A DNA stretch of 64,000 bases, taken from positions 4,446,422-4,510,421 of the forward strand of contig NZ_CP051627.1 in the NCBI RefSeq assembly GCF_023208015.1, read 5' to 3'. The stretch is from Thermobifida alba. Lineage in GTDB: Bacteria; Actinomycetota; Actinomycetes; Streptosporangiales; Streptosporangiaceae. Of this stretch, positions 1-64,000 are shown piece by piece. The position numbers and the translations under genes were made by a program. The stretch's first letter is position 1. Every line of letters begins with the position of its first letter. Under the pieces are notes generated by a model. The model had not been told where the DNA came from. It made no database searches and worked only from the letters and a program-made list of their open reading frames with translations.

Positions 1-255
1 AACGTCGACTCCGGACTGGTCGCGCTGCGCCGCCGTCCCGCTCCCGAGACCAAGGCCGACCGCGAGGAGGTCTTCGCGGTCGTCGACGCCGCCTTCGCAC
101 AGCGGCGCAAGACCCTGCGCGCCGCCCTGAGCGCCTGGGCGGGCTCGGCGGCCGCCGCGGAGACGGCCCTGCGCGCCGCCGGAGTGGACCCCAGGACCCG
201 TGGGGAAGCCCTGGAGATCACCGACTTCGCCCGGATCGCCGAACAGCGGCCCTGA
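1..255 (+). CDS. rsmA: 16S rRNA dimethyladenosine transferase, C-terminal end (partial)
   Basis: Only the last 84 codons are present; the 5' end lies outside the window. The frame is open from base 1 to a TGA at 253-255. The peptide has the helical C-terminal features of RsmA/KsgA: an Arg-rich segment, AQRRKTLRAALSAW, then a final block with ITDFARIAEQ. RsmA dimethylates two adjacent adenosines in the 3' helix of 16S rRNA late in 30S assembly. In actinobacteria rsmA is usually followed by ispE, which is found here at 2397 beyond an inserted convergent kinase gene. The identification rests on the C-terminal domain and that context, because the SAM-binding motifs are not visible. Confidence 0.82.
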   Translation, partial: NVDSGLVALRRRPAPETKADREEVFAVVDAAFAQRRKTLRAALSAWAGSAAAAETALRAAGVDPRTRGEALEITDFARIAEQRP

Positions 256-283
256 GCGGGGACGGCGTCCGCCCCCGTTCAGG

Positions 284-2155
284 TCAGGCGGGCTGTCCCG
301 CGGAGGAGGACAGGGAGATGGAGTACCCCGGGCTGTCCGGCGCGCTGCGGAGCGTCAGGGACTCGGGGACCAGGCGGGAGTCGACGATGAACACGACGGA
401 CCCGCGCACGACGTCCCCCGGCCGGACGGCGCCGGACCACAGGTCCGCGTCCTTCTCGCCGTGCAACGGCAGTTGGGCCTCCACCTGTTCACCGCTCGTG
501 TAGACCAGGGTCTGCAGGTCGTGCCGGAACTCCACCGAACGCTCCGTGGAGTTGGTCACCTCGACGTCGGCGACGCAGTACTCCTTGTCCACCTCGTCGA
601 GGATGCGGGAGCGGGTCAGGACCTGCTTGTCGCAGTACCAGCGGATGAGTTCGAACTCCGGCTCCTCCGGCGGAGCCGCGTCGGAGTCCGGGGGGAGTTC
701 GGGCTTGTTCGGCTCCTCCGGCTCCTTGGGGGCCGGCTGCTCCTGGTCCTGCTCCTGGGCGGGGGCGTCCCCGCCGAACGGGAAGCCCTTCGTCACGGAC
801 GCCACGGCGAGCCCCAGCACCACCAGCAGCACCACCACCCCGGCCGCCATCGCGATCATGATCCACCGGGTGCGGGAGTGGTCGGGACGCAGCGGCCGGG
901 GCGGGGGAAGCGGATTCGGCGGCACGTACGGGCGCGCCTGGGGGCCGCCCGCGGAGCCCTGGCCCTGCGGCGCGTTCGGCGGCTGCCCGCCGCCCGTGCC
1001 CGGCGGAACCACCGGGAACTGCCCCGTGTGGTGCGGGGCCTGCCCGCCCGGCCGCTGCGACGCCGGCGGGTTCTGCGGCGCCGGCTGCACACCGGCGGGC
1101 GGAAGCGGCGGCATCGGCCCCGAACCCCCCTGCCGGGACGGGGAGTAGGGCTGCGGCGCCACCGAGGTCTGCCCCGGCGGCGGGACCGGCCCCTGCGGGG
1201 GGCGCAGCCCGGTGTGCGTCTGGGGGGAAGGCGGCGGATACCCCGGCGGCACCGGCGGCAGGTTCGGCCGCCACGACTGGTGCAGCGCGTGGCTGACCAT
1301 GTCGTTGGCGTCGTTGTCCGCCGCGCCGCCGGCCAGCTCCAGCAGCAGTTCCTGGGCGGTCGGACGCTGGTCGGGGTCCTTGGCCAGGGCTCGGGCGACC
1401 AGTCGGTCCAGCGGCGGGTCCAGGCTCCCGATGTCGGGTTCGGCGAACAGCATCCGCTTGCCCAGCGTCATGGCGTCGCCGTTGCCGAACGGATGCCTGC
1501 CGTTGCCCGCGAAAGCCACCAGGCAGCCCCAGGCGAAGATGTCGGCCTTGGTGGTGACCTTCTCCTCCAGCAGCTGCTCCGGGGCCATCCACCCCGGGCT
1601 GCCCATCACGATCCCGGTCTGGGTGTGGCTGGTGGAGGTGTTCAGCGCCCGGGCGATGCCGAAGTCGATCACCCGCGGCCCCGACAGCGACAGCAGCACG
1701 TTCGCCGGTTTGAGGTCGCGGTGCACCAGGCCGGCCTTGTGGATGGCGGCCAGCGCCGCGGCCACCCCCAGGGCGAAGCCGTGCAGCGTCCCCGAGTCGA
1801 GCGCCCCGTGCTCGGCGATGTGCTCGGCCAGCGCGGTCCCGGCGATGTACTCGGTGACCATGTACGGCCGGTTCTCGAACGTTCCGTGGTCGAGCACCTT
1901 GGCCGTGCAGAAGGAGGCGACCTTGCGGGCGTTCTCCATCTCGTCGCGGAACCGCGCCCGGGTGGCCTCGTCGAAGGCCAGTTCGGGGCGGATGACCTTG
2001 ATCGCTACATGGGTTCCCTTCTCCGGGGCACGGCCCAGGTAGACCGTCCCCATGCCTCCGCTGCCCAGTCGTCCGACCAGCACATAAGGACCGATGGTCG
2101 CCGGGTCTCCGGCGGCCAGCGGTTCCAGGTTCTTCGGGAGCCCATCCGACGGCAA
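284..2155 (-). CDS. Transmembrane Ser/Thr protein kinase (PknB-like, no PASTA)
   Basis: This is a eukaryotic-type Ser/Thr kinase of about 623 aa. The N-terminal catalytic domain has the glycine loop GSGGMGTVYLG near residue 32, the Lys of VAIKV near 53, the catalytic loop HRDLKPAN near 145, DFG near 164 and APE near 191. A long Pro/Gln-rich juxtamembrane linker follows, then one hydrophobic segment (IMIAMAAGVVVLLVVLGLAV), an acidic Pro/Glu linker and an extracellular domain of about 130 aa with two Cys, which is not made of PASTA repeats. I chose the TTG at 2155 because GGGGAGGA sits five bases upstream. A GTG-type start at 2233 would add 26 residues with no family resemblance. It converges on rsmA and diverges from ispE. 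The extracellular ligand is unknown. Confidence 0.88.
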   Translation of the reverse strand: MPSDGLPKNLEPLAAGDPATIGPYVLVGRLGSGGMGTVYLGRAPEKGTHVAIKVIRPELAFDEATRARFRDEMENARKVASFCTAKVLDHGTFENRPYMVTEYIAGTALAEHIAEHGALDSGTLHGFALGVAAALAAIHKAGLVHRDLKPANVLLSLSGPRVIDFGIARALNTSTSHTQTGIVMGSPGWMAPEQLLEEKVTTKADIFAWGCLVAFAGNGRHPFGNGDAMTLGKRMLFAEPDIGSLDPPLDRLVARALAKDPDQRPTAQELLLELAGGAADNDANDMVSHALHQSWRPNLPPVPPGYPPPSPQTHTGLRPPQGPVPPPGQTSVAPQPYSPSRQGGSGPMPPLPPAGVQPAPQNPPASQRPGGQAPHHTGQFPVVPPGTGGGQPPNAPQGQGSAGGPQARPYVPPNPLPPPRPLRPDHSRTRWIMIAMAAGVVVLLVVLGLAVASVTKGFPFGGDAPAQEQDQEQPAPKEPEEPNKPELPPDSDAAPPEEPEFELIRWYCDKQVLTRSRILDEVDKEYCVADVEVTNSTERSVEFRHDLQTLVYTSGEQVEAQLPLHGEKDADLWSGAVRPGDVVRGSVVFIVDSRLVPESLTLRSAPDSPGYSISLSSSAGQPA

Positions 2156-2396
2156 GCGATCCTCCCCGACGGTGTCCAAACTCCGTCTCGGCCTCAACGG
2201 TAGCGAGGTTTGTCCCCCGATACCCACCCACACGGACCGTCAGGTCCAGATGTGGCAACGCAAGCGACGTCGGTGACACGAGAATCGCTGCTGTTGGCGG
2301 ATCAACCGTCCCGAGGGCGACGAGTGACCCACACAAGAATCCCATACTGGACGCCCAGAATCACAGAGGCGGGCTTTCCCGTACGATCTAGGATTC

Positions 2397-3320
2397 GTGA
2401 ACGCCACGACCTCCGTCACCGTACGGGTCCCCGCGAAGGTGAACCTGCAACTCGCGGTGGGGCCCGCCCGCGGCGACGGGTACCACGGCCTGGTCAACGT
2501 CTTCCACGCGGTCTCCCTCTTCGACGAGGTCACCGTCTCCGCCCGCACCGACCTGCCGCCGGGGCAGGCCGTGCTGAGCGCCGACGGCGAACGGCCCGAC
2601 CACCTCGCCCGCGTCCCCCTCGACGAGGGCAACCTCGCGGCGCGCGCGGCCGCCCTGCTGGCCCGGCACACCCCGCGGGCCACCGGGGTCCACATCCACC
2701 TGCGCAAGGCCATCCCCGTCGCCGGCGGCATGGCCGGCGGCAGCGCGGACGCCGCGGCCGCCCTGGTGGCCTGCGACGCGCTCTGGGACAGCGGCGTCCC
2801 CCGGGAACAGCTCCTGGAGCTCGCCGCCGACCTCGGCAGCGACGTGCCCTTCCCGCTGCTCGGCCACACCGCCGTCGGCACCGGACGAGGCGAGCTCCTG
2901 ACCCCGCTGCCGACCCCCGGCACGTTCCACTGGGTCTTCGCCCTGGCCGAGGGCGGCCTGTCCACCGCGGCGGTGTTCGCCGAGTACGACCGGCTGCGCC
3001 CGGACGCCCCCGAACCCCGCCTGGACCACGACCTGGCGGCCGCGCTCGCCGCCGGAGACCCCCGCCGGCTCGGCACGGCGCTCACCAACGACCTGCAACC
3101 GGCGGCCCTGTCCCTGCGCCCCGGCCTGGCTTCGGTCCTCGACGCCGGACGCGCCGCCGGAGCCCTGGGCGCCGTCGTGTCCGGCTCCGGACCCACCTGC
3201 GCCTTCCTCGCCGGGTCCGCGGAGCACGCCCGCGGGCTCGCCGCCGCCCTGCGCGGCCTCGACGAGTGCGCCGACACCGTCACCGCCCACGGCCCCGTCC
3301 CCGGCGCCACCGTGCTGTGA
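2397..3320 (+). CDS. ispE: 4-diphosphocytidyl-2-C-methyl-D-erythritol kinase
   Basis: The 307 aa product is a GHMP-family kinase that phosphorylates CDP-methylerythritol at the 2-OH in the MEP pathway to isopentenyl diphosphate. Visible motifs are the N-terminal VPAKVNLQLAVG, which carries the active-site Lys, the ATP-binding PVAGGMAGGSADAAAA near residues 100-115 with the catalytic Asp, and the C-terminal Gly-rich GAVVSGSGPTCAFL. Length matches the family. The start is a GTG with no strong Shine-Dalgarno sequence, so a leaderless or weakly initiated mRNA is possible. It supplies precursors for the prenyl chain made by UppS, encoded at the right edge of the window. Confidence 0.94.
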   Translation: MNATTSVTVRVPAKVNLQLAVGPARGDGYHGLVNVFHAVSLFDEVTVSARTDLPPGQAVLSADGERPDHLARVPLDEGNLAARAAALLARHTPRATGVHIHLRKAIPVAGGMAGGSADAAAALVACDALWDSGVPREQLLELAADLGSDVPFPLLGHTAVGTGRGELLTPLPTPGTFHWVFALAEGGLSTAAVFAEYDRLRPDAPEPRLDHDLAAALAAGDPRRLGTALTNDLQPAALSLRPGLASVLDAGRAAGALGAVVSGSGPTCAFLAGSAEHARGLAAALRGLDECADTVTAHGPVPGATVL

Positions 3321-3350
3321 GCCGCCCCGCCGCCCCGCGGGGGGCGCCGC

Positions 3351-3812
3351 TCACACCCCGCCCTCCCGGGCCGGGCGGAGCAGCGGAGCGCCCGGCCCCA
3401 GCGTGGCCAGCGCGTCGTCGCCGTTGCGCAGCCCGCACGAGCGCAGCGACAGGCACCCGCAGCCGATGCACGACGTCAACCGGTCCCGCAGCCGCTGCAG
3501 CGCGTCGATCCGGGTGTCCAGTTCGTCCCGCCACGCGCGGGACAGCCGCGCCCAGTCCTCGGCGGTGGGGGTGCGCTCGTCGGGAAGCGTGGCCAGCGCC
3601 TCCTGGATCCGGGTGAGCGTCAACCCCACCCGCTGGGCGGCCGCGATGAACGCCAGCCGACGCAGCGTGCTGCGGTGGTAACGGCGCTGGTTGCCCGCGG
3701 TCCGTTCGGCGCGGATCAGCCCCTTCGCCTCGTAGAACCGCAGCGCGCTGTGCGACATCCCGCTGCGTTCGGCGAGCTGGCCGATGGTGAGCCGGACCGG
3801 AAGGTGCGCCAT
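3351..3812 (-). CDS. soxR: Redox-sensitive MerR-family activator SoxR
   Basis: The 153 aa product is a MerR-family regulator. It has an N-terminal winged HTH (LTIGQLAERSGMSHSALRFYE), a dimerisation helix, and near the C terminus CIGCGCLSLRSC, which is exactly the C-x2-C-x-C-x5-C ligand set of the SoxR [2Fe-2S] cluster. In actinobacteria SoxR responds mainly to redox-active small molecules rather than superoxide. The ATG start follows GAGGAGG closely. It is transcribed divergently from the ABC-F gene, with a SoxR-like box in between, which suggests autoregulation and possible control of the neighbour. Confidence 0.92.
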   Translation of the reverse strand: MAHLPVRLTIGQLAERSGMSHSALRFYEAKGLIRAERTAGNQRRYHRSTLRRLAFIAAAQRVGLTLTRIQEALATLPDERTPTAEDWARLSRAWRDELDTRIDALQRLRDRLTSCIGCGCLSLRSCGLRNGDDALATLGPGAPLLRPAREGGV

Positions 3813-3842
3813 GCTCCAGCCTCCTCTCGGGTGGTCTGCCGA

Positions 3843-3860
3843 TCTCAACCTAACCTGAGG
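3843..3860. promoter_or_regulatory. Putative SoxR box
   Basis: The 18-mer TCTCAACCTAACCTGAGG matches the SoxR consensus CCTCAAGTTAACTTGAGG at 14 of 18 positions and is an imperfect palindrome. It lies 30 bp upstream of the soxR start and 93 bp upstream of the ABC-F start. The consensus is recalled from the SoxR literature, so assignment to the adjacent soxR is inference from position. Confidence 0.6.
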
Positions 3861-3953
3861 TTCCGGTCGGCCGTGCCACCGCGGCGCACCCCTCCCGGAC
3901 GGTCCGGCCCCGGATGGCCGCCGCACCCCGCCGTACCCCCGACAATGGAGGAG

Positions 3954-5732
3954 ATGAACCTCGTCAACCTCCAAGACGTCACACTGGCCTACGGTCCCCT
4001 GGTCCTGTTGGACTCCGTCTCCCTCGGCATCGACGAGGGGGACCGGATCGGCATCGTGGGCCGCAACGGCGGCGGCAAGTCCACCCTGGTGTCCGTCCTC
4101 GCCGGACGGCTCCCACCCGACTCCGGACGCGTCGTCCACAACCGCGGACTGCGGATCGGCTTCCTCCACCAGCAGGACAGCTTCCCCGACACCACGGTCG
4201 GCCGGTTCGTCCTGGACGGGCGGGCCGAACACGAGTGGGCGGGCGACGCGCGGATCCGCGACGTGCTGCGCGGCCTGCTGTCCGGCTGGGACCTCAACAC
4301 CCGGATGGCCCACCTGTCCGGAGGGGAGCGCCGCCGTGCCGGACTCGCCCGGATGCTCATCGACACCCACGACCTGATCATCCTGGACGAACCCACCAAC
4401 CACCTCGACATCGAGGGCATCGCCTGGCTCGCCGACCACCTCAACCGGCGCCGCGAGGCCGTCGCCGTCGTCACCCACGACCGCTGGTTCCTCGACGCGG
4501 TCACCCACCGCACCTGGGAGGTCGTGGACGGCCGGGTGGAACGCTACGAGGGCGGCTACGCCGCCTACGTGCTCGCCAAGGCCGAACGGCAGCGCCTCGC
4601 CCGGGCCGCCGAGGAGCGCCGCCAGAACCTCATGCGCAAGGAACTCGCCTGGCTGCGCCGCGGACCGCCCGCCCGCACCTCCAAGCCCAAGTTCCGCATC
4701 GAGGCCGCGAACGCGCTCATCGCCGACGAGCCGCCCGCCCGCGACACCGTCGAACTGGTCCGCTTCGCCAGCTCCCGGCTCGGCAAGACGGTCATCGACG
4801 TCAAGGACGTCACCCTCCGCGCCGGGGACACCGTCCTGCTGGAACACCTCACCTGGCAGCTCGGCCCCGGCGACCGGATCGGCCTGGTGGGCGTCAACGG
4901 CTCCGGGAAGACGACGCTGCTGCGGCTGCTCGCCAAGGAACGCGACCCCGACGCCGGGACCGTGCGCCACGGCAAGACCGTCGCCCTCGCCCACCTCTCG
5001 CAGAACCTCGCGGAACTGGACCCCGAGGCCCGGCCGCTGCAGGCGGTCACCGAGGTCCGCCAGCACGTCACCATCGGCAGGCGGGAGTACTCCGCCAGCC
5101 AGATGCTGGAGCGCTTCGGCTTCCGGGGAGAACGCCAGTGGACCCCCGTCGGCGACCTCTCCGGCGGCGAACGGCGGCGGCTGCAGCTGCTCAGGCTGCT
5201 CATGGCGGAGCCGAACGTCCTGCTCCTCGACGAGCCCACCAACGACCTGGACATCGAGACGCTGACCGAGCTGGAGGACCTGCTCGACGGCTGGCCCGGG
5301 TCGCTGGTGGTGGTCAGCCACGACCGCTACTTCCTGGAGCGCATCTGCGACCGGGTCTTCGCCCTGCTCGGCGACCGCACCCTGCGCCACCTGCCCGGCG
5401 GCGTGGACGAGTACCTGCGGCGGCGCGCCGAGGCCGACGGCGGCGGAGAGGTCCCCCGGGACAGCTCCACCGGGGACGCCGCCCGCACCGGACAGGAGTC
5501 CCCAGGGCTGACGGCGGCCGAACGCCGGGCCGCGCAGAAGGAGATGCAGCGCATCGAACGCCGCATCGACCGGATCGACGCGCGCGAGACCGAACTCCAC
5601 GCGCTCATGGCCGAGGCCGCCGACGACTACACCCGCCTGGCGGAGCTCGACGCCGAGCTCAAGGCCCTCACCGCCGAGAAGGCGGACCTGGAGGAGGCCT
5701 GGCTGGTCGAGGCGGAGAAGCTGGGAGAGTGA
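3954..5732 (+). CDS. ABC-F family ATPase (Uup/EttA-like)
   Basis: This 592 aa protein has two ABC ATPase cassettes and no membrane domain, the hallmark of ABC-F translation factors. Cassette 1 has Walker A GRNGGGKST, signature LSGGERRR and Walker B LIILDEPTNHLD. Cassette 2 has GVNGSGKTT, LSGGERRRLQLL and LLLDEPTNDLD. The basic linker between them contains RKELAWLRRGPPARTSKPK. The last ~80 residues form a Glu/Arg-rich coiled coil like the Uup DNA/RNA-binding tail. ABC-F proteins act at the ribosomal E site; some give antibiotic protection. ATG 3954 is chosen; an in-frame ATG at 3945 is equally possible and would be leaderless-like. A soxR gene with a SoxR box lies divergently upstream. Confidence 0.88.
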   Translation: MNLVNLQDVTLAYGPLVLLDSVSLGIDEGDRIGIVGRNGGGKSTLVSVLAGRLPPDSGRVVHNRGLRIGFLHQQDSFPDTTVGRFVLDGRAEHEWAGDARIRDVLRGLLSGWDLNTRMAHLSGGERRRAGLARMLIDTHDLIILDEPTNHLDIEGIAWLADHLNRRREAVAVVTHDRWFLDAVTHRTWEVVDGRVERYEGGYAAYVLAKAERQRLARAAEERRQNLMRKELAWLRRGPPARTSKPKFRIEAANALIADEPPARDTVELVRFASSRLGKTVIDVKDVTLRAGDTVLLEHLTWQLGPGDRIGLVGVNGSGKTTLLRLLAKERDPDAGTVRHGKTVALAHLSQNLAELDPEARPLQAVTEVRQHVTIGRREYSASQMLERFGFRGERQWTPVGDLSGGERRRLQLLRLLMAEPNVLLLDEPTNDLDIETLTELEDLLDGWPGSLVVVSHDRYFLERICDRVFALLGDRTLRHLPGGVDEYLRRRAEADGGGEVPRDSSTGDAARTGQESPGLTAAERRAAQKEMQRIERRIDRIDARETELHALMAEAADDYTRLAELDAELKALTAEKADLEEAWLVEAEKLGE

Positions 5733-5733
5733 C

Positions 5734-5784
5734 CGTTCCGCCGTGCCGCCCGCGTCATCCCCGCGCGGGCGGCACGGCGGAACG
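5734..5784. terminator. Hairpin terminator after the ABC-F gene
   Basis: A perfect 21-bp inverted repeat, arms 5734-5754 and 5764-5784 with a 9-nt loop, starts just after the ABC-F stop codon. There is no T-run. It sits between this gene and the convergent SGNH gene, so it probably ends transcription from both sides. Confidence 0.7.
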
Positions 5785-5810
5785 CCCCGGAGGGGGCGGA
5801 CCGCCGCGGC

Positions 5811-6704
5811 TCAGTCCCGCAGGACCTCCTCCACGACCATGGCGACCGCCTGCGCCCCGGCCTCGTTGAGGTGGACGTCGGGTCCCCGCTCGGTGTCGCA
5901 CATCCACGTGTACTGGCACACGCGGTCCGTGTTGACCGGAAGCCCGTCCTCGCCCTCCTCGAAGTCCTCCATGGCGAACCGCGGGGCCATGTTCGCCACG
6001 GTGATGCCCTCGGCGTTGTAGGCGTCGGTGAGGGTGCCGTTGATCGCGGCCAGCATGCCGTTGGTGTAGTTGGCGGTGTCCTGGTAGGTCCGCTCGTCGT
6101 CGTCCTCCGCGGCGACGACGGCCGTCACCTCCTCCGCCAGGTACATCGCCAGCAGCGGGTTGTAGGAGGTCACCGCGACGATCTCGACGTCCTCGCCGGC
6201 GGCGGCACGCAGCCGCTGGGCGATCACGGGAGCGTCCTGCGCCACCTGCTCCAGGCTCTGGGCCACACACTCCCGGTCGATGGCGGTCGTCAGGGCGCCG
6301 TCCTCGCCGCGGGCGCACGCGAACAGGTTCTCGCCGCCGATGTTCACCGTCACCAGCCGCACCCGGTCCCGGTTCTCCTCCAGGAACGCCTCGGCGGCGG
6401 CCAGCTGCGACCCCTCCTCGTAGTCGCAGCCCTCGGCCCCGCCGTCGACGAAGGTGGCGGTGTCCTCGCCGACGCACCCCAGCTTCACGTGCTCCACCCC
6501 CGGGGGCTCGTCCGACAGGGCCGCGGCCACCAGGTCGGTGTAGCCCTTCTCGGTCTCGGCGGGCGTGCCCGACTCGTCGGGCTGCGCTCCGACCGCCAGG
6601 CCGTCACCCAGCGACAGGTAGTACTGCGTCTCCGCGTCGACCGAACTGCATGCCGAGGCCAGCAGCGCCACCGCGGCGGCGCATGTCCAAGAAAACCGGC
6701 GCAT
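5811..6704 (-). CDS. SGNH/GDSL-family lipoprotein lacking the catalytic Ser
   Basis: The 297 aa product begins with a lipoprotein signal peptide: an Arg pair, a hydrophobic stretch and lipobox LASAC, with Cys19 predicted to be lipidated. The rest resembles actinobacterial secreted SGNH hydrolases. Block I here reads YLSLGDGLAVG, so the nucleophile Ser of GDS is Gly. Block III, normally GxND, reads IGGENLF. Block V keeps PDVHLNEAG. The cysteines around GCVGED and VCQYTWMC match the disulfide pattern of the family. With the nucleophile and oxyanion Asn gone, ordinary esterase chemistry is unlikely; a binding or structural role in the envelope is possible. It is convergent with the ABC-F gene. 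Confidence 0.72.
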   Translation of the reverse strand: MRRFSWTCAAAVALLASACSSVDAETQYYLSLGDGLAVGAQPDESGTPAETEKGYTDLVAAALSDEPPGVEHVKLGCVGEDTATFVDGGAEGCDYEEGSQLAAAEAFLEENRDRVRLVTVNIGGENLFACARGEDGALTTAIDRECVAQSLEQVAQDAPVIAQRLRAAAGEDVEIVAVTSYNPLLAMYLAEEVTAVVAAEDDDERTYQDTANYTNGMLAAINGTLTDAYNAEGITVANMAPRFAMEDFEEGEDGLPVNTDRVCQYTWMCDTERGPDVHLNEAGAQAVAMVVEEVLRD

Positions 6705-6881
6705 CGTCTCTCACGTCTCTTCTCTCGCAGGTGAATCGGTTGAGCGAGCCCCCTGCGTAGCATGCCGGTAACAGACCGCAAAAAGCTAGTCATCAACGGA
6801 TCACGACTTCTGTCCGTTACCGTGACGTGTGAGGGGCCTGTGGCCGTGGCGGACGCCCTGTCCCGAAACGCCGGGCGGCCG

Positions 6882-7376
6882 TCAGTTCGGCTCGTCCAGC
6901 GGCGCCAGGACCGTCCGCAGCAGTGCGGCCAGCCGGTCGCGCTCGGTCGGCCCCAGTACCCCCAGCAGCGACTCCTCGTAGCGCAGCAGGTCCGCCAGGG
7001 CCGCGTCCACCCGCTCCCGCCCCTCGTCGGTGAGCCGGACCAGCACCCCGCGCCGGTCCGCCGGGTCCGGCAGCCGACGCACCAGCCCGTCCTCGGCCAG
7101 CCGGTCGATCCGGTTGGTCATGGTCCCCGAGGTCACCAGCGTGGCGCGCAGCAGCCGCCCCGGACTCAGCTCGTACGGCGCGCCCGAACGGCGCAGCTCG
7201 GCGAGGACGTCGAACTCCCACGGCTCCAGGTCGTGCTCGGCGAACACCGAACGGCGCGCGCGGTCGAGGTGTCGGGCCAGCCGGGAGACCCGGCTCAGCA
7301 CCTGAAGCGGCTCCACGTCGAGGTCGGGACGCTCGGTGCGCCACGCCTCGACCAGACCGTCAACCTCATCACGCAT
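6882..7376 (-). CDS. MarR-family transcriptional regulator
   Basis: The 164 aa protein has a MarR winged-helix layout: an N-terminal dimerisation helix, a recognition region with ATLVTSGTMTNRIDRLAEDGLV, and a wing with RLPDPADRRGVLVRLTDEGRE. The DxRxxxVxLT signature of the wing is intact. No Cys pair of the OhrR type is evident, so the ligand cannot be guessed. A perfect 14-bp palindrome 14 bp upstream of the ATG suggests autorepression. No obvious target gene is adjacent: the TetR gene behind it is on the same strand and the SGNH lipoprotein gene lies downstream. Confidence 0.88.
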   Translation of the reverse strand: MRDEVDGLVEAWRTERPDLDVEPLQVLSRVSRLARHLDRARRSVFAEHDLEPWEFDVLAELRRSGAPYELSPGRLLRATLVTSGTMTNRIDRLAEDGLVRRLPDPADRRGVLVRLTDEGRERVDAALADLLRYEESLLGVLGPTERDRLAALLRTVLAPLDEPN

Positions 7377-7390
7377 GAACCCAGCATATC

Positions 7391-7404
7391 TCTTGATATC
7401 AAGA
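7391..7404. promoter_or_regulatory. Putative MarR operator
   Basis: TCTTGATATCAAGA is a perfect palindrome, imperfectly extended by flanking TATC/GATA. It lies 14 bp upstream of the marR-type start codon and overlaps where its promoter must be. The sequence resembles the TTGATATCAA-type boxes common for MarR proteins. It stands out as an AT-rich island in the surrounding GC-rich DNA. Confidence 0.65.
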
Positions 7405-7427
7405 TAATCAGCGGTCGCGGGGCCCCG

Positions 7428-8087
7428 TCACTCCCGCCGACGCGACCGCGCCACATCCACCCGCGGCTTGGCGTCCAGCCGGGACAGACCGTTCCACGCC
7501 AGGTTCACCAGGTGCGCCGCCACCACCTCCCGCTTGGGACGGCGCACCTCCAGCCACCACTGGCCGGTCAACGCGACCATGCCCACCAGTGCCTGCGCGT
7601 ACAACGGGGCCAGTTTCGGGTCGTAGCCGCGCGCGCGGAACTCCTCCGCCAGCACGTGCTCCACCTGTGTGGCGATGTCGCTGATCAGACTCGCGAAACT
7701 GCCCGTCCCCGACGCCGCGTGCGAGTCGCGCGCCAGAATCCGGAACCCCTCGCTGTGCTCCTCCACGTACCGCAGCAGCGCCAGGGCGGCCCCCTCCAGC
7801 TTCTGCCGCGGGCTGCCCTCCACCAGCGCGTCGCTGACCAGGCCGAGCAGGCACTGCATCTCGCGGTCCACCACGACCGCGTAGACCCCCTCCTTGCCCC
7901 CGAAGTGCTCGTACACCACCGGTTTGGAGACCCCGGCACGCGCCGCGATCTCCTCCACCGACGTGGCGGCGAAGCCGCGTTCGGCGAACAGTTCCCTACC
8001 GATCGCGAGAAGCTGTTCCCGGCGCTCCTTGCCGGTCATGCGCTGCTTTTTGCGGGTTCTGGAATTCTGTTCGCTCACGGCTTCCAT
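7428..8087 (-). CDS. TetR-family regulator, likely of the adjacent desaturase
   Basis: The 219 aa protein has a canonical TetR N-terminal HTH: RREQLLAIGRELFAERGF, then TSVEEIAARAGVSKPVVYEHFGGKEG. An all-helical ligand domain follows, with a basic N-terminal extension (SRTRKKQRMTGK). It begins 14 bp after the stop of the fatty acid desaturase gene on the same strand, so the two form an operon. That arrangement suggests it senses acyl-CoAs or membrane lipid state and represses the operon. ATG 8087 is chosen; an in-frame GTG at 8078 is possible. The ligand is an inference from neighbourhood only. Confidence 0.88.
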   Translation of the reverse strand: MEAVSEQNSRTRKKQRMTGKERREQLLAIGRELFAERGFAATSVEEIAARAGVSKPVVYEHFGGKEGVYAVVVDREMQCLLGLVSDALVEGSPRQKLEGAALALLRYVEEHSEGFRILARDSHAASGTGSFASLISDIATQVEHVLAEEFRARGYDPKLAPLYAQALVGMVALTGQWWLEVRRPKREVVAAHLVNLAWNGLSRLDAKPRVDVARSRRRE

Positions 8088-8101
8088 GATGACCGATCCG
8101 G

Positions 8102-9052
8102 TCAGGCCGCAACACGTTTGGCAGCCAGCCGCTCCGGGTCGGGCCAGCGCACCTTGGTGGCCCACCCCAGCTTCTCGAAGACCCAGATGGTCCGGGCGGA
8201 GATGTCGATCTGCCCCTTGAGCACCCCGTGCCGCGCGCAGGTCGGGTCGGCGTGGTGCAGGTTGTGCCAGGACTCCCCGAAGGACGGGATCGCCAGCCAC
8301 CACACGTTGCGGGAGCGGTCGCGCACCGCGAAGTTCTCCTCGCCGATGGTGTGGCAGATCGAGTTGACCGACCAGGTGACGTGGTGCAGCACCGCGACCC
8401 GCACCAGGCTCGCCCAGAAGAACGCGGTGAACGCGCCCCACCACGACATGGTCACCAGACCGCCGATCACCGGCGGGATGAGCAGCGAGGCGAGCACGAA
8501 CACCCAGAAGTACCGGTCGATGCGGACCAGGTCCCGGTCCTTGAGCAGGTCCGGGGCGAACCGCTTGGGCGAGGTCTTCTGCTCGTCCAGGAACAGCCAG
8601 CCCATGTGCGCGTAGACCATGCCCTTGGCCACCGAGCGCCAGTCGTCGCCGAACCGCCACGGCGAGTGCGGGTCGCCCTCGTGGTCGGAGTACTTGTGGT
8701 GGCGGCGGTGGTCGGCCACCCACTTGATGACTCCGCCCTCGATCGCCATGGAGCCGGCGATCGCCAGGGCGATCTTCAGCGGCCGGTTGGCCCGGAACGA
8801 GCCGTGCGTGAACAGGCGGTGGTAGCCCACCGTGATGCCCAGCCCGCCGACCAGGTAGAAGACCGCGCCGATGGCGATGTCGAGCCAGGTCAGCCCCCAG
8901 CCCCAGGCGAAGGGCACTGCGGCGGCGACCGCCAGCAGTGGCACGAACACGAAGGTGAAGACGGTGTAGCGCTCGGTTCTGGAGCGCTTCTCCTCCAGGA
9001 TCTCCGGCTCGGGAGCCCGTCGTGTCTGGATTCTCTCGGATGTCGCGGACAT
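8102..9052 (-). CDS. Acyl-CoA/fatty acid desaturase (membrane di-iron)
   Basis: The 316 aa integral membrane desaturase has the three histidine boxes of the family: HRLFTH, HRRHHKYSDHEGDPHS (the HxxHH box) and HNLHH near the C terminus. Pairs of hydrophobic helices lie before and between them. Enzymes of this class introduce a cis double bond, typically delta-9, into acyl chains using a di-iron centre and an electron donor. The start MSATSERIQ is chosen; upstream in-frame codons to 9160 add only Arg-rich sequence. It is the first gene of a two-gene operon with a TetR regulator. A cluster of ACCTACG repeats about 170-200 bp upstream may be the operator. Confidence 0.9.
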   Translation of the reverse strand: MSATSERIQTRRAPEPEILEEKRSRTERYTVFTFVFVPLLAVAAAVPFAWGWGLTWLDIAIGAVFYLVGGLGITVGYHRLFTHGSFRANRPLKIALAIAGSMAIEGGVIKWVADHRRHHKYSDHEGDPHSPWRFGDDWRSVAKGMVYAHMGWLFLDEQKTSPKRFAPDLLKDRDLVRIDRYFWVFVLASLLIPPVIGGLVTMSWWGAFTAFFWASLVRVAVLHHVTWSVNSICHTIGEENFAVRDRSRNVWWLAIPSFGESWHNLHHADPTCARHGVLKGQIDISARTIWVFEKLGWATKVRWPDPERLAAKRVAA

Positions 9053-9220
9053 TGCCCACCCCGTTCTGGACGGCCGTACGGATTGGAAGGGAGCCCCCGG
9101 ACGGCCACTCCGCTCCTCGCGGGTGGCCGCACCCCACCTCACCAGGCGAATCCTGGTCAAGAGGCCGGACGGGCGGACAGGTGTGACGCCCGTCCGACCA
9201 CCGGCGGTCGGACAACCTAT

Positions 9221-9253
9221 ACCTACGTAACCGTAACCTACGGGGTCGTAGGT
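9221..9253. promoter_or_regulatory. Putative TetR operator upstream of the desaturase
   Basis: At 9234-9253, AACCTACG-GGGT-CGTAGGTT is a perfect 8+8 inverted repeat with a 4-nt spacer. It is preceded by CCTACGTAACCGTA, which contains a second small inverted repeat (TACG-N4-CGTA) and another copy of CCTACG. Such stacked half-sites are typical for TetR dimers. The distance to the desaturase start (about 180 bp) implies a long leader or a promoter well upstream. Confidence 0.5.
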
Positions 9254-9317
9254 TTGGCAAGAGGCGGGGGACGGTGATTCTCGATGCGCCTCCGCTACCC
9301 CGCTCCACCGGGGAAGA

Positions 9318-9382
9318 TGTGGACAAAAGTGTCACTTCGGCGACAGAAGGTGCTTACCTGCACGAACTGCACCTGTGGACAA
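9318..9382. other. Two perfect actinobacterial DnaA boxes
   Basis: TGTGGACAA occurs at 9318-9326 and again at 9374-9382 in the same orientation, 56 bp apart. The reverse complement TTGTCCACA is the preferred DnaA box of high-GC actinobacteria. Both lie in the 378-bp non-coding stretch 9053-9430. The rest of that stretch holds the putative TetR operator and no convincing ORF. Confidence 0.5.
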
Positions 9383-9430
9383 CCGGGGAAGGTCTGGTGA
9401 CGTCCCGCGGGCCCCCGCCAGGCTGGACGC

Positions 9431-10390
9431 ATGACACGGAACAGGCCTCCCGACACCGACGGTGACGACTCCCTCCGCACCCGCGCGCTCGACCTGCGCG
9501 CGCGGGGGTGGAGCAACCCCGACATCCGCGCCGAACTGGGCCTGAGCAGCTGGAAGCTCACCCAGCTCCTCCACGGCCACGTCGAGCCCCGCCATCCCAA
9601 CCTCGCCCACCGGGCCCGGCCCGACCTGCGCGCCCAGGCCCGCGACCTGCGCGTACAGGGCTGGAGCTACGACGCGATCGCCCGAGAACTGCGGGTCTCC
9701 AAGAGCAGCCTGTCCCTCTGGCTGCGCGACCTGCCGAAACCGGAGAGGCCCCACCCCGGGCCGGTGCCGAAGGAGCGGAACATGACCCAGGAGGAGTGGG
9801 AGGACCACTGCGCCAACCGTTGGGCGGCCCACCAGCGCCGTGGAGCCGAGGAGCGTCGGGCAGAGGTCGTCGCCGCGGCCCGACAGGTCGGAGAGTTGAC
9901 GGACCGTGAGCTGCTCATCGCGGGGGCGATGGTCTACTGGGCGGAGGGGGCGAAGACCAAGCCGTGGAACCGCCGCGCTTCGGTGGTTCTCATCAACAGT
10001 GACCCTGACCTGATCCGCCTGTTCCTGCGCTTCCTCGAACTCCTCGGTTGGGGGACCGACCGCCTGACCTTCCGGGTGAGCATCCACGAGAGCGCCGGCG
10101 TCGAGGGGGCGGTCCGCTTCTGGGCGAAGACGGTCGGTGTTCCGCCGGACCGGTTCAGGAAGACCTCGTTGAAGAAGCACAACCCGAAGACGGTGCGGAG
10201 GAGGAAGGGGGCGTCCTACCGGGGATGCCTGGTCGTCTACGCGCGGAAGAGCGCGGGTCTCTACCGGTGTGTCCAGGGGCTGGCCATGGGAGCCATGATC
10301 GGAGCGGCCGAGACGGCCAGGCGGGTCAGCGCCGCCGCGGAGGAGCAGGAGGTCGGAGGGTGGGACGGCGCAGCTCAGGGGCCGTCCTGA
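9431..10390 (+). CDS. Paired-HTH protein with LAGLIDADG-like domain, unknown role
   Basis: The 319 aa protein starts with two similar helix-turn-helix units. The first is near residues 17-45 (ALDLRARGWSNPDIRAELGL) and the second near 68-98 (ARDLRVQGWSYDAIARELRV), each followed by a Ser-rich recognition helix. A charged linker leads to a domain from about residue 155: ELLIAGAMVYWAEGAK, then a strand, then NSDPDLIRLFLRFLELLGW, then basic strands, ending in YRGCLVVYARKS. The order motif-helix, strand, NSD, helix resembles a single-motif LAGLIDADG fold, with Glu where the catalytic Asp would be. No function is known to me. It stands alone, next to DnaA boxes and upstream of tRNA-Gln. A DNA-binding role is likely; nuclease activity is speculation. 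Confidence 0.7.
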   Translation: MTRNRPPDTDGDDSLRTRALDLRARGWSNPDIRAELGLSSWKLTQLLHGHVEPRHPNLAHRARPDLRAQARDLRVQGWSYDAIARELRVSKSSLSLWLRDLPKPERPHPGPVPKERNMTQEEWEDHCANRWAAHQRRGAEERRAEVVAAARQVGELTDRELLIAGAMVYWAEGAKTKPWNRRASVVLINSDPDLIRLFLRFLELLGWGTDRLTFRVSIHESAGVEGAVRFWAKTVGVPPDRFRKTSLKKHNPKTVRRRKGASYRGCLVVYARKSAGLYRCVQGLAMGAMIGAAETARRVSAAAEEQEVGGWDGAAQGPS

Positions 10391-10536
10391 CCGCCGACCG
10401 GGCGGAGGGGGCCGGGGCGGGCTGAGGACTGGAAGACTTATCAGGATGCCTTAGGGTTCGGGGAAGGGTTATCTTGGTCCCTGGGCGGACGAGAGTGTCG
10501 ACGGACTCCAGCCGACAGGCAAGATGTCCGCTTTAT

Positions 10537-10608
10537 TCCCGGATGATGTAATTGGCAGCATGTGGGGTTTTGGTCCCCATCGTCCAGGTTCGAGTCCTGG
10601 TCCGGGAG
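10537..10608 (+). tRNA. tRNA-Gln (anticodon TTG)
   Basis: A full cloverleaf can be drawn: acceptor TCCCGGA/TCCGGGA, D-arm with AATTGGCAG, anticodon stem TGGGG/CCCCA with loop TTTTGGT and anticodon TTG at 10570-10572, T-arm CCAGG-TTCGAGT-CCTGG, discriminator G. The 3' CCA is not encoded (GCACC follows). It reads CAA/CAG codons. The position just upstream of glmU is common in actinobacteria. Confidence 0.95.
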
Positions 10609-10948
10609 CACCTCCACCGACCGGCGAGAACACCCCCAGTGGGAAACCTCATCAACCGGACGTCGGGTGCGGCTCCCCAAGGGCTCGGCCCCCCGTTCCC
10701 CGGCCGTGCTGCCCGCGCCGTTCCCGCTTTCGCGACCCACCCGCCGAGCCGCCCCAGGACACCTCCCGACCCGGATGTATGCTGCCTGTGTCGGTCCAGG
10801 ACGTGAGTTCCGCATGCCCTGAGTGGGTCCCCGTTCCACCGTTTCGCCGACACCGCGTGTCGTGCACGGGGCCGCCGACCGCCGCGTATGCGCACGCACA
10901 ACACCCGATTCCCGGTTCATCCGCCAGCGACGTGAGGAGTCGCCGCCA
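10609..10948. other. glmU upstream region (no gene seen)
   Basis: These 340 bp between tRNA-Gln and glmU hold no convincing ORF. TATGCT at 10778-10783 is a possible -10 hexamer for glmU, with no good -35 at the usual spacing. The last 15 bp carry the glmU ribosome site GAGGAG. A long antisense ORF across here is a shadow of the glmU and prs frames. Confidence 0.4.
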
Positions 10949-12403
10949 GTGAGCGCGAGCCGTCCAGCTGCCGTCATCGTCCTCGCGGCGGGCGAGGGCA
11001 CCCGTATGAAGTCCAGGCACCCCAAGGTCCTCCACGAGATCTGCGGCCGGAGCCTGCTGGGCCACGTCCTCGCAGCCGCCGCCGAACTCGACCCGGAGCG
11101 CACCGTCGTGGTCGTCGGCCATGCCCGCGAACAGGTGACCGAGCATCTCAAGAGCATCGCCCCGGACGCCGTCACCGCGGTCCAGGAGGAGCAGAAGGGC
11201 ACCGGCCACGCCGTGCGCATGGCGGTCGAGGCGCTGCGCGCCCAGGGCGTGGAGCTCTCCGGAACAGTCGTTCTGACCTGCGGCGACACTCCGCTGCTGC
11301 GGGGCCGGACGCTGCGCGGCCTGGTCGCCGCCCACGAGGAGGAGGGCAACGCCGTCACCGTCCTGTCGGCCCGCGTGCCCGACCCCACGGGGTACGGCCG
11401 GGTGGTGCGCGACGCCGACGGCGCCTTCACCGCGATCGTCGAGCACGCCGACGCCACCGAGGAGCAGCGCGCGGTCGACGAGATCAACTCCGGGATGTAC
11501 GCCTTCGACGGGGCGCTGCTGTCGCAGGTGGTGCACCGGCTCTCGGCGGACAACGCCAAGGGCGAGGAGTACATCACCGACGCGGTGGCCCTGCTGCGCG
11601 GCGACGGCCACCGGGTGGGCGCGCACACCGCCGCCGACCGCTCCGAGGTCGAGGGCGTCAACGACCGGGTGCAGCTCGCCGAGGCGCGGCGGCTGCTCAA
11701 CGCCCGGCTGCTGGAGCAGCTCATGCGCGACGGCGTCACCGTGGTCGACCCGGCCTCCACCTGGGTGGACGTCGACGTCCAGGTGGGGCGGGACGCGGTG
11801 CTCGAACCGCAGACCCAGCTGCAGGGGCGCACCGTCGTCGGCGAGGGCGCGCAGGTGGGCCCCTCCACGGTGCTGTACGACACCGAGGTGGGCGAGGACG
11901 CCGTGGTCTCGCACACGGTCGCCCGCGAGGCGGTGATCGGCCCGGAGGCCACCGTGGGCCCCTACGCCTACCTGCGTCCCGGCGCGCGGCTGGACCGCGG
12001 TGTGAAGATCGGCACCTTCGTCGAGGTGAAGAACTCGGCGGTGGGCGAGGGCTCCAAGGTGCCGCACCTGACCTACGTGGGCGACGCCGACATCGGCCGG
12101 GGGGTCAACATCGGGGCCTCCTCGGTGTTCGTCAACTACGACGGCGTGCGCAAGCACCGCACCGTGATCGGCGACCACGCGCGGACCGGCAGCGACAACA
12201 TGTTCGTGGCTCCGGTGCGGGTCGGCGACGGCGCCTACACGGGCGCGGGGACCGTGGTCCGTGAGGACGTACCGCCGGGGGCGCTGGCCGTCTCGGCGGG
12301 GGCCCAGCGCACCATCGAGGGCTGGGTGGAACGCAAACGTCCGGGCACCCCTGCCGCGGAGGCCGCGGCGCAGGCCCGGGCCCGCTCGGAGGAGGACCGG
12401 TGA
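10949..12403 (+). CDS. glmU: Bifunctional GlcNAc-1-P uridyltransferase / GlcN-1-P acetyltransferase
   Basis: The 484 aa enzyme makes UDP-GlcNAc for peptidoglycan in two steps. The N-terminal pyrophosphorylase domain starts with VIVLAAGEGTRMKS (nucleotide-binding loop) and has GDTPLLRG. The C-terminal half is a left-handed beta-helix of hexapeptide repeats, including GPYAYLRPGARL, FVEVKNS and NYDGVRKHRTVIGD, which carry the acetyl-CoA and GlcN-1-P sites. I chose GTG 10949 because GAGGAG precedes it by about ten bases; the open frame upstream to 10823 has no family resemblance. It is followed 81 bp later by prs. Confidence 0.95.
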   Translation: MSASRPAAVIVLAAGEGTRMKSRHPKVLHEICGRSLLGHVLAAAAELDPERTVVVVGHAREQVTEHLKSIAPDAVTAVQEEQKGTGHAVRMAVEALRAQGVELSGTVVLTCGDTPLLRGRTLRGLVAAHEEEGNAVTVLSARVPDPTGYGRVVRDADGAFTAIVEHADATEEQRAVDEINSGMYAFDGALLSQVVHRLSADNAKGEEYITDAVALLRGDGHRVGAHTAADRSEVEGVNDRVQLAEARRLLNARLLEQLMRDGVTVVDPASTWVDVDVQVGRDAVLEPQTQLQGRTVVGEGAQVGPSTVLYDTEVGEDAVVSHTVAREAVIGPEATVGPYAYLRPGARLDRGVKIGTFVEVKNSAVGEGSKVPHLTYVGDADIGRGVNIGASSVFVNYDGVRKHRTVIGDHARTGSDNMFVAPVRVGDGAYTGAGTVVREDVPPGALAVSAGAQRTIEGWVERKRPGTPAAEAAAQARARSEEDR

Positions 12404-12484
12404 GCACGGCTCTGACACGCCTGGCACCGGACGGGCTCCCGGGCAGGCGAAGAGAGAACGACCGGAACTATGGGGGATGTTAAC

Positions 12485-13453
12485 GTGACCGGCATGAAAG
12501 CCGCGGGTCAGAAAAAACTGATGCTCTTCTCGGGACGTACCCACCCCGACCTCGCGGCGGAGGTCGCGGCGGAGCTGGGTATCGAGGTGGTTCCCACCAG
12601 GTTCCAGGATTTCGCCAACGGGGAGATCTTCGTCCGTTACCTGGAGTCGGTCCGGGGCAGCGACGCCTTCGTCATCCAGTGCCACTCCGACCCGATCAAC
12701 AAGTCCATCATGGAGCAGTTGATCATGGTGGACGCGCTGAAGCGGGCTTCGGCCAAGCGCATCACCGTGGTCACGCCGTTCTTCGGCTACGCGCGCCAGG
12801 ACAAGAAGCACCGCGGCCGGGAGCCGATCTCGGCCCGGCTGATCACGGACCTGTTCAAGGCGGCCGGGGCGGACCGGCTGATGGCGGTGGACCTGCACAC
12901 CGACCAGATCCAGGGGTTCTTCGACGGTCCGGTGGACCACCTGTTCGCGCTTCCCCTCCTCGCCGACTACGTGGCGGCCAACGTGGACCTGGCCAACGCG
13001 ACCGTGGTGTCCCCGGACTCGGGCCGGGTGCGGACGGCGGACCGGTGGGCGGACCGGCTGGGCACCCCGCTGGCGATCATCCACAAGCGGCGCGACCCGG
13101 ACGTGGCGAACGAGGTGCGGGTGCACGAGGTCGTCGGTGAGGTGCGGGGCCGCACCTGCATCCTGGTGGACGACATGATCGACACGGCGGGCACCATCGT
13201 CAAGGCGGCGGACGCCCTGTTCGAGCAGGGCGCGGCCAAGGTGATCGCGGCCGCGACGCACGGGGTGCTGTCGGGGCCCGCGGTGGACCGGCTGCGTGAC
13301 TCGCGGATCACCGAGGTGGTCATCACCAACTCGCTGCCCGTGCCCAAGGACCGGCAGTTCGACAAGCTGACCCAGCTGTCGATCGCGCCGCTGCTGGCCA
13401 GGGCGGTCAACGAGGTGTTCAGCGACGGTTCGGTGACGAGCCTGTTCGAGTGA
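12485..13453 (+). CDS. prs: Ribose-phosphate pyrophosphokinase
   Basis: The 322 aa enzyme makes PRPP from ribose-5-phosphate and ATP for nucleotides, His and Trp. Motifs include LMLFSGRTHPDLA at the N terminus, FFGYARQDKKHRGREPIS (the class I flexible loop), VDLHTDQIQGFFD, and the PRPP-binding CILVDDMIDTAGTI near residue 225. GTG 12485 is selected because GGGGGA lies seven bases upstream and family members begin MTG; an ATG at 12470 is in frame. It forms a housekeeping run with glmU upstream and rplY-pth downstream, although 263 bp separate it from rplY. Confidence 0.95.
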   Translation: MTGMKAAGQKKLMLFSGRTHPDLAAEVAAELGIEVVPTRFQDFANGEIFVRYLESVRGSDAFVIQCHSDPINKSIMEQLIMVDALKRASAKRITVVTPFFGYARQDKKHRGREPISARLITDLFKAAGADRLMAVDLHTDQIQGFFDGPVDHLFALPLLADYVAANVDLANATVVSPDSGRVRTADRWADRLGTPLAIIHKRRDPDVANEVRVHEVVGEVRGRTCILVDDMIDTAGTIVKAADALFEQGAAKVIAAATHGVLSGPAVDRLRDSRITEVVITNSLPVPKDRQFDKLTQLSIAPLLARAVNEVFSDGSVTSLFE

Positions 13454-13534
13454 CGTGCGCGGCCGGTCGGCGGGTGCGCGCTCCGCTGACCGGCCTGCTG
13501 TGCGCGAGGTGCCGGGTGAACCGTTAGACTGCTA

Positions 13535-13700
13535 TGAGCTTCCCCGCGTGTGCGGGGCGATCTCCGTGCTCGCGCGGGCCGCTGTGGCAGTGGCACGGCG
13601 AGATCGTGTGTTCCCCGCGTGTGTGGGGGTTTCCCGCTGGTATGGAGCGGGGCTGTTTTCCGTAGAAGCCGTGTCTCCCCGTCACTGCGGGGGATGATCC
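13535..13700 (+). CRISPR. Three degenerate CRISPR (type I-E-like) repeats in the rplY leader
   Basis: Three units of about 29 bp begin near 13535, 13606 and 13671. Each has a central hairpin: CCCCGCGTGTGCGGGG, CCCCGCGTGTGTGGGGG and CCCCGTCACTGCGGGGG. The second is preceded by GTGTT and the third ends GGGGATGATCC, like type I-E repeats. Unit periods are 71 and 65 bp, longer than the usual ~61, and the repeats differ, so this is at best a decayed mini-array. No cas gene is present in the window. A -10-like TAGACT at 13525-13530 lies just upstream, so the repeats probably form the rplY 5' leader and could instead be cis-acting RNA hairpins. Confidence 0.4.
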
Positions 13701-13716
13701 ACCAAGGAGTTTCGTC

Positions 13717-14301
13717 GTGTCCGAGGTACGTATCGCTGCCGAGCCGCGCACCGAGTTCGGTAAGGGCGCCGCGCGCCGCGCCCGTCGCGCGGGCAAGGTG
13801 CCGGCCGTCCTCTACGGCCACGGCTCCGCCCCTCTCCACCTCAACCTGCCGGGTCACGACCTGATGCTCGCTCTGAAGACCCCGAACGTGCTGCTGCGTC
13901 TGGAGGGGGTCGAGGAGAGCGCCAGCCTCGTGCTGCCCAAGAGTGTGCAGCGCGACGCGATCAAGGGTTTCCTGGAACACGTGGACCTGCTGGCCGTGCA
14001 GAAGGGCGAGAAGGTCGTGGTCGAGGTCCCGCTGCTGGTGAAGGGCGACGTCGGTCATGGCGGGGTGCTCAACCTGGAGATGGCGCAGGCTGAGGTGCGA
14101 GCCGAGGCCACCCGCATCCCCGAGGGGATCGAGGTGGACGTGGCCGGGCTTCCGGTCGGCACCAACATCACCGCCGGCGACCTGAAGCTTCCCGAGGGGG
14201 TCGAGCTGGCCATGGACGCGGACATGATCGTCATGTCCGTGGTCGCCGAGGCCGCTCCGGAGGCCGCCGCCGAGGAGGCGGAGGGTGAGGCTGCCGAGTA
14301 G
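13717..14301 (+). CDS. rplY: 50S ribosomal protein L25/general stress protein Ctc
   Basis: The 194 aa protein is the long, two-domain (Ctc) form of L25. The N-terminal beta-barrel RNA-binding domain ([24 protein letters not shown]) binds 5S rRNA. The C-terminal TL5 domain has [10 protein letters not shown] and [15 protein letters not shown], followed by an acidic Ala/Glu tail. The GTG start follows AAGGAG at good spacing. It sits immediately upstream of pth, the usual actinobacterial pairing. Its leader carries three hairpin repeats described separately, which could influence expression. Confidence 0.95.
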
Positions 14302-14321
14302 GGCGATGCCGGAAGGTTTCT

Positions 14322-14990
14322 GTGGTGGTGCGCGGTCTTCTCACCCGGTTGTGGGGAGGCCGCGCGTCCGCGTCTGCGGGGCCTGACACGCGAGCGGTGG
14401 AGAGTGGTGCGGTGAGCGGCGAGCGTTGGCTGGTCGTCGGATTGGGCAACCCGGGGCCCAAGTACGCGGGCAACCGCCACAACGTGGGTTTCATGGTGGT
14501 GGACGAGTTGGCCGCGCAGCGGGGCGAGCGCTGGCGGTCGCACAAGGCGCACGCCGAGGTGGTGGAGACGCGCCTGGGGAACGTGCCGGTGGTGCTGGCC
14601 AAACCGAGGTCGTACATGAACCTGTCGGGGGGGCCGGTGGCGAACCTGTGCTCCTTCTACAAGGTCCCGGTGGAGCGGGTCGTGGTGGTCCACGACGAGT
14701 TGGACATTCCGTTCGCCTCGCTGAAGCTGAAGCGGGGCGGGGGGTCGGCCGGGCACAACGGGCTGCGGTCGGTCACGGCGTCGCTGGACTCTCCGGACTA
14801 CGTGCGGGTGCGGGTGGGCATCGGCCGTCCACCGGGGCGGATGGACGCGGCCTCGTTCGTGCTGCGGGACTTCTCCACGGTGGAGCGCAGGGAGCTGGAC
14901 GTGCACGTGGCGCGGGCGGCCGATGCGGTGGAGACGGTGGTGACGGCGGGGTTGGAGAAGGCCCAGCTGGTCTACCACACGGCGGCCTGA
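14322..14990 (+). CDS. pth: Peptidyl-tRNA hydrolase
   Basis: The enzyme releases peptide from stalled peptidyl-tRNA. Family motifs are [22 protein letters not shown] (catalytic His in RHNVG), [12 protein letters not shown], the catalytic Asp region [12 protein letters not shown], and [15 protein letters not shown] 14322 gives 222 aa with a 30-residue basic N-terminal extension and has GGAAGG upstream. GTG 14412 would give a standard-length protein of 192 aa and also has a plausible ribosome site. The catalytic core is complete either way. It lies 20 bp after rplY. Confidence 0.93.
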
Positions 14991-15138
14991 GCGGAGCGGG
15001 AGCGGCGGGGGCCGCGGCGCGGGGTTTCGGGGGCGAGTCGCCGCTCCGGGGCGCGGGGCGTGCCAGACTGGTGGTGGTCCGGGTGGGTGATGCCGGACGT
15101 GACGGTCCGGGGTCCGGGACGGGAGCGTACTGAACCTG

Positions 15139-15930
15139 GTGAGCACCATCAGAAACGATCACGAAGTGGCGCGTGACCTGGCGTTCGAGGCGGGGCAGCA
15201 GCTGCTGCGGCTGCGGGAGCGCAACGGATTCGACGAGCCGGAGGTGCTGCGCACCCTGGGGGACCGGGTGTCGCACGAGTTCCTCTTCTCCGCGCTGGGA
15301 CGGTTGCGGCCCAGTGACGTGGTGCTGTCGGAGGAGGGGGCGGACGACCCCCGGCGGCTGGGCGCGCGCCGGGTGTGGATCATCGACCCGTTGGACGGCA
15401 CCCGCGAGTTCGCCGAGGCCGGCCGGGTGGACTGGGCGGTGCACGTGGCGCTGTGGGAGAACGGGGAGCTGGTCGCGGGGGCGGTGTCGCTGCCCGCGCA
15501 GGGGAGCACGCTGTCGACGGTGGATCCGCCGTGGCTGCCGGAGGAGCGTCCCGCGGAGCAGCGGTTGCGGATCACCACGAGCCGGACGCGGCCGCCGGAG
15601 TTCGTGCGGCGGCTGGCGAACCGGTTGGGTGCCGAGCTGGTTCCGATGGGGTCGGCGGGCGCGAAGATCTGTTCGGTGCTGTTGGGGATCGCCGACATCT
15701 ACATCCACGCGGGCGGCCAGTACGAGTGGGACAGTGCGGCCCCGGTGGCCGTGGCGCGGGCCTCCGGCCTGCACACGTCCCGGATCGACGGGAGTGCGTT
15801 GGCCTACAACCGGCCGGACCCCTACCTGCCGGATATCCTAGTATGTCGACCGGAGTTGTCGAGTATGTTGTTGGCCAGTATCCGCAACGTAGCGGATCTG
15901 GACAACGCGGGTCCCCACGCCGGAGCCTGA
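15139..15930 (+). CDS. cysQ: 3'(2'),5'-bisphosphate nucleotidase (inositol monophosphatase superfamily)
   Basis: The 263 aa protein is of the FIG/IMPase superfamily: a metal site with VVLSEEGADD and the signature WIIDPLDGTREFAE (D-P-x-D-G-T), then a C-terminal YEWDSAAPVAVARASG. CysQ dephosphorylates PAP released when PAPS is reduced. The position directly before cysD-cysN supports that role over inositol phosphatase. It starts at GTG 15139, and 46 bp separate it from cysD, so the three genes may be co-transcribed. Confidence 0.88.
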   Translation: MSTIRNDHEVARDLAFEAGQQLLRLRERNGFDEPEVLRTLGDRVSHEFLFSALGRLRPSDVVLSEEGADDPRRLGARRVWIIDPLDGTREFAEAGRVDWAVHVALWENGELVAGAVSLPAQGSTLSTVDPPWLPEERPAEQRLRITTSRTRPPEFVRRLANRLGAELVPMGSAGAKICSVLLGIADIYIHAGGQYEWDSAAPVAVARASGLHTSRIDGSALAYNRPDPYLPDILVCRPELSSMLLASIRNVADLDNAGPHAGA

Positions 15931-15976
15931 GGCCGCGCCTCGGCTCGGCGGACGCAGCGAGCACGAGGCGGGTTTC

Positions 15977-16906
15977 ATGAGTCAGGTCAGCGACACCGTC
16001 GGACGGTACCAGCTTTCGCAACTCGACTTCCTTGAGGCCGAGGCGATCTTCATCATGCGGGAGGTCGCGGCCGAGTTCGAGCGTCCGGTGCTGCTCTTCT
16101 CGGGCGGCAAGGACTCCGTGGTCATGCTCCGGCTCGCCGAGAAGGCGTTCTGGCCCGCACCCATCCCGTTCCCCGTGATGCATGTGGACACCGGGCACAA
16201 CTTCCCCGAGGTCATCGAGTTCCGCGACAAGCGGGTGGCCGAGCTGGGGGTGCGGCTGGTGGTGGCCTCGGTCCAGGAGCAGATCGACGCGGGGAAGGTG
16301 GTGGAGCCCACCGGCCGGTGGGCCAGCCGCAACCGGTTGCAGACCGCGGCGCTGCTGGAGGCGATCGAGGAGCACAGCTTCGACGCGGCGTTCGGCGGGG
16401 CGCGGCGCGACGAGGAGAAGGCACGCGCCAAGGAGCGGGTGTTCTCGTTCCGCGACGAGTTTGGCCAGTGGGACCCCAAGAACCAGCGTCCGGAGCTGTG
16501 GAACCTCTACAACACCCGGGTCAACCGGGGGGAGAACATCCGGGTGTTCCCGCTGTCCAACTGGACCGAGCTGGACGTGTGGCACTACATCCGCCGCGAG
16601 GAGTTGGAACTGCCCTCCATCTACTTCGCGCACCGGCGCCGGGTGTTCGAGCGTGACGGCATCCTGCTGCCCGACAGCCCCTACGTCACACGAGACGAGG
16701 ACGAGGAGGTCTTCGAGGCCTCCGTCCGGTACCGCACGGTGGGCGACATGACGTGCACCGGCGCGGTGCTCTCCACGGCGACCGAGCTCGACGAGGTGAT
16801 CGCCGAGATCGCGGCGACGCGGATCACCGAGCGCGGCCAGACCCGCGCCGACGACCGCAGCAGCGAGGCCGCCATGGAGGAGCGCAAGCGCGAGGGCTAC
16901 TTCTAG
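15977..16906 (+). CDS. cysD: Sulfate adenylyltransferase subunit 2
   Basis: The 309 aa protein is the ATP-pyrophosphatase-type catalytic subunit of ATP sulfurylase, forming APS from ATP and sulfate. It shows the PP-loop LLFSGGKDSVVMLRLAEKAF, the VDTGHNFPEVIEFRD block, FGGARRDEEKARAKER and the C-terminal YRTVGDMTCTGAV. Length is normal. It works with the GTPase subunit CysN encoded 57 bp downstream. The APS product would go to the APS kinase domain encoded at 24992 or to a reductase outside this window. Confidence 0.96.
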   Translation: MSQVSDTVGRYQLSQLDFLEAEAIFIMREVAAEFERPVLLFSGGKDSVVMLRLAEKAFWPAPIPFPVMHVDTGHNFPEVIEFRDKRVAELGVRLVVASVQEQIDAGKVVEPTGRWASRNRLQTAALLEAIEEHSFDAAFGGARRDEEKARAKERVFSFRDEFGQWDPKNQRPELWNLYNTRVNRGENIRVFPLSNWTELDVWHYIRREELELPSIYFAHRRRVFERDGILLPDSPYVTRDEDEEVFEASVRYRTVGDMTCTGAVLSTATELDEVIAEIAATRITERGQTRADDRSSEAAMEERKREGYF

Positions 16907-16963
16907 CCGGTTGTGCGCCCTCCCACTTCACCCATCCGCGCCTACGCACTTGGACCACTGACC

Positions 16964-18232
16964 ATGAGTACTGACATTCTGCGGTTCGCCACGGCCGGTT
17001 CCGTCGACGACGGCAAGAGCACCCTGATCGGCCGACTGCTGTACGACTCCAAGTCCATCTTCGAGGACCAGTTCGACGCGGTGGAGCGCACCAGCCGCTC
17101 CCGCGGGGAGGAACAGGCCAACCTGGCGCTGCTCACCGACGGCCTGCGGGCCGAACGCGAGCAGGGCATCACGATCGACGTGGCCTACCGGTACTTCGCG
17201 ACCCCGCGGCGGACCTTCATCATCGCCGACACGCCCGGGCACCTGCAGTACACCCGCAACATGGTCACGGGCGCCTCCACCGCGGACCTGGCGGTGATCC
17301 TGGTGGACGCCCGCAGGGGCCTGCAGGAGCAGAGCCGCCGGCACGCCTTCCTGGCCACGTTGCTGCAGGTACCGCACCTGGTGCTCGCGGTGAACAAGAT
17401 GGACCTGGTGGACTACTCCGAGGAGCGTTTCGAGGAGATCAAGGCGGAGTTCACCGCGTTCGCCACCAAGCTGGACATCCCGGACCTGACGTTCATCCCG
17501 ATCTCGGCGCTGCACGGCGACAACGTGGTGGAGCGGTCGCTGAACATGCCGTGGTACGACGGCCCGTCGCTGCTGCACCACCTGGAGCACGTGCACATCG
17601 CCTCCGACCGCAATCTGATCGACGTGCGGTTCCCGGTGCAGTACGTGGTCCGGCCGCACCGGGCCGACGACCCGGACCTGCACGACTACCGGGGGTACGC
17701 CGGTCAGGTCGCGGGCGGGGTGCTCAAGCCGGGGGACGAGGTGGTGCACCTTCCGTCGGGGCTGACCACCCGGATCCGGCGGATCGTCACCGCGGACGGG
17801 GACGTGGCCGAGGCGTTCGCGCCGATGTCGGTGACGCTGCTGCTGGAGGACGACATCGACATCTCGCGCGGGGACATGATCTGCCGCCCGCACAACCGGC
17901 CGAGCGTCACGCAGGACCTGGACGCGATGGTGTGCTGGATGGCGGAGGGCCGTACCCTCACGCCGCGGACGAAGCTGCTGGTCAAGCACACCACGCGTAC
18001 CGCCAAGGTCATGGTGCGGGACCTGCTGTACCGGCTGGACGTCAACACGCTGCACCGGGACGAGTCGGCGGAGGCCCTGTCGCTGAACGAGATCGGCCGG
18101 GTGTCGTTGCGGGTCACCCAGCCGCTCTTCGTGGACGAGTACCAGCGCAACCGGTTGACCGGCGGGTTCATCCTCATCGACGAGGGCACCAACGCCACGG
18201 TGGGTGCGGGCATGGTCCTCCGGACGGAGTGA
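16964..18232 (+). CDS. cysN: Sulfate adenylyltransferase subunit 1 (GTPase)
   Basis: The 422 aa protein is an EF-Tu-like GTPase that drives APS synthesis by CysD. G1 is FATAGSVDDGKSTLIGRLLYDSKS, G3 DTPGHLQYTRNM, G4 AVNKMDLVD, and the switch region EREQGITIDVAYRYF is conserved. It lacks the C-terminal APS kinase domain found in NodQ/CysNC fusions; in this genome that domain is fused elsewhere (24992). ATG 16964 fits family N termini; a start at 16913 would add 17 unrelated residues. No clear Shine-Dalgarno is present. Confidence 0.95.
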   Translation: MSTDILRFATAGSVDDGKSTLIGRLLYDSKSIFEDQFDAVERTSRSRGEEQANLALLTDGLRAEREQGITIDVAYRYFATPRRTFIIADTPGHLQYTRNMVTGASTADLAVILVDARRGLQEQSRRHAFLATLLQVPHLVLAVNKMDLVDYSEERFEEIKAEFTAFATKLDIPDLTFIPISALHGDNVVERSLNMPWYDGPSLLHHLEHVHIASDRNLIDVRFPVQYVVRPHRADDPDLHDYRGYAGQVAGGVLKPGDEVVHLPSGLTTRIRRIVTADGDVAEAFAPMSVTLLLEDDIDISRGDMICRPHNRPSVTQDLDAMVCWMAEGRTLTPRTKLLVKHTTRTAKVMVRDLLYRLDVNTLHRDESAEALSLNEIGRVSLRVTQPLFVDEYQRNRLTGGFILIDEGTNATVGAGMVLRTE

Positions 18233-18247
18233 CGACCCCCGCCGTTC

Positions 18248-18712
18248 TCAGCGCCGTGACGGGGTCCTGCGGGGCCCTGTCGCGGCGCTGCCGTGTCTGC
18301 GGCGGAGACGGCCCAGAGGGGAGGGCTCGGTCGAGGGGCGGCACAGCAGTGCGGTGCGGGTCGGGGTGGTGACCCGGTCGTGGACCTCGACGGGGAGGGT
18401 GGGCACCCTCAGGAGGCGGGCGAGCAGGAGGAACGGCAGGGTGTCCCGCGCGCCGGTGGAGACGACCACGGCGGGCCGGTGGCGGGTGAACACGCGGACC
18501 GCCGTGAGGGTGTTGTCGAGCAGGGCGGTGAGGCGGCGGAGGGCGGGGCGGCGCGACAGGGGGAGCGGGGCGGAGGGCTCCCGGGCGGCGAGGTCGGCGG
18601 TGCGCAGGGTGACCCAGAACCGTTCGTGCACGTGCCACCAGGGACGCGGAGGCCACAGTTGGGCGGGGTGTCCGCCGTTGGTGGCGACGAGGAGGACAGG
18701 TGAAGCGGTCAT
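18248..18712 (-). CDS. Orphan Alg14/PssD-like glycosyltransferase subunit
   Basis: The 154 aa protein resembles Alg14/PssD, the membrane-anchoring half of two-part UDP-GlcNAc/GlcA transferases. Visible elements are an N-terminal VLLVATNGGHPAQLW (Gly-His loop), RPAVVVSTGARDTLPFLLLARLL near the middle, and LPVEVHDRVTTPTRTALL. The usual C-terminal strand that contacts the catalytic partner (PssE/Alg13, with a vQWPE-like motif) is replaced by an Arg-rich tail, and no partner gene lies downstream. The protein may therefore be truncated at its C terminus or use a distant partner. It converges on cysN. Confidence 0.6.
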   Translation of the reverse strand: MTASPVLLVATNGGHPAQLWPPRPWWHVHERFWVTLRTADLAAREPSAPLPLSRRPALRRLTALLDNTLTAVRVFTRHRPAVVVSTGARDTLPFLLLARLLRVPTLPVEVHDRVTTPTRTALLCRPSTEPSPLGRLRRRHGSAATGPRRTPSRR

Positions 18713-18832
18713 GACCCCATCATGGCATAACTCATAGTGATTCATCTGTGACTTCGAGTGTCGATGTGCTGGTGATGGGGTTGTGATCGCCGTGCTTCCG
18801 GGGCGTGCCGGTGGAGCGCATACCGTGGTGGC

Positions 18833-19285
18833 ATGCGTCTGACCGCCTTCACCGATCTGTCGCTGCGCATCGTGATGCGTCTGGCCGTCGCCGACGAGGA
18901 GGTGCTCACCACGCGTTCGGTGGCCGGGATGCTGGCCGTCCCCTACACGCACGCCGCCAAGGTGGTGGCGCGGCTGAGCGAGATGGGGCTGGTGGAGGCG
19001 CGGCGGGGGCGTGGCGGCGGGCTGCGGCTCACGCAGGCGGGGCGTGCGGCGAGGGTCGGCTCGATCGTCCGGGAGCTGGAGGGCGGTGGCGACGTCGTGG
19101 CCTGCGAGGACGATCCGCCGTGTCCGCTGCGGGCGGCCTGTCGGCTGCGTTGGGAGCTGCGTCGGGCGCAGGAGGCGTTCTTCGCCGCTCTGGACGAGGT
19201 GACCGTCGAGTCGCTTGTGGCGAGTCCCACAGGCCCGGTCCTGGTGGCGCTGCAACCGCCCGAAAGTTCGCAAAACAGCTCTTGA
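18833..19285 (+). CDS. nsrR: Rrf2-family nitric oxide-sensing repressor NsrR
   Basis: The 150 aa Rrf2 protein has the N-terminal winged HTH (LTAFTDLSLRIVMRLA, then VPYTHAAKVVARLSEMGLVEARRGRGGG). Three cysteines at about 91, 97 and 103 are spaced C-x5-C-x5-C, exactly the NsrR [4Fe-4S] ligand pattern. In known systems NO destroys the cluster and relieves repression. The hmp flavohaemoglobin gene follows 124 bp downstream with a long palindromic operator between, which strongly supports NsrR over other Rrf2 members such as IscR. Confidence 0.93.
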   Translation: MRLTAFTDLSLRIVMRLAVADEEVLTTRSVAGMLAVPYTHAAKVVARLSEMGLVEARRGRGGGLRLTQAGRAARVGSIVRELEGGGDVVACEDDPPCPLRAACRLRWELRRAQEAFFAALDEVTVESLVASPTGPVLVALQPPESSQNSS

Positions 19286-19311
19286 CCTGCGAAAACAGTA
19301 CTTTGTAGCTA
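19282..19311 (+). promoter_or_regulatory. Candidate hmp promoter
   Basis: TTGACC at 19282-19287 and TAGCTA at 19306-19311 are separated by 18 bp, a good sigma-70-type match. It overlaps the nsrR stop codon and lies just upstream of the NsrR-like palindrome, so a bound repressor would sit in the transcribed leader. Confidence 0.5.
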
Positions 19312-19344
19312 GGTGGGGGGCAAAGGGGGACGGTGTGAGGCGCT

Positions 19345-19375
19345 CTTTAATATGCATCTCAGATGCAAATTAAGG
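19345..19375. promoter_or_regulatory. NsrR operator upstream of hmp
   Basis: A 31-bp palindrome is centred on 19360. The left arm is CTTTAATATGCATCT; the reverse complement of the right arm is CCTTAATTTGCATCT, so 13 of 15 positions pair. The ATGCATCT/AGATGCA core matches known NsrR sites. It lies 35 bp upstream of the hmp start. Confidence 0.8.
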
Positions 19376-19409
19376 GGGCGTTCCGGCTCCCCGACCCCTT
19401 GGAGGGCGC

Positions 19410-20594
19410 ATGCTGTCAACCCAGTCCGCCGAGATCGTCCGCGCCACGCTGCCGGTGGTCGGAGCCCACCTCGACGAGATCACCGCGCGCTTCTACACGA
19501 CGATGTTCGCCGACCGCCCCGAACTCCTCGACGGCCTGTTCAACCGGGCGAACCAGGCCAACGGGGAGCAGCGCCGGGCGCTCGCCGGATCCATCGCGGG
19601 ATTCGCCGCAGCGCTGCTCGACCACCCCGATGAACGCCCCGACGCGCTGCTGTCGCGGATCGCGCACAAGCACGCCTCCCTCGCGGTCACCGACGACCAG
19701 TACGTCATCGTGCACAAGTACCTGTTCGGCGCGATCGCCGACGTCCTCGGCGAGGCCGCCACCCCCGAGGTCGTCGCCGCCTGGGACGAGGTGTACTGGT
19801 TGATGGGAGGCGCGCTGATCGCGATGGAGGCGCGACTCTACGCGGAGAAGGGCGTCGCGGACGGCCGCACCTGGCGGGAGTGGACCGTCGTGGACCGCCG
19901 TGCGGAGACCCCCGACGTGGTCTCGTTCGTCCTGCGGCCCAGCGACGGCGACCCCCTGCCCGCGCTCCGCCCCGGCCAGTACGTCAGCGTCCGTATGCGC
20001 ATGCCCGACGGCATCCACCAGATCCGCCAGTACTCCGTCTCCGGCGGGGACGCGCACACCCGGCGGATCACTGTCAAGCGGGTCCGCGCGACGGAGAACG
20101 CCCCCGAGGGGGAGATGTCCACCCTGCTGCACACGGACACCCGGGTGGGCGACACGCTCACCGTCTCCGCGCCCTTCGGCGACGTGGTCCTGTCCGACGG
20201 CGACCGTCCGCTCGTGTTCGCCACGGCGGGCATCGGCTGCACCCCCGTCGTCGGCATGCTGCACCACCTCGCCGCCACCGGCGCGACCCGCCGGGTGCTG
20301 GCCCTGCACGCCGACCGCTCCCGTGCCGTCCACGCGCTGTGGAAGGAGACCTCCGAACTGGTCGCCGCGCTCCCGAACGCGCAGCAGGTCGTCTGGTACG
20401 AGGAGGGCGAGGGCGGCCTGGCCGGGCAGATGGACCTGGGCGGCCTGGAGATCCCCGCCGACGCCGAGGTCTACCTGTGCGGACCGCTGCCCTTCATGCG
20501 CCACGTCCGCGCCCAGTTCCTGACCGCGGGCGTGGCCGCCAGGGACATCCACTACGAGGTGTTCGGCCCCGACCTGTGGCTGCCGCAGGACTGA
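19410..20594 (+). CDS. hmp: Flavohaemoglobin (NO dioxygenase)
   Basis: The 394 aa protein detoxifies nitric oxide to nitrate with O2 and NAD(P)H. The globin domain (1-~140) has the B10 Tyr at position 29 in ARFYTTMF and the proximal His near 88 in RIAHKHASL. Then comes a ferredoxin-reductase-type FAD domain with IRQYSVSG, and an NAD(P) domain with FATAGIGCTPVVGML and CGPLPFM. Length equals the family norm. ATG 19410 has GGAGG eight bases upstream. It is under evident NsrR control (operator at 19345-19375). Confidence 0.96.
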   Translation: MLSTQSAEIVRATLPVVGAHLDEITARFYTTMFADRPELLDGLFNRANQANGEQRRALAGSIAGFAAALLDHPDERPDALLSRIAHKHASLAVTDDQYVIVHKYLFGAIADVLGEAATPEVVAAWDEVYWLMGGALIAMEARLYAEKGVADGRTWREWTVVDRRAETPDVVSFVLRPSDGDPLPALRPGQYVSVRMRMPDGIHQIRQYSVSGGDAHTRRITVKRVRATENAPEGEMSTLLHTDTRVGDTLTVSAPFGDVVLSDGDRPLVFATAGIGCTPVVGMLHHLAATGATRRVLALHADRSRAVHALWKETSELVAALPNAQQVVWYEEGEGGLAGQMDLGGLEIPADAEVYLCGPLPFMRHVRAQFLTAGVAARDIHYEVFGPDLWLPQD

Positions 20595-20617
20595 CGCCGG
20601 CCGCGGCTTTCCGGGCC

Positions 20618-20659
20618 GCCCCGAGCCCGCGCCGGCCGCCCGGTCGGCGCGGGCGGGGC
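20618..20659. terminator. Hairpin terminator between hmp and the convergent small gene
   Basis: Arms 20618-20634 and 20645-20659 pair over 15 bp with a 2-nt bulge and a 10-nt loop. There is no T-run. It sits between two convergent stop codons. Confidence 0.5.
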
Positions 20660-20968
20660 TCAGTCCCCGCCGCCCCCGTCGCCACCGCTGTCACCGCCGC
20701 TGTGGCCGTTGTCGTCGCCGCCCCGGTGGAGGAGGCCCCACTCTCCGCCGGAGCCGTCCCAGGACCCCGCGACCCTGTTGGTCGTGCGGCCGGTACCGCC
20801 GGAGGCGCGGCGGCCGCTCCGGCGGCCGCGCCGTACCGTCCCCCTCGTCAGCACGAAGAGCAGGCCGAGGAGAGCCGCGACGACGAGAGCGGCGAAGAGG
20901 GCCGCCAGGAACGCGACACCCCCCAGAATCGCCCCCAGGAACTCCAGGACCGTCCACAGGATTTCCAT
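20660..20968 (-). CDS. Small Gly-rich membrane protein, unknown
   Basis: The 102 aa predicted protein has an N-terminal hydrophobic stretch of about 40 residues (FLGAILGGVAFLAALFAALVV continuing into LLGLLFVLT). This could be one long or two short transmembrane helices. A basic segment RRGRRSGRRASGG follows, then a Gly/Asp-rich C-terminal tail. I do not recognise a family. The gene is plausible because the membrane topology (basic residues just after the helix) and ATG make sense, and it fills a gap between hmp and mfd. No functional link to either neighbour is visible. Confidence 0.5.
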   Translation of the reverse strand: MEILWTVLEFLGAILGGVAFLAALFAALVVAALLGLLFVLTRGTVRRGRRSGRRASGGTGRTTNRVAGSWDGSGGEWGLLHRGGDDNGHSGGDSGGDGGGGD

Positions 20969-21090
20969 CGGTCGTCCTCACCTTGGTGCGGCGTGGAACG
21001 TTCCCGTCCGCGACGCCGCGTCCGAACTGTCGGGACGAGTGTAGGGAGGCGGACCGACGGTAGAAATGGGAAGTCGGTGGCCGGGGGCGG

Positions 21091-24675
<3,585 letters not shown>

Positions 24676-24991
24676 ATCACCAGGTGGGGCGTGTGACGGC
24701 GGACACCCGCCGAGCAGCGGGCGCGGGACGGAGGCGGAGTCGGTGTTCCCCGATACAGCCTACGCGGGGCGCCGCGGCGGCCGCATCAGAAATCGGCGGA
24801 CCTGTGGACGGGGTCGACGGCGGACGCCGGAGAGGCCCACCCAGGGGGAAACGTCGCGGACGGCCGCGGTGTTCCCGGGACCCGCGGGAAATCCCGGGCC
24901 TGCCGCCGCCCCCGGGGCCCGGGGCGAGCCCCCGGCGGGCCCGCGCCGCCCCTACTCTTGGGCGGGAAGTCCGTTCGACGAGGGAGCCGCG
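24676..24991. other. mfd/cysC divergent intergenic region
   Basis: These 316 bp between the divergent mfd and APS-kinase fusion genes contain no convincing ORF. They must hold both promoters. I see no clear -35/-10 pair and no operator palindrome. GAGGGAG just before 24992 is the ribosome site of the fusion gene. Confidence 0.4.
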
Positions 24992-26476
24992 ATGACCCAC
25001 CCGACCGGAGGACGCGCCGTCCTCACTCCGGGGCCGCAGGGGCTGGCCCACCTGGAGCTGCTGCTGGCCGGGGTCTGTCCGCTGCCGGGGTTCATGACGC
25101 GCGAGGAGGCGGACCGGCTGGACCGGCCGGGGCCGCCCCCGGCGAGGGCGCCGTGGCCGGTGCCGGTCGTGCTGACCGCTCCCGACGCGCCGGCCGACGC
25201 CCGCGAGGTGGTGCTGGCCGACCCCGAGGGCGCGCCGCTGGCGGAGCTGACGGTCACCGAGGCCCACCGGGACGGGACGGTCCGCCTGGCCGGGCCGGTC
25301 CGTCCGGCGGCCGCGCCCGTGTACGGCTCGCTGCGTTCCCTGCGGTTGCCCGTCGAGCGGGTGCGGTCCGCGCGCGACGAGCGGCGGCCGCTGCTGGCCG
25401 TGGTCACCGACCGGCCGCTGCACCACCGCGCGCTCGCCCAGGTCCGCGCCGCGCTGGCCGGGCTGGGCGAGGCCGACCTGCTGGTCCTGGTGGACGTGCC
25501 GCTGGACGCCGAGGGGGCGGCGCCCGCGGTGCTGGCGGCCCGGGAGCTGCTGCCCCGGGGCACCCGGTTCGCGGCCGTCACCCTGCCGACCGCGGCGGCC
25601 GACGGCGCTCCCGCCTGGCCGGCGGAGCGGCGCGGCCTGCTCGCCGCGCACGTCGCCGCCGCCTACGGCGCCACCCACGTCCTGCTGGAACTGGAGGGGG
25701 CGGGCGGGGCCGGGGCCCTGGCGGACGCCCCGGTGAAGGCGCTGTCCTTCGGGGAGTGGGTGTACGACACCGCGCGGCGGCGGTGGTGCCCCGCCGACGA
25801 GGTCGCGCCCGGGAACGCCCGCGCCGAGTGGGGCGCCGACGCGGTGGCGGAGGCGCTGGCCCGCGGCGGGCCGCTGCCCGCCTGGCTCACCCCCGAGCCG
25901 GTGGCCGCCGAGCTGGCCCGGATGCGTCCCGCCCGCACCGACCGCGGTCTCGTCCTCTTCTTCACCGGGCTGTCGGGGTCGGGCAAGTCCACGGTGGCCC
26001 GCGGCGTCGCCGAGCAGGTCCGCCGGGCCGGACGCACGGTGACCCTGCTCGACGGCGACGTGGTGCGCCGCCTGCTGTCGTCGGGGTTGACGTTCTCGCG
26101 GGCCGACCGCGACCTCAACATCCGCCGGATCGGGTACGTGGCCGCCGAGGTCGCCCGGCACGGCGGTGTGGCGGTGTGCGCGCCCATCGCGCCGTACGCG
26201 GCGACCCGCGCCGAGGTGCGGCGCATGGCGGAGGAGACCGGCGACTTCTTCCTGGTGTACGTGGCCACCCCGATCGAGGTGTGCGAGGCCCGGGACCGCA
26301 AGGGGCTGTACGCCAAGGCGCGCGCCGGGCAGATCCCCGAGTTCACCGGGGTCTCCGACCCGTACGAGGCGCCCGGGGACGCCGACCTGGTCATCGACAC
26401 CTCGGCGGAGAGCGAGGCGGAGTCGGTGGCGCGGGTGGTGGCGGCGCTGCGCGACGGCGGCTGGCTGCCGCGCTGA
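24992..26476 (+). CDS. cysC: Degenerate ATP-sulfurylase domain fused to APS kinase
   Basis: The 494 aa fusion. Residues ~1-310 follow the outline of a homomeric (Sat-type) ATP sulfurylase, including a C-terminal part with GGPLPAWLTPEPVAAEL, but the catalytic QTRNPxHxxH block is reduced to AVVTDRPLHH near 136-145, so most active-site residues are lost. Residues ~320-494 are an intact APS kinase: P-loop GLSGSGKST (326-334), LLDGDVVRRLLSSGL, FSRADRDLNIRRIGYVA and RDRKGLYAKARAG. It should phosphorylate APS (made by CysDN) to PAPS. The N-terminal part may only bind or regulate. The ATG follows GAGGGAG. It is 44 bp upstream of mazG. Confidence 0.87.
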   Translation: MTHPTGGRAVLTPGPQGLAHLELLLAGVCPLPGFMTREEADRLDRPGPPPARAPWPVPVVLTAPDAPADAREVVLADPEGAPLAELTVTEAHRDGTVRLAGPVRPAAAPVYGSLRSLRLPVERVRSARDERRPLLAVVTDRPLHHRALAQVRAALAGLGEADLLVLVDVPLDAEGAAPAVLAARELLPRGTRFAAVTLPTAAADGAPAWPAERRGLLAAHVAAAYGATHVLLELEGAGGAGALADAPVKALSFGEWVYDTARRRWCPADEVAPGNARAEWGADAVAEALARGGPLPAWLTPEPVAAELARMRPARTDRGLVLFFTGLSGSGKSTVARGVAEQVRRAGRTVTLLDGDVVRRLLSSGLTFSRADRDLNIRRIGYVAAEVARHGGVAVCAPIAPYAATRAEVRRMAEETGDFFLVYVATPIEVCEARDRKGLYAKARAGQIPEFTGVSDPYEAPGDADLVIDTSAESEAESVARVVAALRDGGWLPR

Positions 26477-26520
26477 ACCGGCCGGTCGGCGGAGCGCGGG
26501 GCGTGCCCCACAATGGGGGT

Positions 26521-27264
26521 ATGAGCGAGCACAACGGCACTCCCCCCGGGCATCGGCTGGTCGCGCTGGTGGAGGTCATGGACACGCTGCGGCGCGAGTG
26601 CCCGTGGGACGCCGAGCAGACCCACCAGTCGCTCGCCAAGTACCTCGTCGAGGAGGCCTACGAGACGCTGGAGGCCATCGAGCGCGAGGACTGGGGCACC
26701 CTCGCCGAGGAGCTGGGCGACGTCCTGCTCCAGGTGGTGTTCCACGCCCGGGTGGCCGCCGAGCGCGGCGCGGACGGCTTCACCATCGACGACGTGGCCG
26801 ACGCCATCATCGACAAGCTGGTGCGCCGCCACCCGCACGTGTTCTCCGACACGGAGGTGGCCGGCGCCGACGAGGTCCGGGCCAACTGGGAGGCCATCAA
26901 GGCCGCCGAGCGGGAGGCCAGGGGGGAGCGGGCCGACGTGTCGGTGCTGGCGGGGGTGCCGTTCGCGCAGCCCGCCGCGCTGCTCGCCTACGAGCTGCAG
27001 AAGCGCGCCGCCCGCAACGGGGTGCCGGAGGACCTGATCGACGACGACGGCGGTCCCGGCGGGGAGCTGTTCGCGGCGGTGGCCCGCGAGCGGCGCGGCT
27101 CCCGCGACCCGGAACTGGACCTGCGCGCCGCGGCCCGCCGGTTCGACGCCGCGGTGCGCGCCGTGGAGGAGGCGGCCCGCGCCGACGGGCTGGACCCGCG
27201 GCAGCTCACTCCGGAGCAGTGGCGTTCCTACTGGCGGCGAGAGCGCGGTCGCGCGCCTCGCTGA
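26521..27264 (+). CDS. mazG: Nucleoside triphosphate pyrophosphohydrolase MazG
   Basis: The 247 aa protein of the all-alpha NTP pyrophosphatase superfamily hydrolyses (d)NTPs to NMP and PPi as a house-cleaning or stringent-response modulator. Signature elements are RRECPWDAEQTHQSLAKYL, the metal-binding EEAYETLEAIE and EELGDVLLQVVFHA (ExxE and ExxD), and a second partial MazG repeat with FAQPAALLAYELQKRAA. The C-terminal 59 bp overlap the 3' end of the convergent FtsW/RodA gene, which is unusual and means both C-termini are constrained. Confidence 0.93.
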   Translation: MSEHNGTPPGHRLVALVEVMDTLRRECPWDAEQTHQSLAKYLVEEAYETLEAIEREDWGTLAEELGDVLLQVVFHARVAAERGADGFTIDDVADAIIDKLVRRHPHVFSDTEVAGADEVRANWEAIKAAEREARGERADVSVLAGVPFAQPAALLAYELQKRAARNGVPEDLIDDDGGPGGELFAAVARERRGSRDPELDLRAAARRFDAAVRAVEEAARADGLDPRQLTPEQWRSYWRRERGRAPR

Positions 27265-28654
27265 CCGCGGTGCGCGGCAGCTCCACGGTGGCCGCGCCGT
27301 CCCGGTCGACCGGGACGGCGGCGCGGCGGACCTCGCTGCTGACCCGGAGCCACAGGCCGACCGTGATCCAGCTGGTGACCAGTGAGGAGCCGCCGAGGGC
27401 CAGCAGCGGCGTGGTCATGCCGCTCAGCGGGATCAGCAGGGTGACCCCGCCCACCACGACGAACACCTGGAAGGCCCAGAGGAAGGCCAGGCCGGTGGTC
27501 ATCAGCTTGACGAAGGTCTCGCGTGCGGCCAGGGCGGCCCGGAAGGCGCGCTCCACCAGCAGCAGGGTCGTCACCAGGACCGCGGTCACCCCGGCCAGGC
27601 CGAACTTCTCGCCCAGCGACACCATGATCAGGTCGCTGTCGGCGGCGAACAGGGTGGCGGCGCGGCCCTCGCCGAAGCCGATGCCGAGCAGTCCGCCGTC
27701 GGCGAGCGCGAACAGTCCCTCCACCACCTGCCCGCTGCCCTGCGGGGAGTGGTAGACGTCGGGGGAGAAGGCGTGCAGCCAGATCGTCACGCGCTGGCGG
27801 ACGTGCCAGAAGAGCAGGTGGGCGGCGTAGGCCCCGACGAGGAACATGGCCAGGCCGATACCGACCCAGGACTTGCGCTGGGTGGCGGTGTAGAGCATCG
27901 CCAGGAACAGGGTGAACAGCAGCAGCGAGGTGCCGAGGTCCCGGGTGCCGACGAGGATGAGGATGGCGACGCCCCACGCCGCGGTCATCGGCCCCATGTC
28001 GCGCATCCGCGGCACGCTGAAGACCTTGACGCCGCGTACCGTGATCTGGGTGGCGGCCAGGGACAGGGCGTCCCGTTTCCTGCCGAGGTAGGCGGCGAGG
28101 AAGAGCACCAGCGGGATCTTGGCGAACTCCGAGGGCTGCACGGTGAACTCGCCGAACGACAGCCAGCGGCGTGCGCCGTACTGGTCCAGGCCGATGACGG
28201 GCAGCATGGGCGCGGCGAGCAGGGCCAGTCCGGCCAGCGCCATCACGTAGGGGTGGCGCTGCAGGCGCTGGGGGCGGCGGACCAGCAGCAGCGTGGCCAG
28301 GCAGGTGAGCAGGCCCAGGCCGGTCCACAGGAGCTGCCGCAGCGCGATGGTGGCGGGGCCGTCGGTTTCGGCGTTCAGGCCCCAGATGAGGGTGAGGCCG
28401 ATCCCGTTGAGCAGGACCGCCGCCGGCAGGAACAGCGGGTCGGCCCAGGGGGCGAGGAAGCGCAGCGCCGTGTGCACGGCGAGGGCGCCGCCGCCGAGGA
28501 CGGCGGTGAACGGCCACAGCACGCCGGGGACGTGTCCGTGCAGTTGCAACCCGGTCAGGCAGAGGCCGGTGACGAAGGCCGCGAGCGCCACGGTGAGCAT
28601 GGCGAGTTCGGTGTTGCGCCGCCGCCCGTGGCGGGGCGTGGTCTCGTCGGTCAT
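27206..28654 (-). CDS. FtsW/RodA/SpoVE-family peptidoglycan polymerase
   Basis: This 482 aa polytopic SEDS protein polymerises lipid II glycan chains. About ten hydrophobic helices are visible. Family motifs are YGARRWLSFGEFTVQPSEFAKIP, KRDALSL after the next helix, and the extracellular loop SPQGSGQVVEGLFALADGGLLGIGFGEG, followed by DLIMVSLGEKFGLAG. I chose the ATG at 28654 (GAGG upstream). No cognate class B PBP lies next to it, so its division or elongation role cannot be assigned. It overlaps mazG convergently. Confidence 0.9.
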   Translation of the reverse strand: MTDETTPRHGRRRNTELAMLTVALAAFVTGLCLTGLQLHGHVPGVLWPFTAVLGGGALAVHTALRFLAPWADPLFLPAAVLLNGIGLTLIWGLNAETDGPATIALRQLLWTGLGLLTCLATLLLVRRPQRLQRHPYVMALAGLALLAAPMLPVIGLDQYGARRWLSFGEFTVQPSEFAKIPLVLFLAAYLGRKRDALSLAATQITVRGVKVFSVPRMRDMGPMTAAWGVAILILVGTRDLGTSLLLFTLFLAMLYTATQRKSWVGIGLAMFLVGAYAAHLLFWHVRQRVTIWLHAFSPDVYHSPQGSGQVVEGLFALADGGLLGIGFGEGRAATLFAADSDLIMVSLGEKFGLAGVTAVLVTTLLLVERAFRAALAARETFVKLMTTGLAFLWAFQVFVVVGGVTLLIPLSGMTTPLLALGGSSLVTSWITVGLWLRVSSEVRRAAVPVDRDGAATVELPRTAVSEARDRALAASRNATAPE

Positions 28655-28766
28655 GTCCCGCCTCGTTGGTCTGTGCGGTGGCACAGCGGACATAGCGAAC
28701 TATAGGCGGACCGCGGGGCCTGCTTCGCGAGGCGGGGGGTGAGTCACCGCAGGTGGTGGGCCGGGA

Positions 28767-29669
28767 TCAGCCGCGGACGGCCTCCGGTTCGGCGGCGCGC
28801 GCGGCGGTGTCGGCCCGGTGGGCGCGCACCGAGTGGACCACCGCGGCGGTCCAGACGGCGAGGATCAGCAGGTAGCCGGCGGCCTGTCCGGTGGGGGTGA
28901 GGGGCAGGAGGCCGCCGTCCAGCACGGTGTGGGCGTTGGTCAGGATGATCATGCCGCCCACCACCGAGCCCAGGACGCGCGGGGGCACGTAGCGCACGAT
29001 CCAGGCGGCGAAGGGGGCGGCGAGGGCGCCGCCGAGCAGGAGGACGGCCGCCCAGGGCAGGTTGATTCCGGAGTGTCCCAGGCCGGTGAGGAAGCCGGCG
29101 CTGGCGGCGAGGGCCACGATGAACTCGCCGGTGGCCACCGAGCCGATGACCTTGCGGGGTTCCAGCCGGCCGCTGGCCAGCAGCGCGGAGGTGCCGATGG
29201 GTCCCCAGCCGCCGCCTCCGGTGGCGTCGACGAAGCCGCCGACGAGGCCCAGCGGGGTGAGGAAGCGGCCGCGCAGCGGTCGGCCGAGGCCGCCGCGGGG
29301 CAGGCCGCGGACGGTGAAGCGGAGCAGGACGTAGCAGCCCAGCAGGAGCAGCAGGCCGGACATGAGGGGGGCGGCCGCCCGGGTGGACAGGGTGCTGAGG
29401 ACGGTGGCGCCGAGGAAGGCGCCGATCCCGCCGGGGATCGCGATGCGCCGCACGACCCGCCAGTCGACGTTGCCCAGCCGCCAGTGCGACAGACCCGAGG
29501 AGAGCGTGGTGCCGATCTGGGCCAGGTGGACGGTGGCGGAGGCGCCCGCCGGGGTCGCGCCGATCGCCAGCAGCAGGGTGGTCGACGTGACGCCGTAGCC
29601 CATGCCGAGGCTGCCGTCGACGAGTTGCGCCAGCAGGCCGACCACGCCCAGCAGGATGAGGGTCTGCAT
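28767..29669 (-). CDS. TauE/SafE-family sulfite/organosulfonate exporter
   Basis: This 300 aa membrane protein has two copies of a four-helix TauE module. The first begins LAQLVDGSLGMGYGVTSTTLLL and the second GLVGGFVDATGGGGWGPIGTSALL, both with the typical D-x-x-x-G-x-G-x-G pattern. Members export sulfite, sulfoacetate or related anions, or act as uncharacterised permeases. The presence of cysD/N/Q and cysC nearby makes a sulfur role attractive but not proven. The start is ATG 29669; upstream on its own strand lies an inverted repeat TTCCTAC-N7-GTAGAAA (about 29694-29714) that could bind a regulator. Confidence 0.85.
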   Translation of the reverse strand: MQTLILLGVVGLLAQLVDGSLGMGYGVTSTTLLLAIGATPAGASATVHLAQIGTTLSSGLSHWRLGNVDWRVVRRIAIPGGIGAFLGATVLSTLSTRAAAPLMSGLLLLLGCYVLLRFTVRGLPRGGLGRPLRGRFLTPLGLVGGFVDATGGGGWGPIGTSALLASGRLEPRKVIGSVATGEFIVALAASAGFLTGLGHSGINLPWAAVLLLGGALAAPFAAWIVRYVPPRVLGSVVGGMIILTNAHTVLDGGLLPLTPTGQAAGYLLILAVWTAAVVHSVRAHRADTAARAAEPEAVRG

Positions 29670-29822
29670 CGCGTAGGGAGCCTTCCTGATTTTTTCTACT
29701 TGTTCGGTAGGAATCGTAGACGAACGTCTCCTCCTCTGCCCAGAGGACGTCGTGTGTCGGTCCGGCTTTGTGGGTATCGAGGAGACCGCGGGCCGCGGCG
29801 TGCCGGGGCGTGGCGGCCGACG

Positions 29823-29840
29823 TGTGAGGTGCGTCTCACA
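29823..29840. promoter_or_regulatory. Perfect inverted repeat in the tauE/eno intergenic region
   Basis: TGTGAG-GTGCGT-CTCACA has perfect 6-bp arms. It lies inside the 412-bp gap 29670-30081 between two divergent genes, 154 bp from the first start and 242 bp from eno. The gap also has a small hairpin ATCCCC-N8-GGGGAT and a possible eno -10 TAGGCT near 29938. No ORF is convincing. The binding protein is unknown. Confidence 0.4.
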
Positions 29841-29892
29841 ACCATGAAAGCGGATATCCCCGCCCATCAGGGGATTAGGAGAAATGGACTAA

Positions 29893-31365
<1,473 letters not shown>

Positions 31366-31368
31366 TCC

Positions 31369-31881
31369 GTGGCGAAGGCGCCGGAACCGCCGAAGGGCCG
31401 CCGTCCGCGCACGACGGGGGCCCGGGCCTCCGGCGCCTCCCGACCGTCCCGGGCCGCCGGGAGGAGTGCCCCCGGCGGCCGCCCGCGGTCCCCGGCCGCC
31501 CCGCGGCCGGCCGGCAGGCCCGCGCTGACCAGCCGGGCCGCCGTGCTCGCGCTGCTGGTCTGCGTGATCGCGCTCAGCCTGGCCTATCCGCTGCGCGAGT
31601 ACATCGCCCAGCGCGCGCAGATCGCCCAGCTCAAGGAGGAGCGCGAACGCACCCGGGAGGCGGTCGCGGAGCTGGCCGAACGCTACGAGGAGCTGCGCGA
31701 CCCCGCTTACATCGAGCGGGAGGCCCGGTCCCGGCTGCACTACCAGTACCCGGGTGAACAGGCCTACATCATCCTCGGCGGCACCCCGGAGGAGGAGACC
31801 GCCGAGGAGACCGGCCCCGTCGACCCGTGGTTCGTCGAACTGTGGGACTCGGTGGTCGAGGCCGACCGCCCGCGGGACTGA
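31369..31881 (+). CDS. FtsB/DivIC-family septum formation initiator
   Basis: The 170 aa protein has a basic, Pro/Arg-rich cytoplasmic N-terminus (about 55 aa), one transmembrane helix (AVLALLVCVIALSLAYPL) and an extracellular coiled coil (QIAQLKEERERTREAVAELAE) followed by DPAYIEREARSRLHYQYPGE. That is the FtsB/DivIC signature. It recruits FtsL/FtsQ partners in the divisome. The last ~40 residues are acidic. GTG 31369 begins 3 bp after the eno stop, so translation is probably coupled. Confidence 0.88.
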   Translation: MAKAPEPPKGRRPRTTGARASGASRPSRAAGRSAPGGRPRSPAAPRPAGRPALTSRAAVLALLVCVIALSLAYPLREYIAQRAQIAQLKEERERTREAVAELAERYEELRDPAYIEREARSRLHYQYPGEQAYIILGGTPEEETAEETGPVDPWFVELWDSVVEADRPRD

Positions 31882-31935
31882 GCGGCGCGGGGAGCGGCCC
31901 GGAGGGGGCCGCGGCGGGAGTAGGCTGAGGGGGCC

Positions 31936-32505
31936 ATGAGTTCCGCAGACCAGGTTCCCGACAGGCGGGTCGCCGCCGAGGACGTCCAGGCCGTCCGGCT
32001 CCAGCTGGGGCGGCCGCCGCGCGCCGTCCACGAGGTGGCGCACCGGTGCCCGTGCGGGCTGCCCGACGTGGTGCGCACCGCCCCGCGCCTGGCGGACGGC
32101 TCCCCGTTTCCCACGCTGTACTACCTGACCTGCCCCCGCGCGGCCTCCGCGATCGGCACGCTGGAGAGCAGCGGGCTGATGCGGGAGATGACCGAGCGGT
32201 TGGCGCACGATCCCGACCTGCGCGCCGCCTACACCGAGGCGCACGAGTCCTACGTGGCCGAGCGCGACGCCCTGGCCCGCGAGCTGGGGCTGGAGCCGCT
32301 GCCCGAGGGCATGCAGAGCGCCGGCGGCATGCCCCGGCGGGTCAAGTGCCTGCACGCGCTGGTCGCGCACGAGCTCGCCGTCCCCGGGGCCAACCCGTTC
32401 GGACGGGAGGCCCTGGAGCGGCTGCCCGACTGGTGGGACCGGGGCCCGTGCGTGTGCGTGGACGACAGTACCGACAGGACCGAGAGGAACGGCGAGGGCC
32501 AGTGA
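31936..32505 (+). CDS. DUF501 family protein
   Basis: The 189 aa protein is conserved in actinobacteria between ftsB/divIC and ppx; function unknown. The sequence has a Cys-containing HRCPCGLPDVVRT, then FPTLYYLTCPRAASAIGTLE, and a C-terminal block VKCLHALVAHELAVPGANPFG with DWWDRGPCVCVDD. Four to six conserved Cys/His residues could bind metal. It overlaps the start of ppx by 4 bp (GTGA), which indicates translational coupling. Confidence 0.85.
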   Translation: MSSADQVPDRRVAAEDVQAVRLQLGRPPRAVHEVAHRCPCGLPDVVRTAPRLADGSPFPTLYYLTCPRAASAIGTLESSGLMREMTERLAHDPDLRAAYTEAHESYVAERDALARELGLEPLPEGMQSAGGMPRRVKCLHALVAHELAVPGANPFGREALERLPDWWDRGPCVCVDDSTDRTERNGEGQ

Positions 32506-33491
32506 GAACGGTCGCGGCCATCGACTGCGGGACCAATTCCCTCCGGCTGCTCGTGGCGGGGGTGCTGGACGCCGAAGGCGACGACGTCCAGCTGCTGGAC
32601 GTGGACCGCCGCATGGAGGTGGTCCGGCTGGGCCAGGGGGTGGACCGCACCGGGGCGTTCGCGCCCGAGGCGCTCAAGCGCACCTTCGAGACGCTGGCCG
32701 AGTACGCCGAACTGATGCGCGGCTACGGCGTCGAGCCGGGGCCCGACTCGGTGCGCATGGTCGCCACCAGCGCCACCCGGGACGCCGCCAACCGCGGGGA
32801 GTTCGTCGCGGGCGTGCGCGCGGCCATCGGGGTGGAGCCCGAGGTGATCAGCGGCGAGGAGGAGGCCGAACTGTCCTTCGTGGGGGCGACCGCGGAGCTG
32901 GCGGCCGCCGAGGACAGCGGGCTGCGCGGCCCCTACCTGGTGGTGGACATCGGCGGCGGGTCCACCGAGTTCGTGCTCGGCGGGGACGACGGCGGCGACG
33001 GCGCGGTGCGCGCGGCCCGTTCGGTCGACATCGGCTGCGTGCGGATGACCGAGCGGCACTTCCGCTCCGATCCGCCCACGGCCGAGCAGGTCGCGGCGGC
33101 CACCGCCGACATCGAGGCGGCGCTGGACACGGCCGCGGAGACCGTGCCCCTGGACCAGGCCGCGACGGTGGTGTGCGTGGCGGGGACGGCCACGACGGTG
33201 GCCGGGATCGCGCAAGGGCTCGCCGCCTACGACCCCGAGCGCATCCACCACTCCCGGGTCCCGGTCGACCGGCTCCGCGCGATCACCGCCGAGCTGCTGG
33301 AGATGCCGCACGAGCGGCGCGCGGCGATCGGCGTCATGCACCCGGGACGGGTGGACGTGATCGGTGCGGGCGCGCTCATCCTGGAGCGGGTGCTGGCCCG
33401 GACGGGGGCGGCCGAGTTCGTGGCGAGCGAGCATGACATCCTGGACGGCATCGCCTGGAGTCTGGCCCTGGGGGCGCCTCCGGAGGCGTAG
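32502..33491 (+). CDS. ppx: Ppx/GppA-family exopolyphosphatase
   Basis: The 329 aa protein belongs to the ASKHA fold. Phosphate-1 loop is AAIDCGTNSLRLLVAG, phosphate-2 loop is VVDIGGGSTEFVLGG, and the acidic ISGEEEAELSF carries the catalytic Glu. It hydrolyses inorganic polyphosphate and/or pppGpp. It is a short form with only the first two domains, usual in actinobacteria. The GTG start overlaps the DUF501 stop. The downstream 366 bp are non-coding and contain the Rex-type sites of ndh. Confidence 0.92.
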   Translation: MRTVAAIDCGTNSLRLLVAGVLDAEGDDVQLLDVDRRMEVVRLGQGVDRTGAFAPEALKRTFETLAEYAELMRGYGVEPGPDSVRMVATSATRDAANRGEFVAGVRAAIGVEPEVISGEEEAELSFVGATAELAAAEDSGLRGPYLVVDIGGGSTEFVLGGDDGGDGAVRAARSVDIGCVRMTERHFRSDPPTAEQVAAATADIEAALDTAAETVPLDQAATVVCVAGTATTVAGIAQGLAAYDPERIHHSRVPVDRLRAITAELLEMPHERRAAIGVMHPGRVDVIGAGALILERVLARTGAAEFVASEHDILDGIAWSLALGAPPEA

Positions 33492-33559
33492 CGCGCGTCG
33501 GGACCGGTGACCCCGGGGGATGACCAGGGGCTTTCGGCAGGCCATCGGTCCCGGGGACA

Positions 33560-33603
33560 CGTGAACCGGATCACGCTGTCCCGGGCTTGTGAATCCTTTC
33601 ACA
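33560..33603. promoter_or_regulatory. Tandem Rex operators upstream of ndh
   Basis: TGTGAA-TCCT-TTCACA at 33588-33603 is a perfect 6+4+6 match to the Rex operator (TGTGAAN4TTCACA). A weaker copy, CGTGAA-CCGG-ATCACG, lies at 33560-33575, centre-to-centre 28 bp. CRP sites (TGTGAN6TCACA) also match, but the extra A/T pair favours Rex. It lies 255 bp upstream of the ndh start, within the otherwise gene-free 33492-33857. Confidence 0.75.
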
Positions 33604-33857
33604 TATGCTCTGACCTGGCCAAACAGGTCGTTTGGGCGTTTTATCCTGGTCTAAACCTTTCCAAAGTGTGTCTTGGACGACGGGAGGTGCTTGTGAAAGA
33701 ATGCACAAGCAGGACGAGAGAGGCGAGATCTCGCCCTGGCTTAAAAAGTGCATGATTTCCGCGTGAAATCACTGCCAAGGGTGACAGTCAAAGAAGACTT
33801 GCCGATCTTCGTGCTCTGCAAGGGAGGCGGGATCGGGGAAGCAGGGGCGGAGCAGCG

Positions 33858-35234
33858 ATGACCGAGAGCAGGAACTACCGGCTGGTGCACGGCGGTGGTG
33901 ACGAATCGGAGATCCCGCACGTGCTCATCGTCGGCGGTGGGTACCTGGGCATGTACACCGCGAAGCGGTTGGAGAAGAAGTTGGGTCCCGGCGAGGCCCG
34001 CATCACCATCGTCGACCCCAACTCCTACATGACCTACCAGCCCTTCCTGCCCGAGACGGCCGCCGGAAGCATCTCCCCGCGCAACGTCGTCGTCCCGCTG
34101 CGCCAGGTCCTGCACCGGACCCGCGTGCTCACCGGCCGGGTCGTCCGCATCGAGCACGCCAAGCGCAGGGTCGAGTTCGAGTCGAACCAGGGCGAACTCC
34201 GCGACATCGCCTACGACTACCTCGTCATGGCCGCCGGGGCCGTCTCGCGGACCCTGCCCATTCCGGGCCTGGCCGAGCACGGCATCGGCATCAAGACCGT
34301 CCAGGAAGCCGCCTACCTGCGCAACCACGTGCTGGAGCAGCTCAACATCGCCGACTCCACCGACGACCCCGAGGTGCGGCGCAAGGCCCTGAACTTCGTG
34401 TTCGTCGGCGGCGGGTTCGCGGGGGCGGAGGCCGTCGCGGAACTGGAGGACCTCGCCCGCGACGCCACCCGGATCTACCCGTCGATCAGTATCGACGACC
34501 TGCACTTCTACCTCATCGAGGCGGCCGACCGCATCCTGCCCGAGGTGGGCCCCGAGGTCGGCACCAAGGCGCTCAACCAGCTGCGGCGGCGCGGCATCGA
34601 CGTGCGCCTGTCGACCTTCCTGGAGTCGGCGGTCGACCAGCGCATCAAGCTCAGCGACGGCACCGAGTTCGAGGCGGGCACCCTGGTGTGGACCGCCGGG
34701 GTCAAGCCCAGCCCGGTCGTGCAGGCCTCCGACCTGCCGCTCGGCCCCAAGGGCCACGTGGACACCAGCGAGTACCTGACCGTCAACGGGGTGGAGAACG
34801 CCTTCGCAGGCGGCGACAACGCCCAGGTGCCCGACGGCGAGGGCGGCTACTACCCGCCCAACGCCCAGAACGCGGTCCGCCAGGCCCCGGTCCTCGCCGA
34901 CAACGTCATCGCCACCCTGCGCGGCGGGGAACTCAAGCCCTACCGGCACAAGAACCTGGGCGCGGTCGCCGGACTCGGCATGAACAAGGGGGCGGCCCAG
35001 CTGCTCGGCAGGATCAAGCTGACCGGCCTCCCGGCCTGGCTGGCCCACCGCAGCTACCACCTGCTGGCGGTGCCCACCTTCAACCGCAAGCTGCGGGTCC
35101 TGTCGGACTGGACGCTCGGCTTCTTCCTGCGCCGCGACTTCGCGTCGATCCCGGAGATGAGCCAGCCCCGCCAGGCGTTCACCGAGGCGGCCCGCCCGCA
35201 GGTCGAGGACGGCCACCTGCGCCGCGTCTCCTGA
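33858..35234 (+). CDS. ndh: Type II NADH dehydrogenase (NDH-2)
   Basis: The 458 aa single-subunit flavoenzyme oxidises NADH and reduces quinone without pumping protons. The FAD-binding motif is HVLIVGGGYLGMYTAKRLE, the quinone/FAD region SYMTYQPFLPETAAGSI, the second nucleotide fold FVFVGGGFAGAEAVAELE, and the C-terminal FAD contact AFAGGDNAQVP. The C terminus is amphipathic (TLGFFLRRDFASIPEM), as expected for peripheral membrane attachment. The upstream Rex operator means expression likely follows the NADH/NAD ratio. A strong hairpin follows the gene. Confidence 0.95.
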   Translation: MTESRNYRLVHGGGDESEIPHVLIVGGGYLGMYTAKRLEKKLGPGEARITIVDPNSYMTYQPFLPETAAGSISPRNVVVPLRQVLHRTRVLTGRVVRIEHAKRRVEFESNQGELRDIAYDYLVMAAGAVSRTLPIPGLAEHGIGIKTVQEAAYLRNHVLEQLNIADSTDDPEVRRKALNFVFVGGGFAGAEAVAELEDLARDATRIYPSISIDDLHFYLIEAADRILPEVGPEVGTKALNQLRRRGIDVRLSTFLESAVDQRIKLSDGTEFEAGTLVWTAGVKPSPVVQASDLPLGPKGHVDTSEYLTVNGVENAFAGGDNAQVPDGEGGYYPPNAQNAVRQAPVLADNVIATLRGGELKPYRHKNLGAVAGLGMNKGAAQLLGRIKLTGLPAWLAHRSYHLLAVPTFNRKLRVLSDWTLGFFLRRDFASIPEMSQPRQAFTEAARPQVEDGHLRRVS

Positions 35235-35262
35235 ACCGGACCGGGGCTCCCCGGCGACCGGA

Positions 35263-35300
35263 CACGGTGGGCCGCACCCCTCGGGGTGCGGCCCACCGTG
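35263..35300. terminator. ndh terminator hairpin
   Basis: A perfect 18-bp stem (arms 35263-35280 and 35283-35300) with a 2-nt loop. No T-run, but the stem is very stable. It separates ndh from the tRNA gene. Confidence 0.75.
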
Positions 35301-35363
35301 CGTGTCGGGGAGGTAAATCCCCGAGCCACGGAAAAAGCGCCGTGTGACCGGTATGCTGGATAA

Positions 35364-35437
35364 GCCCTCGTAGCCCAATGGTAGAGGCAGGCCCCCTAAA
35401 AGGGTCACAAGTGTCGGTTCGAATCCGACCGAGGGTA
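35364..35437 (+). tRNA. Atypical tRNA, anticodon TAA (Leu-like), short variable loop
   Basis: Cloverleaf: acceptor GCCCTCG/CGAGGGT, D-arm GCC-CAATGGTAGA-GGC, anticodon stem GGCCC/GGGTC with loop CCTAAAA and anticodon TAA at 35397-35399, 6-nt variable loop ACAAGT, T-arm GTCGG-TTCGAAT-CCGAC, discriminator A then CC. The anticodon and the Leu-like D-loop suggest tRNA-Leu(UAA), but normal tRNA-Leu has a long variable arm, and position 33 is C instead of the near-universal U. A -10-like TATGCT lies at 35352-35357. It looks transcribed but non-standard. Confidence 0.7.
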
Positions 35438-35477
35438 CCCGGCCCCGGTCCACCGACCCGGCGGCCCGCGAACCTCC

Positions 35478-35512
35478 GAGGCCCGGCCCCGACCACGGGG
35501 TCCGGGCCTTTT
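35478..35512 (+). terminator. Rho-independent terminator after the tRNA
   Basis: Stem AGGCCCGG-CCCC pairs with GGGG-T-CCGGGCCT (one bulged base) and is followed by TTTTT ending at 35512. This is one of the few hairpins in the window with a true T-run. Confidence 0.8.
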
Positions 35513-35749
35513 TCCGTCGCGGCCCCAACCCCCGCACGCGACCGTCCGGCAAAGAAGCCACCAGGACGTGATCTCCACGCTGGCGGAGTGCACTTCGCGG
35601 GTAGGAATCCCAGTGGCGGCCGCCGCACAGCCCGTCCCCGGCCGCGAACCGACCCGTCCGACCCGAGACGCCGCCCCCACGGACTCCCACAAGGAGCCCG
35701 CCAGGCGTCGGCCCAGTCCGACCACGACAACACACCAGGGGGTCACCTC

Positions 35750-37378
<1,629 letters not shown>

Positions 37379-37381
37379 GCC

Positions 37382-38359
37382 GTGGGAGGACAGGACCGCG
37401 CGGTGCTCCGCACCGCGCTGCTGCTGGCCGCACGCTCCGAACGCTGCCGCGCGCTCGTGGAGCACGCCCCCCTCACCCGGGGGGTGGTGGCCCGGTTCGT
37501 GGCCGGGGCGACCCTGGAGGAGGTGCTGCCCGTCGCCCGCCGCCTCACCGTGGACCGCCTGGTCACCCTCGACCACCTGGGGGAGGACGTCACCGACGCG
37601 GAGCGGGCCGCCGACACCGTGGACGCCTACGTCCGCCTGCTGGCCGAACTGGGGGTCCACGGCCTCGCCGAGCGGGCCGAGGTGTCGGTGAAGCTGTCCG
37701 CGCTCGGACTGGCACTGCCCGCCGACGGGGCGCGGATCGCGCTGGACAACGCCCGGCGGGTCTGCGCGGCGGCCGAGGCGGTCGGCACCACGGTCACCCT
37801 GGACATGGAGGACCACACCACCACCGACGACACCCTGGAGATCCTGCACCGGCTGCGCGTCGACTTCCCGGGGACGGGCGCGGTGCTCCAGGCGTACCTG
37901 CGGCGCACCGAGGCCGACTGCCGGGACCTGGCCGTGCCGGGGGCGCGGGTGCGGCTGTGCAAGGGCGCCTACGACGAGCCCGCCGCGGTGGCCTACCGCG
38001 ACCGGGGCGAGGTTGACCGCTCCTACGTGCGCTGCCTGCGCATCCTCATGGACGGCCCCGGCTACCCGATGGTGGCCACGCACGATCCGCGGATGATCCG
38101 GATCGCCGCCCACCTGGCGGAGCGGGCCGGGCGCGCCGCGGACTCCTACGAGTACCAGATGCTCTACGGCGTCCGCGCCGACGCGCAGGCCGGACTGGCG
38201 GCGCGGGGGCACCGGGTGCGGGTGTACGTGCCCTACGGCGGGCAGTGGTACGGCTACTTCATGCGGCGTCTGGCGGAGCGCCCGGCGAACGTGGCGTTCC
38301 TCGCCCGCTCACTGATCGATGTCGGGAACCGCACGGTATGGTCACCGAGCGCGGTGTGA
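37382..38359 (+). CDS. Proline dehydrogenase (monofunctional)
   Basis: The 325 aa FAD-dependent (beta-alpha)8 barrel oxidises proline to P5C and passes electrons to the quinone pool. Motifs are VSVKLSALGLAL, VTLDMEDHTTTDDTLEIL, LQAYLRRTEADCRDL, VRLCKGAYDEP, and the C-terminal YVPYGGQWYGYFMRRLAERPAN, which contains the substrate-binding R-R pair. It starts at GTG 37382, three bases after the pruA stop. Bacteria of this group carry PutA activities as two proteins, and this operon fits that. Confidence 0.94.
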   Translation: MGGQDRAVLRTALLLAARSERCRALVEHAPLTRGVVARFVAGATLEEVLPVARRLTVDRLVTLDHLGEDVTDAERAADTVDAYVRLLAELGVHGLAERAEVSVKLSALGLALPADGARIALDNARRVCAAAEAVGTTVTLDMEDHTTTDDTLEILHRLRVDFPGTGAVLQAYLRRTEADCRDLAVPGARVRLCKGAYDEPAAVAYRDRGEVDRSYVRCLRILMDGPGYPMVATHDPRMIRIAAHLAERAGRAADSYEYQMLYGVRADAQAGLAARGHRVRVYVPYGGQWYGYFMRRLAERPANVAFLARSLIDVGNRTVWSPSAV

Positions 38360-38443
38360 GGGAAATATGGGAACCTGTTCGACGGCGGGATCCGTTACGT
38401 TGATGCCAGTGCTGTCACACCCTTGAAAGGTGCAAACACAAAC

Positions 38444-39358
38444 ATGCGGAAGCGCAGTTCCAACCCCGTGATCAAGCGGGCCCTGGCTGCCGCTCCGGGA
38501 AGCGCGGGCGCCTACCCGCAGCCCGGCTACGGTCAGCCTTACCCCCCGCAGGGCTACGGTCAGCCCTACCCGCAGCCGGGTTACGGTCCCGACCCGTACG
38601 CGGCCCAGCCGGGCTACGGTCCGGTCGGCCCCGGCTACCGGGACGCCAACTACCGTCCGGTGACCATCGACGACGTCGTGATGCGCACCGGGTTCACGCT
38701 CGGCACCGTCGTCCTGGCGGCCGTCGTCACCTACTTCCTGGCGGCGATGGTCAACCCGGCCCTCGGCATCGGACTGCTGGTCGTCGGTGCGATCGGCGCC
38801 CTGGTCCTGGGCCTGATCATCTCCTTCACCCGGTCCGCCAACCCCGCGCTGATCCTCACCTACGCGGCGCTGGAGGGCCTGTTCGTCGGCGGGTTCAGCT
38901 TCATGCTGGAACTGTCGCTCTACGGCAGCGGGGTGTCGCCCGGCGGCCTGGTGGTTCCGGCGATCTTCGGCACGCTGTTCGTGGCGGGCACCATGCTCGC
39001 GCTCTACAAGTTCAAGGTCATCCGGGTCACCAACACCTTCGTGAAGGTCGTGACCGCGGCGGTGATCGCCTTCGCCGTGCTGATCCTGGCCAACTTCGTG
39101 CTCAGCTTCTTCATCGACGGCGGCCTGGGGCTGCGTTCGGCGGGTCCGCTGGGCCTGGCGGTGAGCGCCATCGCCATCATCCTGGCCGCGCTGGTGCTGG
39201 CCATCGACTTCAAGGACGTCGACGACGCCATCTCCATGGGCCTGCCGGAGAAGGTCTCCTGGCAGCTCGCGTTCGGCCTGACCCTCTCGCTGGTCTGGCT
39301 GTACATCGAGATCCTGCGCCTGCTGTGGATGATCCAGGCGCTGTTCAGCGGAGACTAA
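38444..39358 (+). CDS. Bax inhibitor-1/YccA-family membrane protein
   Basis: The 304 aa protein has a cytoplasmic N-terminal region of Tyr/Gly/Pro/Gln repeats (QPGYGQPYPPQGYGQPY), roughly residues 25-65, then seven hydrophobic helices with a family-like LIISFTRSANPALILTYAALEGLF and a C-terminal LVWLYIEILRLLWMI. The actinobacterial YccA type often starts MRKRSSNP as here. The role is unknown; homologues affect ion flux or protease FtsH. ATG 38444 is used; a TTG at 38423 is in frame. A T-rich hairpin follows. Confidence 0.88.
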   Translation: MRKRSSNPVIKRALAAAPGSAGAYPQPGYGQPYPPQGYGQPYPQPGYGPDPYAAQPGYGPVGPGYRDANYRPVTIDDVVMRTGFTLGTVVLAAVVTYFLAAMVNPALGIGLLVVGAIGALVLGLIISFTRSANPALILTYAALEGLFVGGFSFMLELSLYGSGVSPGGLVVPAIFGTLFVAGTMLALYKFKVIRVTNTFVKVVTAAVIAFAVLILANFVLSFFIDGGLGLRSAGPLGLAVSAIAIILAALVLAIDFKDVDDAISMGLPEKVSWQLAFGLTLSLVWLYIEILRLLWMIQALFSGD

Positions 39359-39378
39359 GCGCCGTCCCGGCGTGACGG

Positions 39379-39412
39379 AACGCCTCTTCCCGTACCGGGA
39401 AGAGGCGTTTCT
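39379..39412. terminator. Terminator after the YccA-family gene
   Basis: Arms AACGCCTCTTCCCG (39379-39392) and CGGGAAGAGGCGTT (39396-39409) give a 14-bp stem, followed by a short T-rich stretch. It probably also serves the convergent small gene. Confidence 0.75.
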
Positions 39413-39442
39413 GCTTCCTGCGGCCAGGGTGGTGCCGCGGGC

Positions 39443-39688
39443 TCAGGAGCGCGGCTGCGGGACCGGGGTGTGGCTGCGGCGACGGCGGTCGAACTCCTGG
39501 ACGATCGCGGTGGCGTACCCGTGGGTCAGGCCGTACTCGTCGGCCAGCCAGTGCGCCCGCTCCAGACAGTTGGTCAGCGCGGGGCCCCGCTCCAGGATGT
39601 CGAACCACTCGTGGAGTTCGTATCCGGTCGTGTCCGGGATCCGCGCGAGCAGCCGAGCGTGGATCTCCGGCGAATGGCTTACCGGCAT
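39443..39688 (-). CDS. Small DUF4287-type protein
   Basis: About 81 aa. The sequence HSPEIHARLLARIPDTTGYEL, then EWFDILERGP, ERAHWLADEYGLTHGYATAIVQEFDRRRR matches the short DUF4287-like domain found alone or in multi-domain proteins of actinobacteria. Its function is unknown to me. The ATG at 39688 is favoured because GGAGG precedes it by six bases; the frame stays open eight codons further (to 39712). It is convergent with the YccA-family gene. No link to the thiolase gene behind it is evident. Confidence 0.65.
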   Translation of the reverse strand: MPVSHSPEIHARLLARIPDTTGYELHEWFDILERGPALTNCLERAHWLADEYGLTHGYATAIVQEFDRRRRSHTPVPQPRS

Positions 39689-39848
39689 GGGCACCTCCAA
39701 GGTGAGCGGCACTTATCAAGGACACTGCAGGACGGCTCCGGGGCGGGCAAGGGATTTGTGAAACTTTTTACGGTCTGTCGCGTAAATGAACTTTTGTGCT
39801 CCGAAGGGAATGCCGGAGCAGCGTCGACCGGTTCGGGAAACACCTCCA

Positions 39849-39887
39849 AAAAATGACAAAGCGGGGCATTCGTCGTGAATGCCCCGC
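39849..39887 (-). terminator. Rho-independent terminator after the thiolase gene
   Basis: On the minus strand an 11-bp stem (arms 39861-39871 and 39877-39887, 5-nt loop) is followed by a T-rich run (AAAAAATGACAAA on the plus strand at about 39849-39860). It lies 35 bp after the thiolase stop. Confidence 0.8.
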
Positions 39888-39922
39888 CCGGGGTCCGTCC
39901 GGCGGTTCCACCGCCGTCAGGG

Positions 39923-41146
39923 TCAGCTCAGCCGCTCGAAGACGGCGGCCATGCCCTGCCCACCGCCCACGCACATGGTCTCCAGACCGAAGGTCTTGTC
40001 GTGGAACTGCAGTCCGTTGATCAGGGTGGTGGTGATCCGCGCCCCGGTCATGCCGAACGGGTGGCCGACCGCGATCGCGCCGCCGTTGACGTTGAGCTGG
40101 GAGTCGATGTCGATGCCCAGGTCGTCGGCGGAAGGCAGCACCTGCGCGGCGAAGGCCTCGTTGATCTCCACCAGGTCGATGTCGCGGATCGACATGTTGG
40201 CGCGGGCCAGCGCCCGGCGGGACGCCTCCACCGGGCCCAGGCCCATGATCTCGGGCGACAGCCCGCTCACCCCGGTCGACACGATCCGCGCCAGCGGCGT
40301 GATGCCCAGTTCGGCGGCCTTGGTGTCGCTCATGATGACCAGCGCGGCCGCGCCGTCGTTGAGCGGGCAGCAGTTCGCGGCGGTGACGGTGCCGTCGGGA
40401 CGGAAGACCGGGTCCAGCGAGGCGACCTTCTCGTAGGTGGTGCCGCGCCGCGGACCGTCGTCGGCGGAGACCACGGTCCCGTCGGGCAGGGTCACCGGGG
40501 TGATCTCACGCGCCCAGAAGCCGTTGTCGATGGACTTCTCGGCCAGGTTCTGCGAGCGCACCCCGAACTCGTCCTGGCGCTGCCGGGAGATGCCGCGCAG
40601 CTGCGCCACGTTCTCCGCGGTCTGCCCCATGGCGATGTAGACGTCGGGGAGCTCACCGTCCTCGCGCGGGTCGCGCCAGGGCTCCGCGCCGCCCTCGGCG
40701 CGCTTGGCGGTGCGCGCCTCGGCGGCGGCGAACAGCGGGTTCTTGGTGTCGGGCAGCGAGTCGCTGTTGCCCTTGGTGAAGCGGCTGACCATCTCCACGC
40801 CGGCCGAGACGAAGACGTCGCCCTCGCCGGCCTTGATGGCGTGGAAGGCCATCCGGGTGGTCTGCAGCGACGAGGAGCAGTAGCGGGTGACGGTGGTGCC
40901 CGGCACGGAGTCCAGGCCCAGCTGCACGGCGACCACCCGGGCCAGGTTGTGGCCCTGCTCGCCGCCGGGCAGGCCGCAGCCCAGCATCAGGTCGTCGATG
41001 GTCGTGGGGTCCAGCTGCGGGACCTTGGCCAGGGCCGCGGAGACGATCTGCGCGGTCAGGTCGTCCGGCCGGATGTCCTTGAGCGAGCCCTTGAAGGCCC
41101 GTCCGATCGGGGAGCGCGCTGTGGCGACGATGACGGCTTCAGGCAT
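39923..41146 (-). CDS. Acetyl-CoA C-acyltransferase (thiolase II family)
   Basis: The 407 aa thiolase has nucleophile Cys in TVTRYCSSSLQT (near residue 91), the signature NVNGGAIAVGHPFGMTGAR with the base His, and CVGGGQGMAAVFE carrying the second catalytic Cys. These enzymes either cleave 3-ketoacyl-CoA in beta-oxidation or condense acetyl-CoA. The sequence cannot tell which, and no fadB-type partner lies nearby. The start is ATG 41146. A T-rich terminator follows. Confidence 0.93.
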   Translation of the reverse strand: MPEAVIVATARSPIGRAFKGSLKDIRPDDLTAQIVSAALAKVPQLDPTTIDDLMLGCGLPGGEQGHNLARVVAVQLGLDSVPGTTVTRYCSSSLQTTRMAFHAIKAGEGDVFVSAGVEMVSRFTKGNSDSLPDTKNPLFAAAEARTAKRAEGGAEPWRDPREDGELPDVYIAMGQTAENVAQLRGISRQRQDEFGVRSQNLAEKSIDNGFWAREITPVTLPDGTVVSADDGPRRGTTYEKVASLDPVFRPDGTVTAANCCPLNDGAAALVIMSDTKAAELGITPLARIVSTGVSGLSPEIMGLGPVEASRRALARANMSIRDIDLVEINEAFAAQVLPSADDLGIDIDSQLNVNGGAIAVGHPFGMTGARITTTLINGLQFHDKTFGLETMCVGGGQGMAAVFERLS

Positions 41147-41223
41147 ACCTCGGCCTTTCTGGGAAGCGCTTGACGGAAACGCCCGCAGGTCACGGGCGGC
41201 TGCGACCTCGTTACCCCGAAACG

Positions 41224-42270
41224 CTAGCCAATACGGCTCCCTGCGGGCGCGTCCGGGGTGGCTTTAACCGAATTGGAATCGGTTTCTAGTTTGTCGGGCT
41301 CCCCGGAGGGGGCCGCGCCGCGGCGCAGCAGCCGCACCCACAGCCCGCGCGGACCGCGACCGCCCTCCGCCCGTCCGGCCTGCCGGACCTCGCTTCCGGG
41401 CTCCTCCACGGCCGCCGCCGCGGCGCGCTCCACCGGCAGCACCTCCACCCGCTCCGACCGGTGCGCATCCACCGGCTCGGGCAGCAGGCCCAGGGCCGCG
41501 CACAGCGCCGGCAGCACCACGGCCACGGCCCGCGCGTACCCGCGGGCCGAGGGGTGGAAACGGTCGGGCCCGAACATCTCGTCGGGGTAGCGCAGGAACT
41601 CGTCGGAGAGCAGGTCGCCCAACGCCACGGTGCTGCCGCCCTCCTCCACCACCGCGACCGTCTGCGCGGCCGCCATCTGCCGGGAGGCACGCCGCGCGAT
41701 GGCGCGCAGCGGCTGCGGGATCGGCTGCACCGTGCCCAGGTCGGGACAGGTCGCCACCACCACCGCCGCGCCGGAGGCCACCAGTTCCCGCACCACCGCG
41801 CGCAACTGGGCGGCCGCGTCAGCGGGACGGACCCGGCCGATGACGTCGTTGGCGCCGATGAAGACCACCGCCAGGTCCACCCGGTGGCCGCGCACCCGCG
41901 CCAACTGCCCCGCCAGCCCCTTGGAGGTGGCGCCCACCTTCGACACGTCGCGCAGCCGCACCGGCCGGTCCGCGGCGGTCGACAGCCCCGAGGCGAGCTG
42001 CACCGGCGGGGTCTGCCGGGGATCGGCCACGGCGAAGCCCGCGGCGGTGGAGTCGCCCATCATCACCAGGGTGAGCGGCTCGCCCCCGCCCACGCCGTAG
42101 ACCCCGTCGACCCGGGGACGTTTCCAGGGGGTGACCCCGATCGTCCGGGCCGCGATCCTGGCCTGCAGGTACAGCAGGGCGACGGTGCTGGCGGCCAGCA
42201 GGGTCAACCCCCCGCCGCCGAACACCGTCGCCGCCGCGATCCGGCGGGCCTGTGCCGCGCTGAGCGCCAT
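41224..42270 (-). CDS. Membrane-anchored SGNH/GDSL hydrolase
   Basis: The 348 aa protein begins with one hydrophobic segment (AATVFGGGGLTLLAASTVALLYL) acting as an anchor, then a catalytic SGNH domain: block I LVMMGDSTAAGF, block III VVFIGANDVIGR, block V DRFHPSARGYARAV. All four catalytic blocks are intact, unlike the SGNH-type lipoprotein at 5811. A long Arg/Pro/Glu-rich C-terminal tail follows. Substrate unknown. The ATG at 42270 has GGGAGG seven bases upstream. It diverges from cbs. Confidence 0.86.
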   Translation of the reverse strand: MALSAAQARRIAAATVFGGGGLTLLAASTVALLYLQARIAARTIGVTPWKRPRVDGVYGVGGGEPLTLVMMGDSTAAGFAVADPRQTPPVQLASGLSTAADRPVRLRDVSKVGATSKGLAGQLARVRGHRVDLAVVFIGANDVIGRVRPADAAAQLRAVVRELVASGAAVVVATCPDLGTVQPIPQPLRAIARRASRQMAAAQTVAVVEEGGSTVALGDLLSDEFLRYPDEMFGPDRFHPSARGYARAVAVVLPALCAALGLLPEPVDAHRSERVEVLPVERAAAAAVEEPGSEVRQAGRAEGGRGPRGLWVRLLRRGAAPSGEPDKLETDSNSVKATPDAPAGSRIG

Positions 42271-42515
42271 GCCGTCGCCTCCCACCGCGAGAGTCAGGAA
42301 CTTTCCCTACCCTCCGGTAGTACCCGGAGACAGCGGGTGCCAGTCGGAGACCACGGGCCGCCGCCCGCCCCCGCGGCCGCGACCGGCGGGAGCAGGGCGT
42401 ATAGGGTCGGACGGACACCGGAGGACCGGTGACCGCACGACACCGGCCGCTGTCCGCGCAGCCGTCCCCACCACACGGCGGCGCGGTGGCCCCAGGGGAG
42501 GAAAGGGAACCGTTG

Positions 42516-43883
42516 ATGCGGGTCTACAACTCTTTGATCGAACTGGTCGGCAACACACCGTTGGTTCGGTTGAAGAAGGTCGCCGCCGGGCTCGCGCCGA
42601 CCGTGCTGGCCAAGGTGGAGTACCTGAACCCGGGAGGATCGGTCAAGGACCGCATCGCCCTGCGCATGGTCGAGGACGCCGAGCGGCGGGGCCTGCTCAG
42701 ACCCGGCGGCACCATCGTGGAGCCGACCTCCGGCAACACCGGCGTGGGTCTGGCCATCGTCGCCGCGGAGAAGGGCTACCGCTGCGTGTTCGTCTGCCCC
42801 GACAAGGTCGGCGCCGACAAGCTCGCGGTCCTGCGCGCCTACGGGGCCGAGGTGGTGGTCTGCCCCACCACGGTCGCCCCCGACCACCCCGAGTCCTACT
42901 ACTCGGTCTCCGACCGCCTGGCCGCGACCATCCCCGGCGCGTGGAAACCCGACCAGTACGCCAACCCCAACAACCCCGAGTCGCACTACCACAGCACCGG
43001 CCCCGAGATCTGGGAGCAGACTGAGGGCCGCATCACCCACTTCGTCGCGGGCATCGGCACCGGCGGCACCATCAGCGGCACCGGACGCTACCTCAAGGAG
43101 GTCTCCGGCGGCCGGGTCAAGGTCATCGGAGCCGACCCGGAGGGCTCGGTCTACTCCGGCGGCACCGGGCGCCCCTACCTGGTGGAGGGCGTGGGCGAGG
43201 ACATCTGGCCCAGCACCTACGACACGGGGATCTGCGACGAGATCATCGCGGTCAGCGACAAGGACTCCTTCCTCATGACCCGCCGCCTCGCCAAGGAGGA
43301 GGCGCTGCTGGTCGGCGGCTCCTGCGGGCTCGCCGTGGTGGCCGCGCTCAAGGCGGCGGCCAGTGCCGGACCCGACGACGTCGTCGTGGTGCTGCTGCCC
43401 GACGGCGGCCGCGGCTACCTCGGCAAGATCTTCAACGACGAGTGGATGGCCGACTACGGCTTCCTGGCCGCCGAGACCGAGGAGGCCACCGCGGGCCAGG
43501 TGCTGGCGGCCAAGGACGACACCCTGCCCGAGTTCGTGCACACCCACCCGCACGAGACCGTCGGCACAGCCGTGGCCATCATGCGCGAGTACGGCGTCTC
43601 ACAGCTGCCGGTCATGAAGGAGGAGCCGCCGGTGATGGCCGCCGAGGTGGTGGGCGCCATCGCCGAACGCGACCTGCTCGACTCGCTGTTCAACGGCCGC
43701 GCCCAGCTCGGCGACCCGGTGGAGGCCCACATGAGCCCGCCGCTGCCGGTGGTCGGCTCCGGCGAGCCGGTGAGCCGCTGCGTGGAACTGCTCCAGGGCT
43801 CGGGCGCGGTGGTGGTTCTTGTCGACGGCAAACCCGCGGGCGTGCTCACCCGCCAGGACCTGCTGGCCCACCTGGCGGGCTGA
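42516..43883 (+). CDS. cbs: Cystathionine beta-synthase
   Basis: The 455 aa PLP enzyme condenses serine and homocysteine to cystathionine, the first step of reverse transsulfuration. The N-terminal catalytic domain shows ELVGNTPLVRL, the PLP-Lys in NPGGSVKDRIAL, VEPTSGNTGVGLA and GIGTGGTISGTGRYLK. After residue ~330 there are two CBS domains (FVHTHPHETVGTAV onward and HMSPPLPVVGSGEPV onward). ATG 42516; a ribosome site AAAGGGA lies upstream. It complements the gamma-synthase/lyase gene at 47063. Confidence 0.94.
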   Translation: MRVYNSLIELVGNTPLVRLKKVAAGLAPTVLAKVEYLNPGGSVKDRIALRMVEDAERRGLLRPGGTIVEPTSGNTGVGLAIVAAEKGYRCVFVCPDKVGADKLAVLRAYGAEVVVCPTTVAPDHPESYYSVSDRLAATIPGAWKPDQYANPNNPESHYHSTGPEIWEQTEGRITHFVAGIGTGGTISGTGRYLKEVSGGRVKVIGADPEGSVYSGGTGRPYLVEGVGEDIWPSTYDTGICDEIIAVSDKDSFLMTRRLAKEEALLVGGSCGLAVVAALKAAASAGPDDVVVVLLPDGGRGYLGKIFNDEWMADYGFLAAETEEATAGQVLAAKDDTLPEFVHTHPHETVGTAVAIMREYGVSQLPVMKEEPPVMAAEVVGAIAERDLLDSLFNGRAQLGDPVEAHMSPPLPVVGSGEPVSRCVELLQGSGAVVVLVDGKPAGVLTRQDLLAHLAG

Positions 43884-43904
43884 CCGGCCGCAGGAGGCGG
43901 CAGT

Positions 43905-43957
43905 GGCCGTGTCCCCGGGGTCGCTTCGGCGGGTGCCGGCGGCCCGGGGACACGGCC
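43905..43957. terminator. Terminator hairpin after cbs
   Basis: Arms GGCCGTGTCCCCGGG (43905-43919) and CCCGGGGACACGGCC (43943-43957) form a perfect 15-bp stem with a 23-nt loop. It separates cbs from the convergent DUF397 gene, at the edge of the lower-GC locus. Confidence 0.65.
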
Positions 43958-44075
43958 GCGGCGGGGACGCCGGGCTGCTTCGCCCGTCTGTCCGCGGGGG
44001 CGGTGGCGGGCCGCCCTGGAGGCTTGCCTGGAATGCCTCGCCGTCCCGGTCGCCCGGCTTCGCGGGCCAGACGTT

Positions 44076-44288
44076 CTAGAGGCGTTCGCCTCGGGCCGCC
44101 CGCACGAACGCGGCCCACTCGTCAGCGGGGAAGAACAGCGCGCCGAGGTCGCGGTTCTTACTGTCGCGGATGCCGGTGACCGGGCCTTCTGACACCTCGA
44201 CGCAGGCTGACTGTTCATGCGTGTAGCTGGCGGTGTGCCACTGGCGGACCGTGGTGAGCGGTCGGGAAGCGATTCTGTTCTCAGGCAT
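44076..44288 (-). CDS. DUF397 protein (antitoxin-like partner)
   Basis: The 70 aa DUF397 protein has the usual elements: RQWHTASYTHEQSACVEVSEG, then VTGIRDSKNRDLGALFFPADEWAAFVRAA. DUF397 genes are nearly always next to an XRE-DUF5753 regulator in actinobacteria (WhiJ/abaA-type loci). Here its ATG overlaps the stop codon of that regulator by 8 bp (44281-44288), so translation is coupled. It is thought to act with the DUF5753 protein to modulate a target, but the biochemistry is not settled. Confidence 0.9.
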   Translation of the reverse strand: MPENRIASRPLTTVRQWHTASYTHEQSACVEVSEGPVTGIRDSKNRDLGALFFPADEWAAFVRAARGERL

Positions 44289-45129
44289 CGGTACCTTCCA
44301 GATCGGTGATCACTCGGCGGAGGAAAGCGGGGGTCTCGCCAAGCGGCAGTGCTGCCGCTTGGACGTACTCAAAGATCCGAGTGTGGTTGGCGACCTCGTT
44401 CGCGCCCTCGAAGAAGTGCCCGTTGGGCGGAACATCGATGTACCCCACCCGTTCAGTCTCTCCGAGACTCAAAAGCGTGAAGTTATAGGGCTGGGTCATG
44501 GCCTTCGACAGGGGGAGTACCTGGATGTCCAAGTGGGGACGGTCTGCCAGTTCGATGAGGTGTTCCAGTTGAGTGCGCATGACCTTCGGACCGCCGATGA
44601 GGCAGCGCAGGGCCGACTCGTCGATAACCGACCACATCTGTAACGGGTTGTCCCGTCCCAAGATGTTGGCCTGCCGCTGGATGCGTGCGTCGATCCGCTG
44701 TCTGCGTTCCTCTGGATCGCTGAGTAGTCCTCGACTCATCAGAGCGTTGATGTAGTCCGGGTGCTGGAGCAGCCCTGGAATGAGACCGACGGCGTAGTCC
44801 TGGATCTTGGTTGCCTCGTTCTCCAGACCGTAGAAGGCATTCCCCGCGACCTCCTCGTACTGGAACCACCAGGGCTTGTGCCTGCGTGCGGCCTTGGCGA
44901 TGCTGATGAGTTCCTCTCGCAGGGCGTCACTGGCCTTGTACAGTCGACACAGCGCGGCGACCGACTCGGTGTTGAGTCGGACGAACCGGCCGTTCTCGAT
45001 CCGGTAAAGCTTGCTGACGTCCCAGCCCATCTCATCGGCGACTTGCTCCTGGGACAGCTTTGCCTCCGCGCGCAATCGCTTGAGCTGGCTGACCAGATAG
45101 TGCCTACGCACCGGGGAGCCCTGGGTCAC
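44281..45129 (-). CDS. XRE-family HTH regulator with DUF5753 domain (WhiJ-like)
   Basis: The 282 aa protein has an N-terminal lambda-type HTH (LKRLRAEAKLSQEQVADEMGWDVSKLYRIENGR), then the DUF5753 domain with PWWFQYEEVAGNAFYGLENEA, IPGLLQHPDYINALM and MWSVIDESALRCLIGG. Start: GTG 45129 has AAGGAG five bases upstream; the frame remains open to 45180 but without a site. Base composition is visibly less GC-rich than neighbours. It is coupled to DUF397 and divergent from a small gene plus an RsbW-like ATPase gene, the standard WhiJ-type arrangement. Confidence 0.92.
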   Translation of the reverse strand: MTQGSPVRRHYLVSQLKRLRAEAKLSQEQVADEMGWDVSKLYRIENGRFVRLNTESVAALCRLYKASDALREELISIAKAARRHKPWWFQYEEVAGNAFYGLENEATKIQDYAVGLIPGLLQHPDYINALMSRGLLSDPEERRQRIDARIQRQANILGRDNPLQMWSVIDESALRCLIGGPKVMRTQLEHLIELADRPHLDIQVLPLSKAMTQPYNFTLLSLGETERVGYIDVPPNGHFFEGANEVANHTRIFEYVQAAALPLGETPAFLRRVITDLEGTDA

Positions 45130-45226
45130 GACAGTCTCCTTCACTTGGCCGACCCTGCTTCTGAGTGCCGTGGCCATCATCCCATCGCACGAAATCAGAC
45201 ATACCTCAACAATGCAGGCTAGTTAT

Positions 45227-45243
45227 CTTGCAAGGCTTGTAAC
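45227..45243. promoter_or_regulatory. Candidate operator of the XRE-DUF5753 regulator
   Basis: CTTGCAAG (45227-45234, perfect palindrome) and CTTGTAAC (45236-45243, imperfect copy) sit in tandem, 9 bp apart, in the 211-bp divergent promoter. The region is strikingly AT-rich. The spacing of nearly one helical turn suggests cooperative binding. Confidence 0.5.
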
Positions 45244-45340
45244 TTACAGGGCATGCATTTAACTTGGAGTCATCCAGTCACGGAGCCCGCTGTCCTCCGG
45301 TGACTGTGCATGTCAGTCACGTCACTTCCTTGGGAGAGCC

Positions 45341-45673
45341 ATGTCCGCATTCCTCCCGACCGACGACTCCCGCCGGTCCTTGCTCGCCCGCCTGCAAGAG
45401 GAGCTTCACCGGCTCGGGGCATCCGCCCTGCTCGCCCTGTCCGCCACCGCGCATCCGGTGCTCTACGTCCGCGTCTGGGGGCGCCTGGTTCCGGTCGTGG
45501 TGGTGCGGGACGCCTCCGGTCACCGGTGGTTCATCTGGGGGCGGACCGGTCAGGCGCCCGCCAGCCACGTGGAGGGGGCCGCCGCCGTGCTGTGCGGGCT
45601 GGAGCCCCCGCCCGCCCGGTCCCGGACCGCCCCGGTGGCCGCGCGCCGCGCCGCACGGAAGGACGCCGCCTGA
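45341..45673 (+). CDS. Small protein paired with an RsbW-like ATPase
   Basis: The 110 aa protein has a C-terminal core LLALSATAHPVLYVRVWGRLVPVVVVRD, then HRWFIWGRTGQAPASHVEGAAAVLCG, followed by an Ala/Arg-rich tail. Homologues of this shape occur next to DUF397/DUF5753 genes in Streptomyces relatives, as far as I recall; no function is known to me. Its TGA overlaps the ATG of the next gene (TGATG at 45671-45675), so the two are translated together. It diverges from the XRE gene across the palindromic promoter. Confidence 0.7.
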   Translation: MSAFLPTDDSRRSLLARLQEELHRLGASALLALSATAHPVLYVRVWGRLVPVVVVRDASGHRWFIWGRTGQAPASHVEGAAAVLCGLEPPPARSRTAPVAARRAARKDAA

Positions 45674-46164
45674 TGACCGACAACGGCACCGGCGAGTCCG
45701 CCTCCGGCCGCCTGTGCGCGGTCTCCGAATTCTGGGAACTGCCCGGCGATCCCGCGCTCTGCCCGGGCCTGCGCCGCCGCGTCCGCGCCAGCCTCACCGG
45801 CTTCCCGCACACCGCCGCCGACGCCGAACTCGTGGCCGCCGAACTGTTCGCCAACGCCTGCCGCCACTCCCTCAGCGGCGACGGCGGCAAGGTCTCGGTG
45901 AGCCTGTCGGGCTTGCGCACCGGCCTGGTCCTGGTCACCGTCACCGACCAAGGCCCCAAAGCCGACCCGGCCACCGGAGGGCCCCGCGTCCCCCAGGTCC
46001 GCCCGCCCGGCGACCCGCTCACCCCCGGCGGGCGCGGCCTGCGCCTGGTCGCCGCGCTCACCACCGACTGGGGCCACTGGGCCACCGACGAGGGCGGCCA
46101 CACCGTCTGGGCCGTCTTCGAACCCCCGCTGCCCGCCTACGCCTACCTCCCCCACGAACCCTGA
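45673..46164 (+). CDS. RsbW-like anti-sigma-type ATPase
   Basis: The 163 aa protein is a GHKL/HATPase_c domain on its own. N-box: AELVAAELFANACRHS; G1 box: VTVTDQGPKADP; G2 box: GGRGLRLVAAL. The C-terminal region is WGHWATDEGGHTVWAVFE. Such stand-alone kinases act as anti-sigma factors or switch proteins, by phosphorylating or sequestering a partner. It is coupled to the small gene upstream, and the XRE-DUF5753 and DUF397 genes are opposite. The partner is unknown. Confidence 0.85.
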   Translation: MTDNGTGESASGRLCAVSEFWELPGDPALCPGLRRRVRASLTGFPHTAADAELVAAELFANACRHSLSGDGGKVSVSLSGLRTGLVLVTVTDQGPKADPATGGPRVPQVRPPGDPLTPGGRGLRLVAALTTDWGHWATDEGGHTVWAVFEPPLPAYAYLPHEP

Positions 46165-46295
46165 CCCGACCCGGTGGCCCCCGCCCGCAGACCTCCTCCG
46201 GTTTCCGGGATTTCCGGGGGCCACCCCCTGGGCGGCAACGGGCGCGTCGTCTAGTGTTCTCCTCGGTATTACCAGCGAGTAAAGACGGAGACCCG

Positions 46296-46970
46296 GTGTC
46301 GCGGCTGCTTTCCTGGATGGTGCGGACGGCCTGGTCGTGGGCTCGGCGCAGGGCGGACATCCGCCACGGCTCGCGCGCCGCCGCGCGCTTCGCCTCCTAC
46401 GGCGAGGGCACCTCCATCGCCTTTCCCCCCGCCACCATCTTCGGCGAACCCTGGATCGAACTGGGCTCGCACACCCTGATCGGCGCGGACATCACCCTCA
46501 GCGCCGGGTACGTGCCAGGACTCGACCTCGGCCCCCGGCCGCTGCTGACCATCGGCGACGGCTGCACCATCGGCCGCGGCTCGCACGTGGTGGCGCACCG
46601 GTCCATCGTGTTCGGCGACCACGTCTTCACCGGCCCCTACGTCTACGTCACCGACCAGAACCACGGCTACGCCGACCCCGACACCCCGATCGGATACCAG
46701 TGGCCCACCGAGGCTCCGGTCCGCATCGGCTCGGGCTCCTGGATCGGCGCGAACGCGGTGATCCTGCCCGGCGTGACCCTGGGCCGCAACTGCGTGGTCG
46801 CGGCGGGCGCGGTGGTGCGCCCCGGCGAGTACCCGGACCACAGCGTCATCGCGGGCGTGCCCGGGAAAGTGGTGCGCCGCTACGATCCGGACACCGGCTG
46901 GCACCCCCCGATGCGCGAGGACCTGGTCGTCCGCCGCGACGACGCCGACACCGAACCCGCCGCGGGGTGA
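46296..46970 (+). CDS. Left-handed beta-helix acyltransferase
   Basis: The 224 aa acetyltransferase of the maltose/galactoside O-acetyltransferase type shows hexapeptide repeats, such as TIGDGCTIGRGSHVVAHRSI and GSGSWIGANAVILPGVTLG, and the family's catalytic His region TDQNHGYADPDTPIGYQ. The end ...VIAGVPGKVVRRYDPDTGWH is also typical. The acceptor is probably a sugar, but not determinable here. GTG 46296 has GGAG nearby. The open frame extends to 45264 but that part overlaps the RsbW-like gene and is not real. Confidence 0.85.
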   Translation: MSRLLSWMVRTAWSWARRRADIRHGSRAAARFASYGEGTSIAFPPATIFGEPWIELGSHTLIGADITLSAGYVPGLDLGPRPLLTIGDGCTIGRGSHVVAHRSIVFGDHVFTGPYVYVTDQNHGYADPDTPIGYQWPTEAPVRIGSGSWIGANAVILPGVTLGRNCVVAAGAVVRPGEYPDHSVIAGVPGKVVRRYDPDTGWHPPMREDLVVRRDDADTEPAAG

Positions 46971-47062
46971 CCCCGCCCCCGACGCCCACCGCCCGGTGAG
47001 GAAGCGGCCACGGCGCGGAGCGGAGGAGCGGGGAAGCGGCGACCCGGTACTACTGTGGCCCC

Positions 47063-48208
47063 ATGAGCTACGAGGGGTTTGAGACACTGGCCATTCACGC
47101 CGGTCAGGAGGCCGACGCCGAGACCGGGGCGGTGGTGGTCCCGATCTACCAGACGAGCACCTACCGCCAGGACGGCGTGGGCGGACTGCGCGGCGGCTAC
47201 GAGTACTCCCGCACCGCCAACCCGACCCGCACGGCCCTGGAGGAGTGCCTGGCCGCACTGGAGGCGGGCGTGCGCGGCCTGGCGTTCGCGTCGGGCATGG
47301 CCGCCGAGGACACGCTGCTGCGCACCATCGCCAAGCCCGGCGACCACTTGATCATCCCCAACGACGCCTACGGCGGCACGTTCCGCCTGGTGTCGAAGGT
47401 CTTCGAGCGGTGGGGCCTGGCCTGGGACGCGGTCGACCTGTCCGACACCGAGGCGGTGCGCGCCGCCCTGCGCCCCACCACGGTCGCGGTCTGGGTGGAG
47501 ACGCCCACCAACCCGCTGCTGAACATCGCCGACATCGCCGCGCTCGCCGAGATCACGCACGCCTCCGGCGCGCTGCTGGTGGTGGACAACACCTTCGCCT
47601 CGCCCTACCTGCAGCGCCCGCTCACGCTGGGAGCGGACGTGGTGGTGCACTCCACCACCAAGTACCTGGGCGGCCACTCCGACGTGGTCGGCGGCGCACT
47701 GGTGGTGGCCGACGCCGAACTGGGGGAGCGCCTCGCCTTCCACCAGAACTCGATGGGCGCGGTCGCCGGACCGTTCGACGCCTGGCTGACCCTGCGCGGC
47801 ATCAAGACGCTGGGCGTGCGCATGGACCGGCACAACGCCAACGCCGAACGCGTCGTCAACGCGCTGCTGGGCCACCCCGAGGTGGCCTCGGTGCTCTACC
47901 CGGGCCTGCCCGAGCACCCCGGCCACAAGGTGGCGGTCGACCAGATGCGCGGCTTCGGCGGCATGGTGTCGTTCCGGATGAAGGGCGGCGCGGAGGCGGC
48001 GCTGCGGGTGTGCGCGCGGACGAAGGTGTTCACGCTCGCCGAGTCCCTGGGCGGCGTGGAGTCCCTGATCGAGCACCCTGGGAAGATGACGCACGCCTCG
48101 ACCGCGGGCTCGCTGCTGGAGGTGCCCGACGACCTGGTCCGTCTCTCCGTGGGCATCGAAACAGCGGATGATCTGGTCAATGACCTGCTCCAGGCCCTGG
48201 AGCCGTAG
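47063..48208 (+). CDS. metB: Cystathionine gamma-synthase/gamma-lyase (Cys/Met PLP enzyme)
   Basis: The 381 aa PLP enzyme of the Cys/Met metabolism family has GGYEYSRTANPTRTALEE, WVETPTNPLLNIADI, the PLP-Lys in VVHSTTKYLGGHSDVVGG, and LAESLGGVESLIEHP. Sequence alone cannot separate gamma-synthase from gamma-lyase. The presence of cbs in the same region favours a gamma-lyase role (cystathionine to cysteine). ATG 47063. The gene is followed by a strong hairpin. Confidence 0.9.
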   Translation: MSYEGFETLAIHAGQEADAETGAVVVPIYQTSTYRQDGVGGLRGGYEYSRTANPTRTALEECLAALEAGVRGLAFASGMAAEDTLLRTIAKPGDHLIIPNDAYGGTFRLVSKVFERWGLAWDAVDLSDTEAVRAALRPTTVAVWVETPTNPLLNIADIAALAEITHASGALLVVDNTFASPYLQRPLTLGADVVVHSTTKYLGGHSDVVGGALVVADAELGERLAFHQNSMGAVAGPFDAWLTLRGIKTLGVRMDRHNANAERVVNALLGHPEVASVLYPGLPEHPGHKVAVDQMRGFGGMVSFRMKGGAEAALRVCARTKVFTLAESLGGVESLIEHPGKMTHASTAGSLLEVPDDLVRLSVGIETADDLVNDLLQALEP

Positions 48209-48226
48209 CCGGGGGAGACGAGCGGA

Positions 48227-48259
48227 GAGGCCGGGAGGGAGCCGCTCCCTCCCGGCCTC
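48227..48259. terminator. Bidirectional terminator hairpin
   Basis: A perfect 15-bp stem (48227-48241 and 48245-48259) with a 3-nt loop lies between the convergent metB and the small gene at 48278. No T-run. Confidence 0.75.
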
Positions 48260-48277
48260 TCCCACCGGGGGTGGAGA

Positions 48278-48571
48278 TCACGCCGGGAAGCCCCGGAACT
48301 GGCCGAACCGGTTGTACTCCACCACCTTGAACAGCGCGTAGAACCGCACCAGGCGGTTGCGCTGCTCCGGGATGAAGTTGGTGGACGCCGTCTGGAGCAG
48401 CACCGCGTCCATCCCGTCGACGTCGCCGGTCGACGAGCCGTTCACGTAGCTGACGATCTCGGCGTAGGCCGACTCGTCGTCCAGCTCCAGCCAGCGGCTG
48501 ATCGTCATGCCGTACGTCACTCCCTGCACGAACGCGCCCGCGCCCTGGAGCACCCGCTCCCAGTCCACCAT
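48278..48571 (-). CDS. Small protein of unknown function
   Basis: The 97 aa product contains no motif I recognise. It is a mostly hydrophilic sequence with a central GDVDGMDAVLLQTASTNFIPEQRNRL and aromatic-rich end (FYALFKVVEYNRFGQFRGFPA). The frame stays open far upstream, but the ATG at 48571 matches the point where coding character begins. It lies between a terminator and the divergent lipoprotein gene at 48779. Its role cannot be inferred from neighbours. Confidence 0.55.
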   Translation of the reverse strand: MVDWERVLQGAGAFVQGVTYGMTISRWLELDDESAYAEIVSYVNGSSTGDVDGMDAVLLQTASTNFIPEQRNRLVRFYALFKVVEYNRFGQFRGFPA

Positions 48572-48778
48572 CGGAGGACCTTCCTCTCCTGTCCGGAAAC
48601 CGCGATGACCGTGACTCCAGGGGGTTGTCGGGGCTGTGCTGCTCACCCGTGGGGTCAACTCAACAGTGCGGCCGACGTCCCCGCGCAGGCAATCCCGAAT
48701 TGTGGGGGTAAGCAAGTGCGGACGGCGGCCGAGAGAATAGGAGAAGCCGTTCCGTCCCGCACACCCGAGGCAGGCCCC

Positions 48779-49522
48779 ATGCGTGTTCTTCCCGACCGAG
48801 CGGTCCTGGCCGCCCTCCCCACCCTGCTGCTGACCGCGTCGTGCGGTCTGCTGCCCGACACCGGCGCCGGGCCGCGGCCGACGCCCTCCCCGAGCCCGTC
48901 CGCCTCCCCCAGCCCCGACCTGCCGACCCTGCACGAACTGGTGCGCGCGCACATCGCCGACACCTGGGCCCAGGAGCCCGAGTACGGCGGCCGCTGCGAG
49001 GCGCTGAGCGACTCCGAGCAGCTCGACCTCGGCCAACGGAACGGAGTGTGCCTGGCCCTGTTCGCGGACTGGCAGGACAGCACGGTGTTCGCCCTCGGCC
49101 CGCCCGCCTCCGAACCGTTCGAGGCGCTGCGGTTGACCACCCCCGACAGAACGCACTGGGCACTGGCGGAGAACTTCGTGATCGAGGACCCCTACGCCCC
49201 CGGACCCGACTGGCTGACCGAGGCGATCATGGCCAAGGACGACCCCGCCCGGTGGGAGGTCACCGCGCCCACCCTCACCGGGGTCGCCGAGACCTGGCTG
49301 GCCGACCGCTACCTGCCGCTGGACTGCGACTCCACCGGCGGCGCCTACCCGGAACAGGGCGCCTGGTGTGCGCGGGTGGAGTTCCCCGACCACGAGGAGG
49401 ACCCGCCCGCCGACGGGAGTTCGGTCCTGGTCACCCGCAACGGCGAGCCGGTCCACCGGCTGCTCGCGGAGCACACCGGGGACGGCTGGACCCTCACCCA
49501 GGTCGTCGCCGCCGAGCAGTGA
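48779..49522 (+). CDS. Lipoprotein of unknown function
   Basis: The 247 aa product begins with a lipoprotein signal peptide ending in lipobox LTASC. Mature residue +1 Cys is followed by a Pro/Ser-rich linker (PTPSPSPSASPSP), then a soluble domain with LPTLHELVRAHIADTWAQEP and several Cys (GRCEAL, GVCLAL, LDCDS, WCARV), suggesting disulfides. I do not recognise the domain. ATG 48779 fits the signal peptide. It converges with the VWA gene, the stop codons being 9 bp apart. Confidence 0.75.
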   Translation: MRVLPDRAVLAALPTLLLTASCGLLPDTGAGPRPTPSPSPSASPSPDLPTLHELVRAHIADTWAQEPEYGGRCEALSDSEQLDLGQRNGVCLALFADWQDSTVFALGPPASEPFEALRLTTPDRTHWALAENFVIEDPYAPGPDWLTEAIMAKDDPARWEVTAPTLTGVAETWLADRYLPLDCDSTGGAYPEQGAWCARVEFPDHEEDPPADGSSVLVTRNGEPVHRLLAEHTGDGWTLTQVVAAEQ

Positions 49523-49531
49523 CCCGCCGGG

Positions 49532-51472
49532 TCACCGGCGGGAACGCCGCGACAGCAGGTCCCGCACCACGTAGGACCCCAACCGGTCGGGGTCGGGGCG
49601 GACGGTGCGGCCGCCGTTGCGGGCCACCAGGGCGGAGACGAACTCCTCCAGGCGCGGGTCGTCGGCCAGGGAGAACACGGTCAGCCGGGCGCCGCGCCGG
49701 GTCATCCGGTCGACCTGCGCCAACGTCAGCTCCGTGGTGCGGGGCGCCGGCGGGTACGAGAAGTGGGGCAGGCCGTCGTCGTCCAGGTGCGCGGTCGGCT
49801 CCCCGTCGGTCACCACCAGCACCACCGGTTCGAACTCCGGGTGCCGGTCCAGGTGCCGCCCGGCGAGCAGCAGCGCGTGGTGCAGGTTGGTGCCCTGCAC
49901 CGGTTCCAGCGACAGCTCCGCCAGCTCCCGCGGGGCCAGTACCCGGGCGTGGTCGTCGAACCCGATGATCTGGACCGCGTCCTGCGGGAACCGGGTGGAC
50001 ACCAGCGCGTGCAGCGCCATCGCGGTCTGCTTCGCCGCCCCCCACAGGCCGCGCTGCACCATCGAGTACGACAGGTCCACCAGCAGGCACACCGCCGCCG
50101 CGTCGCGCCGCTCGGTCTCGGCCACCTCGAAGTCCTCGACGCGCAGCCGCAGCCGGCCGCCGTCCTCCGAACCGCGCCGGGCCGCGTTGGCGAGAGTGCG
50201 CACCGCGTCCAGCGGCTGCTCGTCGCCGAAGCGCCACGGCCGACTGGTCCCGGTCAGCTCCCCGGCCGCGCCCACGTCCCGGGTCTCGTGCCCGCCGGGC
50301 CGTCCCCCCGAAGCGGACAGCACGTCGCGCAGCGCCGTCTCACCGATCCTGCGCACCGCCTTCGGGGTCAGCTCCAGCCGGCCGCGCGACCCCGACAGGT
50401 ACCCCTGGTCGCGCAGCTCCCGTTCCAGTTCACGCAGCCGCTCCAGCTCCTCGGCCGCCGACCGGCCCAGGGTGCGCCACACCGCGTCGACGTCGATGTC
50501 GTCCAGGTGGGCGCCCGCGTACCCCTGCCCCAGCGCCTCCTCCAGTTCGGCCAGGTCGGCGAGCTCCGCCACGGCCGTGGTGGCGTCCCCCAGCCCCAGC
50601 TCTGCCTCGCCGGCCACGTCCACGCCCCCCGACCAGACCAGGTCCGGGCGGCGGGCGCGCAACCGCTCGCCGAGCCGCTGCAGCACGTCGTCGAGCCCCG
50701 CCTCCCGCATGGCCTGGCGGCTCAGCTCCAGCAGTTCGGCGCGCTGCTCGGGGGTGAGCGAGTCCAGCAGGCGCTGGGTGGCCGCCGAGCGCCGCGCCAG
50801 CGAGTCCACGAGTTCGTCCAGGTCGCGCGGGTTGTCGGGGAAGAAGTCGCCGAACTCGGCGAGGAACCGGTCGAAGTCGGCCCGGGTGTGCTCGCCGCGG
50901 TCGTCGGCGTCCAGCATCGCGTTCAGCGCCTCCACCATCGCGCCCACCCGCCGCAGGTCCTCGGGGGTGCCGCCGGACATGGCCTGCCTCATGCCGCGGA
51001 ACTGGGCGTCCAGGACCTCGCGGCGCAGCAGGTCGCGCAGGCGCTCGAAGGTCTCGCGGGCCTCGGGGGAGCGCCACCGGTAGTCGGCGAGCCGCCGGAT
51101 CGCCGCGGCCGGGTCGGACGGCAGGTCGTCCAGTTCCCGCTCCCGCAGTCGCGCGTCGTCGCCCGGGTCGGGGAACAGCGCCGCGCGTTCCTGGCCCACG
51201 GCCTGGTCCAGCAGCCTGCGCGCCTCCCGCAGCGTGCCGTCCAGCCTGCCCCGGGAGCGCAGCTGCCGGCCGCGTTCCCGGATGCGGCGCACCAGGTCGT
51301 CCAGCCCGGTCAGACCGCGCGTACCGCGGCGCAGCAGGTCCCGCAGCGCCCGCGTGGGCGAGGAGCCGGCCATGACCGAACGCCCCAGCTCGTCCAGCGC
51401 GGAACGTGCGTCGTAGGGGGCGCGCAGCGGGTCGGGACCGTCGTCGTAGCGTCCGTAGCGGAATCCGCGCAT
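49532..51472 (-). CDS. VWA-domain partner of the MoxR/Mg-chelatase-like ATPase
   Basis: The 646 aa protein has a long helical, Arg/Asp/Leu-rich N-terminal region (to ~440), then a von Willebrand A domain with the metal (MIDAS) motif LLVDLSYSM (D-x-S-x-S) and a later TDGEPT. A Ser/Thr/Arg-rich C-terminus follows. It is separated from the AAA+ gene by only 18 bp (stop at 51491) and both are on the same strand, like the ChlI/ChlD or MoxR/VWA pairs that remodel a target protein. The target is not visible here. Confidence 0.87.
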   Translation of the reverse strand: MRGFRYGRYDDGPDPLRAPYDARSALDELGRSVMAGSSPTRALRDLLRRGTRGLTGLDDLVRRIRERGRQLRSRGRLDGTLREARRLLDQAVGQERAALFPDPGDDARLRERELDDLPSDPAAAIRRLADYRWRSPEARETFERLRDLLRREVLDAQFRGMRQAMSGGTPEDLRRVGAMVEALNAMLDADDRGEHTRADFDRFLAEFGDFFPDNPRDLDELVDSLARRSAATQRLLDSLTPEQRAELLELSRQAMREAGLDDVLQRLGERLRARRPDLVWSGGVDVAGEAELGLGDATTAVAELADLAELEEALGQGYAGAHLDDIDVDAVWRTLGRSAAEELERLRELERELRDQGYLSGSRGRLELTPKAVRRIGETALRDVLSASGGRPGGHETRDVGAAGELTGTSRPWRFGDEQPLDAVRTLANAARRGSEDGGRLRLRVEDFEVAETERRDAAAVCLLVDLSYSMVQRGLWGAAKQTAMALHALVSTRFPQDAVQIIGFDDHARVLAPRELAELSLEPVQGTNLHHALLLAGRHLDRHPEFEPVVLVVTDGEPTAHLDDDGLPHFSYPPAPRTTELTLAQVDRMTRRGARLTVFSLADDPRLEEFVSALVARNGGRTVRPDPDRLGSYVVRDLLSRRSRR

Positions 51473-51490
51473 GTCGCAGCCCCTCCTCGG

Positions 51491-52903
51491 TCAGGTCCGG
51501 TACCGCGCCCCGTCCGGCAGGGCGTCCTTGGACAGCCGCCGGCTCAGGTACAGGCCCTCCAACGCGAGTTCCACGGCCGCCGCCGCGTAGCCGGGGGCGG
51601 CCGCCGGGTCGTCGTCGCCGTCCGGGGCGACCCGCTTGACCAGCTCCGCCAGGCCCGTGAACGGGCCGACCCGCTTCAGCAGCTCCTCGGCGCCCACCAG
51701 CTCCCCCGACTCCACGGTCGCGCCGGAGGAGAAGCGCTCGGTCAGCGGCCCCAGGTCCACCCCGCCCAGCACGCGGCGGAACGTGTCGTAGACGGCGCGG
51801 CGCAGCAGGTGCTCCAGGACCGCGGCCTCGCGGCCCTCCTCGGAGACGTCGAACTCCACCTTGCCGCGCAGCACGCCCGTGACCGACGGCAGGTCGCACA
51901 CGCGCGCCACCGCCCGCCGCTCGCCGGCCAACGCGGCACGGCGCTCCGCGGCGGCGGCGACCGTCTCCAGCGCCGCGATCGCGAACCGCGCCGACACGCC
52001 GGAGCGCTCGTCCACCGACGGGGACTCGCGCACCAGCCGCGTGAACCGGGCCACGGCCTCTACCAGGTGCCCGGGGACGCGCACCCCCGGCGGCAGTTCG
52101 CTCTCCTGTTCGACCAGGGCGATCTCGTCGTCGAGCTCCACCGGGTAGTGGGTGCGGACCTCCGCGCCGAACCGGTCCTTGAGCGGTGTGATGATCCGAC
52201 CCCGGTTGGTGTAGTCCTCCGGGTTGGCACTGGCCACCACCAGCAGGTCCAACGGCAGCCGCAGCTGGTAGCCGCGGATCTGCACGTCCCGCTCCTCCAG
52301 CACGTTGAACAGCGCCACCTGGACGCGCGCGGCCAGGTCGGGCAGCTCGTTCAGGCAGAACACGCCCCGGTTGGAGCGCGGCACCAGACCGTAGTGCACG
52401 GTCTCCGGGTCGCCCAGGCTGCGGCCCTCGGCGAGCCTGACCGGGTCGACGTCGCCGATGAGGTCGGCGACACCGGTGTCGGGAGTGGCGAGCTTCTCGC
52501 CGTAGCGCTCGTCGCGGTGCCGCCACACGACGGGCAGGTCGTCGCCGTACTCCGCGGCCATGCGGCGGGCCTGCGGGGAGACCGGCGCGTACGGGTGGTC
52601 GTTGAGGGCGCATCCCGCCACGGCCGGACTCCACTCGTCCAGCAGGCCCGTGAGGGTGCGGATCAGCCGTGTCTTTCCCTGGCCGCGTTCGCCCAGGAGC
52701 ACCACGTCATGCCGGGCGAGTAGCGCCCGCTCCAGTTGCGGCAGCACGGTCTCGGCGAACCCCACGATGCCCGGGAAGCGTTCCTCGCCGGAACGCATCC
52801 GGTGCAGAAGGTTCTCGCGGACCTCGTCCTTGACGGTCCGGTAGCGGTGCCCCGAAGCGCGCAGCGCGCCCAGGGTGTGTGGAAGGTCGACGTGATCGGG
52901 CAC
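51491..52903 (-). CDS. MoxR/Mg-chelatase subunit I-like AAA+ ATPase
   Basis: The 470 aa AAA+ protein shows Walker A VVLLGERGQGKTRLIRTL, Walker B-like GVFCLNELPDLAARVQVAL, sensor 1 LLVVASANPEDYTNRGRII and arginine-finger region DRFGAEVRTHYPVEL. A C-terminal lid domain follows. It is encoded upstream of the VWA gene and very probably forms a complex with it. The ChlI similarity does not imply chlorophyll synthesis; such pairs are common in actinobacteria. GTG 52903 is preceded by TAGACT 5 nt upstream, which suggests a leaderless mRNA; GTG 52921 is an alternative. Confidence 0.88.
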   Translation of the reverse strand: MPDHVDLPHTLGALRASGHRYRTVKDEVRENLLHRMRSGEERFPGIVGFAETVLPQLERALLARHDVVLLGERGQGKTRLIRTLTGLLDEWSPAVAGCALNDHPYAPVSPQARRMAAEYGDDLPVVWRHRDERYGEKLATPDTGVADLIGDVDPVRLAEGRSLGDPETVHYGLVPRSNRGVFCLNELPDLAARVQVALFNVLEERDVQIRGYQLRLPLDLLVVASANPEDYTNRGRIITPLKDRFGAEVRTHYPVELDDEIALVEQESELPPGVRVPGHLVEAVARFTRLVRESPSVDERSGVSARFAIAALETVAAAAERRAALAGERRAVARVCDLPSVTGVLRGKVEFDVSEEGREAAVLEHLLRRAVYDTFRRVLGGVDLGPLTERFSSGATVESGELVGAEELLKRVGPFTGLAELVKRVAPDGDDDPAAAPGYAAAAVELALEGLYLSRRLSKDALPDGARYRT

Positions 52904-53111
52904 ACGGTCGAGTCTATTCACCGGACGCCGGTTGTGGACCCCGCCGGTGTGCGGATTCCGCGCCCCGAACGGGGCCGTCCCGCGGGATGCGGCGGGATCT
53001 CCGGAATCCCCGGGGGACGGTGGGAATGTTCTGCCCGCACGGGGAACCGTCAACAGAGAGAATGGCGGTGCCCGTGAGCACACGCTCGCGGTGGACGGCG
53101 AGGAGGCGACA

Positions 53112-54272
53112 GTGGCCCGGTTCAGCGACGCACTGGCGACCGGGGTCGACCTGGTGAGCGCGGCCGAACGCGCGACCAGGCAGGCACTCGGTCAACTCGA
53201 CGGCCCAGCCGACCTCGTCTGCGTGTTCGTCAGCGGCTTCGACCCGGAGGAGGTGGGGCTCGCCGGGGAACGCGCCATGACGCTCGCCGAGGACGCGACC
53301 ACCATCGGCTGCAGCGCCGACGGCGTCATCGGCGGGGGGCGCGGCGCCGAGGGGCAGGGGGCGGTGAGCGTGTGGGCGGCGATGCTGCCGGGGGTCACCA
53401 TGACCCCGTTCGAACTCGCCGCGGTGCCCGAGGGGGACCACCTCGCGGTGGTCGGAGTGCTCCAGCCCACGCCCGTGGACCGGGCGGCGCTGCTGCTGAC
53501 CAACCCGTACGTCTTCCCCACGCACTCGTTCGTGCGGCGCAGCGACACGGTCCTGGGCGACCTGCCGATCGTGGGCGGCCTGGCCGACGGGGCCTACGGC
53601 GGTGACAGCGTCCGGCTGTTCCTGCAGGGCGAGACCGTGCAGGCGGGCGCCGTGGGACTGCTGATCGGCGGGGAGGGGGTGCTGGGGACGGTGGTGAGCC
53701 AGGGGTGCCGTCCCGTCGGCCCGTCCATGGCGGTGACCAAGGCCGAGGAGAACGTCCTGCTGGAGCTGGCGGGAACCCCCGCCTACGAGAAACTGGAGGA
53801 GATCGTCAGCGCCCTCAGCCCTCAGGAGCAGGAGCTGGCCGCCGAGGGGCTGCACATCGGCATCGCCATCGACGAGTACGCCGAGCGGCACGAGAGCGGC
53901 GACTTCCTCATCCGCGGGGTGCTCGAAGCCGACCCCGAGCAGGGGTCGGTCACCATCGGCGACGTCGTCGAAGTCGGCCAGACGGTCCGCTTCCAGGTCC
54001 GCGACCACGACACCGCGGACAGCGACCTGCTGGAGCGGCTGAGCCTGTTCGCCCGCGACACCGGGGGAGCGGCCGAGGGCGCCCTGCTGTTCTCCTGCAA
54101 CGGCCGGGGCAGCACGATGTTCCCCTCCGCCGACCACGACGTGCGCTGCGTGCGGCAGACCCTCGGGATCGACGCGGTCGGCGGCTTCTTCGCCGCGGGG
54201 GAGATCGGCCCGGTGGCCGGACGCAACCACCTGCACGGCTTCACCGCCTGCATGCTGGCCTTCCGGGGGTGA
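53112..54272 (+). CDS. FIST N/C domain sensor protein
   Basis: The 386 aa protein has the FIST_N domain (RFSDALATGVDLVSAAERA; GCSADGVIGGGRG) followed by FIST_C (NVLLELAGTPAYEKLEEI; ALLFSCNGRGSTMFPSADHDV; GFFAAGEIGPVAGRNHLHGF). FIST proteins are thought to bind small ligands, often amino acids, in signalling. No output domain is attached here, so it must act through a partner. GTG 53112 has AGGAGG six bases upstream. It diverges from the AAA+/VWA pair (208 bp gap), so a functional link is possible. Confidence 0.9.
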   Translation: MARFSDALATGVDLVSAAERATRQALGQLDGPADLVCVFVSGFDPEEVGLAGERAMTLAEDATTIGCSADGVIGGGRGAEGQGAVSVWAAMLPGVTMTPFELAAVPEGDHLAVVGVLQPTPVDRAALLLTNPYVFPTHSFVRRSDTVLGDLPIVGGLADGAYGGDSVRLFLQGETVQAGAVGLLIGGEGVLGTVVSQGCRPVGPSMAVTKAEENVLLELAGTPAYEKLEEIVSALSPQEQELAAEGLHIGIAIDEYAERHESGDFLIRGVLEADPEQGSVTIGDVVEVGQTVRFQVRDHDTADSDLLERLSLFARDTGGAAEGALLFSCNGRGSTMFPSADHDVRCVRQTLGIDAVGGFFAAGEIGPVAGRNHLHGFTACMLAFRG

Positions 54273-54314
54273 CGGCGGAGCCGTCCCGTCCGGCGGCGGC
54301 CGCGGGCGCCCGGA

Positions 54315-54905
54315 CTACCGGGCGACCACGACCACCGTCCGCGCCATCTTGTCGTGCAGCGACTGGGCGTTGTCGTCGCCGGACGCCACGAGGCCGGAGA
54401 CGAAGACGAAGAGGTGCCCCAGGCACGGCAGCGAGTGCGGCAGGCCGAATGCCGCGCTGCGCAGCGCGCTCTGTCCCTGCGACAGGGGGGCGCCGTCGGC
54501 GCTGACGACTCTCAGCCTGGTCATCATCTTGCCGGGAGTGCGGCCGGTCGCGGCGATGAAGAACCAGTCGTAGAGGAAGACGGCGACGCCCCAGCCGAAG
54601 AGGAACAGGAGGCCGAACGTGGTGTTGAAGGCGTCGGAGGTCTCCTCCATGTCCGGGTAGGCCGCGGCGATGAAGACCAGGATGCCGAAGGTGAGCAGCC
54701 ACACCAGGATGTTCACGAGGAAGTAGTCGATGATCCGCGCGCCCAGCCGGTGCCCGAACCCGGCGAGGACCAGTCCGGTCGCGGGGTGGATGCGGGCGTT
54801 GGCGGGCGGTGGCGGCGCCGGATAGCCTCCGCCTCCTCCACCGGGGTGGGGGTGCGGAATCCCGTACGGCTGCTGCGGCGGGTTGTTCCAAGGGGGAGTA
54901 GTCAC
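54315..54905 (-). CDS. RDD-family membrane protein
   Basis: The 196 aa protein has a cytoplasmic Pro/Gly/Gln-rich N-terminus (PPQQPYGIPHPHPGGG), then an RDD domain: GFGHRLGARIIDYFLVN (the R-D pair), a helix pair, YDWFFIAATGRTPGKMMTRLRVV, and a final SLHDKMARTVVVV. RDD proteins are transporters or envelope proteins of uncertain role. GTG 54905 is preceded by GATAAT, which fits a -10 box and a leaderless message. A second, frameshifted RDD gene lies just upstream on the same strand. Confidence 0.88.
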   Translation of the reverse strand: MTTPPWNNPPQQPYGIPHPHPGGGGGGYPAPPPPANARIHPATGLVLAGFGHRLGARIIDYFLVNILVWLLTFGILVFIAAAYPDMEETSDAFNTTFGLLFLFGWGVAVFLYDWFFIAATGRTPGKMMTRLRVVSADGAPLSQGQSALRSAAFGLPHSLPCLGHLFVFVSGLVASGDDNAQSLHDKMARTVVVVAR

Positions 54906-54912
54906 GCCGACA

Positions 54913-55252
54913 TTATCGCTGGTGGCCCCAGTGGGCGCAGCCACCGGTCGCAGGCCCGGAGGGGACCGTTCCCCCGCGGGGGACGCAGGGGTCCGCCGCC
55001 GGGTCGTGCAGGGACCGGCCGCGGGAGTCCCACAGCGGCCGCAGGCGGTCGGGGGATGAAGGCGACCGCCGAAAGCGGGAGCACCGGCAGGAACAGGGGC
55101 AGTCCCAGCGCGCGGGGCACGCCCGGAGGCGTTCCGGTGCGCGCCGCGACCACCCGGACGCCCATGAGCCGTGTGCCGACGGTCCGGCCGGACCTGGCGT
55201 GGGGCGGCCACCGGTGGGTGGAGCGCACCGCGAACGCGACGGCCAGGGGACG
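54913..55252 (-). pseudogene. Frameshifted RDD-family gene remnant
   Basis: In one frame (about 55252-55055) the translation has SGRTVGTRLMGVRVVAARTG, the Gly-rich RDD motif, then hydrophobic LPLFLPVLPLSAVAF. Close to 55053 the RDD-like sequence continues in another frame as PLWDSRGRSLHDPAAD, the conserved C-terminal part, to a stop at 54913. Each half alone is too short for the family. The N-terminal helices and R-D motif are absent or scrambled upstream. A single-base shift near 55053 explains the two halves. It lies 7 bp from the intact RDD gene and in the 582-bp gap 54906-55487, which holds no other gene I can support. Confidence 0.6.
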
Positions 55253-55435
55253 ACCACGACGGCGGCGGCAGCCGGGGACGCCGTGTCGCCGTCGGCGGAG
55301 GGGAAGGGGAGGGGACACGCGGTTCACGACACTCGCGGTCGGGGACGGGGAGCGGAGGCGGTGGTGCTGCCCCGCGGTGGCGCGGCCGGTGCGGACGAGG
55401 CGCTGTCCGCTCCCGGTCGCCCGCCCGACCCCGCA

Positions 55436-55476
55436 CAACGCGGAAGGGGTGGCTCTCGGCCACCCCTTCCGCGTTG
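55436..55476. terminator. greA terminator hairpin
   Basis: Arms 55436-55453 and 55459-55476 form a perfect 18-bp stem with a 5-nt loop, just after the greA stop codon on the minus strand. Confidence 0.75.
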
Positions 55477-55487
55477 CGCTTTCGGGG

Positions 55488-55991
55488 TCAGGAGCCGCCG
55501 TTGTAGGGCACGGCGTCGATGATCTCCACCGTCGCTTCCTTGCCGTTCGGAAGCTTGTAGGTGGCCTTCTCGCCGGCCTTCTTGCCGTTGATGGCCTCAC
55601 CCAGCGGGGACTTGGGGGAGTAGACGTCGATGGGCGCCCCGCTTTCCTCGCGGGAGGCCAGGAGGAAGGTCATCTCCTCGTCGTCTCCCTCGAACTTGAT
55701 CGTCACCGTCATGCCGGGGCTGACCACGCCCTCGCGCTGCGGGGCCTGGCCGACGCGGGCGTTGTTCAGGACCGCCTGCAGGTGGGCGATACGGGCCTCG
55801 ATCTTCCCCTGCTCTTCCTTGGCGGCGTGGTAGCCGCCGTTCTCCCTCAGGTCGCCTTCTTCCCGAGCGGCTTCGATCCGGTCGGCGATCTCGATGCGAC
55901 CAGGCCCTGACAAGTACTCCAGCTCCGCGGAGAGCCGGTCGTACGCCTCCTGAGTGAGCCAGGTGACGTTGTCATCACGGGTCTCGGTCAC
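55488..55991 (-). CDS. greA: Transcription elongation factor GreA
   Basis: The 167 aa factor restarts backtracked RNA polymerase by stimulating its nuclease activity. The N-terminal coiled coil (LTQEAYDRLSAELEYLSG; RIEAAREEGDLRENGGYHAAKEEQG) carries the acidic tip DLREN, which places the metal at the active centre. The C-terminal FKBP-like domain has YSPKSPLGEAINGKKAGE. It starts with GTG at 55991. It is a stand-alone gene between the RDD genes and DUF4307. Confidence 0.95.
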   Translation of the reverse strand: MTETRDDNVTWLTQEAYDRLSAELEYLSGPGRIEIADRIEAAREEGDLRENGGYHAAKEEQGKIEARIAHLQAVLNNARVGQAPQREGVVSPGMTVTIKFEGDDEEMTFLLASREESGAPIDVYSPKSPLGEAINGKKAGEKATYKLPNGKEATVEIIDAVPYNGGS

Positions 55992-56202
55992 GGCAACTCC
56001 CTCGATGGTTCTAGGGACCGCGCCGGGGCGCGGTAGATGAAATTACGAGAGTAGCACCGCGCTTTCCAAGCAGGATGACCACGGAAAACGGCACCACGGC
56101 ACACATGTCTCCGCTGAGCGGAGCGTGACATGCGCACCGAGGCTGTGGTCGTGCTCGGGGGCTCGGTGCCGGTGCTCCCCGTTCTGGAGGAGCGGTTGGG
56201 AA

Positions 56203-56634
56203 CTACTGGTTGACTGACTCGCTTGTGAAAGCTTGTTCCCTGCAGGAGACGACTTGTACCGTCGTTGCGCGACGAACTGTGTCGATCGTCGCCTCCACGT
56301 CCCGCAGGCCGCCCTCGACGGACACCTCGGTCTCCCCGACCGGGACGTGCTGGTCGTCGTAGGCGCTGATCAGACAGAGCGCCCCGGAGTCACTGGTGGT
56401 CTGGAAGGAGATGCGGGCCTCGGAGTCGGAGACGATCCGCCAGGCGAACGTCTGGTAGTGGACCTGGCCCAGGGTGTTTCCGCTGTAGCTGAACAGCGCG
56501 ATCCCCCAGCCGATCGTGAAGACGACGGCGGCGATGACGCCGAGCACGAAGAAGAACGGCTGGTTGCCCAGGCGTCGCCGCGTGCCCGAGACCGGCCGGG
56601 CGGTGGGCGTGGAGTTGTCGGGCTGGGGCGGCAT
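56203..56634 (-). CDS. DUF4307 membrane protein, divergent from mca
   Basis: The 143 aa protein has a basic cytoplasmic N-terminus, one transmembrane helix (FFFVLGVIAAVVFTIGWGIALF), then an extracellular beta-rich domain with VHYQTFAWRIVSDSEARISFQ and a Cys pair (GALCLISAY; QVVSCREQAF). It belongs to the DUF4307 type that is commonly next to mca in mycothiol-producing actinobacteria; function unknown. It is divergent from mca (156 bp gap), consistent with that context. Confidence 0.85.
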   Translation of the reverse strand: MPPQPDNSTPTARPVSGTRRRLGNQPFFFVLGVIAAVVFTIGWGIALFSYSGNTLGQVHYQTFAWRIVSDSEARISFQTTSDSGALCLISAYDDQHVPVGETEVSVEGGLRDVEATIDTVRRATTVQVVSCREQAFTSESVNQ

Positions 56635-56790
56635 AAAGGAATCTCCGGGAGTGGGGCCTACGTTGTCTAAGATATCCCTGCCTCCACAGGCTCACACTCC
56701 GCCCGTGCCGTTTCGCGTCGAGCCAACGCGGAGTGGCGAACCGGCGGGGCGGTGAACGCCGTCCGACCACGACATCGAGGGGCTTCCCAA

Positions 56791-57663
56791 TTGTCTGACC
56801 GGTTGCGGCTCATGGCCGTGCATGCCCACCCCGACGATGAGTCGAGCAAAGGCGCGGCCACCATGGCCCGCTACGTGAACGAAGGCGCGGACGTGTTGGT
56901 CGTCACCCTCACCGGTGGCGAGCGGGGATCGATCCTCAACCCCGCGATGGACCGTCCCGAGATCCTGGCCAACATCGGTGAGGTCCGGCGCCAGGAGATG
57001 GAGGAGGCCCGGCGCATCCTCGGCGTCCGACAGCAGTTCGCCGGGTTCATCGACTCCGGTCTGCCCGAGGGCGACCCCCCGCCCCCGCTCCCCGAGGGCT
57101 GCTTCGCCCTGCAGCCGCTGGAGGTCGCCGCCGAACCGCTGGTCCGCATGGTCCGCGAGTTCCGGCCGCACGTCATGATCACCTACGACGAGCAGGGCGG
57201 CTATCCGCACCCCGACCACATCATGTGCCACAAGGTCTCCGTGGAGGCCTTCGAGGCCGCCGCCGACCCGGGGCGCTACCCCGGCACCGGGGAGCCGTGG
57301 CAGCCGAGCAAGCTCTACTACCACGTGTCCTTCCCGCGGGAACGCTTCGAGGCCATCGCCAAGGTCCTCACCGACCGGGGGCTGGAGAACCCGTTCGCCG
57401 AGTGGATGGAGCGCATGGAGAAGCGCGACTCCCCGCGGTGGGAGATCACCACGCGGGTGAAGTGCGACGAGTACTTCGAGACCCGGGACCGCGCGCTCCT
57501 GGCGCACGCCACCCAGATCGACCCCAACAGCTTCTGGTTCGCCGTGCCCAACGACATCCAGCGCGAGGCGTGGCCCACCGAGGACTTCCACCTGGCACGT
57601 TCCCTGGTCGACACCGAACTGCCCGAGGACGACCTCTTCGCGGGCATCCGCGGCGCGGTGTGA
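56791..57663 (+). CDS. mca: Mycothiol S-conjugate amidase
   Basis: The 290 aa PIG-L-family zinc hydrolase cleaves mycothiol conjugates to a mercapturate and GlcN-Ins, for detoxification of electrophiles. Zinc ligands are in [17 protein letters not shown] (H-P-D-D) and [19 protein letters not shown]. The family block [17 protein letters not shown] is intact, and the protein aligns along its full length with Mca rather than with MshB, from memory. TTG 56791 is chosen because GAGGGG precedes it and homologues begin MS-D/E-x-L-R-L; GTG 56752 adds 13 residues. Presence of mca implies mycothiol in this organism. Confidence 0.92.
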
Positions 57664-57673
57664 GAATGGAGCC

Positions 57674-57901
57674 ATGAACCTCTCGGCGTTCCAGTTCGCA
57701 GACTCCGTGAACGACCTGGCGACCCCCGGTCTGCTCGGATTCACCGTCATCGCGCTCATCGGCGGGGTGCTGTTCCTGCTCATGCGCTCCATGCGGCGGC
57801 ACCTGGACGTCGCACGCTCGCAGGACTTCGGCACCGACCCCGTCGAGGCGGGCGCCTCCCAGCGGGACGCGCGGAACGACGCGGACGGCCGGGCGGACTG
57901 A
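57674..57901 (+). CDS. Small single-pass membrane protein downstream of mca
   Basis: The 75 aa product has one transmembrane helix (LLGFTVIALIGGVLFLLM) followed by a basic RSMRRHLDVARSQDFG and an acidic C-terminal tail. It starts 10 bp after the mca stop. Small proteins of this shape follow mca in several actinobacteria, so an operon is likely. No function is known. Confidence 0.75.
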   Translation: MNLSAFQFADSVNDLATPGLLGFTVIALIGGVLFLLMRSMRRHLDVARSQDFGTDPVEAGASQRDARNDADGRAD

Positions 57902-57905
57902 CCCG

Positions 57906-57966
57906 CCCGAACGGCCGGCGCGGCCCCGCCCCCGTCCGGGAGGCCGGGCCGCGCCGGCCGTTCGGG
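57906..57966. terminator. Strong hairpin after the mca operon
   Basis: A perfect 21-bp stem (57906-57926 and 57946-57966) with a 19-nt loop, no T-run. It ends the mca operon before the DUF255 gene. Confidence 0.7.
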
Positions 57967-58003
57967 GGTGTCCCGTGCCCGTGTAGCGGGCAGAGTAGGG
58001 GAC

Positions 58004-60001
<1,998 letters not shown>

Positions 60002-60025
60002 GCGGCGGGGCGCGGAGGAGGGCGC

Positions 60026-60061
60026 CCTCCCGGAGCAAGCCCCCACGCAGGCTCCGGGAGG
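60026..60061. terminator. Hairpin after the DUF255 gene
   Basis: 11-bp stem, arms 60026-60036 and 60051-60061, in the gap before the lipoprotein gene. No T-run, so only moderately supported. Confidence 0.5.
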
Positions 60062-60218
60062 ACGCGATCACGGGTGCGCGGCGGAGGAAACCTCTCGCCA
60101 GCGTGCTCCCTGTCTGATGGGATGCAGGAAACAGCCGAATGGTTTACGGACGGATACCGTGAATTCCGTCCGTTCGCCTCGCGGGCCCGCGGGCGGCGGA
60201 CGACGAGAGGAGGAGCGC

Positions 60219-60866
60219 GTGCGGACGACCAGGGCTGCGGCGTTCCCGCTGGCCGCTGCGGCGTTGTTGGCGGCCCCGGCGTGCGGTTTCGGCACGCCCT
60301 CACAGGTGCTGCCGGGGCTCGCGCACCCGATGGCCTCGTCCGACGAGGGGTTCCACGTCTCCGACGAGGCCACCCTGCACGACTACAACGGGATCAACCT
60401 GGTGCTGCCGGACGGCTGGCACGTCGACGTCGCGGACAACTGCCTCTCCCCGCCGGGGGTGCCCCCCACGCCGGGCGGCAGCTGTCCGTCCGCGGCGCTG
60501 CGCATCCGCCCCCACGCGGCCGAGGACGGCCTGATCGACTCCCGGGGCGACGACCTGACCGATCCGGAGAAGTGGCGGCGGCCCTGGGCCTCCTGCCCGA
60601 AAGGTCCCGACTCGGGGAGCCAGATCCGGGCGGAGCACGCCGAGATCACCGAGCACGGCAGGTTCACGCTGGTCAGCGGGGAGGAGGCGAGGTACAGCGA
60701 GTGGATGGTCACCTGCACGGGCGGTGGGACGTTCCGCACGCGGGCCTGGTACGTCGCCGAGGTGGACCTGGAGTTCGACGTTCCCGCCATGTTGGACGGG
60801 GCCGCCGAGGAGTACGACGCGATCGTCCGCTCCACCGACCTGTCCCGGTACAAGACGATCTCCTGA
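60219..60866 (+). CDS. Lipoprotein of unknown function
   Basis: The 215 aa product has a signal peptide with lipobox LAAPAC (Cys near residue 22) and a soluble domain carrying NLVLPDGWHVDVADNCLS, a Cys-containing GGSCPSAALRI, WASCPKG and VTCTGGG, so up to two disulfides. I do not recognise the fold. GTG 60219 is chosen: GAGGAGG lies eight bases upstream and the signal peptide starts properly. The open frame upstream to 60117 is not coding-like. There is no clear link to neighbours. Confidence 0.72.
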   Translation: MRTTRAAAFPLAAAALLAAPACGFGTPSQVLPGLAHPMASSDEGFHVSDEATLHDYNGINLVLPDGWHVDVADNCLSPPGVPPTPGGSCPSAALRIRPHAAEDGLIDSRGDDLTDPEKWRRPWASCPKGPDSGSQIRAEHAEITEHGRFTLVSGEEARYSEWMVTCTGGGTFRTRAWYVAEVDLEFDVPAMLDGAAEEYDAIVRSTDLSRYKTIS

Positions 60867-61220
60867 CGGCCGCGTGACGGCGCAGGGCGGGAAGGCCGTC
60901 AGGCGGACGCCCCGGGAGCACCGGCGGGAACCGGGAAGGGCGCGCAGACCCGTGTCCCGAGGCGGCGGGGGAGTCGGGTGCCCTTCCCGATGACCGGGGG
61001 CGTCACCGTGTGGACCGGGGCAGCCCGGGGAGGCCTCCCCCGTCGCCCGCACGGGCCTGCGCGGCCTGGTCAGGGAGCTGATGGACTTCCGCGTCATGGA
61101 CCCGTCAGCCACGGTTCAGAGTGAATTGCGCACTATCGGAGGACAGGGCGGCGCGGAAGCCGCCGACCGGGGCGGCGAACTCAGCGTGACCGACCAGGCG
61201 GCTGCCGGGCCGTCCGGGGC
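60867..61220. other. Lipoprotein/kinase intergenic region
   Basis: These 354 bp between convergent genes contain no convincing ORF. An inverted repeat CGGGAAGGGC / GCCCTTCCCG (about 60 nt apart) could be a weak terminator. Otherwise I see nothing. Confidence 0.35.
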
Positions 61221-62615
61221 TCACGACGTCAGCCGGACGCCCTCCAGGATCTCCGCCACGGTCCGGGGCTGGTGTTCGGACTGGCGGATCTCCAGGTACA
61301 GGGTCCGTTCGTGGTCGCGGTGCCGCAGGGCGGCCGCGGTGAACGCGCCTCCCGCAGGGCCGTCGGGGACGCAGTCCGACCACTGCCACAGCTCACCGTC
61401 CCAGTGGTCGTTGGTGAAGTGCTGCTGTTGCGGCTCTCCCGCACAGAGGTCGGCGGAGATCAGCAGGTCCAGGTCCGGAGGCTGGGAGTCGGCGGCGAAC
61501 AGGCCGGCGAACAGGCCGGACACCTCCTGTTCGGGGTCGGGCCAGGCAGCCAGGTCGGTGGCGACCAGCAGACCCGGCTCGTGGCCGCCCGGCACGCCCA
61601 ACTCCCGCGGCGACCAGCCGTTGAGCTGCATCTGGCGGACCCACGGGGTGGGGATCCGGACGCGGAGTTCGCCGCTGGAGTCGTAGACCTCCATCATCGG
61701 CAGCCGCGGGGAGGCCGCGGCGGCCGAGGTCGTCGCGAGCACCGCGGCCACCACCGCGACCGCGGCGCCCAGGCGCGTCCAGGCGGTGCGGTACCGCTGC
61801 CACCACGGCGTGGCCAGAGCCAGGTCGGGCGACATGCGGATCTCCCGGATGCGGGAGGTGAAGGTGGCCGCGTCGGGGGGACGGTCGCCGCGGTTCGGCG
61901 AGAGCGCCGACATGATCAGTTCGTCCAGGGCGGGCGGCAGGCCGGGGCGCAGCCGGCTCGGCGGGACCCGTACCGGCGGGCGCGGCGGGCGTTTTCCGGT
62001 GAGCAGTTCGTAGGCGACCGCGCCCAGCGAGTAGACGTCCGCGCGCACGTCGATGTCGCCGCCGATGACGCTCTGCTCGGGGGACATGTAGCCGGGGGTG
62101 CCCGCGGACGCGGTGAACCCGGAGGCCTCGTCGATGCTCTTGGCGAATCCCAGGTCGGCGACGAGCACCCGTTCGCCGACCGGACTGGACTGCAGCAGTA
62201 CGTTGGACGGCTTGATGTCGCGGTGGATGGTGCCGTGCCGGTGCAGCACGGTGACGCCCTGGCCGATCTCGGTGAGCAGGCGCAGCGCCTCGTCCATCGG
62301 CAGGGGGCCCGCGGCGATCCGGTCGGCGACGCTGCCCCGGTCGGCGTAGGTCATGACGAAGTAGGGGCGGTCGTCGGGCAGGGTCCCGATGTCGTGGACG
62401 CGCACCAGCCACTCGGAGTCGGCCTGGCGCAGGATGCGCGCCTCCTCGACGAAACGCTGGTGGATGTCGAGGTTGTGTGCCCAGTTCTCGGCGAGCACCT
62501 TGATTGCGACCGGGGTGTCGAGCAGGTCGTCGTGTCCTAACCAGACCGTGGCGAACGAGCCCGAACCCAGTCGCCGTAGGACGCGGTAACGCCCGAAACG
62601 TTCCGGTTGTGCCAC
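61221..62615 (-). CDS. Membrane Ser/Thr protein kinase with DLG motif
   Basis: The 464 aa kinase has N-terminal LGSGSFATVWLG (G-loop), VAIKVL (Lys), HRDIKPSNVLLQ and LVADLGFAKS, so DFG reads DLG. Then come the SAGTPGYMSPEQ activation segment, a juxtamembrane linker, one helix (AAVAVVAAVLATTSAAAA) and an extracellular domain of about 150 aa with Cys (DLCAGEP, WSDCVPD). The DLG variant usually keeps the metal-binding Asp, so activity is likely. Start GTG 62615. It is divergent from the sigma factor (195 bp), so a kinase-sigma relationship is possible. Confidence 0.86.
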   Translation of the reverse strand: MAQPERFGRYRVLRRLGSGSFATVWLGHDDLLDTPVAIKVLAENWAHNLDIHQRFVEEARILRQADSEWLVRVHDIGTLPDDRPYFVMTYADRGSVADRIAAGPLPMDEALRLLTEIGQGVTVLHRHGTIHRDIKPSNVLLQSSPVGERVLVADLGFAKSIDEASGFTASAGTPGYMSPEQSVIGGDIDVRADVYSLGAVAYELLTGKRPPRPPVRVPPSRLRPGLPPALDELIMSALSPNRGDRPPDAATFTSRIREIRMSPDLALATPWWQRYRTAWTRLGAAVAVVAAVLATTSAAAASPRLPMMEVYDSSGELRVRIPTPWVRQMQLNGWSPRELGVPGGHEPGLLVATDLAAWPDPEQEVSGLFAGLFAADSQPPDLDLLISADLCAGEPQQQHFTNDHWDGELWQWSDCVPDGPAGGAFTAAALRHRDHERTLYLEIRQSEHQPRTVAEILEGVRLTS

Positions 62616-62810
62616 AGGTATTGCTTACCACGTCTTGGTGACGTCAACACCGTGATCCGGTCACCGGGACGGGGAACCGGGGGGTGCACCCCGTCTTCGG
62701 CGCGGAATTCTGTCACGGCGGGGTCGGGCGTCGCGGAAATGTGTCAACCTTTTTGCGGAGGTATGCGTGTAATACCTGGACGAGACTATCGTCAGTGGGG
62801 AGTGTCCGCC

Positions 62811-63410
62811 GTGACCCAAGCAGACCAGTCTTCCGGATCAATACATCCTGCCCCCGCCCCGGGCGAGGAGGAGTCCCTGGAGCAGTTGGCGCTGCGTGCC
62901 AAGGAGGGGGACCAGGCCGCGCTCGAAGAACTCCTGCGCCGTATCCAACCCGATGTCCTGCGCCGCTGCGCCCGCTTCCTGCCCTACCGGCAGGACGCGG
63001 AGGAGGCGTGTCAGGACGCGCTGATGCGGGTGGCCGCCAACATCCACCGGTTCCGTGGCGACTCGATGTTCACGACCTGGCTCTACACCGTGGTCTCCAA
63101 CTCCGCGCGGCAGACCTACCGGTCGCTGAAGCGGCGGGCCGCGGAACTGCCCACCGAGGCCGACCGCCTCCCGCACCGCAGCGACCCGCGCACCACCAGC
63201 GTCATCGCGGGCTCGCGGATCGACCTGCTGGAGGCGCTCGACCAGCTGGAGCGCGACCGGCCCAACCTGGTGGCGCCGCTGGTGCTGCGGGACCTGTGCC
63301 AGATGGAGTACGGGGAGATCGCCGCCCAGCTCGACCTGGCCCTCGGCACGGTCAAGTCACGCATCCACGAGGGCCGCAAGCGGGTCCGCAAGGCCCTCGC
63401 GGTGAACTGA
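62811..63410 (+). CDS. ECF-type RNA polymerase sigma factor
   Basis: The 199 aa protein has sigma-70 regions 2 and 4 only. Region 2: LRRCARFLPYRQDAEEACQD then RFRGDSMFTTWLYTVVSNSA. Region 4: LVLRDLCQMEYGEIAAQLDL, TVKSRIHEGRKRVRKAL. No anti-sigma gene follows; instead a Ser/Thr kinase lies divergently. GTG 62811 has GGGGAG eight bases upstream; GTG 62802 and ATG 62763 are in frame but with poorer sites. The genes it controls are not visible here. Confidence 0.86.
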   Translation: MTQADQSSGSIHPAPAPGEEESLEQLALRAKEGDQAALEELLRRIQPDVLRRCARFLPYRQDAEEACQDALMRVAANIHRFRGDSMFTTWLYTVVSNSARQTYRSLKRRAAELPTEADRLPHRSDPRTTSVIAGSRIDLLEALDQLERDRPNLVAPLVLRDLCQMEYGEIAAQLDLALGTVKSRIHEGRKRVRKALAVN

Positions 63411-63614
63411 ACCGCGCGGTCCCGTTCCGGCGGACCGGGGCCGGAGGTCGTCGGTGGTCCGCTTCCTTGACTACTGTTGGGGACTGACCGGCGGCCCCGA
63501 GCCCGTCGGGTGACCATGCCAGCGGTGGTGTCCCGGCCCGGTGCCGTGTCGGGGACCCGCGGTATCCGGTGCCGTGTCCGCGGCCTTGAGCGCATCAGGA
63601 GAGGTAGACCGTCC

Positions 63615-64000
63615 ATGTGGCTGTTGCGCATCCCTCTCTACCGGCTGTACGAGCGACGTCTGGAGCGGGCGCTCAGCACGGTCGAGAAGCCCCGGCACGT
63701 GGGAGTGATCCTCGACGGGAACCGTCGGTGGGCCAAGCTCAGCGGGTTGTCCAGTCCCAGGGAGGGGCACCGGGCCGGAGCCGAGAAGATCTTCGAGCTG
63801 CTCGGCTGGTGCGACGAGGTCGGGGTGCAGGTGGTCACCCTGTGGCTGCTGTCCACCGACAACCTCTCCCGGCCGCGCGAGGAGCTGGAACCGCTGCTGG
63901 AGATCATCGAGAACACCGTGCGGCGGCTCCGCGAGGAGGGGCGGCGGGTCAACCCCATGGGCGCCCTCGACCTGCTGCCCGACTCCACCTCCCGGACGAT
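63615..64000 (+). CDS. uppS: cis-Isoprenyl diphosphate synthase (partial)
   Basis: The first 128 codons of a UppS-type enzyme, cut by the window edge. Signature HVGVILDGNRRWAKLSG holds the catalytic Asp; GHRAGAEKIFELLGWCDEVG and VVTLWLLSTDNLSRPREEL follow the family pattern. It condenses IPP onto an allylic primer to make undecaprenyl/decaprenyl phosphate for cell-wall carriers, or a shorter Z,E-farnesyl product; the C-terminal half needed to decide is missing. The ATG follows GGAGAGG. It is preceded by 204 bp of non-coding DNA after the sigma factor. Confidence 0.9.
   Translation, partial: MWLLRIPLYRLYERRLERALSTVEKPRHVGVILDGNRRWAKLSGLSSPREGHRAGAEKIFELLGWCDEVGVQVVTLWLLSTDNLSRPREELEPLLEIIENTVRRLREEGRRVNPMGALDLLPDSTSRT

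Follow-up and report, generated by a model that had tools for sequence, protein, structure and literature searches.

Can a bacterial tRNA without a long variable arm still serve as the leucine tRNA for UUA? The question is raised by a cloverleaf tRNA gene in a 64,000-nucleotide stretch of the Thermobifida alba genome (hereafter the window, meaning the whole stretch of DNA analysed). Read from the sequence, the gene at 35364-35437 (+) has the anticodon UAA, a 6-nt variable loop, C33 and a G1.U72 pair. An earlier note on this DNA had described this cloverleaf and left three readings of it side by side: a degenerate bldA-like gene, a tRNA of altered identity, or one used outside translation. According to the excerpted text of a 2023 review, tRNA-Leu has a long arm everywhere except in animal mitochondria (PMC9976931).

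Sequence and Structure of the tRNA Gene

The cloverleaf was confirmed by the sequence, by ARAGORN, which called 35364-35439 as tRNA-Leu(taa), and by the Rfam tRNA family (RF00005), which matched 35364-35437 with 49.9 bits, above the cut-off of 29. This was the lowest Rfam score among the 52 tRNA matches of the genome. The 7-bp acceptor stem is followed by the discriminator A and then CCC, with the CCA not fully encoded. The predicted fold had an energy of -28.5 kcal/mol (z -2.6), and 3 of 200 shuffles were equally good.

The variable loop of 6 nt falls short of the 10 nt or more of a class II tRNA-Leu; in the same genome, the CAG and GAG tRNAs have 15 and 16 nt. Allo-tRNAs are another uncommon kind of tRNA in bacteria, and leucine anticodons occur among them (PMC7609411, as excerpted). 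Unlike their 8/4 or 9/3 acceptor/T-stem arrangement, the UAA tRNA has 7 + 5 pairs and a normal acceptor branch. In the excerpted review, the identity elements of E. coli tRNA-Leu are A73, A15-U48, G18G19 and A20a, and the human mitochondrial UUR tRNA-Leu is specified by A73 and A14 (PMC9976931). When A14 was taken from the human mitochondrial case into the E. coli list, every element (A73, A14, A15-U48, G18G19 and A20a) was present in the UAA tRNA.

A scan of the tRNA region for the sigma-70 consensus gave no match; a -10-like box (TATG[CA]T) 5' of the gene was seen by alignment instead, kept in 10/10 aligned relatives, with the rest of the flank mostly different. The terminator with a T-run that had been reported after the tRNA was recovered by folding (Table 1). 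A simple terminator scan of the region reported none, perhaps on account of a one-base bulge in the hairpin. The flanking genes encode a pyridine-nucleotide-disulphide oxidoreductase (33858-35234) and a member of the aldehyde dehydrogenase family (from the ATG at 35750).

Table 1. Features of the UAA tRNA locus, in positions of the window.
Feature	Position	Strand	Basis
Short-variable-loop (class I) tRNA-Leu, anticodon UAA	35364..35437	+	ARAGORN, Rfam, model R1
-10-like element TATGCT, 6 nt upstream of the tRNA	35352..35357	+	TATG[CA]T conserved in aligned relatives
Leucine-type D-arm: 3-bp stem G10-C25, C11-G24, C12-G23; mismatch C13.A22; A14 A15; G18 G19; extra nucleotide A20a	35373..35388	+	Sequence, alignment A1, counts
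Anticodon loop CCTAAAA; C33 at 35396; anticodon TAA at 35397-35399	35395..35401	+	Sequence
6-nt variable loop ACAAGT, ending in U48 (A15-U48)	35407..35412	+	Sequence
Intrinsic terminator hairpin with T-run (five T)	35478..35513	+	Fold -29.9 kcal/mol, z -5.4

The Leucine tRNA Set of the Genome

The genome is a single contig of 4.90 Mb, rated 100% complete, and the 50 of its tRNA matches that lie outside the window were read with ARAGORN. By Rfam and ARAGORN there is one tRNA per leucine anticodon. The GAG (85 nt) and CAG (83 nt) tRNAs are normal and long-armed. The other three, namely the UAA tRNA of the window, the CAA tRNA (G000:C1:602324-602397) and the UAG tRNA (2725764-2725837), have short variable loops. 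No second UAA tRNA was found among the 52 matches. As the UAA tRNA is the sole one found and its CAA and UAG sisters are also short, it is not a stray copy beside a normal gene.

A covariance model (R1) was built from 40 short forms, including the three of this genome, so that their high scores of 77.2-85.6 bits arise partly by construction; all other tRNAs in the genome scored at most 60.9 bits. The UAA tRNA, itself among the 40 building sequences, scored 80.2 bits versus the 60.9 of the best non-Leu tRNA.

One LeuRS with the usual Pfam domains was found above the cut-off, with weaker matches far below. This LeuRS (L263, G000:C1:2445478-2447928) is without the insert of ~55 residues that is found before the KMSKS motif in Thermus LeuRS.

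Conservation and Distribution of Short Forms

By BLAST, the 74-base UAA tRNA was present at full length and with 97-99% identity in 3/3 same-genus genomes, and its flanks had largely diverged. A pattern running from the D-arm to the anticodon had matches in 142/150 genomes of the order, compared with 0 for a reversed-pattern control. In an alignment of 40 short-loop leucine tRNAs (alignment A1), 99.1% of cells were paired, 18/20 pairs had changed on both sides, and the covariation score was 0.761 versus 0.215 in shuffles. Given the near-identity within the genus, the order-wide pattern, the conserved box and the covarying cloverleaf, the gene is therefore not in decay, and no decay was found in its relatives.

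In a sample of the class, 138/158 genomes had at least one R1 match (E up to 1e-16); the 30 matches read were all short leucine forms, 29 labelled Leu and one Phe(aaa) by ARAGORN with the same loop, and the others in this and the phylum sample are assigned by score. In the phylum sample, 56/198 genomes had at least one match (E up to 1e-17), which by listing order split into 15/17 inside the class and 41/181 outside; the counts near the threshold are soft, a Lys tRNA having reached 67.8 bits and one short leucine tRNA only 64.3. Sixteen new matches from the phylum sample were read as 15 Leu and 1 Phe(aaa). A stricter UAA pattern in the phylum sample gave 2/296. Outside the order, the short form is patchy and varied.

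A collection of named genomes was also scanned. Among at least 120 matching stretches, 119 of the 120 listed were short-loop cloverleaves, of which ARAGORN labelled 114 as Leu(taa) and 5 as Phe(aaa) for the same loop; the remaining one, from a Rivularia assembly, was no tRNA. The named carriers among 80 of the listed stretches include Nocardiopsis, Streptosporangium, Nonomuraea, Actinomadura, Pseudonocardia, Lentzea, Blastococcus, Geodermatophilus, Brachybacterium and Tsukamurella.

Anatomy of Short and Long Forms

The short forms differ from the long ones in the D-arm as well as in the variable loop. Among 211 distinct bacterial short forms, many of whose UAA members were collected by the D-arm pattern, which forces part of the signature, C12-G23 was present in 211, C13.A22 in 209 and A9 in 208. 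The 59 long forms had G9 in 57, G12-C23 in 57 and G13.A22 in 48. Because the UAA pattern fixes part of the D-arm, the 56 short CAA and UAG forms, which were not chosen by pattern, were recounted separately. These had C12-G23 in 56, C13.A22 in 55, A9 in 56, A15-U48 in 54 and A73 in 56. The variable loop was of 5 nt in 178 of the 211 short forms and of 6 nt in 33.

The leucine elements were common to both forms: A14 (short 211/211, long 59/59), A15-U48 (207/211 and 59/59), G18G19 (209/211 and 56/59), A20a (203/211 and 56/59) and A73 (210/211 and 59/59). The single short exception at position 73 has G73 (L113). A short UAG leucine tRNA (L331, G274:C11:72598-72672) is atypical at position 8 (C8) and in its D-arm.

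The occurrence of the two forms was compared in 29 genomes, comprising the window's own and 28 others from a set of 32, on which a model of long leucine tRNAs (R2) was run; G536, G494 and G338 were left out. We found 85 of the 87 possible UAA, CAA and UAG genes, 42 short and 43 long. The UAA tRNA was short in 19 genomes and long in 10, the CAA tRNA short in 15 and long in 13 (not found in G463), and the UAG tRNA short in 8 and long in 20 (not found in G191). In none of the 29 genomes was any of these three anticodons seen in short and long form together. The GAG tRNA was long in 29/29 and the CAG tRNA in 28/29 (not found in G473); a further CAG copy, short and lying beside other tRNAs, is present in G018 and in G463. 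Four genomes (G040, G371, G472 and G295) have the full classical long leucine set. Ten lower-scoring R1 matches were Lys, Arg or Met tRNAs, and none was leucine.

Each of the 29 genomes had one LeuRS match at E up to 1e-100. At least two builds of the enzyme were present, without an insert before the KMSKS-like motif (12 parsed) and with it (12 parsed), as parsed in 24/29 genomes (G039, G031, G241, G252 and G217 were left out). In a search for a LeuRS suited to short tRNAs, no link was seen in the 24 parsed genomes. Each build is found both alongside short tRNAs and in genomes that have none (G472 without the insert; G295, G040 and G371 with it).

Phages and tRNA Arrays

A BLAST search of a phage collection with the window's tRNA returned 29 records, and short leucine tRNAs were read in all eight that were opened; as the phages were chosen by similarity to this tRNA, they establish that short forms occur in phages, but neither how often nor in which direction they were transferred. 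The hosts were Streptomyces (two phages), Rhodococcus, Microbacterium, Synechococcus (two) and Sinorhizobium, and one record was an uncultured phage. Several of the eight also carry long leucine tRNAs. In the uncultured phage (LR745206.1, a 635-kb record), a stretch at 387849-390922 (L464) holds one short and one long UAA leucine tRNA, and one short and one long UAG leucine tRNA.

Dense arrays of differing tRNA genes, some of them poorly formed, were observed at L259 (G004:C72), L247 (G006:C133), L261 (G012:C27) and L322 (G536:C1:4297800-4299310). They hold short-arm leucine tRNAs for CAA, CAG or GAG, and look like mobile tRNA arrays.

The short leucine tRNAs in phages and host arrays, together with a D-arm sharply unlike that of the long forms, are what could be expected if the short forms were remoulded class I tRNAs, or had been acquired from phages or mobile tRNA arrays, and did not arise by arm loss in each chromosomal tRNA-Leu. 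This origin is possible, but we regard it as doubtful. The D-arm keeps its leucine topology, and the C13.A22 mismatch was found in 0/46 non-Leu tRNAs parsed in this genome (a list that the window's Gln tRNA stands outside). Furthermore, two long CAA tRNAs (L229 and L415) have A9 and C12-G23 with G13 and may be half-way forms between long and short.

We also consider, as an unlikely extension, that the short-arm leucine tRNAs could be a distinct mobile kind with its own rewired core. Such tRNAs would have spread across phyla through phages and tRNA arrays, repeatedly displacing the long-arm chromosomal copies for rare leucine codons, perhaps because they evade nucleases or toxins that take hold of the long arm.

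Codon Use and Codon Meaning

A simple codon-bias script predicted 314 genes in a 400-kb sample of the genome; their 101,990 codons included 2 TTA, 25 CTA, 305 TTG, 3088 CTC and 7705 CTG. The 51 ORFs of the window with orthologues were less extreme, with 5 TTA, 16 CTA and 80 TTG in 18,906 codons. By either sample, the three short tRNAs of the genome read the rare leucine codons. One TTA (codon 336 of the ORF at 45264-46970 of the window) is also TTA in both of the relatives aligned at that point (G002 and G024), despite the rarity of the codon.

As with bldA, the gene encodes the only UUA-reading tRNA found and TTA is rare. Thus, the part of the earlier suggestion that likened it to bldA stands, as the UUA decoder; that it is degenerate is not supported, as the gene is conserved and is the sole UAA tRNA found. 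The C33 residue removes the usual U-turn base, which should weaken decoding. In combination with the scarcity of the codon, it could make UUA a translational brake, as with bldA in Streptomyces, which would add to a functional reading of the gene and not replace it. C33 was present in 35/147 distinct bacterial short UAA tRNAs and in one short GAG copy; it was absent from the long forms, with U33 in 11/11 long UAA tRNAs. However, U33 is kept in 112/147 of the short UAA tRNAs. For a position bias such as that in Streptomyces, TTA provides two codons in the 400-kb sample and five in the window, the latter in ORFs whose starts are uncertain. According to the excerpted text of a FEMS review (PMC4255298), the part that bldA plays in development may be confined to the Streptomycineae, and we consider such a regulatory slow decoder quite unlikely here.

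To compare the meaning of the codons, 820 ordered ORF pairs were taken from regions that are orthologous among six genomes, with a mean identity of 80% and both directions of a pair counted. Outside TTA, TTG and CTA, the partners of TTG were CTC, CTG or CTT in 951/1094 cases and those of CTA in 115/155. For TTA this was 3/4, too few informative comparisons for a reading of UUA. The corresponding fractions for the controls were 0.85 for CTT, 0.84 for CTC, 0.88 for CTG, 0.18 for ATA, 0.03 for GTA and 0.05 for TTT. By this comparison UUG and CUA mean leucine, and their reassignment was not supported, as TTG and CTA sites exchange with CTC and CTG as leucine codons should.

It is very improbable that the UAA tRNA carries another amino acid, with UUA (and UUG and CUA for its sisters) reassigned in the lineage. 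A short arm is unusual in a leucine tRNA, C33 is present, and tRNA arrays contain a pool of odd tRNAs; against these stand the exchange of TTG and CTA, the leucine identity elements retained by the tRNA, and the single LeuRS. Neither the altered identity proposed in the earlier note nor its suggestion of a use outside translation was supported, given the same identity elements and the leucine-like behaviour of UUG and CUA, the codons of the sister tRNAs.

Discussion

That the gene is a bldA-like tRNA now decaying as a pseudogene is hardly credible: it has the lowest Rfam score of the 52, C33, G1.U72 and an incomplete CCA, but the normal tRNA-Leu(TAA) elsewhere and the decay in relatives that the earlier note had named as marks of a pseudogene are both missing, there being no other UAA tRNA found in the genome, and the gene stays near-identical within the genus between largely diverged flanks, with covarying helices.

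We estimate a probability of roughly 87% that the UAA tRNA, the sole UUA reader found in the genome, is a functional leucine tRNA that has lost its long variable arm and would be charged by the single LeuRS. On sequence grounds, the case consists of its being the only UAA tRNA found, its conservation, the conserved -10-like box, the terminator, the leucine identity set and its membership of a widespread short-arm kind to which the sole UAG and CAA tRNAs of the genome also belong. C33, the lowest Rfam score in the genome, and one G73 and four departures from A15-U48 among the short forms count against it.

As a functional leucine tRNA, it would be recognized by the one bacterial LeuRS found through A73 and the elbow (A14, A15-U48, G18G19 and A20a), and charging would resemble that by E. 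coli LeuRS, which does without the arm. The change in the D-arm from G9, G12-C23 and mostly G13.A22 to A9, C12-G23 and C13.A22 may refold the core, and the refolded core would let a loop of 5-6 nt serve instead of the long arm. Loss of the arm on three isoacceptors may have been tolerated because these GC-rich genomes make little use of UUA, UUG and CUA; the tRNAs for the common CUC and CUG codons would have kept it.

The UAA tRNA shares with canonical class II bacterial tRNA-Leu, including Streptomyces bldA, the anticodon, the leucine elements listed above, the reading of UUA, and the 3-bp D-stem with a 13.22 mismatch. It differs from them in the missing long arm, in A9, C12-G23 and C13.A22, and in the C33 of this copy. 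Animal mitochondrial tRNA-Leu likewise has no long variable arm; the UAA tRNA, however, is a stable GC-rich bacterial cloverleaf that stands beside long-arm isoacceptors with one LeuRS found.

The open-access literature, as excerpted, yielded two mentions of a tRNA-Leu with a short loop in bacteria, one explicit but in passing and the other implicit. The former is one sentence on a short-loop tRNA-Leu(TAG) in a tRNA gene cluster of Mycobacterium mucogenicum and M. phocaicum (PMC6582537, as excerpted). The short variable loop on a leucine tRNA is shared, but in those species the cluster-borne copy lies beside a normal one, whereas here the short forms are the sole copies found of three isoacceptors. 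The latter is the statement that tRNA-Leu-2, -3 and -5 of M. tuberculosis have long loops (PMC11541572, as excerpted), which hints that other tRNA-Leu there are without them. No paper describing short-arm tRNA-Leu as usual in bacteria was found in the open-access literature; such a description may exist in subscription papers.

A long arm is generally taken to mark out the leucine tRNAs of bacteria, and the short form is a widespread exception to it in one phylum. Genomes that hold both long and short isoacceptors, with one LeuRS found, provide a natural test of what LeuRS reads. The short leucine forms also show how a tRNA may cross structural classes with its amino acid unchanged. If there is a bldA-like UUA switch in these organisms, it would rest on a differently built tRNA.
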